A stretch of DNA of 32,363 nucleotides from Polyangiaceae bacterium (GTDB taxonomy: Bacteria; Myxococcota_A; Polyangia; Polyangiales; Polyangiaceae): assembly GCA_029941785.1 (NCBI GenBank), contig JAPYTK010000041.1:1-32363 (forward strand), given 5' to 3'. Within the stretch, counting starts at the first letter, position 1. Every line of letters begins with the position of its first letter. This document shows, piece after piece, positions 1-32,363 of the stretch. Both the position numbers and the translations under genes were made by a program. The notes under the pieces are model-generated. The model saw nothing but the letters and a program-made list of their open reading frames with translations. It did no database searches and was not told the origin of the DNA.

Positions 1-707
1 CCACTGTGCTGCTCGATGCGTCGAGCGAGGCAGGCGAAATTCTCCTCGCCGCCTTCGACGACCATCTGTACGAAATCGATCTCGCTACGAACACAGCCTA
101 CCCGGTACCGATCGAGACCGGCACGATCTTCGCCATGGCGCCGGGCCTTCACGACACGAGCTACATCGCCACCGAACGCGGCCTGTTCGAACGATGGCCA
201 AGCCACTGCTACAAGCACTACACGCTCAGCGACGGCGCCTCGTCGGCCGCCTTCGCGCTTAGCTACTCTCCCAAGGACGGGACCTTCGTCTTGCTCGATA
301 CCGGAATCGTCCTCGCCCGCCCGGACAGCGAACTGCAAGGCATGGCCAGCCTCGACCAACTCGGTTTTGCCAAGATCGCAGTCGGAGCCGCGCTCGCCAA
401 CAACGGCGCAGGTACGGTGTGGTCGACGAGCGAAACCTCCGTGCGCGGGGCCGACATCGGTGAGGCGACGAGTTTTGCGGCCGATGTCGAACCGATCCTG
501 GTCACCTACTGTTCGCCTTGTCATGCTGAGGGCGCGAACAGCGCACCGGCTGTGGATTTCGCCGATTACCAAGTGAGTTCGATGCTGGCCGGCGACATCA
601 TTCAACGCATCGCCAGCGGGAACATGCCGCCGGCCGGTGAACCGGCTCCGTCGAAGGACGAATTTCAGTTGATCCAGGCGTGGTCGATCGGAGGGCTCGC
701 CGAATGA
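1..707 (+). CDS. c-type cytochrome with N-terminal repeat/propeller-like region (5' partial)
   Basis: The reading frame is open from the first complete codon at position 3, so the gene starts outside the window. The GTG at 6 is probably internal. The visible part has about 233 residues. The first 140 or so resemble short beta-strand repeats (blade-like motifs such as FDDHLYEIDL and TERGLFERW), possibly a beta-propeller. The C-terminal 75 residues form a small cytochrome c domain: haem-binding CSPCH at about visible residues 169-173 and a likely distal ligand in NMPPAG near 207. The protein is presumably exported, because c-type haem is attached in the periplasm, but the signal peptide is not visible. 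The stop overlaps the next start (ATGA at 704-707), indicating translational coupling with the DUF1588-like haem protein. The cytochrome assignment is firm; the propeller assignment is tentative. Confidence 0.8.
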   Translation, partial: TVLLDASSEAGEILLAAFDDHLYEIDLATNTAYPVPIETGTIFAMAPGLHDTSYIATERGLFERWPSHCYKHYTLSDGASSAAFALSYSPKDGTFVLLDTGIVLARPDSELQGMASLDQLGFAKIAVGAALANNGAGTVWSTSETSVRGADIGEATSFAADVEPILVTYCSPCHAEGANSAPAVDFADYQVSSMLAGDIIQRIASGNMPPAGEPAPSKDEFQLIQAWSIGGLAE

Positions 708-2674
708 AGCGACGGGTCGTCACACTGTTCGGAGCCGCAGGCCTTCTCGGCTTGGTGCTCGGCGCTTGGCCTCCTCCGACGCTACCCGAAGCCCACGCAG
801 AAGAAGGCGGGCAGTGCGCGCTGCACGAGATCATGCCCATCGAGCGTCAACTCCGCCGGGCGTCGTACGCCCTTCGGGGTCACCCACCGCTGCTGGCTGA
901 ATACGACACCATCGAGGGTCTGGACGCGATTCCCGACGCGACCCTCGATGACTTCATGGAACAGGACAGCTTCCGCACTCAGATGCGGCGGTTTCACTCG
1001 AAGTACCTATGGCCCAACCCCACCGGCGCACAGCTCTACAATGTCGGGATCACGGTTTCGTCCTTCAACATCGCGCCCGGCATGAAGGCCTGGGACACTC
1101 AGTTTGCGAATCGTCGTCGCGAATACCGGGGCGGTAACGGATCGCACCGGTGTCAGAACAAGCCGCAGACCGATCTGCAACCCTCTTACCAACTCGGGGA
1201 CCGCCCGGTGTGCGAGGTGAAAGGCTACGATTCCATTCAAGTCGCCAACGCAGTCGAGAACCGCCAGTGGTGCCAGGAGGGTTGGGTCCTCATTCAGCCC
1301 TACTGGGAGCCCGATCCAAACAACAAGGTCAAGGTCTGCGCCTTCGCCGCACAGACCACCGAGAGCTGGACGACCCTCGATGAGCCTACCGATCCCAACG
1401 ATCCCACGAAAGTGGACACGCTCGGCGAGGATCTCAACGGCGACGCCGTGTTGGATCCAGGCGAAGACGTCAACAACAACGGCTTCCTCGACAGCTCGGG
1501 CGATTACGATCACGACAACCAGCTCGACAAAGCCGACGCCGATGGCGACGGCCAGCCCGACGTGGCGCGCTGCAGCTACCTGCAGCAAGACGTCAAGTCG
1601 CGAGCGGGTTGCGGCTGCGGTCCGCGGCTCAATTTCTGCTCGCAGTTCAGCCACATGGTGCCCATCTGGATCTCGATGCAAGAGCAGTTCCTCAGGCTGG
1701 TCGACGAGCACACGAGCGGTGTCGATGGGAAGCCCGCGAAAGCCTACTCGCAGATCCTCAGTAACAACCGCATCGCGATGAACGGCCCGCTGCTGCACTT
1801 CTATCGCTACTGGGCGACGAGTGCAGGTCTGGGCGGCAACACGTACAACGCACTCCACACCGGCGACGCCCCCTTGCCGAGCGACTCCGCGATCGATTTC
1901 AACGCCACCGAAGACTGGACCGTTTTCGAGCGACAAGTCCCGCACGCGGGGATCTTGACCCTGCCGGCGTATACGCTGCGCTTCCAGACCAACCGCGGCC
2001 GGGCCAATCGGTTTCGAATCGCCTTCATGGATCGTTATTTCGAACCGCCGAGCGTCTACGAGCAAGACAACTGCCTCAGCGAGACTGGCGACCTCACCAA
2101 GAAGTGCGTCTGCAAGGGCTGCCATGCCGTTCTCGAACCGCTCGCGGCCTACTTCGGGCCGGTCGCCGAACGGGGCAGCGCCTTGCTCACGGATTTCGTT
2201 CCGCAGTTCGAGGGCAGCAAGGATGGCAAGACGGCGGTCGCGCAGTGCAGGGATCAATGGAAGGGCAATGACGCCATCCTGCCCCTGCACCGGGACATCG
2301 TTGGAAACCAATTCTGCGGTGTGCTGTACACCGGCGATTACGACCCGCCACCGCCGATCGCGCACCGGCTCACTCCGCTTTACTTCGCCGCCGACCACCC
2401 GTGGATCGAAGATAACTACGATGCCGGCCCCGCTGGGCTCGTCTCCCTCGCGACCACGAACATCGAGGGCAAGACCTACAATCTGCTGGCTCAGGCCACC
2501 GTCAAACACATGTTCGAGTTCGTGCTGAAACGCGAAATGAAGCTCGACCCGACGACGCCCGACAGCGAACACGCGCTGATGGAGCAACTAGCAACCGACT
2601 TCACCAACAGCGATGATCTGAAGTCACTCCTCAAAGCGCTCGTCAAGCTCGACACGTTTAGGAGGTGGCCATGA
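704..2674 (+). CDS. exported DUF1588-like haem protein with Ca-binding-type repeats
   Basis: A 656-residue protein starting at the ATG that overlaps the upstream stop by 4 bp. An earlier in-frame start at 680 would spoil the signal peptide. Residues 1-32 form a Sec signal (KRR, hydrophobic core, AHA cleavage). Around residues 239-292 lies an Asp/Asn-rich stretch (DLNGDAVLDPGED, DVNNNGFLD, DADGDGQPD) like thrombospondin-3/dockerin/EF-hand calcium loops. The C-terminal half has the DUF1588 pattern: HAGILTLPAYTLRF, then RFRIAFMDRYFEPPS, then a single haem c site CKGCH at 470-474 followed by AVLEPLAAYFG. This family (planctomycete/myxobacterial cytochrome-like proteins) is often next to DUF1501 genes, as here. 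The substrate is unknown. It probably acts in the periplasm with the preceding cytochrome as electron partner; that is inference. Confidence 0.75.
   Translation: MKRRVVTLFGAAGLLGLVLGAWPPPTLPEAHAEEGGQCALHEIMPIERQLRRASYALRGHPPLLAEYDTIEGLDAIPDATLDDFMEQDSFRTQMRRFHSKYLWPNPTGAQLYNVGITVSSFNIAPGMKAWDTQFANRRREYRGGNGSHRCQNKPQTDLQPSYQLGDRPVCEVKGYDSIQVANAVENRQWCQEGWVLIQPYWEPDPNNKVKVCAFAAQTTESWTTLDEPTDPNDPTKVDTLGEDLNGDAVLDPGEDVNNNGFLDSSGDYDHDNQLDKADADGDGQPDVARCSYLQQDVKSRAGCGCGPRLNFCSQFSHMVPIWISMQEQFLRLVDEHTSGVDGKPAKAYSQILSNNRIAMNGPLLHFYRYWATSAGLGGNTYNALHTGDAPLPSDSAIDFNATEDWTVFERQVPHAGILTLPAYTLRFQTNRGRANRFRIAFMDRYFEPPSVYEQDNCLSETGDLTKKCVCKGCHAVLEPLAAYFGPVAERGSALLTDFVPQFEGSKDGKTAVAQCRDQWKGNDAILPLHRDIVGNQFCGVLYTGDYDPPPPIAHRLTPLYFAADHPWIEDNYDAGPAGLVSLATTNIEGKTYNLLAQATVKHMFEFVLKREMKLDPTTPDSEHALMEQLATDFTNSDDLKSLLKALVKLDTFRRWP
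2661..2668 (+). promoter_or_regulatory. Strong Shine-Dalgarno ahead of the 2671 lipoprotein gene
   Basis: GGAGGTGG lies just before the ATG at 2671, inside the end of the preceding gene. It selects 2671 over the in-frame ATG at 2665 and supports tightly coupled translation (ATGA overlap at 2671-2674). Confidence 0.6.
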
Positions 2675-3360
2675 GGTATCGAGCATGGTGCGGGCTTGCG
2701 GTCGGCCTACTGTTGACCGCTACGAGCGTGGTCGCATGCAGCAGCGACGATGAGAGCGCAGAGGGCTCGCCGGTGGCGCGCGACGATGGGCCGAACAAAA
2801 AACCGGGATCGGCAACCGAGGTGAACTTGCCAACGCTGAGCCGGCTCACCGTGGACGAGTTGCAGCTCACGGTACCCCTTATTGCTGGCATGAACGAAAA
2901 TGCGCAGTGGATCCAATGGCTCGTCAACAAGGGCGCCGGTCCGGTCGACGCCTATAGCAACGAGGGTCTCGGCAAGATGATGGGCCGGCCGGATTTCGTC
3001 GCCGTCACGAACGAGGCCACGGCCCCGGACACGCTGTACGTGAAGTTCGCCCGCGACATGGCTCGCGAGGTCTGCCAATCGATTCGCAAATCGGACGAGA
3101 CGCGAAGCGGAAACTTCACGCTGTGGTCGCAGGCGCCCGTCGATTCAGCGGCGAGCGACGACGAGATCACGAACAACCTCAACCGTCTCATCTTGCGTTT
3201 CCTGGGCCTGCGTCTACAGGCCGGGGACGATCTGCTCGAGACCTATCGGCAGGTCTACTTGGCCGCACGGGGCAGCGCCACCGACAGCGACGCCCAAAAG
3301 AACGGCTGGCAGGGTGTCTGCATGGCCCTGTTCCAGGATCCTGCCTTTTACCTGCATTAA
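2671..3360 (+). CDS. predicted lipoprotein of the cytochrome/DUF1501 operon
   Basis: A 229-residue protein with a lipoprotein signal: MRYR n-region, hydrophobic core and lipobox SVVAC with Cys23. A polar linker follows (SSDDESAEGSP). I recognise no catalytic motif. The C-terminal 100 residues are helical in character and end GVCMALFQDPAFYLH, which resembles the closing helix of DUF1592/DUF1549-type proteins (W-x3-C-x-A-L-x-x-D-P-x-F). It could therefore be a split-off part of that architecture, paired with the 704-2674 protein. It starts in a 4-bp overlap with that gene, and the DUF1501 gene begins 16 bp after its stop. Function is unknown; a structural or scaffolding partner is the most that can be inferred. 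Confidence 0.75.
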   Translation: MRYRAWCGLAVGLLLTATSVVACSSDDESAEGSPVARDDGPNKKPGSATEVNLPTLSRLTVDELQLTVPLIAGMNENAQWIQWLVNKGAGPVDAYSNEGLGKMMGRPDFVAVTNEATAPDTLYVKFARDMAREVCQSIRKSDETRSGNFTLWSQAPVDSAASDDEITNNLNRLILRFLGLRLQAGDDLLETYRQVYLAARGSATDSDAQKNGWQGVCMALFQDPAFYLH

Positions 3361-3376
3361 CCTCAAACCATCCACC

Positions 3377-4840
3377 ATGAAGTACCCACCACGACCATCG
3401 CGACGCCAACTTCTCGGCTCATTGGGCCTCGCCGCAGGCGCCATCGCCATCGGCGATGTGGTGCTTCACGGAGTGGAAGCCCACGCCGACAACCACGAGC
3501 TCAGCGATCAGAACCTGCTCGTGTTCATTACCTTCGAGGGCGCCTGGGACACCCTCCTCTCTCTGGATCCACGCGATCACACCATCTACGGCAGCAAGGC
3601 GAGCGGCACAGGGATCTACACCGGCCTCGAGGAGGTGCGCGTCTTCGATCCGATCACGAGCGCCATGCTCGATCTGACCGATGGCATGAGCGAGAAGGGC
3701 CTTTACCAGGCGCCGGGCTCGAACCTCGCCTTTGGACCCGCGATGGTCACGGACGTCACTGGCAGCGCAGTGACCAGCCCCTTCGGTGACCTGTACGAAG
3801 ACATGTGCGTGATCCGCGGCGTCGACATGGGCACGCTCACCCACGAGGTCGGCAAACGTTACTTCATGACCGGCAAGTTTCCCCGGGGCGTACTGCCATC
3901 GGGCAGCGCGCTCGGCACCTGGATCGCCGCGCAGACGCCGGACTCGGCGCTCATCCCCAACTTGGTCCTCGGTGGATGCGAGACGATCAATGAGAATCTC
4001 AATCCCAAGGCCTCCGGACTCGAGATCGCCAGTATTGGCGACCTGCAATACGTTCTCAAGAAGGTCGGAGCGACGGTGGTGCCGGACAACATCGCGCAAG
4101 CGATCGCCGACGCGCAAGCCTCCGATTCGTGCGTCCACAAGCAACTGAGTCCGGGCGGCATGATCGAGGCCTACCGGGCCGGCTGGACCAAAGCCGGCGA
4201 GCTCGTCGACGGCAACCTGTTCAGCGATTTCAACTTCGTCGCGCAGCCCACGGGCGACATCGCAGCGCTTTATCAAGCCTTCGGCATCAACCCGAACAAC
4301 CCCGCCGCCGATCTGGCCGGTCCCAAGGGCCGCTGCGCCACCGCTGCCCAAGCGATCGTCAAGGGTCTGTCCCGCGCGGTGAGCCTTCGGATCAACCCGC
4401 AGAGCATCGACACGCATTTCGACAACTGGCAGACGAGCCACGTTCAGAGTCTGCGGCCATGCTTCGATGCCGTCGCCTCACTCATCCAGTTTTTGAAGAG
4501 CCAATCGTTTTGGGACCGGACCACCCTGGTCATCTCGAGCGAATTTGCGCGCACACCAAAGCTCAACAACCAGAACGGGCGTGATCACCACCTGTGCAAC
4601 ACCATCGTGCTCGCCGGCAACGGCATCAAGGGCAACCAGATCATCGGCGCAAGTGGCCAAGACAGCTACGATGTCGTCCCCTTCGATTTCGACAGTCAGG
4701 CGCCCGACGAGACCGCGCCAAGCCCGATTCGGCCGGCAGACGTGCACGCCACGATCTGCAAGGCGATGGACATTAGCTACGAACACATCGAAAACCAGGA
4801 ACCCAAGCTCCTCACCGAGGTGCTCAGTGAGACGAGCTAG
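3377..4840 (+). CDS. Tat-exported DUF1501-family protein
   Basis: A 487-residue protein. The start is the ATG at 3377, because only this start puts a twin-arginine signal at the N-terminus (PSRRQLLGSLGLAAGAIAIG). DUF1501 proteins are alkaline-phosphatase-superfamily-like secreted proteins that co-occur with DUF1588/1592 haem proteins. Family marks seen here are an N-terminal block LLVFITFEGAWDTLLSLDP (in place of the more usual GGNDGLN type) and the C-terminal block TLVISSEFARTPKLNNQNGRD followed by HH and LAGNGIKGNQIIGA. The Tat signal suggests that it folds, perhaps with a metal, before export. Its stop (TAG, 4838-4840) directly abuts the ATG of the next lipoprotein. Family assignment is good; the substrate is not known. 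Confidence 0.85.
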   Translation: MKYPPRPSRRQLLGSLGLAAGAIAIGDVVLHGVEAHADNHELSDQNLLVFITFEGAWDTLLSLDPRDHTIYGSKASGTGIYTGLEEVRVFDPITSAMLDLTDGMSEKGLYQAPGSNLAFGPAMVTDVTGSAVTSPFGDLYEDMCVIRGVDMGTLTHEVGKRYFMTGKFPRGVLPSGSALGTWIAAQTPDSALIPNLVLGGCETINENLNPKASGLEIASIGDLQYVLKKVGATVVPDNIAQAIADAQASDSCVHKQLSPGGMIEAYRAGWTKAGELVDGNLFSDFNFVAQPTGDIAALYQAFGINPNNPAADLAGPKGRCATAAQAIVKGLSRAVSLRINPQSIDTHFDNWQTSHVQSLRPCFDAVASLIQFLKSQSFWDRTTLVISSEFARTPKLNNQNGRDHHLCNTIVLAGNGIKGNQIIGASGQDSYDVVPFDFDSQAPDETAPSPIRPADVHATICKAMDISYEHIENQEPKLLTEVLSETS

Positions 4841-5713
4841 ATGAGGCAACGCGCGTACCATACGATCGCTTTCGCCAGCGCGGCCCTCTTCGGCAGCGCA
4901 CTACTCATCGGCGCCTGCGCGGACGACCCGACGGCACCGAAATCCTGCTTCACGCTGCCCTCTACGAGCGCCGTCGGAGGCGGAGGAGGCGAAGGCGGCG
5001 AAGGCGGGAACGGCGGCGGTGGCGAAGGCGGCGCTGGGGGAGAGGGCGGCAGCATCGAGGCGTGGAAGATCGATTGCCTCAAAGGATGCGAGAAGGCCGA
5101 CGAGCAATGTGGCTTCGGCACGGTGTGCGGTGCCATCGGCGTGGACTGCGATGCGACGCCGACCGCAGAGCAAGCCGATCTTCAGTGCATGTTCAGCTGC
5201 CTCGCACTCGACACCACAACCTGCACAGACATCGGCCGCTGGCTCGCACCCACCGAGGTTCCCACCGCGCCGAACGCCTTCCTGCAATGCGTGTCGGGAT
5301 GCCCGGATCTCGGACTTCTGTCGCGAATTGGCTGCATACATTGCGCCTCGAACACGCCGGTCGTCACAGTGCCCCCTTTCATCCCCCACGGCCTTTGCGG
5401 CAACGAGTTCAACGCGTGCTTGACCGATACCACGTGCACGAACTGGCTCCTGAATTGCCTCGGCGCGGACCCGGATCTCGAGGTCAGCGGCGTGCGCAAA
5501 TGCGACGGTCTGTACTTCGACACGCTCAAGAACGACCCCGACCTGCCCGACGTCCTCTCGCCGCTGTACAGCTGCATGTGCGGCAACATCCCGCTCACGG
5601 GCTATCCCCAGATCACCTTCGGCTACGGCACCGGCGAATGCAGCGACGTGTGCGCGGGCTCGATGGCCCCTGCGGCGGCGGTCAACGGCGACGGCAAGCA
5701 GATCTGTCAGTAG
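4841..5713 (+). CDS. cysteine-rich lipoprotein with Gly-rich linker
   Basis: A 290-residue protein with lipobox LLIGAC (Cys26). A low-complexity Gly/Glu linker (GGGGGEGGEGGNGGGG and on) spans about residues 45-70. A Cys-rich body follows with more than 20 cysteines (for example CLKGCEKADEQCGFGTVC and CSCMCG-like clusters), so it is probably heavily disulphide-bonded on the cell surface or in the periplasm. Lipid anchor, flexible Gly-rich stalk and Cys-rich head are a common architecture in myxobacterial envelope proteins; two other genes here (27547-28230 and 30713-31606) share elements of it. It has no recognisable enzyme motif. It starts immediately after the DUF1501 stop, so it belongs to the same operon. 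Confidence 0.75.
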   Translation: MRQRAYHTIAFASAALFGSALLIGACADDPTAPKSCFTLPSTSAVGGGGGEGGEGGNGGGGEGGAGGEGGSIEAWKIDCLKGCEKADEQCGFGTVCGAIGVDCDATPTAEQADLQCMFSCLALDTTTCTDIGRWLAPTEVPTAPNAFLQCVSGCPDLGLLSRIGCIHCASNTPVVTVPPFIPHGLCGNEFNACLTDTTCTNWLLNCLGADPDLEVSGVRKCDGLYFDTLKNDPDLPDVLSPLYSCMCGNIPLTGYPQITFGYGTGECSDVCAGSMAPAAAVNGDGKQICQ

Positions 5714-5721
5714 AACGCATC

Positions 5722-6453
5722 ATGATGAAGCCACACATGACATCCGTCAGAGGCGGGTTTCTCTGCCGGCATGCGCTCATCGCGCTCGGCGCTGGCCTGA
5801 TGGCCTTCCTTCTCTCAACCGATGCGCAGGCCGAGGGGCCGCGCTGGCGCCTCGACGGGGGCTTGAGTTTCTCGCGGTTCGAGCAGCAGGTGAAGGTCGA
5901 GATCGGCGGCGCGACGGGCGAGCGGCTGGTCGAGAACACGGAGTTCGGCTGGCTCCAAACGCTGAGCTACCGCGTGTGGGGGCCGATCGAAATCGGCGGT
6001 TTCATGCAGTTCGACACCGGACGCCGGGAGGCGGCGCGCTTCAGCGGCTTCGACGAGGAGGGGCGCACCGTGGTGAGCGGTGCGGTCGGCGGCGCCTACC
6101 ACGAGCTGTGGTACGGGCCGATGGTGAGGCTGGGCTACAAACGCTTCTTCGCCGAGCTGGGCTACGGCGCCTTCGGAGCGCGCCGGGACGAGGCCCGTGA
6201 CGATTTGCCGAACGAGGGCGGTGACACGATGGGCTACTTGCGTACCCACCCGACCATCGCGTGGGTGCTCGCCGCAGGCGGAGGCGTACCCATCAACGAC
6301 GTGCTCGAGGTCGTGCTGCGGCTCGAGTACCGCCTGCGTTACTACAACCGACGCGGCTCGGAGCCGCTGGCCGACAACATGGCGCACGGCACGCAGAGCT
6401 TCACCCCCTTCGCGGGCGTCGCCTGGCGCTTCGGATCGAGCAAGGGTCTCTGA
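5722..6453 (+). CDS. outer-membrane beta-barrel-like protein
   Basis: A 243-residue protein. Two adjacent ATGs (5722, 5725) could start it; both lie 8-11 bp after the previous stop. The signal peptide runs to STDAQA at residue 37. The mature part alternates polar and aromatic residues in strands separated by turns (RWRLDGGLSFSRF, WLQTLSYRVWGPIEIGGFMQF, YGPMVRLGYKRFFAELGYGAFG, VVLRLEYRLRYYNRRG) and ends FTPFAGVAWRFG, which is typical of small OmpA/OmpW-like barrels, although it ends GSSKGL rather than a terminal Phe. It closes the operon that begins before position 1 and may localise or conduct substrates for the cytochrome/DUF1501 proteins; that role is inferred from position only. Confidence 0.7.
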   Translation: MMKPHMTSVRGGFLCRHALIALGAGLMAFLLSTDAQAEGPRWRLDGGLSFSRFEQQVKVEIGGATGERLVENTEFGWLQTLSYRVWGPIEIGGFMQFDTGRREAARFSGFDEEGRTVVSGAVGGAYHELWYGPMVRLGYKRFFAELGYGAFGARRDEARDDLPNEGGDTMGYLRTHPTIAWVLAAGGGVPINDVLEVVLRLEYRLRYYNRRGSEPLADNMAHGTQSFTPFAGVAWRFGSSKGL

Positions 6454-6569
6454 CCGCCGAGGACGCCGCCACGGGCGCCACGCAATCCCCAGGTCCGTGA
6501 AACCTCGGTGGCGCAGCGAAAGTGGTGTACATCGCTTGTGCTGATCGTCAGCGAGCGAGAGAGCCCTCC

Positions 6570-7205
6570 ATGTTTCAAGCCTGGTACCAGAGCCCTTGGC
6601 ATCACCCCGTCGCCTTTTGGGCGGTGCAGGCCGTGGTGCTGCTGCTCATCCTGCTGAAGCCGCGTCGCCGACTGCGGTCGCTGTTCGTCGGCATGCTCTG
6701 CGCCATCGCGGTCGACGCCTGGTGCAGCGCGAACGGTGGCCTGAGCCCGCTGCGCGACAAGAGCCTCCTCACTTTCAGCGCGTCCTTCTTCGTAGTGCTG
6801 GGTGATTTGCGCTTCTTCGTCCTCGTCGCATGGCGCGACAAGCCGGAGGTCAAGCCCATGCTAGGGGCGCTGGGGCTGGCTGTGATCGTCCCCATCGCGT
6901 CGAGCGTGGCGATGATCACGCACCCCGACAACATCCGCGTCCAGTACTTGACCTACGAGCTGATGTTCGCGGCGCTAGCCTGCGTGATGCGCTGGGTGGT
7001 CGTCCCCCGTATGGAGCGCGTCGATCGGAGCTGGCTGCAAAAGCTCTGCACGTTCGAGATCGTGCAGTACGCGCTTTGGGCGAGCGCCGACATCGTCATC
7101 CTGATGGGTCACGACGTGGGCTTCGCCCTGCGCCTCGTTCCAAACTTCATGTACTACGGGGCCTTCGTCCCCTTCGCGTACTTCACGCAACCCAAGGCGG
7201 CATGA
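6570..7205 (+). CDS. polytopic inner-membrane protein, unknown function
   Basis: A 211-residue protein. I place the start at 6570 because an upstream GTG at 6522 would add a polar extension before the first membrane segment. About six transmembrane helices are visible: near residues 12-30 (FWAVQAVVLLLILL), 38-52, 66-85 (FSASFFVVLGDLRFFVLVAW), 94-113, 124-142 and 160-205. No family motif is recognised. Its stop overlaps the next start in ATGA at 7202-7205, coupling it to the cytochrome c lipoprotein. A role as membrane partner of that electron carrier is plausible but unproven. Confidence 0.7.
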   Translation: MFQAWYQSPWHHPVAFWAVQAVVLLLILLKPRRRLRSLFVGMLCAIAVDAWCSANGGLSPLRDKSLLTFSASFFVVLGDLRFFVLVAWRDKPEVKPMLGALGLAVIVPIASSVAMITHPDNIRVQYLTYELMFAALACVMRWVVVPRMERVDRSWLQKLCTFEIVQYALWASADIVILMGHDVGFALRLVPNFMYYGAFVPFAYFTQPKAA

Positions 7206-8116
7206 AACGCCTCGCGCTGCTCTTCCTCCTGATCGTCGCGTGCGACGGGCCCGCACCCAGCGCGAGCAGCGCGCTCTCCTCTTCTGCTACCGCGAGCGCG
7301 GCGCGGACAGGAAGCGCGGCGCCAGCAGGAAGCGCAGAGGTCCCGGAGAGCGACGCCGATCCGGGCACCTTGTTCTTCAAGCACGACGGCGAGACGAAGC
7401 GCACGCTGATCCGCAAGGAGCTGGTGTCCGCGATCGAGCCCGAGACGTGGCGCGCCTACGATCCGTATTACAATCGCGAGAAGCACTACCGCGCCCTACC
7501 CCTTCGCGCGGTCCTGAAGCTCGGCTTTCCCGGGGTGAAGCTCGAGGCGCAGCACTTCATCCTCGAGGCGCTCGACGGCTACAAGGTGCCCATCAGCGGC
7601 AAGCGTTTGCTCGAAGACGGCGGCTACATCGCCATTCGAGATCTCGAGGTGCCCGGCTGGGAGCCGATCGGCCAGCGGAAGGCCAACCCCGGCCCGTACT
7701 ACGTGGTGTGGCGAAAGCCGACCCAACACGATCTGAAAACCCACCCGCGCCCTTGGCAGCTGAGCGTGATCGCCATCTCGCCGTTCGAGAAGAGCTACCC
7801 GCACACCATCCCGACCGGCGCGGGCGCTGACGCCCAGGCCGGCTTCGCCATCTTTCGCGAGCAGTGCCTGCGCTGTCACGCCATCAACCGCGAGGGCGGG
7901 CGCGTCGGACCCGAGCTCAACGTACCGAAGAACATCTTGGAGTACCGACCGATCGCGCAAGTGCGCGCCTACATCCAAAATCCGCTCAGCTTCCGTTATG
8001 GCAACATGCCAGCCAACCCGCACCTGAGCGAAAAGGATCTCGATCACCTCGTGGCCTACTTCCGCGCGATGAGCGAGCGCAAACACGATCCCAAGAAGGA
8101 CAAGAGCGCGCACTGA
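7202..8116 (+). CDS. cytochrome c lipoprotein with an Oxidored_molyb-like N-terminal domain
   Basis: A 304-residue protein. Lipobox LLIVAC (Cys14) is followed by an Ala/Ser-rich linker to about residue 50. Residues 55-205 contain ALDGYKVPISGKRLLEDGGY and PYYVVW, reminiscent of the DGY and (G)GPxR core of the sulphite-oxidase/Oxidored_molyb fold. I see no cofactor cysteine that would prove molybdopterin binding, so this may be a non-catalytic relative. Residues 210-290 are a class I cytochrome c: CLRCH at 222-226, and a Met ligand in GNMPANPHLSEKDLDHLVAYF near 270. It is coupled by ATGA to the preceding membrane protein, and its stop lies 2 bp before the SIS-domain gene. It is likely a periplasmic electron carrier tethered to a membrane. 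Confidence 0.75.
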   Translation: MKRLALLFLLIVACDGPAPSASSALSSSATASAARTGSAAPAGSAEVPESDADPGTLFFKHDGETKRTLIRKELVSAIEPETWRAYDPYYNREKHYRALPLRAVLKLGFPGVKLEAQHFILEALDGYKVPISGKRLLEDGGYIAIRDLEVPGWEPIGQRKANPGPYYVVWRKPTQHDLKTHPRPWQLSVIAISPFEKSYPHTIPTGAGADAQAGFAIFREQCLRCHAINREGGRVGPELNVPKNILEYRPIAQVRAYIQNPLSFRYGNMPANPHLSEKDLDHLVAYFRAMSERKHDPKKDKSAH

Positions 8117-8118
8117 CC

Positions 8119-9114
8119 ATGGACGGCCACGATCTTCTCGAGCAGCGCATCGAAAGCGTAGGCGAGCACCTCGCCTCGCTCGCGCGCGCCTGGGCAGAGG
8201 GTGCACACCCGGTGCCCGCACCGCTGCGCGAGGCGAAGACCTGGCTCATCACCGGCGCAGGAGGCTCGGCGGGACCGGCGCACATGTTGGTCGATGCCTT
8301 GCTCGAGCGCGGGCGCGTCGCGCGCTACGAGCCCTTGTCGCATTTCCTGGAGCCCGACGCAGAGGCGGCCGATGTGCTCGTCGTGTTCTCCCAGGGGCTC
8401 AGCCCCAACGCGCGGCTCGCGCTGGCGCGTCATGAACGCTTCGCCCACACGGTGCTGTTCACCTCGGTCGATCCCGAGGCGTCCGATGTCGAGGCGGTGA
8501 TCGCGCAGGCGAGCCACGTGATTTCCCTACCGCCGAAGCGCGAGGACCAGTTGCTCGTGCGCGTCGTGGGTCCGTGCGTCGCCACGCTCGCGGCGCTGCT
8601 CTTCGCCGATGCCATCGACAACCGCAGCGCTCCCCTCGACGTCGCGTCCCTCGCCGAGGCGCGCGGGGCGTCGAGCCCGATGGAAGTGGAGCCCGACGGC
8701 GGCGCCATCGCCAGCCTCGCCTTGGTGCCCTTCGGTGAAGGGGCACGGCGCTACCACGGGATCGCGAACAAGCTGCTCGAGGCGATCGGCGAGCCCGTGC
8801 CGATCTGGGACGTGCTCGGCGTGACGCATGGCCCCTTGCAGTATTTTCATGGCCAGCCGATCACGCTGCTCGGGTTGATGCGCGATACGCGGGAGCATCA
8901 TGATCTGGCCGACCGACTCGACGCGATCCTCGACCCCAAGCGCGGACAGCAGCTGCTCCGCTGCGTGGCCCCGCACGCCAGGCCGCTCGACTGGTTCGCG
9001 CACGACGCCATGATCGACCGTGTGCTCATCGGTGCGATGCGTGGGCGCGAGCGCGATCTCATCGATTGGCCCGGCAAGGGCGCCGACCAAAGCCTCTACG
9101 GCCTCGGTCGCTGA
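8119..9114 (+). CDS. SIS-fold (sugar isomerase-like) protein
   Basis: A 331-residue cytoplasmic protein starting 2 bp after the previous stop. The N-terminal half reads as an SIS phosphosugar-binding fold: a beta strand and Gly-rich turn in WLITGAGGSAGPAHMLVDALL near residues 41-61, then VLVVFSQGLSPNARLAL near 90-106, which corresponds to the S-Q-S/G-x-S turn that holds the sugar phosphate. A second alpha/beta half follows and ends GADQSLYGLGR. It lacks the glutaminase domain of GlmS. Substrate and exact subfamily are not recognised; a sugar-phosphate or amino-sugar isomerase/deaminase or a regulator are the main options. It converges on uvrA with only 20 bp between stop codons. Confidence 0.6.
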   Translation: MDGHDLLEQRIESVGEHLASLARAWAEGAHPVPAPLREAKTWLITGAGGSAGPAHMLVDALLERGRVARYEPLSHFLEPDAEAADVLVVFSQGLSPNARLALARHERFAHTVLFTSVDPEASDVEAVIAQASHVISLPPKREDQLLVRVVGPCVATLAALLFADAIDNRSAPLDVASLAEARGASSPMEVEPDGGAIASLALVPFGEGARRYHGIANKLLEAIGEPVPIWDVLGVTHGPLQYFHGQPITLLGLMRDTREHHDLADRLDAILDPKRGQQLLRCVAPHARPLDWFAHDAMIDRVLIGAMRGRERDLIDWPGKGADQSLYGLGR

Positions 9115-9134
9115 CAGCGGCACAGTGGCGAACC

Positions 9135-12100
9135 TCAGCGAGCGCGGACGCGCTTCATCTCGCGGCGGAGGATCGCCCCGGTGTGGCTCTTCCGGCTCTT
9201 CATCACCTTCTCCGGCGTGCCCTGAGCAACGACCCGTCCCCCGCCAATGCCGCCCTCCGGACCGAGATCGACCACCCAGTCCGAGGCGAGAATGACGTCG
9301 GTGTTGTGCTCGATCACGATCACCGTGTTCCCCCGCTCCACGAACAAATTGAGCAGGCGCAGCAGGCGGCTCACGTCGTCGCGGTGCAGGCCGGTGGTCG
9401 GCTCGTCGAGCACGTAAAGCGTCTTGCCCTTCGCCCCGGTGCCAAACTCGCTCACCAGCTTGAGGCGCTGCGCCTCCCCTCCGCTGAGGGTGTTGCTCGC
9501 CTGACCGATCTTGAGGTAGCCAAGACCGAGATCGTCGAGCAAGGACAGCGGATGATGCACCTTGGGGATCGACGCGAACAGCTCGGTCGCTTCGGCGATC
9601 CCCATCTCGAGGATCTCCCCCGCGCTGCGGTCGGCCCACGTCACGTCGAGCGTCTCGGCCGTGAAACGGCGTCCATGACAGCGCTCGCAGGGCACGTGCA
9701 CGTCCGGCAAGAAGGCCATCTCCACCTTGAGCGATCCGTTGCCGCCGCAATGCGGGCAGCGCCCTTCCGCCACGTTGAACGAGAAACGTGAGGGAGTGTA
9801 GCCGCGCGCTCTCGCCGTCTGTGTTCCAGCCAGCAGCTTGCGGATGTGATCCCACACGCCAACATAGGTCGCCGGCACCGATCGGGGCGTACGACCGATC
9901 GGGCTCTGATCCACCTCGACCGCGCGTTCGAGGCGCCCCGCCCCGATGATCGAATCGAAGGTGCCCGCTGGATCCGTTACCAGGCCAAGCTCTTCCCGAA
10001 CCGCGCACAGCAGGACCTCGCGCACCAAGGTGCTCTTGCCCGAGCCGCTCACGCCCGTCACCGCCGTCAAACGACCCACGGGAAACTTCGCGTCGAGCTT
10101 CTTCAGGTTGTTGGCCCGCGCGCCGACGAGCTCGATCCACTCGATCCCCCGCGTCGGACGTCGCTCCGCCGGCACATCCGGTCCGCGCGCCAAGGCCTGA
10201 CCGGTGATCGACTTCTTGTTCTTCTTGAGCGCAGCCGGTGTGCCTCGGGCCACGATTCTCCCGCCACCGATCCCCCCTCCTGGCCCAACATCGATGACGT
10301 GATCGGCCGCCTCGATCATGTCCGCGTCGTGCTCGACCACGAGCACACTGTTGCCCTTTTCGACCAAGCGCTCGAGCGCGTCGATGAGCTGCCGCGTGTC
10401 TCGCGGATGCAGGCCGATGGTCGGCTCATCGAGCACGTAGAGCACCCCCGTCAGCCCGCTGCCGAGCTGCGCCGCGAGCCGCACGCGCTGCGTCTCCCCG
10501 CCGCTCAGGGTGCTGGCCGAGCGATCGAGGCCGAGATACCCCACGCCAACCTCTTCGAGAAAGGACAGCCGACGATCGAGTTCCTGAACGAGCGGCGCGC
10601 CGATCTTCTCGTCCCGCCCCTCGAAGGACAGGGCCGTGATCCGCGCCCGCGCCTGACTGACCGACAGCGAAAGATAGGCCGTGATCGGCTCGCCCTGCAC
10701 GAGCACCGAGCGCGCCTTCTCGCTGAGGCGCAAGCCGTCGCACGCGGTGCAGACGGTCGTGATCTCCTTGGCGTTCTTCCCGCGCCCTTGCACGCGAACG
10801 ATGTCCCCCTTGCCCTCACACACCGGACACGCCCCCTGCCGCGTGTTGAAGGAGAAGAGCCTCGGATCCAGATCCGGGCCGCGCGCGAACTGCACCACGT
10901 CCGCCTCGGCGACGTGCCCTGTCATCTCCCCACGGCGCCCCTTGATCCGAACCACGCCACCGGTCTGCGCCGCCGCGCGGCGAATCGCAGCGATGAGCTC
11001 GTCGCGCTCGCGCACCCTGAGCCGTTCGACGAGAAGATCGATGTCGTGCTCCTGGTAACGCTCGAGCGACAAGCCCTCCTTGATCTTGACCCGCTCGCCG
11101 TCGATGCGCGCCTCATCGAAACCCTCACGACGCGCCTTGTCCAGCAGGTCGCGGTGAAAACCCTTACGGCCCTGCACCACCGGCGCGTAGACGTACACGC
11201 GCGGCCTCGCCCCGTACTTGCGCCGTACCTGGGTGGCGAACTCCTCGGGCTGCACCCGACCCGACACCGCCCCCTGTTTCGCTCGCGGGACCTTTCCCAC
11301 GCGCGCGTAGAGCAAGCGCAGAAAGTGGCCGATCTCCGTGACCGTCGCGACGGTCGAGTTTCCTCCTCCGCGGGTCATGCGCTGCTCGAGTGAGACGGTC
11401 GGTGGCACCCCAATGACGCGATCGACCTCAGGGCGCGGAAGCTGGGGCATGTACTGCCTCGCGTAAGGCGACAGCGTCTCGAGGAATCGTCGCTGCCCTT
11501 CAGCGTACACGATGTCGAAGGCCAAGGTGCTCTTGCCGCTGCCGCTCGGCCCCGTCACGACCACGAGCTTCTCCTGCGGAATGTCGATGTCGATGTCGCG
11601 CAAGTTGTGCTCGCGCGCCCCGCTCACCTGAATGGAGCGCGCGTCCACCGCGTTCGCTTTCGCCAACGAGGCCGAACCCCGATTTTGCTTCATGCTCACG
11701 CGCTTCCCCGTCAGCGCCTGCCGAAGGAACGCCGCAGTCTGCGATCGCTTGCTCTGCCCAACCTTCTCCGGGATCCCCTGCGCGATGATCGTCCCGCCCG
11801 CGGCCCCCGCCCCGGGCCCCAAGTCGATCACATGGTCAGCAAAGGCCGCCACGGTCATGTCGTGCTCCACCACCACGACGGTGCCGCCCTTGTCGACGAT
11901 CCGATCCAGGGCCCCAAGCAGCGGCTTGACGTCCTGGGCGTGCAAGCCCGCCGTCGGCTCATCGAGCACGAACAACGACCCGACCTTCGTCTTGCCGAGC
12001 GCAGCGGCAAGCTTGAGTCGCTGCGCCTCGCCGCCGCTGAGCGTGTTGAGCGGCTGACCGAGCTTGAGATAACCCAGCCCCACCTCCACCAAAGGATGGG

Positions 12101-14504
12101 TCTTGCGGCATAGCGCGCCGTAGGTGTCGTAGCGCTCGAGCACCTCCTCCACGGTGATCTCGAGGACCTCGCTCACGTTCAATCCTTCGAAAAGGACGTC
12201 GAGAACCTCGCCACTAAAGCGCAACCCATTGCACGCCGCGCATGGGAAGGTCACGTCGGCCAAGAACTGCATCTCGACCGTCTCGAAGCCCTGCCCCTTG
12301 CAGACTTCGCAGCGACCGCCCGGCACATTGGTACTGAAAAAGCCAGGTCCGTATCCCCGATCCTTGGCCACCTCATCTTGCGAAAACCGGGCGCGGAAGG
12401 CGTCCCAAATCTTGAGATAGGTAGCGGGGTTCCCTCGCGAAGTTCGGCCGAGCGGCGACTGATCGACGTGGACCACATCGTGGATGGGGCCGTGACCACG
12501 AATCTTAGCGAAGGGCAGCGCCCCGACCGACGCCAAGCCGAGCTTCGCCTGGATCGCCGGCACGAAGGTCTCCAAGATGAGTGAACTCTTGCCTGAACCG
12601 CTCACGCCCGTCACGCACGTCATCACGCCGATGGGGATCGTGAGATCCACGTTTTTCAGGTTGTGACCGCTCGCGCCTTCGATCTCGATCGTGTGCGTGT
12701 AGGTGCGGCGCACCCGCCTCTCCGGCGCGCCACCGCGGAGCATCCGTCCCGTCGGCGTGTCCTTCTTTGCCAGTGCCGCAGGCGTCCCGGAGAAGGTGAT
12801 CGCGCCTCCGTGAGCCCCCGCTCCCGGTCCCAGCTCGATCACCCGATCCGCACACCGGATCATCTCCGCGTCGTGCTCTACCGCGAGCACCAGGTTTCCG
12901 CCGCGGCGCAAGCCTTGCACAACGCCGGTCAGCCGTTTCACGTCGACCGGGTGGAGCCCCACTGTTGGCTCGTCGAGCACGAACATCGCGCCGGTGAGCG
13001 CGCTGCCTAATGCGCTCGTCAACGCCACACGCTGCGTTTCCCCTCCGCTGAGGGTCCGCGACTGACGATCGAGCGTGAGGTAGTCGAGCCCCACGTCGGC
13101 CAAGGCTGCCAGGCGGTTGCCGCACTCCTGCAACAACAGCATGGTCGCCGGATCCCCGCGGTGCTCCTTCGCCAAGCCAGACACGAAGCCCTGCGCCTCA
13201 TGGATCGGCAGGCGAAAGAAGTCGGCAATTCGGTGTTCGCGGATCTGCCAATTGAGCGAGTCGGGCTTGAGCCGATCGCCACGACACGAAGGACACTCGA
13301 CGTACTTTCGGTAGCGGCTCAAGAACACCCGCACGTGCATCTTGTAGGCGCGGCTCTCCAGCCAATCGAACCAGGAACGCACCCCACCCCAGCCACGAGG
13401 CCAGCCGCGACCGTCCCCCTCCAGCAGCCACTGTTGATGTGCAGGGTCCAAGTCCTGAAGAGGCACGTCGAGCGGCACCCCGGCGATCGCCGCGTGCTTC
13501 TTGAGCATCTTGCGTTCCCACGAGGCGGACTTCCCCTTCCACGCGGCGATGGCGCCAGCGGCCAAGGTCTTGCTGTGATCAGGAATGATCTTGTCAAAAT
13601 CGGCGGTGATCACGCGACCGAAGCCACGGCACTCCTCGCACGCGCCCAGCGGATTGTTGAACGAGAACATGCCCGGCGTGGGATCCCGGAACACCAACGC
13701 GCAGGTCGGGCACGCCAACCCACTCGAGAACACCAAGTCATCGCCCTTCGCGGGGCTGACCCGCACCTGACCGCCCCCACGATCCATCGCCATCTCGAGC
13801 GCCTCGACGAAGCGCGAACGCGCCCCCGCGTTCACCACCGTTCGGTCCGCCACCACCCAAAGCGTCTCGGGCTCCGGTGGCGGCTTCTTCTTCTTGGTCT
13901 TGCGTTTCGACCGCGCCTTGACGACCTCGCTCGGTCGCACCTCGTCCAGATCACGCACCTCATCACCGATCCGCACCCTCCGGTATCCATCCGCCAAGAG
14001 CGTCTCGCGCACGACGAGAAAACTCTCCGGGTCATGGATCGCCACCGGGTAGAGAACCAGGCTCTTCTTTCCCGCTAGCTCCTCGAAAACTTCGTCCGCC
14101 GCCGTGGTCGGCGAGTAACGCCGCACGATGCGGGTGCAACCCGGGCAGTGAAGCTCGGCCACGCGAGCCCACAGGATCTTCGCGTAGTCCGCGATCTCGG
14201 TCATCGTCCCGACCGTCGATCGGCTGGTGCGCACCGGGCCTTGACGACCCACCGCGATCCCCGCCGGCACCGGCTCGAGCTCCTCCACCGGAGGCCGCGG
14301 CAAGCGCTCGAGGAAGTTGCGTGCGTAGGCGCTGAAACTCTCGACGTAGCGACGCTGGCCCTCCGCATAGAGAGTGCCAAAGGCCAAGGACGACTTGCCA
14401 GCCCCCGACGGCCCTACGATCGCCGTCAAGGTACCTGGCTCGAGATCGAGATCCAGGCTCTTCAGATTGTGGGTACGGGCACCTCGCAGGCGGGTGGGCT
14501 TCAT
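9135..14504 (-). CDS. uvrA: Double-length UvrA (two UvrA units in one chain), excinuclease ABC subunit A
   Basis: A 1789-residue protein, about twice the usual 940 residues. The start is set at ATG 14504 ([19 protein letters not shown], the classical UvrA N-terminus); an ATG at 14576 would add 24 unlike residues. It carries four ABC ATPase modules. Walker A motifs lie near residues 33, 635, 985 and 1490. Signatures LSGGETQR or LSGGEAQR lie near 481, 820, 1335 and 1675, each followed by a Walker B of the form VLDEPTxGLH. Each half therefore mimics a whole UvrA, so one chain could equal the normal dimer. Zinc pairs CPTC/CEEC and CEVC/CAAC are present in half 1 and CPVC/CTAC and CPHC/CERC in half 2. 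The first module's HCPxC is kept in half 1 (HCPGC) but lost in half 2 (VPRAKQG). UvrA recognises DNA lesions and loads UvrB in nucleotide excision repair. Chlamydial UvrA is similarly doubled. Confidence 0.95.
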
Positions 14505-14644
14505 CGGGCGCCCCAAGCTAGGGTCGTTTGGCGCGCGCGAGCAACCCGGATCCCCGCACCGCGCAATGGGTCGCACACAAAGCTCGAATCGAAGACGAAA
14601 GACGCCGACGCGAGAGCGAACTTGCGCTACCCAATGTTGGCGCC
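14505..14644. other. Divergent intergenic region between uvrA and pyrC
   Basis: This 140-bp gap separates the divergent uvrA and pyrC starts, so both promoters should lie here. I found no convincing -35/-10 pair, and I did not recognise a LexA-type palindrome. Confidence 0.5.
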
Positions 14645-15994
14645 ATGTCCAACTCTGAACGCTTCGATCTCGTCGTCCACGGCGGGCACGCCGTCACCCC
14701 AGCCGGCACCGATGAGCTCGACGTCGGGATCCGCGATGGGCGCGTCGTGGCGCTCGGCGCCTTGAGCCAAGCCGACGCCACCGCGCGCATCGACGCCAAA
14801 GGGCTTCATGTCCTGCCAGGGGTCATCGACACCCAGGTTCACTTTCGTGAGCCCGGGCTGGAGCACAAGGAAGATCTGGGCACAGGCACAGCCTCAGCGG
14901 CCTTGGGCGGCGTCACCGCCATCTTCGAGATGCCCAACACCAAACCCTCCACCTTGTCCCCGGCCGACCTCGCCGACAAGGTCCGGCGCGGACGCGAGAA
15001 GGCCTGGGTGGACTTCGCCTTCTTCGCCGGAGCCGCAGCGGAAAATCTCGACGCGCTCCCCGAGATGGAAAGGCAGGAGGGCTGCAGCGGGATCAAGATC
15101 TTCATGGGTAGCTCCACCGGCTCCCTCCTCGTGGACGATCCGGAGGTGCTCGCCGAGGTCCTTCGCCGCGCCAACCGACGCATCGCCGTGCACTGCGAAG
15201 ACGAAGCCCGCCTCCGCGAACGTAAGGCGATTGTCGAAAAAGAAGGCGCCTCGGTCGATCTACATCCCGTGTGGCGCGACGACCAGACCGCCTACCTCGC
15301 GACCGAGCAGCTGCTCAACACCGCCCGTGCGACCGGCAAGCGGGTGCACGTGCTGCACGTCACGACCGAAGAAGAGATGGATCTCCTCGCGAAGAATCGG
15401 GACATCGCGACGGTCGAGGTCACTCCCCAACACCTCACGCTCGCCGCGCCAGAATGTTATGAGGCGATCGGCAGCTACGCCCAGATGAACCCGCCCATCC
15501 GCGAAGCCCGGCACCGCGAAGGTCTATGGCGTGCCCTTCAAAACGGCGTCGTCGATGTCATCGGCTCCGATCACGCGCCACACACCAAAGACGAAAAGGC
15601 CCGCCCCTACCCAAACAGCCCCGCGGGCATGCCGGGCGTGCAAACGCTGCTGCCCCTCATGCTCGATCACGTGAACCAGGGCCGCTTGAGCCTCACCCGC
15701 CTCGTCGATCTGGTGTGCCATGGCCCGGCGCGCATCTATGGCATCGCCAACAAGGGCCGCCTGACCTTGGGCGCCGATGCGGATCTCTCCTTGGTCGACA
15801 TGAAGGCCAAACGCACGATCACCCACGAGCAGATGGCGTCACGCTGCGGATGGACGCCCTTCGACGGCCGTGAGGTGCAGGGCTGGCCCATGGCCACGAT
15901 CGTGCGCGGTCACATCGTCATGCGAGACGACGAGTTACAGAAGGACCCGCTCGGCGAGCCGGTTCGCTTCGTCGAGACCCTCGCGACGAACTGA
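14645..15994 (+). CDS. pyrC: dihydroorotase-like amidohydrolase (PyrC class I type)
   Basis: A 449-residue protein starting at ATG 14645 (MSNSERFDLVVHGG); the in-frame ATG at 14528 adds a basic, unlike extension. It shows the amidohydrolase-superfamily layout: a beta-sandwich N-terminus, the metal motif in PGVIDTQVHFREPG (residues 58-71), substrate block EMPNTKPST, the GIKIFMGSSTG lysine that occupies the place of the carboxylated bridging lysine, HCED, VLHVTT, and the GSDHAPHT aspartate. Dihydroorotase closes carbamoyl-aspartate to dihydroorotate in pyrimidine synthesis. The oddity is that the usual HxH of the first metal motif is QVH here (Q64, H66). Such QxH members exist within this family, but the substitution leaves the exact substrate open (dihydroorotate, hydantoin or allantoin type). 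It is divergent from uvrA with 140 bp between starts. Confidence 0.85.
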   Translation: MSNSERFDLVVHGGHAVTPAGTDELDVGIRDGRVVALGALSQADATARIDAKGLHVLPGVIDTQVHFREPGLEHKEDLGTGTASAALGGVTAIFEMPNTKPSTLSPADLADKVRRGREKAWVDFAFFAGAAAENLDALPEMERQEGCSGIKIFMGSSTGSLLVDDPEVLAEVLRRANRRIAVHCEDEARLRERKAIVEKEGASVDLHPVWRDDQTAYLATEQLLNTARATGKRVHVLHVTTEEEMDLLAKNRDIATVEVTPQHLTLAAPECYEAIGSYAQMNPPIREARHREGLWRALQNGVVDVIGSDHAPHTKDEKARPYPNSPAGMPGVQTLLPLMLDHVNQGRLSLTRLVDLVCHGPARIYGIANKGRLTLGADADLSLVDMKAKRTITHEQMASRCGWTPFDGREVQGWPMATIVRGHIVMRDDELQKDPLGEPVRFVETLATN

Positions 15995-16004
15995 GCCTGG
16001 GCGT

Positions 16005-16050
16005 CTCGCCGCATCGCGCACGAAGCCCTCGCCGCATCGCGCACGAAGCC
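16005..16050. repeat. Perfect 23-bp tandem duplication
   Basis: Two head-to-tail identical 23-bp copies (16005-16027 and 16028-16050) begin CTCGCCGCATCGCG and end ACGAAGCC. They fill the space between the convergent ends of pyrC (stop 15994) and the dksA-like gene (stop 16064). This is probably a replication slippage product; it encodes no protein. Confidence 0.9.
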
Positions 16051-16063
16051 TATGATGAGACGC

Positions 16064-16546
16064 CTAGAACTTGCGAGAGCGCTTCTCGCGTTCGAGCTCT
16101 TCTTTGTAGGTCACGCTGTAGCGCGTCCACGGGCGAAGACTGAGTCGCGGTAAACCGATCGGCTCCCCTGTCCCTTCGCAAATGCCGTAGTCGGCTGTGC
16201 GCATCTTGACGAGTGCGTGGTCGATCTCGCGCAGCAGCTTGCGCTCCTTGTCCGCGAAGCGAATGAGATACGCCTGCTCGGAGTGCCGTGAAGCCGCGTC
16301 GATCTCGTCGGCTAGCGGCTCGGTATCCGTGACCGCTTCGTCGAGATGCTTTTCCAAGCCCATGGCGACACGCTTCCGCTCGGCGATGAGCTTGTCGTGC
16401 AGTTCTTTGACCTCCTCTTTGCTCAGATTCGCGTCGGGATCAGCCTTTGGCGCCGGGCGTCTTGGCTTGCGCTGACTCTTCGCGGCACCCCCGCTTTTCG
16501 ACTTGGTTGCCGTCGCCTTCTTGGTCTTGGTTTTGGTTTTCGCCAT
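16064..16546 (-). CDS. DksA/TraR-family regulator with a degenerate zinc finger
   Basis: A 160-residue protein. Residues 1-40 are a Lys/Ala/Thr-rich tail (KTKTKTKKATATKSK). Residues 40-120 form the long coiled coil of DksA, and its tip keeps the two acidic residues needed to act in the RNA polymerase secondary channel: DEIDAAS at 80-86, matching D71/D74 of E. coli DksA. The C-terminal globule aligns well (YGICEGTGEPIGLPRLSLRP, then YSVTYKEELE), but of the four zinc cysteines only C123 remains; the others are Thr, Ser and Tyr. Fold and tip are conserved, so it probably binds RNA polymerase with or without ppGpp without needing zinc. It is monocistronic as far as visible. Confidence 0.85.
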   Translation of the reverse strand: MAKTKTKTKKATATKSKSGGAAKSQRKPRRPAPKADPDANLSKEEVKELHDKLIAERKRVAMGLEKHLDEAVTDTEPLADEIDAASRHSEQAYLIRFADKERKLLREIDHALVKMRTADYGICEGTGEPIGLPRLSLRPWTRYSVTYKEELEREKRSRKF

Positions 16547-16614
16547 CGCTCAACTGTCCGCATTCCTTCGGGCGGTTCCACGCAACGGAACTCATCCTGA
16601 CGAAGGGCGGCGAC

Positions 16615-16651
16615 ATTAGTACATGGTGCCATTTCCCGCTACACAATCCGT
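16615..16651 (-). promoter_or_regulatory. Weak candidate promoter of the dksA-like gene
   Basis: Reading the minus strand, TTGTGT (16646-16651) and TACTAAT (16615-16621) are separated by about 19 bp, roughly 70 bp upstream of the start at 16546. The spacing is long and the match partial, so this is only a suggestion. Confidence 0.25.
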
Positions 16652-16861
16652 ACATCCGAACCGAAAGAGTATTGGTCGTCGTGCGGCCTCATCGGGCACC
16701 GGCTTGCAACGCTGCCGTTGGCACGCCAAAGGACCCACCGCGCCGCTGCCGGAGCGCCTGTTCTTGCACCTGAATTGAGGGGCGATGCCCACCTTGGGCA
16801 CATGATCACAAAACGACATCAGCGCGCCAACGTGGGTCGACGCGCTGCTGGATAAAGCCAC

Positions 16862-16875
16862 GGGGCAAGAGCCCC
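16862..16875 (-). terminator. Hairpin downstream of rpsR, possible terminator
   Basis: GGGGC-AAGA-GCCCC forms a 5-bp GC stem and lies 22 bp beyond the rpsR stop on the minus strand. No proper U-tract follows, so intrinsic termination is uncertain. Confidence 0.3.
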
Positions 16876-16896
16876 CAGGCCGTCTCGAGCCCGGCT

Positions 16897-17166
16897 CTAG
16901 CGGGTGTACGGTAGCAAGGCGATCGTGCGCGACCGCTTGATGGCCGTGGTCAGATTGCGTTGCTGCTTGGCGCTCAGACCAGAGATCCTGCGCGGCACAA
17001 TCTTGCCGCGATCGGTGATAAAGTACCGAAGTAATTGTGGATCTTTGTAGTCGAACTGATGGTTCGGATTCAAGCCGAGGCGCTGGGCGACACGCTTGGA
17101 ACCACGACCCATACCGCCGCGCTCGCGACCGCCGTCTTCCGTGGAGTTGTCTTTCATAATCGACAT
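16897..17166 (-). CDS. rpsR: 30S ribosomal protein S18, cysteine-free type, outside the usual operon
   Basis: About 89 residues. Starts at ATG 17166 and ATG 17157 are both possible ([13 protein letters not shown]). A longer upstream frame to 17586 is a shadow of the divergent gene's coding region. The S18 core is clear: [53 protein letters not shown]18 binds 16S rRNA on the platform with S6. Two oddities stand out. The zinc-type N-terminal cysteines (CxFC in many S18) are absent, leaving a Gly/Arg-rich tail ([14 protein letters not shown]). The gene also stands alone, without rpsF or rplI. A second S18 in the rpsF operon elsewhere would make this the zinc-independent paralogue; that is inference. 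Confidence 0.9.
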
Positions 17167-17176
17167 AGGGGCGTGG

Positions 17177-17205
17177 GATCTACAGCGTGCACCCTTTTTG
17201 CGCAA
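17177..17205 (-). promoter_or_regulatory. Candidate rpsR promoter
   Basis: On the minus strand, TTGCGC (17200-17205) and TAGATC (17177-17182) are separated by exactly 17 bp. The -10 ends 10 nt before ATG 17166 and 19 nt before ATG 17157. Both boxes are only half matches to consensus. Confidence 0.3.
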
Positions 17206-17321
17206 GCCTAATTTGACCACCGCCTCACTTGTTCGCCAGCATCCAGAGAACGTGCATGCTGAGCGGCGCCGATGCCATCTGACCCGTCTTCCAGTCGGCG
17301 ACCGCTGCGGGCGCCCTCGCC

Positions 17322-17350
17322 TTGACAGAGGGAGCCGCTTACCGCAGATC
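17322..17350 (+). promoter_or_regulatory. Candidate promoter of the sulfatase-superfamily gene
   Basis: A perfect TTGACA lies at 17322-17327, and after 17 bp comes a poor -10 (CAGATC, 17345-17350), six bases before the ATG at 17357. If it is used, the transcript would be nearly leaderless. The -35 is good, the -10 weak. Confidence 0.35.
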
Positions 17351-17356
17351 CGCGCC

Positions 17357-18715
17357 ATGCGAACCCGTGCCTGCTTCATCGGCCTCGTGGGCTGCCTGGC
17401 CTGCCTCGCCGGCCTCAGCTGCCAAGATCCTCCGCCGCCGCCGTCGAAAGCGGCGCCCAGCACGACGGCTTCAGCTCCCGCCCCGAGCGCAGCCACAAGC
17501 GCCGCGGCCGCACCGACCAAAAAGAAGGCGGCCAAGCCCTTCAACGTGCTCATGCTGATGGTCGATAGCTTGAGAGCCGACCGCATGCCTTGGGCGAACT
17601 ACGCGCACGACGTCGCTCCCATCATCGCCAAGTTCGCAAAGACGGCGGTCAACTACACCAAGTTTCATTCCGTCTCCTCGTTTACATCGCAGACCTTCGG
17701 CGGGCTGCTGGCGGCCCGCTACCCGAGCGAGATCCCGCGCAGCGGTTACTTCTTCAGCTCTTACCCCGACGAAGTGCTGATGTTCCCGGAGCTGCTGCAG
17801 AAGGCCGGTGTGCGGACCATGAGTGCACAGGCGCACTGGTACTTCCGAAAGGACAAGGGCCGCCTTCACCAGGGCTTTGACGAATGGGAGCTCACCCCGG
17901 GTCTCAAAAAGAGCAACACGACCGACGAAAACGTCACGAGCCCAAAGCTCCTGAAGATCGCGCTGCGCCATCTCAGCGACAAGAGGAACACGGCAGGACC
18001 TTTCTTTGCGCTCTATCACTTCCTCGACCCCCACGATCAATACGTCGGTCACGCGGGCGTGCCCAAAATGGGGCGGGGCGCCCGGGGCAACTACAACGGA
18101 GAGATCTACTTCACCGACGAACACATCGGAAAATTGCTCGACTTCGTCGACGCGCAACCCTGGGGCAAGAACACCGCCGTCATCATTACCGCCGATCATG
18201 GTGAGACCTTTGGCGAGCACGGAATGTACCGGCACGGCTTCGAGCTGTGGCAAGAGCTCATCCATGTGCCGCTCTTGATCCGGGTGCCTGGCTACGAGGC
18301 GAAGACCATCGACGTGCCCCGAGGCGGCATCGATTTGCCTCGCACCATCATGGCGCTGCTGGGCGTCGCGCCCGACGAGAGTTTCCAGGGTCACAGCCTA
18401 CTGCCCGAAATGCGGGGCGACGCGCCTCCTGCCCACCGACCCGTCATCTCCGATCTGTCGCGAACCAGCGACAACGACCGACGTCGCGCCATGATCTGGA
18501 AAAAGTACAAGATCATCGCGTACGGGGATGACGACTCGTTCAAGCTCTTCGACCTCGAGGCGGATCCCAACGAAAAACGGGACCTCGCGACCAAGGACAA
18601 GAAGCTCTTCAAAGAGATGCGCAAGCGCTACGAGGACACCAGCAAGACGATCAAAGACCGCTGCCCCAAGATGCGGAACAAGCTCCGTGGGAAGAAGCGC
18701 GGTCGCCCCTGTTGA
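17357..18715 (+). CDS. sulfatase/alkaline-phosphatase-superfamily lipoprotein
   Basis: A 452-residue protein. The start at 17357 gives a signal with lipobox LAGLSC (Cys22), then a Pro/Ala/Ser linker to about residue 55. The catalytic domain has [15 protein letters not shown] (metal ligand D70), the nucleophile region [17 protein letters not shown] (residues 107-123), [10 protein letters not shown], and [13 protein letters not shown] near 277-289 with the metal-binding DH pair. In sulfatases the nucleophile region reads C/S-x-P-x-R; here the aligned residues are T110-S-Q-T-F, so formylglycine cannot be formed at that place. Thr or Ser could act directly, as in phosphoethanolamine or lipoteichoic-acid-type transferases of the same superfamily. 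It is therefore possibly an envelope phospho- or sulfo-ester hydrolase/transferase. A basic C-terminus ([11 protein letters not shown]) is unusual. Confidence 0.8.
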
Positions 18716-18727
18716 CGACCAATGAGC

Positions 18728-18751
18728 GGTCCTAACGCTCCAGCGTGGGCC
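18728..18751 (+). terminator. Hairpin downstream of the sulfatase-superfamily gene
   Basis: GGTCC pairs with GGGCC around an inner ACGCT-CC-AGCGT stem, with a 2-nt bulge, starting 13 bp after the stop at 18715. There is no U-run. It is a possible terminator insulating the biosynthetic operon downstream. Confidence 0.35.
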
Positions 18752-18820
18752 GCGTGGAGCCGCGTTGTACGACATCTGCCTACATGGACCTTGTCACCAC
18801 CACATGGATCGAAATGTATT

Positions 18821-18837
18821 CGGCCGGTTGGTCGACT
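18821..18837. promoter_or_regulatory. Operator-like site A (TetR type)
   Basis: CGGCCGGTTGGTCGACT matches site B (18897-18913) at 14 of 17 positions in the same orientation, and is itself partly palindromic. It borders the upstream side of an AT-rich block. TetR-family operators often look like this GACCGACCGGTCGGTC-type dyad. Confidence 0.5.
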
Positions 18838-18893
18838 TAGTATTTATGAAATAATTGCATATGAGTTATTTCAATAAGATATAGTACACTTTA
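18838..18893 (+). promoter_or_regulatory. AT-rich promoter island with 8-bp inverted repeat
   Basis: This is a 56-bp stretch of about 80% A+T inside a GC-rich genome. It contains TGAAATAA (18847-18854) and its inverted copy TTATTTCA (18866-18873) around a CATATG centre. TTGCAT (18855-18860) and TATAGT (18880-18885) form a plausible promoter with a long 19-bp spacer. Transcription would start near 18892, at the edge of site B, about 180 bp before the fusion gene. Confidence 0.5.
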
Positions 18894-18894
18894 G

Positions 18895-18912
18895 ACCGAC
18901 CGGCTGGTCGAT
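18895..18912. promoter_or_regulatory. Operator-like site B (TetR type)
   Basis: ACCGACCGGCTGGTCGAT is a dyad with 7 of 9 symmetric pairs matching. It lies immediately downstream of the predicted -10, where a bound repressor would block transcription. It repeats site A 76 bp further on. No regulator gene lies in the window, so a repressor would act in trans. Confidence 0.55.
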
Positions 18913-18916
18913 TGGT

Positions 18917-19073
18917 ACTTGGACCCGTCATTGCATAAGGGTCGATGTCGGCGAACGTAACGTCACCGAACGGCCCCGCCGGCACGAGCTCGTGATCCAC
19001 TCATGCCACGGCGCACTCCACTCAAATCCCAATCACCTGACCCACCACTCGGTCTCGCAACGCTCAACTCTCA
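18917..19073. other. Leader of the biosynthetic operon
   Basis: This 157-bp untranslated leader lies between the operator/promoter island and the first start codon. I see no riboswitch fold, small open frame with a good ribosome site, or strong Shine-Dalgarno. In-frame ATGs at 19074 and 19092 are both possible starts. Confidence 0.4.
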
Positions 19074-22000
19074 ATGGTCCAGACACGCCCCATGACGCCG
19101 ACTTTGTCGCAAACCGGGAATTTCGCCCGCCTGCATGAAGGCGTCGATCCATTCCGGCATTACATCTTCTTGGGCGGCCTGCACGGTAGCGGCGCCCGGC
19201 AACTGCACGAGGTGCTGCTGCAGCATCCGCAACTCGCTGGGATGCGGGGCGGAGACGGCCAGTCCTTGCAAGGCCAGGCGCTACACAACGTGCGGCTCGG
19301 GGACGACTACCTGGGCGGAGCCGGCGCCTTCGCGCTCCATCCACGCGTTCGGCGACTCGCCTCCCGTCCCTTGTCCGTGGTTGAACGCGACGACATGTTG
19401 AGCGCTTGGGATCAGCGCTGGACGGACGACGTCGCTGCTGACACACGCTGGGTCGAGTTTTCGCCATCCAATCTTCTGCGGCCGCGCGTGCTGGCCGATG
19501 CCTTTCCGGGCTGCCGGCAGCTCGTCGTCGTGCGCCACCCCGTAGCGGATGCCTATGCGACCCGAGAAGAACTTTGCGAGCCGGACTTTCCCCTCTGCGA
19601 CCTGATCGAACATTGGCTGAGCGCTCACGAGAGCTACCAGCGCGACCACCAAGGTCTGAGGAACATCGTAACGGTGCACGCCGAGACCCTCGCCGATGAT
19701 CCTCAGTCGGTGCTCGACGGCATCGTCGATGACTGGGGCCTCGCCCCCCATGTTTTCGACACCCGTCCGCTGCGCGAACTCCACGAGAACCACTACGTGG
19801 ACAACTTGCACAATGAATCCGATCGGGTGCTCGACAGTTTGATCGAACTCGAAGATCACCTCCCCCCGCTCGGCTACACCTTGGAGGAGCCACGGCCCGT
19901 TGGCCCGATCCTCGATGTCATCCCGAAACCGCGTCATCCCCCCAGCATGCCGCCCCCCCTCGCGGCGAGCGCGAAGATGCCGCAAAGCCTCATCGTTCCA
20001 ACCTTCGGTACGCGCGGAGACATCGAGCCGTGCGTCGCCCTCGCCAAGGCCTTCAGCGAAGCGGGCTACCGTATCACCCTCTTGTCGACCGATGACCACC
20101 GCGCTTTCGTCGAGTCACGCGGCGTCGATTTCGTGAGCCTGGGTCGGGGCTCACGCTTTGAATTTCCCATCTGTCTCGGCCAACGCCCCGAACAGCAAGC
20201 CGACGCCTTCTTCGCTGCGATGCGACTGTTCTACGAGCGCTACGGGACGACCATCGTCGGCCTGTTGCAGGACGTCATCGAAGCGCGATCCATCGACTGT
20301 GCCCTCGTCGGATCCTGCGTGTTCTTCCGCGCCCTCTTGCGCGAACACTTTGGGCTTCCGCTCGTCAACCTGAACTTCTCTCCGCTGTACATCGATCCTG
20401 AAGCCGATCACGACGAGCTTTCGATCGCCCGCTATGCACAGAGCGTGGTCCGTCACGCCTACGCAGCCTCGAACTTCAAGATCCACCACATCCTCGATGA
20501 GGCCTACGCAGCTTGCGGCATCAACTTTCGCCACGCCGACGAAAAACTCCACGAGAGCATGGTCGGCATGAAAGAAACACTGACGCTGCGCGGTTTCAGT
20601 CAGCTCGTTCAGGGCAACGCCGTTCCCGGCTTCAGCGAGTACACGACGGGCTACTGGCGACTGAGTCCTCTTCGCAACGAAGGGCAAGCGCCCGAACTCG
20701 ACGCGGCGCTTCTCACCTGGCTCGAGAGCGGTCCGCCGCCGCTGTGCCTGAATTTCGGCAGCATGGAAATCTGGCGAGACGACGTCTGCCCTTGGTCCGA
20801 AGAGTTGATCGCCGCGATCCAGCGCTCCGGACATCGCTGTCTCGCGATCGGTGATTCCGTCCCCGATTCGGTGAGAACATGGGCCTATTGGGTTCCCGCG
20901 GCCCCGCACTCTCTCCTGTTTCCGCACTGCGCTGCCGTCATCCATCACGGCGGAGCGGGAACGACCGCCGCATGTCTCGCCGCCGCGACGCCCGCGATCA
21001 TCGTCCCCGTGCTCACATGGGCGGATCAACCGATCTGGGCAACCTGGGTACAAGCCGAGGGCGCCGGTGTGCACATTGTAGATCCTCAGCTGGGCTTCGA
21101 CGACGCGATCCGGACCATCCTCCAGCCCGAGTATCGCGAGCAGGCACGACGTGTGGCCGACCGTTTAGAAGAGGACGACGGGATGGCCACGGCGCTCGCT
21201 GTCTTCGAAGGCCATTTCGCCGCGCGTTCGGAGAGCCGAGCGATCGACCGAGAGACCTTTCGTTTCATCAACGATCTCCCGGTGAGCGACGCCCGCAAGA
21301 CCTGGCTATCCGCGGGGGTGCTCGTACGCAACGGCGAGAACGGGATGGCCGCGGTCGAAAATCGGGCGCAGCTTTTCGAGTCCATCGGGAAGGCGGCAAA
21401 GCGCTGGCCGGTCTTCAAGTCCGACTGGCCGCGCAAAGATCAGCCACTCGATCTCGCTGTCGAAGATCTCCCGCACGAAAGTTCATTGCAAGAGTGGTGG
21501 TACCTTCACACTCACCTGCAGTCGCCAGATGGCCGCAGCTTCAGCGTGTTCAGCGCCTTGTTCGAGCGGCTCTTCGGAGAAGAGCGACTGGCCTACGCCC
21601 ACAGCTCCGTGGTCGATGTCGAGTCCGATCGCCACTACAGTTACGCGGTCGGCGATCCTCGCATTCCCGGGGTGGTCGCGCCCCTACTCAGACGCCGCCC
21701 CTCCGACGACTACTTCAAACACGCGCTTGCCGAAATGTACGAGCGGGGAGCCTCACCAAGCCCCGACCACATCGCGCGCGAGAACTTCGTCATTCCACGG
21801 AACGTCATGGACTTCCGAGGCGAGGCTCTCCACATTCACAAGATCGCCGACGGCGAGTACGAGGTTGAGCAGGAGCAGAGGAACGGGTTTGGGTTTCGGC
21901 TCCGTTACCGCGCAACGAAAGTCCCCATCCTGAACGGCCGGCACGGTGTCGTCTTTGGCCCAAGCGCCGACGACAACATGTTTTATTACTCCTTCACCCG

Positions 22001-23603
22001 GATGGACGTCTCAGGCGAGCTTCACATGGGCAGCGAGACCATTCCGGTAAGCGGATCAGGTTGGTACGACCACGAGTTCGGGGGCGATACGGCCAAACGG
22101 CACACCAGCCACGGACTCGGAACCTACAGTTGGTCGTGGATGGGCCTGCAGCTCGATGACGGCACCGAGCTCTGTTACGCCACGCTCGTCGACGAAGAAC
22201 ACGACGAGGCCCTGCATGATCATGAAGTCCTCTTTATCGACGCCGACGGCGTGCGCACCTACCACAAGGCGACGATCGAGCCGCTCGACACATGGTCGAG
22301 CATGCGCAGCTACATCGAGTACGAGGTCGCGTGGCGTATGCGGATCGCCGACCTCGACATCGATTTGACCATCGAAGCCGCCAAGCGCGAACAGGAACTT
22401 CAGAGCGTCATCGCCGATCCTGCTTATTGGGAGGGGCGGGTCAATATTCTGGGACGAAAGGCGGGCGCGCTCGTTGGCGGCTTAGGATTCTGTGAGCAAT
22501 TCGGGCGCGGCGGAGACCGCTCCAACTACAAGCGCTTCCTCTCCGACGTGAGCCGCGAGGTGCGGGCCAGCGTCGAGCTCAACGCGCCCTTCGACATGTC
22601 CCAGGAACGGATGCGCGACCTGATAGCGGACCGCGAATTCGAAGGGCTCGTGGAAGGCGTGGACCGAGACACCTTCGTCGATACGATGGTCCGACCCGTT
22701 CGTGAGTTGATCGATCGTGGTGGTAAGGGTTGGCGGAGCATGAGCTTCATGTTGTGCGCCGACGCCGTGGGTGGCGATCCTTCCGCGCTGCGAAACTTCC
22801 TGGCCTTTCCCGAGTTCATCCACACCGGCAGCTTGATCATCGACGACATCCAAGACCAGTCGCAGACGCGCCGAGGCGGACCGGCTTGTCACTTGATCTA
22901 CGGAACCCCTACCGCGATCAACGCGGGCACAGCGGCCTACTTCATGGGCGAGCGCCTCCTTCACGGCGCCGATCTGAGCGACAGTGATTGGCTGCGAATC
23001 TACAAGCTTTACTTCACCTGCATGCGGGCCTCTCACACCGGACAGGGCATGGACATCCATGGCCTCCGGCATCTCGTCGCCGATAGTCTTGAGCGGGGCG
23101 ACACGACGACCCTGTGGTCGCAACTGATGGCGGTTCACCGATTGAAGAGCGGCGTGGCGGCGATGACCGCAGCCCGCATCGGCGTGATTCTCGGCGGCGG
23201 CTCCCCCCAGCAAGAGCAAGCTCTCGGCGATTACTTCCTCGCCCTGGGCACCGCCTTCCAGATCGTCGACGACGTCATCAACATCCGAGGGTTTGAGAGC
23301 GAACTGAAGGACGTGGCCGAAGACCTCCGCGAAGGGAAGATCACCGCGCCGGTCGTGCGCGCATTGTCCGCCCTCCCTCCGGCACAGGCCCAAGCACTGT
23401 GGGAAGCCCTGCAGGGCGATCCCGATGTCGCCACGGCCGTGCACCTCATCGAGTCTTGCGGCGCGATTGAGTGGTGCCACCAAGCCGCCCACGACATGAT
23501 CGACGGTGCGTGGGATGGTGTCGACGCGCTCATCTTGGACAGCCACGCCAAACTCGCGCTTCGTACCTTCGGCCGCTTCGTGGTCGATGTCAGGGATTAT
23601 TGA
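19074..23603 (+). CDS. four-domain fusion: sulfotransferase-like, glycosyltransferase, AttH/CrtC-like, isoprenyl diphosphate synthase
   Basis: A single 1509-residue chain without an internal stop (ATG 19092 is an alternative start). Residues 1-270 are sulfotransferase-like: PAPS loop YIFLGGLHGSGARQLHEVLL (30-49) and the strand-helix RQLVVVRHPVADAYA (149-163). Residues 303-710 are a GT1/GT28 glycosyltransferase of the sterol/macrolide UGT type: PTFGTRGDIEP at the start and HHGGAGTTAACLAAATPAII near 622-641 for nucleotide-sugar binding. Residues 790-1140 are an AttH/CrtC double-lipocalin domain: LQEWWYLHTHLQSPDG (about 805), GWYDHEFGG (996-1004), closing GGLGFCEQFG. Residues 1145-1509 are a trans-prenyl synthase: GGKGWRS (1216), first Asp motif DDIQD (1257-1261), second DDVIN (1399-1403), then DLREGKIT. 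Likely cytosolic or membrane-peripheral; it would make, modify and glycosylate an isoprenoid. The stop overlaps the next start (TGATG). Confidence 0.85.
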   Translation: MVQTRPMTPTLSQTGNFARLHEGVDPFRHYIFLGGLHGSGARQLHEVLLQHPQLAGMRGGDGQSLQGQALHNVRLGDDYLGGAGAFALHPRVRRLASRPLSVVERDDMLSAWDQRWTDDVAADTRWVEFSPSNLLRPRVLADAFPGCRQLVVVRHPVADAYATREELCEPDFPLCDLIEHWLSAHESYQRDHQGLRNIVTVHAETLADDPQSVLDGIVDDWGLAPHVFDTRPLRELHENHYVDNLHNESDRVLDSLIELEDHLPPLGYTLEEPRPVGPILDVIPKPRHPPSMPPPLAASAKMPQSLIVPTFGTRGDIEPCVALAKAFSEAGYRITLLSTDDHRAFVESRGVDFVSLGRGSRFEFPICLGQRPEQQADAFFAAMRLFYERYGTTIVGLLQDVIEARSIDCALVGSCVFFRALLREHFGLPLVNLNFSPLYIDPEADHDELSIARYAQSVVRHAYAASNFKIHHILDEAYAACGINFRHADEKLHESMVGMKETLTLRGFSQLVQGNAVPGFSEYTTGYWRLSPLRNEGQAPELDAALLTWLESGPPPLCLNFGSMEIWRDDVCPWSEELIAAIQRSGHRCLAIGDSVPDSVRTWAYWVPAAPHSLLFPHCAAVIHHGGAGTTAACLAAATPAIIVPVLTWADQPIWATWVQAEGAGVHIVDPQLGFDDAIRTILQPEYREQARRVADRLEEDDGMATALAVFEGHFAARSESRAIDRETFRFINDLPVSDARKTWLSAGVLVRNGENGMAAVENRAQLFESIGKAAKRWPVFKSDWPRKDQPLDLAVEDLPHESSLQEWWYLHTHLQSPDGRSFSVFSALFERLFGEERLAYAHSSVVDVESDRHYSYAVGDPRIPGVVAPLLRRRPSDDYFKHALAEMYERGASPSPDHIARENFVIPRNVMDFRGEALHIHKIADGEYEVEQEQRNGFGFRLRYRATKVPILNGRHGVVFGPSADDNMFYYSFTRMDVSGELHMGSETIPVSGSGWYDHEFGGDTAKRHTSHGLGTYSWSWMGLQLDDGTELCYATLVDEEHDEALHDHEVLFIDADGVRTYHKATIEPLDTWSSMRSYIEYEVAWRMRIADLDIDLTIEAAKREQELQSVIADPAYWEGRVNILGRKAGALVGGLGFCEQFGRGGDRSNYKRFLSDVSREVRASVELNAPFDMSQERMRDLIADREFEGLVEGVDRDTFVDTMVRPVRELIDRGGKGWRSMSFMLCADAVGGDPSALRNFLAFPEFIHTGSLIIDDIQDQSQTRRGGPACHLIYGTPTAINAGTAAYFMGERLLHGADLSDSDWLRIYKLYFTCMRASHTGQGMDIHGLRHLVADSLERGDTTTLWSQLMAVHRLKSGVAAMTAARIGVILGGGSPQQEQALGDYFLALGTAFQIVDDVINIRGFESELKDVAEDLREGKITAPVVRALSALPPAQAQALWEALQGDPDVATAVHLIESCGAIEWCHQAAHDMIDGAWDGVDALILDSHAKLALRTFGRFVVDVRDY

Positions 23604-25387
23604 TGGCCACCGAGATACCGCTCATCCTGTTCTTGGCGCTCTGTGTGGCGGAGGTCATTCGTAACCGGTGGCGGATATCTGCCCTCCCCGTGCTCGATCA
23701 CCACGACCGGCCCGCTCCAGAACGCCCCGAACTGCCGATCACGATCTGGCAAACCAGCGGCACCCCCCTTTCGCTCGCTACACGCAAGGCGGTCGGGCAA
23801 CGGATGGAACGCGAAGGGTGGGACGCCGTCGACTTGATCCCCGCTTCGATCCAAACCGAAGAGGCACTCGAGTTGCTCGCGGTCTTCACTCCGGAGTCCG
23901 CGCATGAGACGGTGTCCCGCGGGGTCAGCGCAGGCCGGGCCGTCGCGGTGCGCTCCTCGATCGCGGGCGCAGCGAAGCCCCACGACGCCGTGGACATGAT
24001 GGTCCGCTTCTCCGAGTTCGTTCGTCACGCCGAGCACCGGACCCAAAGCCTGATCGTGCCGCAGTTGGATGCCTTCGATGAGCGCGCAGGACAACGAAGA
24101 GAGATACTCCGCCAACGGATGGGCATCGTCACGACCGCGCACATCATCATCCAAGCGGTGCTGATCCTGTGGATGATCGCGCTACTGTTCACGTCCTCTT
24201 ACGGATGGCTCGGGATCCTCGGCTTTCATCTGCAGCCCATGATCATCTTCGGGGGCACGGCGCTCCGGCCCCGCGATCGCAACGCCCAGCTACTGCTCCG
24301 TCTTCCCCGCTACATCCAACGTTGGTGGCACTCCGTGCGGCACCGGGATGCACGAAGAAGCCAAATTGACGAACTCCGCCAGAACTACGAGACGCTCGCC
24401 GAAGAACAAGACGGGTTCTTCCTTCCGATCGCGAGCAGCTGCCCGATTTGCGCCGAGGAGAACCTCGCCCCGCACGTGTCGATGTCCGACATGATCATGT
24501 TCAAGCCGGGCCGCTTCAACCTCGACCGCTGCGGGGGCTGTGGTCATGTGTTTCAAAACCCCCAGCTCTCGCCGGCCGGCCTCTCGTATTACTATCGCGA
24601 TTGCTACGACGGCATCGGCGAATCGGACATCGAACAAGTCTTCGCGGCTGCCGACGATCTTTACGAGGCTCGGGCCGCCATGGTTCAAGGTCACCTCGAT
24701 CCCAAGCACTGGCTCGACGTGGGTACCGGCCACGGACATTTTTGCCAATCGGCAAGAAAGGTGTGGCCGCACACGCGATTCGAAGGACTCGACATGGGCT
24801 CAGGGATTGAGCGGGGCAAGGCTCGCGGCTGGCTTGACGCGACCCATAACGGCATGTTGCACGAGCACGCCGAAGCCCTGGCGGATCGTTTCGACGTCGT
24901 CAGCATGTTTCATTACCTCGAGCACACGCCCAACCCGCAAGAGCAAATCAACTTGGCAGCGGGCTTGTTGCGGCCCGGGGGCATGCTCATGATCGAAGTC
25001 CCGAATCCGGACAGCGTCTGGGGCAAACTGTTGGGCCGCTTCTGGCTGCCCTGGTTTCAACCGCAGCACCTGCACTTTCTCAGTGTCGATGCGCTCGGTC
25101 GAACCCTCGAGCGGGCCGGCATGCGCATTTCACGCGTCGACTACCTTACCGCTGCGGGTGACATGTTCTGCACCGCGTTCATGCTGATCCGCTACCTGGC
25201 ACCCGGCAAAGACCTTCCCTGGCGTGACGGGCGGCCCGGATCCCTGCGACGGATCCTCAGCGCGCTCGTGTGGGTCGTGGGCTCGCCGCTACTGCTCACG
25301 GCTGCGGGCGTCGATGCCCTCGTCGCGCAAACGAAGCCCGCCCGTCATCACTCCAATGCCTACCGTGTGCTCGCGCAGCGCACATGA
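23603..25387 (+). CDS. membrane-anchored SAM-dependent methyltransferase with zinc-ribbon-like motif
   Basis: A 594-residue protein whose ATG shares one base with the stop of the fusion gene. Order: a membrane segment at residues 4-20 (IPLILFLALCVAEVI); a soluble region of unknown family at 40-165; a hydrophobic pair at about 180-222 (IIIQAVLILWMIALLF, then LGILGFHLQPMIIFGG); a CPIC (280-283) and CGGCG (310-314) pair forming a zinc-ribbon like those preceding many natural-product and polysaccharide methyltransferases; a class I SAM domain with WLDVGTGHGHF (370-380), FHYLEHTPNP (about 436-445) and LLRPGGMLMIEVPNPDS; and a hydrophobic C-terminal helix near 548-575. It probably O- or C-methylates the lipid product of the fusion protein at the membrane. 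The substrate is inferred from context only. Confidence 0.85.
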   Translation: MATEIPLILFLALCVAEVIRNRWRISALPVLDHHDRPAPERPELPITIWQTSGTPLSLATRKAVGQRMEREGWDAVDLIPASIQTEEALELLAVFTPESAHETVSRGVSAGRAVAVRSSIAGAAKPHDAVDMMVRFSEFVRHAEHRTQSLIVPQLDAFDERAGQRREILRQRMGIVTTAHIIIQAVLILWMIALLFTSSYGWLGILGFHLQPMIIFGGTALRPRDRNAQLLLRLPRYIQRWWHSVRHRDARRSQIDELRQNYETLAEEQDGFFLPIASSCPICAEENLAPHVSMSDMIMFKPGRFNLDRCGGCGHVFQNPQLSPAGLSYYYRDCYDGIGESDIEQVFAAADDLYEARAAMVQGHLDPKHWLDVGTGHGHFCQSARKVWPHTRFEGLDMGSGIERGKARGWLDATHNGMLHEHAEALADRFDVVSMFHYLEHTPNPQEQINLAAGLLRPGGMLMIEVPNPDSVWGKLLGRFWLPWFQPQHLHFLSVDALGRTLERAGMRISRVDYLTAAGDMFCTAFMLIRYLAPGKDLPWRDGRPGSLRRILSALVWVVGSPLLLTAAGVDALVAQTKPARHHSNAYRVLAQRT

Positions 25388-25424
25388 TCGCTCGCTCCTA
25401 CCACGAAGAAAGCAAGCCTCCGCC

Positions 25425-26153
25425 ATGCAGACCGACAAACCAAGACACATCGCCATCATCATGGACGGCAACGGCCGCTGGGCCACAGCCCAAGGCAAGA
25501 CACGCGCGTTCGGACACGAACAGGGGGCGCGCGTCGCTGCCGAAGCGTTCCGTCTCGGTCAGGAACGGGGCATCGAACAGCTCACCCTCTACGCCTTCAG
25601 TTTCGCCAATTATCGGCGCCCGCAAGCAGAGGTCGATCACTTGATGAGCCTGTGCGGGCGATTCGCAGAAGACCATCGTGACGAGTTTGTCGAGCGGGGG
25701 ATCCGTTTGACGGTCATCGGCGAACTCGAGGACCTGCCGTCTGCGGCCCGTCGCGCCATCGAGAACACGATCGCAGCGACGGCGAAGGGAACAGCGATGA
25801 CGCTCTGTTTGGCCATCGGTTATGGCGCCCGAAACGACCTCGTCGGTGCGATTCGTGCACTGACGGCGCGCGCCTACGCCGGACTCCTGTTGCCCGAAGA
25901 AGTCGACGAAACGACCATCCGCTCTTTCATGACCGCAGGCTCCCTCCGAGATCCCGATCTCGTGATCCGAACCGGGGGCGAGCGACGCCTCAGCGATTTT
26001 CTGCTCTTCGAATCCGCGTACGCCGAGCTCTTTTTCTCCGATCACATGTGGCCGGACTTCAACGCCGAGCTGCTCGACCAAGCGATCTCCGCCTATGCGC
26101 GCCGCGACCGTCGTTACGGGCAGATCGGCGAACAGCTGGCCCACAGCGCCTGA
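25425..26153 (+). CDS. uppS: cis-prenyltransferase, UppS family (probably a pathway paralogue)
   Basis: A 242-residue protein, usual family length. Family marks are HIAIIMDGNGRWA (residues 8-20, catalytic Asp), GHEQGA, LYAFSFANYRRPQAEV (usual form FSxENWxRPxxEV), and RTGGERRLSDFLLFESAYAELFFSDHMWPDF for IPP binding. The Glu of SxEN is Ala and the Trp is Tyr, so the allylic pocket differs from the housekeeping enzyme. Cis-prenyltransferases add IPP in Z-configuration to an allylic diphosphate, as in undecaprenyl diphosphate synthesis. This gene sits 37 bp after the methyltransferase, without the cdsA/dxr/rseP neighbours typical of housekeeping uppS. It may therefore elongate the all-trans primer made by the fusion's synthase domain. 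That role is inference; bulk undecaprenyl synthesis is the alternative. Confidence 0.85.
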   Translation: MQTDKPRHIAIIMDGNGRWATAQGKTRAFGHEQGARVAAEAFRLGQERGIEQLTLYAFSFANYRRPQAEVDHLMSLCGRFAEDHRDEFVERGIRLTVIGELEDLPSAARRAIENTIAATAKGTAMTLCLAIGYGARNDLVGAIRALTARAYAGLLLPEEVDETTIRSFMTAGSLRDPDLVIRTGGERRLSDFLLFESAYAELFFSDHMWPDFNAELLDQAISAYARRDRRYGQIGEQLAHSA

Positions 26154-26217
26154 ACACGCAAGCCCGGCACGGTGCGCTGCGCTTTCCGGAAGCCGGCGAA
26201 GGTGCGATAAGCGCTCC

Positions 26218-27519
26218 GTGAGCCATCGGGGAATAGCCGCCAAGCGACTGCAGATGGCGACGGTCATCAGCATCCATCTTTGTGTTGCGTCCGCGTGCAC
26301 CCTCGACGAGACGCTCGATCCGGCCCCCTGCTACGAGCGCGAGGCCTTCACGACCGAGGAGCTGTGCTCCGTGCTGACCGGCGCTTGTCCCGGCGCCACA
26401 GCAGACGGGCCCACCTTGAGCCCCGTCGTCACGGTGGTGCCCGACGCACCGTCCATGCCCAAAGGCGTCGTGTCCCAAGCCGCGCACAACAACCTCGACA
26501 TCGTGTGGCACCGCGATCGGCTGTTCTTTGCCTTTCGCACGGCTCCCTTCCATTTCGCACACCACGACGTCGTCCTGTACGTCGTCAGCACACGCGACCA
26601 GAAGACCTGGCAGCTCGAAGCCCGTTTTGCGATGGGAAAGGACCTGCGAGAGCCTCGCTTCCTCCCCATCGGCGACCGTCTGTTCCTGTACTTCGCGCGC
26701 CTGAGCGAGATAACCTTCACGTTTGTCCCGGAAGCGATGCACGTGAGCGAGCAGATCGCGGGCTGCCAATGGTCAGCGCCCGAAGAGATCTCTCCCATCG
26801 GTCGCGACGGCTTCATTCCGTGGCGCGCGCGCGAACAAGACGGCGCCGGACACCTGATCGGTTACGTCGGCGGCGAAGCGATTTACGAAATGGAAGAAGG
26901 TGGCGTCGAGGTGCACTGGCTCAAGACGAGCGACGGCCGACACTTCCAGCCCGCGGTAGGCAGCGAATCGCGCGTCCTGCTCGGAGGCAGCTCGGAGACC
27001 GACTGGGCGATGCTCGAAGATGGTGGGCTGGTCGCTGTGAGCCGCAATGAGTCGGGCGACGAGACGGGCTTCGGCTCCAAGATCTGCACCGCGCCCGCCG
27101 ACGCACTCGGCAGCTGGACGTGCAGCCCCGATCCGAAGAAGTACGACTCGCCGCTGCTCTTCAAACACGGACCAGAGGTCTACATGATCGCGCGACGGCA
27201 AGTCGCGAACGACGGCCTCTTCGATCTGGGCTACGACGACATGTCCTTCACAGAACGAGCCCAAGCGTACCAGCTCGAGTATTGGTCGACGCCAAAGCGC
27301 TGCGCCCTATGGCGTGTTGATGCGCCTACCCGTTCGGTCACGTTCGTCATGGATCTGCCCTCGAACGGCGACACCTGTTTCGCGAGCCTCGTTCCTCTCT
27401 CCGAGCAGCACGACCTGATCTACAACTACAGCTCGCCTCTCGATGATCCCGAACTGTCCTGGCGCGATGGTCAGCTCGGAGAAACGTCGATCTACCGGAC
27501 GACGCTGAGCCTCCCCTGA
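26218..27519 (+). CDS. secreted lipoprotein, beta-propeller-like
   Basis: A 433-residue protein. I choose the GTG at 26218: it gives an Arg/Lys n-region (SHRGIAAKRLQ), a hydrophobic core and lipobox CVASAC (Cys27), and a GAAGGTG sits about 13 bp upstream. The ATG at 26254 would leave a signal of only 14 residues with no positive charge. The body has repeated strand blocks (HNNLDIVWHRDRLFFAFR, DHVVLYVVSTRDQKTW-like, GDRLFLYFARLS, VHWLKTSDGRHF, WAMLEDGGLVAVSRNE, VYMIARRQ) like the five-bladed propellers of GH43/GH32 or sialidase-like proteins, but without a recognised catalytic triad. The substrate is unknown. It lies 64 bp after uppS and could be a separate unit. Confidence 0.7.
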   Translation: MSHRGIAAKRLQMATVISIHLCVASACTLDETLDPAPCYEREAFTTEELCSVLTGACPGATADGPTLSPVVTVVPDAPSMPKGVVSQAAHNNLDIVWHRDRLFFAFRTAPFHFAHHDVVLYVVSTRDQKTWQLEARFAMGKDLREPRFLPIGDRLFLYFARLSEITFTFVPEAMHVSEQIAGCQWSAPEEISPIGRDGFIPWRAREQDGAGHLIGYVGGEAIYEMEEGGVEVHWLKTSDGRHFQPAVGSESRVLLGGSSETDWAMLEDGGLVAVSRNESGDETGFGSKICTAPADALGSWTCSPDPKKYDSPLLFKHGPEVYMIARRQVANDGLFDLGYDDMSFTERAQAYQLEYWSTPKRCALWRVDAPTRSVTFVMDLPSNGDTCFASLVPLSEQHDLIYNYSSPLDDPELSWRDGQLGETSIYRTTLSLP

Positions 27520-27546
27520 GCTCGGTGCGCCCGAGCCTCAGCGCGA

Positions 27547-28230
27547 TCAGGGCCCATAGAGGGAGCAGTAAATCGCGTCCACACCTTCGACCAAGGTCAT
27601 CTCGCAATAACCCGCGTAGGTGGCCGCATCCACTGTACCAGCGTAGGCCAAACGGCAGAATTGCATGCCGTTGCCAGGGCAATCACTACTCGCGCCGCAA
27701 TCGAGCTGCGGAAGGATCGACTCGAGGTAGTTGGCGGCAGCGGCGTTCGTGCAAGCGAAGACGTCGTCGCAGTGGTCACCGACCCCCCACCCATCTTTTT
27801 TGAGCGCCAACCCGAGAAAAGCCGAAGTATCGCACTTCGTCGGGCAGGCCTTGATGCAGCTACCCAGGTCTTTGTGGAAGCCCCCGCAGTTGGGATCGCA
27901 GGAGCAACCCGAATAGTGCACGCAATCGTTGCCGTTATAGCCCCAACCGAGAACCATTTCGCAGGCGCCGTAGTCGCCACCGCTGACGTCGATGCAGGAT
28001 GCGGGGCCAGCTTTCCCCCCGGCGCCGGTTCCAGCAACCGCGGCGCCCGCTCCACCGTCGCCCGTCGCCGCGCCCGTGCCATTCGCGGTCGAGGCCGACT
28101 GCCCACCGCCGCTGCCCGTACCGCCGCTGCCCGTACCGCCGCCGGTCGTGGAGGACACCTCCGCACCGCATCCGGCAGCCAAGCCCATCGTCAACACAAG
28201 GCCCAAGCAAAGAGACGTCCACGCGTTCAT
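27547..28230 (-). CDS. cysteine-rich lipoprotein with Gly/Ser/Thr linker
   Basis: A 227-residue protein. The ATG at 28230 is backed by an AGGAGG-type Shine-Dalgarno (reverse of 28244-28248) and gives lipobox LAAGC (Cys21). The linker from about 25 to 75 is Gly/Ser/Thr/Ala-rich (TGGGTGSGGTGSGGG). The body has paired cysteines (CIDVSGGDYGACEMV, CVHYSGCSCDPNCGG, CIKACPTKCD, CDDVFAC, CGASSDCPGNGMQFC), suggesting a compact disulphide fold outside the cytoplasm. No family is recognised. It converges on the propeller lipoprotein with 27 bp between the ends. Confidence 0.75.
   Translation of the reverse strand: MNAWTSLCLGLVLTMGLAAGCGAEVSSTTGGGTGSGGTGSGGGQSASTANGTGAATGDGGAGAAVAGTGAGGKAGPASCIDVSGGDYGACEMVLGWGYNGNDCVHYSGCSCDPNCGGFHKDLGSCIKACPTKCDTSAFLGLALKKDGWGVGDHCDDVFACTNAAAANYLESILPQLDCGASSDCPGNGMQFCRLAYAGTVDAATYAGYCEMTLVEGVDAIYCSLYGP
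28106..28135. repeat. Two perfect 15-bp tandem repeats in a lipoprotein linker
   Basis: The unit CCGCCGCTGCCCGTA occurs twice and encodes the GTGSG-type linker of the minus-strand lipoprotein. It is a low-complexity, slippage-prone stretch and explains spurious frames here. Confidence 0.8.
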
Positions 28231-28334
28231 CCCTCTCAGTCTACCTCCTCGCGGCCCTATTTGTCTCGGGGCGCGGCGTTGCCCTTCCGGCGATTGAAGC
28301 CAGCACGGCGCACGACTCGCGCGAAACGCGTCGC

Positions 28335-28922
28335 TCAGCGAAGGGATGCACGGTGGCTCACCCACTCGCAGTCCGCGATCGCCAATCGCCACGGCGCGGC
28401 GATGTCCTCGGGGTCCGCGTAGTGAATGCCCACCCGCGGCCCGGCGACCACCTTCGCGACTGCCGGGGCATCATGCACGCCCAGCCCGCCGCGCTCGAAC
28501 AAGCGGTGATGGGACCAGCTCGGATCGAGAGCCAACGCCTGACCGATCTTGCCTGGTCCCGTCAACATCACCGGTCCGGCCTTGCCTCCCCGGCGCGACC
28601 GCAAGGTGGCAAGCCCGCGCAGCGGTTCGCAAGCGCGGATCAACACCGCAGCCCCCTCGCCCTCCGGGTTGGTGACGAAGTTGAGCATGTTGTGAATGCC
28701 GTAACAGAGATAGACGTAGGCGCAGCCCGGGGGACCCCACATCGGAGCGTTTCGAGCCGTTCGTCCCGCGCGACAATGATTGGCCGTGTCATGGGGCCAC
28801 CGGTAAGCCTCCACCTCACTGATCCGCAAGGTGACGCCATGGCCCTTCACGATTTTCCCGAGCAGCTCGCGAGCCACCTCGAGCGCATCGCGTGCGTAAA
28901 AGGACTGAGGCAAAATGGCCAT
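28335..28922 (-). CDS. mpg: DNA-3-methyladenine glycosylase, AAG/Mpg family
   Basis: A 195-residue protein, the usual bacterial length. Conserved features are SEVEAY with catalytic Glu38 and intercalating Tyr40 (like E125/Y127 of human AAG), His49 in TANH (like H136), RTARNAPMWGPPGCAYVYLCYGIHNMLNFVT, a VLIRACEP block and GPGKIGQALAL. It removes alkylated purines (3-methyladenine, hypoxanthine and others) at the start of base excision repair. It acts alone, with no neighbouring AlkB or Ada. It is divergent from the pirin gene with 100 bp between starts. Confidence 0.9.
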   Translation of the reverse strand: MAILPQSFYARDALEVARELLGKIVKGHGVTLRISEVEAYRWPHDTANHCRAGRTARNAPMWGPPGCAYVYLCYGIHNMLNFVTNPEGEGAAVLIRACEPLRGLATLRSRRGGKAGPVMLTGPGKIGQALALDPSWSHHRLFERGGLGVHDAPAVAKVVAGPRVGIHYADPEDIAAPWRLAIADCEWVSHRASLR

Positions 28923-29022
28923 GGTGTCACCCGGAAACGGGCCCCGCGGCGTCGATGCGCGAGGCGGGAAGCTATCTTAGGGCAGTGAGGCAGAGTATCA
29001 TCACGAAGCGACAGTCATCGTG

Positions 29023-30183
29023 ATGGAAAACACTCGCAGGAACACGCTCAAGCTCATCGCCGCGGGCGGCATGATGGCGTCCACGGCTTGTGACAAGCCC
29101 GAGCCTTCCAGCAAGCGCCATACCGGCGCCCCGACACCTCCGGAATCGAGCCCAGCGGGCTCCGATCCCGTGCGGCAAGTCAAGGCCCTCCCTCCGAGTG
29201 GCCCATGGCCGACGGAGGATCCCTTCCTTTTTTGCGTTCACCACGACGACCGCTATCCCCGTGCGAACGCGTCCTCGGGGCCGGAGGCTTCCTTGAGCGG
29301 CCGAAACATCGGGCAAGACTTCTCCGGCAAAGACGGCTGGAGCATGTACCATGGCCAAGCAGTACCGGGATTTCCCCGTCACCCCCACCGCGGTTTCGAG
29401 ACGATTTCCGTGGTCCGCAAAGGGCTGGTCGACCACGCAGACTCACTCGGTGCCGCCGCCCGCTACGGCGACGGCGACGTGCAATGGCTAACCGCGGGAA
29501 ATGGGATCAACCACGCCGAGATGTTCCCTCTGCTCGAGCAGAACGCCGACAACCCAATCGATTTCTTTCAAATCTGGCTCAACTTGCCAGCCAAGAACAA
29601 GCGCACAAAACCTCATTTTTCGATGTTCTGGGCAAACGATGTCCCGCACGTCGATGCGCGAGATCCACACGGCCGACTCACCCGGATCACGGTCGTCGCC
29701 GGCGAACTCGGTACCCGGCGCGCGCTTTCCCCGCCTCCACAATCCTGGGCCGCAGAAGCCGACAACGGCGTCGCGGTCTGGACGATTCACATGGCGCCCC
29801 ACGCGAAGTGGACCTTGCCCCAAACGCTGAGCGCCTACCGCCGTTCGCTGTATGTCCTAAGGGGCGGCGGCGTGCGGATCGCGCAACGGGACGTCGCGAA
29901 TCGTCAGATGGTCGCGCTTCACCCAAGCCGTGATGTCCCGATTCACAACGGGCCGCAGGACAGCGAATTGTTGCTGCTTCAGGGCCGCCCGATCGGCGAA
30001 CCCGTCGCTCACCACGGTCCATTCGTCATGAACACCCCTGAGGAGATCCGCGAAGCGTACGTCGACTACCGCCGGACCGAGTTCGGTGGATGGCCCTGGC
30101 CTGACAGCGCGCCGATCCACGGCCGTGAACGCAAACGCTTCGCGCGTCATGCAGACGGCCGCCTCGAGGGGCCAAAAAGCTGA
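29023..30183 (+). CDS. exported pirin-family protein (Tat lipoprotein-like)
   Basis: A 386-residue protein starting at ATG 29023 (a GTG directly before it at 29020 is in frame). The N-terminus NTRRNTLKLIAAGGMMASTAC has a twin arginine and a Cys23 in a weak lipobox, so it is probably exported folded and perhaps lipidated. Pirin metal ligands are all present: HPHRGFE (120-126, two His) and HAE (164-166) in GNGINHAEMFP. The C-terminal cupin half is also recognisable, although the pirin_C block is shortened. Pirins bind iron and act as quercetinases or regulators, normally in the cytosol, so export is unusual. It lies 48 bp upstream of the peroxiredoxin-like gene on the same strand, so a joint redox role is possible. 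Confidence 0.85.
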   Translation: MENTRRNTLKLIAAGGMMASTACDKPEPSSKRHTGAPTPPESSPAGSDPVRQVKALPPSGPWPTEDPFLFCVHHDDRYPRANASSGPEASLSGRNIGQDFSGKDGWSMYHGQAVPGFPRHPHRGFETISVVRKGLVDHADSLGAAARYGDGDVQWLTAGNGINHAEMFPLLEQNADNPIDFFQIWLNLPAKNKRTKPHFSMFWANDVPHVDARDPHGRLTRITVVAGELGTRRALSPPPQSWAAEADNGVAVWTIHMAPHAKWTLPQTLSAYRRSLYVLRGGGVRIAQRDVANRQMVALHPSRDVPIHNGPQDSELLLLQGRPIGEPVAHHGPFVMNTPEEIREAYVDYRRTEFGGWPWPDSAPIHGRERKRFARHADGRLEGPKS

Positions 30184-30231
30184 GTCCAACGACAGCGTCG
30201 AGACGCCAGCCTGCCGTGTTACGGTCCACCC

Positions 30232-30693
30232 ATGGCCAAGGCACCCCAAATCGGCGAGCTCGCTCCGGACTTCACCCTCGACGACACCGACGGCAACGCC
30301 GTGAGACTCTCTGACTACCGGGGCAAGGTCGTGTTCCTGGTGTTCAATCGCGGATTCGTGTGACCCTACTGCCGCAAGCACCTTGCGCAGTTGCGCGATC
30401 AGTATTCGGCGTTTCAAGAGCGCGATACCGAGATCTTGAGCCTCGGTCCAGATGGCGCTGCCCTGTTCAAGGCCTACTGGAAAAAGAACAGCCTACCTTT
30501 TCCTGGCCTACCGGATCCGCGACACGTCGTCGCAAAAGTGTACGGTCAACCGATTCGGTTTCTCAAGCTCGGCCGCATGCCCATGCTGCTCATCGTGGAC
30601 TCCGAGGGGGTCATTCGGCATCGGCACGACGGGACGTCGATGAGCGACATTCCCAGCAACACGGACGTCCTCGCGTGGATCGACGCGCTGTAG
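30232..30693 (+). CDS. peroxiredoxin-like protein with selenocysteine (UPYC), read through TGA at 30361
   Basis: A 153-residue chain from ATG 30232 to TAG 30691-30693, with an in-frame TGA at 30361-30363. The part before reads GELAPDFTLDDTDGNAVRLS and VVFLVFNRGFV; the part after reads PYCRKHLAQLRDQYSAFQ and continues with IRFLKLGRMPMLLIVDSEGVIRHRHDG to the end. That is a complete AhpC/TSA-type thioredoxin fold in one frame. The TGA replaces the first Cys of the CPYC active site that follows FNRGF in relatives, giving UPYC. Bacterial Prx-like selenoproteins with UxxC exist. A hairpin just downstream fits a bacterial SECIS. It probably reduces peroxides or disulphides. The alternative is a TGC-to-TGA point mutation or sequencing error, giving a broken gene. 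Usual annotation would miss it or split it. Confidence 0.75.
30383..30398 (+). promoter_or_regulatory. Candidate bacterial SECIS hairpin
   Basis: TT-GCGC-AGTT-GCGC-GA folds into a stem of four GC pairs plus two outer pairs (one a G-U wobble), with loop AGUU at 30389-30392. The loop starts 25 nt after the TGA and has G in the first two positions, both matching the bacterial SECIS consensus. A competing hairpin with a bulge (CTGC...GCAG, 30369-30390) is possible. Confidence 0.5.
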
Positions 30694-30712
30694 CCGTCGT
30701 TCAGCCGCTCTG

Positions 30713-31606
30713 TCAAAGATCGCAGGCGCCGGTCGGGTTGCCGGTGATGGGATGATCGCATGGCGCGCAGAGGTGGTCGGGCAGGCAGCCTTCTTGATCG
30801 AGCGTCAAGGAGGCGAGCAAGCCTTGTACCGCCGGTAAGCAACCGGGCAAACACACGCCAGCTCCGCCGCCGATGACGCCGCCATCGATACAGGTCATCG
30901 GTTTGTAGCCAGGCTCGATGAACCCCTTGGGCAAACACACCGCCTCGTACTTGTCTTGGGTGCAGACATCCTGAGAGAGCTGCTCCGCTTTGTCGCCGAG
31001 CTTGTCGGCCGGTAGGCAGTAGCCCAAGCCGCCGCAACACTCCGGTACCCTCGCGGCCTCTTGTACAGGACCGGGGTCGCAGGACTGCGCGCATGCCCCG
31101 GTTTCGTCGCCCGTGAAGGGGTCGAAGCACGGCACACACGATTCGTACGTTTCACACGTGTCTTGGGGAAGGCTGTCTGCCTTGGGCGCGACACTGGGCA
31201 GGCACTGCGACAAGCAGCGTCCCTCCGACTCGAAGATCGACTGGCAGGTCTTGGGAATGAAGTTGCCCTCGGTTTTCAAGATGACCTCAGGCACGCACAC
31301 CTTGTCGGTGCCGCAGGTGTCGAACTTGTCGAGCGCTTCGGGGGGAAGCAGAAAGGTTGGCACACACCGCGCTCCGCCCACCGTGCAATCGGAGCACTCG
31401 GGAAAGGCGGTCACGTCCGTGACTGGCTCACCCACGTGCGGACATATCGGCTCGCTGTCCATCGGCTTGGAGCCGCCCGCGCCCGTCGCGGAGTCGTCGT
31501 CGGTGGGCAGATCGACATGAAGGGAGTCTGCTTGGCCAACGCAGGCCGAGATCAACAGACCCGCAGCCGCCAGACACCACGCTGAGCGCTTTCCGATCGC
31601 CTCCAT
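30713..31606 (-). CDS. cysteine-rich lipoprotein with repeated Cys modules
   Basis: A 297-residue protein. ATG 31606 gives lipobox LLISAC (Cys22). After a short acidic linker (DDDSATGAGG) come more than 25 cysteines in repeated units: CVPTFLLPPEAL, CVPEVILKTEG, CLPADKLGDKAE and CLPKGFIEPG follow a shared C-x-P-hydrophobic pattern, and CVPCFDPFTGDETGAC and CAPCDHPITGNPTGAC form a second repeated type. It is probably a disulphide-rich surface protein; no enzyme motif is recognised. A promoter candidate 8 bp upstream would give a leaderless message. It converges on the selenoprotein gene with 19 bp between stops. Confidence 0.75.
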   Translation of the reverse strand: MEAIGKRSAWCLAAAGLLISACVGQADSLHVDLPTDDDSATGAGGSKPMDSEPICPHVGEPVTDVTAFPECSDCTVGGARCVPTFLLPPEALDKFDTCGTDKVCVPEVILKTEGNFIPKTCQSIFESEGRCLSQCLPSVAPKADSLPQDTCETYESCVPCFDPFTGDETGACAQSCDPGPVQEAARVPECCGGLGYCLPADKLGDKAEQLSQDVCTQDKYEAVCLPKGFIEPGYKPMTCIDGGVIGGGAGVCLPGCLPAVQGLLASLTLDQEGCLPDHLCAPCDHPITGNPTGACDL

Positions 31607-31613
31607 GTACGAC

Positions 31614-31642
31614 AATGTAACCACTTATCTTACCACTGACAA
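31614..31642 (-). promoter_or_regulatory. Promoter positioned for a leaderless mRNA
   Basis: On the minus strand, TTGTCA (31637-31642) and TACATT (31614-31619) are 17 bp apart. The -10 ends only 7 bases before the ATG at 31606, so transcription should begin at or next to the start codon; no Shine-Dalgarno is present. Confidence 0.45.
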
Positions 31643-31659
31643 GGGGGCCCTCGTTGCGG

Positions 31660-32355
31660 TCACAGGTTGTAGTTAATATTGTAATTATTACAGATGCTTG
31701 GGCTTGATCCCATGTCATCCACGCGCATGTAGATATTAAGCAGATCGCTGGTGCCTTCGCATCCCCAGAAGCCGAGATCCACATCGAAAGGCTTGGTGCC
31801 GCAACATCCTGGTAGCCCGGCTGGTCCAGCGTCCTGCGTCGTGCCGCTCGGACACGTAATGGTGGGAGGATCGCCCGTCTGGCAATCGACGTACTTGCAC
31901 AGCCGCAGGGAACCACCGTCCGTCTGAGAGAAATCGCGGTGGGGCCCCACCGAGCAAAAACTCGTGTCCTCGGTCTGCTTGAAAAAATACCAGTCGACGT
32001 CGTTGGGGCCATCGATCGTGCCTGCAACGTTCTTCTTTTGGTCGTCGCAATCGTTCAGTCCAGCAAGCTGCGTCGCCATGGCTGGAGAATCGTTCATCTC
32101 ACCGGGTCCTTGATCCACGCAGGTATCCATCGAGCTGCTCATGCTCGACGAGGCATCGGTGCTTGCGCCTCCTTGCCCACCCATGCCACCGGATGCGCCG
32201 CCTTCGCCACCCGCGCCCCCAGCGCCCGCTCCTGTCGAGGAGGAGCTCGCCGTCGCGCCCACCGTCGTGCCCCCGAGCCCACCGTCGTGACAGGCGAATC
32301 CCAGCATCATCGCGCACGCGCTGCCCAGCAGGCGCCAACGTCTCGTAACGTTCAT
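31660..32355 (-). CDS. lipoprotein with Gly/Ser linker and PPC-like domain
   Basis: A 231-residue protein. The start at 32355 is 8 bases from the window edge, so its promoter is not visible. The n-region MNVTRRWR, hydrophobic core and lipobox LGFAC (Cys22) are followed by a Ser/Gly/Ala-rich linker (GAGAGGAGGEGGASGGMGG) to about residue 75. The domain from about 78 resembles the bacterial pre-peptidase C-terminal type (NVAGTIDGPNDVDWYFF). It has paired cysteines and an AT-rich tail encoding NNYNINYNL. It is likely a surface lipoprotein; no catalytic function is recognised. Same strand as the next lipoprotein, but that one appears to have its own promoter. Confidence 0.7.
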   Translation of the reverse strand: MNVTRRWRLLGSACAMMLGFACHDGGLGGTTVGATASSSSTGAGAGGAGGEGGASGGMGGQGGASTDASSSMSSSMDTCVDQGPGEMNDSPAMATQLAGLNDCDDQKKNVAGTIDGPNDVDWYFFKQTEDTSFCSVGPHRDFSQTDGGSLRLCKYVDCQTGDPPTITCPSGTTQDAGPAGLPGCCGTKPFDVDLGFWGCEGTSDLLNIYMRVDDMGSSPSICNNYNINYNL

Positions 32356-32363
32356 GTGCCCAG

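Follow-up and report, generated by a model that had tools for sequence, protein, structure and literature searches.

We analysed a stretch of DNA of 32,363 bases (the window), which is an entire contig of a 6.03-Mb draft genome in 415 contigs. A single open reading frame on its forward strand, with an ATG start, a TGA stop and no internal stops, encodes a protein of 1509 amino acids that contains, from N- to C-terminus: a Sulfotransfer_3 domain (ST), a GT1-type glycosyltransferase (GT), a CrtC/Lipocalin_9 region (CrtC) and a polyprenyl_synt domain (PPS). The relevant features of the locus, with the evidence for the fusion and its domains between brackets, are the following:

19074..23603, forward strand: ST-GT-CrtC-PPS fusion protein of 1509 amino acids (open reading frame, Pfam, full-length homologues)
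19146..19928, forward strand: sulfotransferase-fold domain (Sulfotransfer_3) with a degenerate PAPS 5'-loop (Pfam, alignment with stand-alone sulfotransferases)
19974..21248, forward strand: GT1/GT28-type glycosyltransferase domain (Pfam, PDB sequence matches, motifs)
21408..22553, forward strand: CrtC/AttH two-lipocalin hydratase-like domain, with Asp999 in GWYDHEFGG (Pfam, AF2 model, Foldseek, motifs)
22596..23600, forward strand: trans-polyprenyl diphosphate synthase domain (Pfam, motifs, solved-structure matches)
23603..25387, forward strand: protein with a membrane segment, a zinc ribbon and Methyltransf_23, whose ATG overlaps the TGA of the fusion by one base
25425..26153, forward strand: cis-prenyltransferase (undecaprenyl diphosphate synthase family), close behind the fusion

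Judged from this arrangement, the methyltransferase gene is likely translationally coupled to the fusion gene, and the cis-prenyltransferase gene is a probable operon partner. The same genome holds a second undecaprenyl diphosphate synthase copy elsewhere (G000:C278), and the copy in the window may therefore be pathway-specific. On the reverse strand, the window further encodes a UvrA-like protein of 1813 amino acids (9135-14576) that is unusually long for UvrA and contains a number of ABC stretches plus two for UvrA interaction, and a frame of 229 amino acids (16900-17586) with a Ribosomal protein S18 domain at its C-terminal end.

The original prediction that four unrelated enzyme families follow one another in a single frame is borne out by Pfam and strengthened by independent homologues, one archaeal and one cyanobacterial, and the four-domain architecture is certainly real. 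Neither frameshift nor stop interrupts the frame between the domains, and all four functions exceed the curated Pfam gathering scores (the E-values given below are whole-protein values). NCBIfam models matched the fusion only below their cut-offs and hence yielded no named equivalog. The same order of domains was recovered from the haloarchaeon G587 and from plasmids of Tolypothrix sp. PCC 7601 and PCC 7712. The G587 relative, the full-length match among 392 Halobacteria genomes, counts 1494 amino acids (43% identity over residues 30-1509) and lies in one open frame of 1499 codons on an 845-kb contig (L200:7723-12219). The Tolypothrix protein (WP_096622351.1), found by a plasmid search, is again 1509 amino acids long and is 36% (tblastn) or 38% (alignment) identical to the window protein. 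In both, all four functions score above the Pfam cut-offs and the alignment with the window protein runs end to end. A fourth fused protein, from the haloarchaeon J07HX64, has the order GT-CrtC-PPS, with a scaffold gap directly in front of the GT.

The per-domain identities of the window protein to its G587 and Tolypothrix counterparts, respectively, are 34 and 34% for ST, 43 and 35% for GT, 42 and 34% for CrtC and 56 and 53% for PPS, the last being the best-conserved domain. The PPS domain (polyprenyl_synt, residues 1205-1450, E 2.2e-48) has the fold, the FARM, the second Asp-rich motif and the catalytic Lys/Arg of the trans-polyprenyl diphosphate synthases (PF00348): DDIQD (FARM), DDVIN (SARM), GGKGWR, HRLKS and EGKIT are all present, with both later lysines kept. 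Among the relatives DDxxD occurs in 69/69, DDxx(N/D) in all 66 for which the alignment covers the site, and GGKxWR is near-universal. Small residues (Gly1252 and Ser1253) lie four to five places before DDIQD and the FARM has no insertion, which suggests a product of C20 or longer.

The CrtC domain was recognized by two Pfam profiles (CrtC, E 1e-19, best stretch 929-1003; Lipocalin_9, residues 1018-1141, E 1.6e-20) and by its fold. An AF2 model of residues 741-1509 (CrtC-PPS), made with 29 relatives, reached a pLDDT of 88.3 and a pTM of 0.87 and shows the double-lipocalin fold of the CrtC/AttH/kievitone hydratase superfamily; Foldseek matched it to AttH (2ich, E 3.4e-20) and kievitone hydratase (7a0t, E 3.5e-16), and also to GGPP and octaprenyl diphosphate synthases. 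Asp999 is found in 67 of the 69 relatives and corresponds, by motif rather than by direct alignment of a CrtC sequence, to Asp268 of RgCrtC (R. gelatinosus), which is essential and was proposed as general acid/proton donor (PMC4717167). The His239-x-Trp241 pair that CrtC activity needs (PMC4717167) reads MFYY (Met969/Tyr971) in the window, again compared by motif and not by direct alignment of a CrtC sequence. Two of the four fused proteins deviate further: G587 has Asn for Asp999 and ERWN for EWWY, and Tolypothrix has DRKF for DHEF and EFWS for EWWY. These replacements suggest that CrtC activity was lost or changed in G587, where the PPS and GT motifs are intact, and in both organisms the domain may be impaired or modified, so that a hydration or cyclisation step may not be common to all fusions.

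The GT domain combines a Glyco_transf_28 N-domain (residues 308-359, E 1.6e-7) with EryCIII-like_C (residues 576-696, E 2.2e-14), and its N-terminal motif GTRGDIEP and C-terminal nucleotide-binding motif HHGGAGTT are intact. The nearest solved structures by sequence are sterol 3-beta-glucosyltransferase and GtfB.

The C-terminal half of the fusion belongs to a family of two-domain CrtC-PPS proteins of about 750-850 amino acids that spans several phyla and two archaeal groups (Myxococcota, Bacteroidota, cyanobacteria (Cyanosarcina), Thermoplasmata and others); at E ≤ 1e-40, matches were found in 44 of 379 Myxococcota genomes, the window's own fusion included. The genomic surroundings of this family contain various recurring functions: GT1-type genes, which follow the two-domain genes L105, L092 and L087 on the same strand at distances of 4, 26 and 889 bp and are, the fused ones apart, the only GT matches in the 70 loci scanned (the GT adjoining L092 is distant from the fused GT, 28% over 110 aa); zinc-ribbon methyltransferases, which as a group adjoin several two-domain relatives and of which one is related to that of the window (26% identity, E 4e-15); and MacB/DevA/LolD-like ABC ATPases, near ten loci. 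In many Myxococcota (L103, L073, L099, L104, L084 and others), the gene directly next to the two-domain gene encodes a conserved protein of membrane type, about 600 amino acids long; in the single member scanned, that of L085, no Pfam domain was found.

The Tolypothrix fusion (L202) has devB to one side and devC-devA to the other, and these genes satisfy the curated models TIGR02971, TIGR01185 and TIGR02982; DevBCA exports heterocyst glycolipids, and some of its paralogues are linked to drug resistance (PMC8277102). A transposase, Tns-type genes and cysC also lie near the fusion on the PCC 7601 plasmid, and the locus is possibly a mobile glycolipid cluster. The neighbours of the G587 fusion, read by eye, look haloarchaeal (glutamate dehydrogenase, a bacterio-opsin-activator-type regulator, an R2-like oxidase, an acyl-CoA synthetase), and no obvious lipid-glycoside genes were seen in that neighbourhood.

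From motifs, fold and context we infer the product, its chain length and a cooperation of the domains, and we give roughly even chances to the fusion being a multifunctional terpenoid-glycoside synthase that performs polyprenyl synthesis, tail hydration or cyclisation, and glycosylation, with the ST domain as a scaffold. This reading is based on the fold match to AttH and kievitone hydratase, the likeness of the GT to sterol glucosyltransferase, the downstream GT genes and the DevBCA flanks. The C-terminal PPS, with its complete motifs, would condense IPP units to an all-trans polyprenyl diphosphate. Asp999 of the CrtC domain would then protonate the double bond of the tail isoprene, and the tertiary cation could be quenched in one of two ways: water would give a tertiary alcohol, the outcome known from carotenoid 1,2-hydratase and kievitone hydratase, whereas attack by an adjacent double bond would give cyclisation. 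Finally, the GT would move a sugar from an NDP-sugar onto the alcohol. Tailoring and export of the glycolipid would probably be carried out by the coupled methyltransferase and the cis-prenyltransferase in the window and by the DevBCA-type exporter in Tolypothrix. Three of the activities that the original prediction had joined, namely chain synthesis, hydration or cyclisation, and sugar addition, are backed as predictions by the intact motifs, the fold and the gene neighbourhoods. The substrate channelling that it also suggested does not follow from the fusion by itself.

For the second step we favour tail hydration, because kievitone hydratase and CrtC both add water to non-activated double bonds (PMC6013536). 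CrtC enzymes need long substrates, geranylgeraniol (C20) being partly converted and shorter ones not (PMC6013536). The CrtC domain could instead be a cyclase, in which protonation would set off the cyclisation of the polyprenyl chain, leaving a cyclic terpenoid alcohol for the GT to glycosylate. An explicit parallel has been drawn between the chemistry of CrtC and that of squalene-hopene cyclase, an Asp providing the attacking proton (PMC4717167), and among the neighbours examined the widespread CrtC-PPS family shows no context that is obviously specific to carotenoids. However, the nearest characterised fold, kievitone hydratase, hydrates instead of cyclising, and the structure searches turned up no known cyclase of the CrtC/AttH fold, which leaves a cyclase rather unlikely, if still worth serious consideration.

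We consider it improbable that the fusion modifies carotenoids made elsewhere, as a hydratase plus carotenoid glucosyltransferase in which the PPS is precursor supply or a dimerisation platform. The CrtC family takes its name from carotenoid hydration, and carotenoid glucosides exist in myxobacteria. Against this, carotenoid genes are absent among the window ORFs scanned and are not among the most frequent neighbour families of the CrtC-PPS loci, where the pairing recurs without them, and the PPS, as the most conserved domain with every catalytic motif kept, does not look like a passive platform.

The original prediction had also allowed for sulfation, and this part found no support. By its profile match (Sulfotransfer_3, residues 31-223, E 2.6e-7, 31.6 bits against a cut-off of 27), which is also passed in the other two full-length fusions, the ST domain is a true member of its family, but a degenerate one. 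The 5'-phosphosulfate loop of sulfotransferases, (K/R)SGT, serves PAPS use. The window reads GLHGSGA where stand-alone sulfotransferases read GLHRSGT, and across the three full-length fusions RSGT has become GSGA, GSGA and NSGA, with Arg replaced by Gly or Asn and Thr by Ala. Five stand-alone relatives keep (H/Y)RSGT, EKSP and a PE(N/Q)EG-type stretch, whereas the three fusions have HGSGA or HNSGA and are without the Lys of EKSP and the PENEG-type motif. With the loop lost, we infer that PAPS use was lost as well; sulfation by the fusion is unlikely on these motifs, and the domain probably serves as a scaffold or substrate-binding part. An AF2 model of the ST-GT half, made from one sequence, had a pLDDT of 39 and was left out of the interpretation. 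A sulfated glycolipid as end product, with activity in each of the four domains, would agree with the profile match, with the retained RHP stretch of the 3'-phosphate region and with cysC (adenylyl-sulfate kinase, PAPS synthesis) at about 11 kb from the Tolypothrix fusion, but IS701 and Tns-type genes stand between the two, and the motifs missing from the fusions are those that the stand-alone relatives keep, which makes such a product improbable.

That the fusion is an assembly or sequencing artefact uniting separate genes is practically out of the question, even for a draft of 415 contigs, since the end-to-end homologues on the haloarchaeal contig and on complete cyanobacterial plasmids rule it out, GC3 is homogeneous over all four domains and the flanking genes resemble those of same-genus, same-family and same-order relatives. 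A contaminant contig was likewise ruled out: the best DNA matches of the flanks are genomes of the same genus, family and order and the GC content is uniform, from which the contig appears to be an ordinary piece of its genome.

In a tree of 70 CrtC-PPS proteins, made by a quick method and with some long branches, the four fusions group together in a single clade (SH-aLRT 100). A single fused clade inside the two-domain family suggests one origin and horizontal spread, probably by one fusion event followed by movement between bacteria and archaea. A first scan of the genome collection with the fusion protein as single query gave no matches. No further four-domain copies were found in 184 genomes of the same order, in 379 Myxococcota genomes or in 390 + 38 cyanobacterial genomes, and the partly overlapping Halobacteria samples (392 + 293) yielded only G587 and, as GT-CrtC-PPS, J07HX64; the four-domain fusion is therefore rare.

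The fusion of CrtC/AttH to a prenyl synthase and the CrtC-PPS family were both looked for in the open-access literature, and nothing relevant was found. The parts are all of known kinds; their ST-GT-CrtC-PPS combination appears to be undescribed there, as does the CrtC-PPS family. The claim that no enzyme with this order had been described thus holds for the literature searched, with the restriction that the Tolypothrix protein was already deposited, with no annotation beyond 'polyprenyl synthetase family protein'. Taking all evidence together, we hold it slightly better than an even bet that the fusion is a so far undescribed terpenoid-glycolipid megaenzyme, one polypeptide for building a polyprenyl chain, hydrating or cyclising it and attaching a sugar, that it arose from a widespread, likewise undescribed CrtC-PPS family, that horizontal transfer distributed it among Myxococcota, cyanobacterial plasmids and haloarchaea, and that it carries a repurposed ST without PAPS loop. 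CrtC-PPS would then point to a new, widespread class of terpenoid-forming enzymes annotated only as 'polyprenyl synthetase', for whose pathway of chain synthesis, tail hydration or cyclisation, and glycosylation the four-domain version would be the 'Rosetta stone', and myxobacteria, halophilic archaea and the laboratory cyanobacterium Tolypothrix PCC 7601 would be predicted to make glycosylated terpenoid lipids of a new family.

Various known systems resemble the fusion in part. The two-domain CrtC-PPS proteins share its CrtC-PPS order, mostly at 36-43% identity across its C-terminal half, but are polypeptides without GT or sulfotransferase. Carotenoid 1,2-hydratase CrtC, kievitone hydratase and AttH share with the window domain the two-lipocalin fold, the catalytic-type Asp in GWYDHEFG and the predicted chemistry of prenyl-tail hydration; they are single-function enzymes, however, whereas the window domain is fused to a prenyl synthase and does not conserve His239 of CrtC. 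Sterol 3-beta-glucosyltransferase UGT51 and GtfA and GtfB share the GTRGD..P N-motif and the HHGG.GTT C-motif with the GT, which in the window is embedded in a terpenoid fusion. The DevBCA system for heterocyst glycolipid export has dev genes as in the surroundings of the Tolypothrix fusion, but the genes listed for the 32-36 kb of that locus include none of the PKS type for heterocyst glycolipids, and the lipid of the fusion would be an isoprenoid. Bifunctional fusions of a prenyltransferase and a terpene cyclase are a known design, and solved copalyl diphosphate synthase fusions occur among the structure matches of the PPS domain. Like these, the window fusion joins a prenyl diphosphate synthase to a carbocation enzyme, but its partner is a lipocalin-type CrtC and it adds a glycosyltransferase and a pseudo-sulfotransferase.
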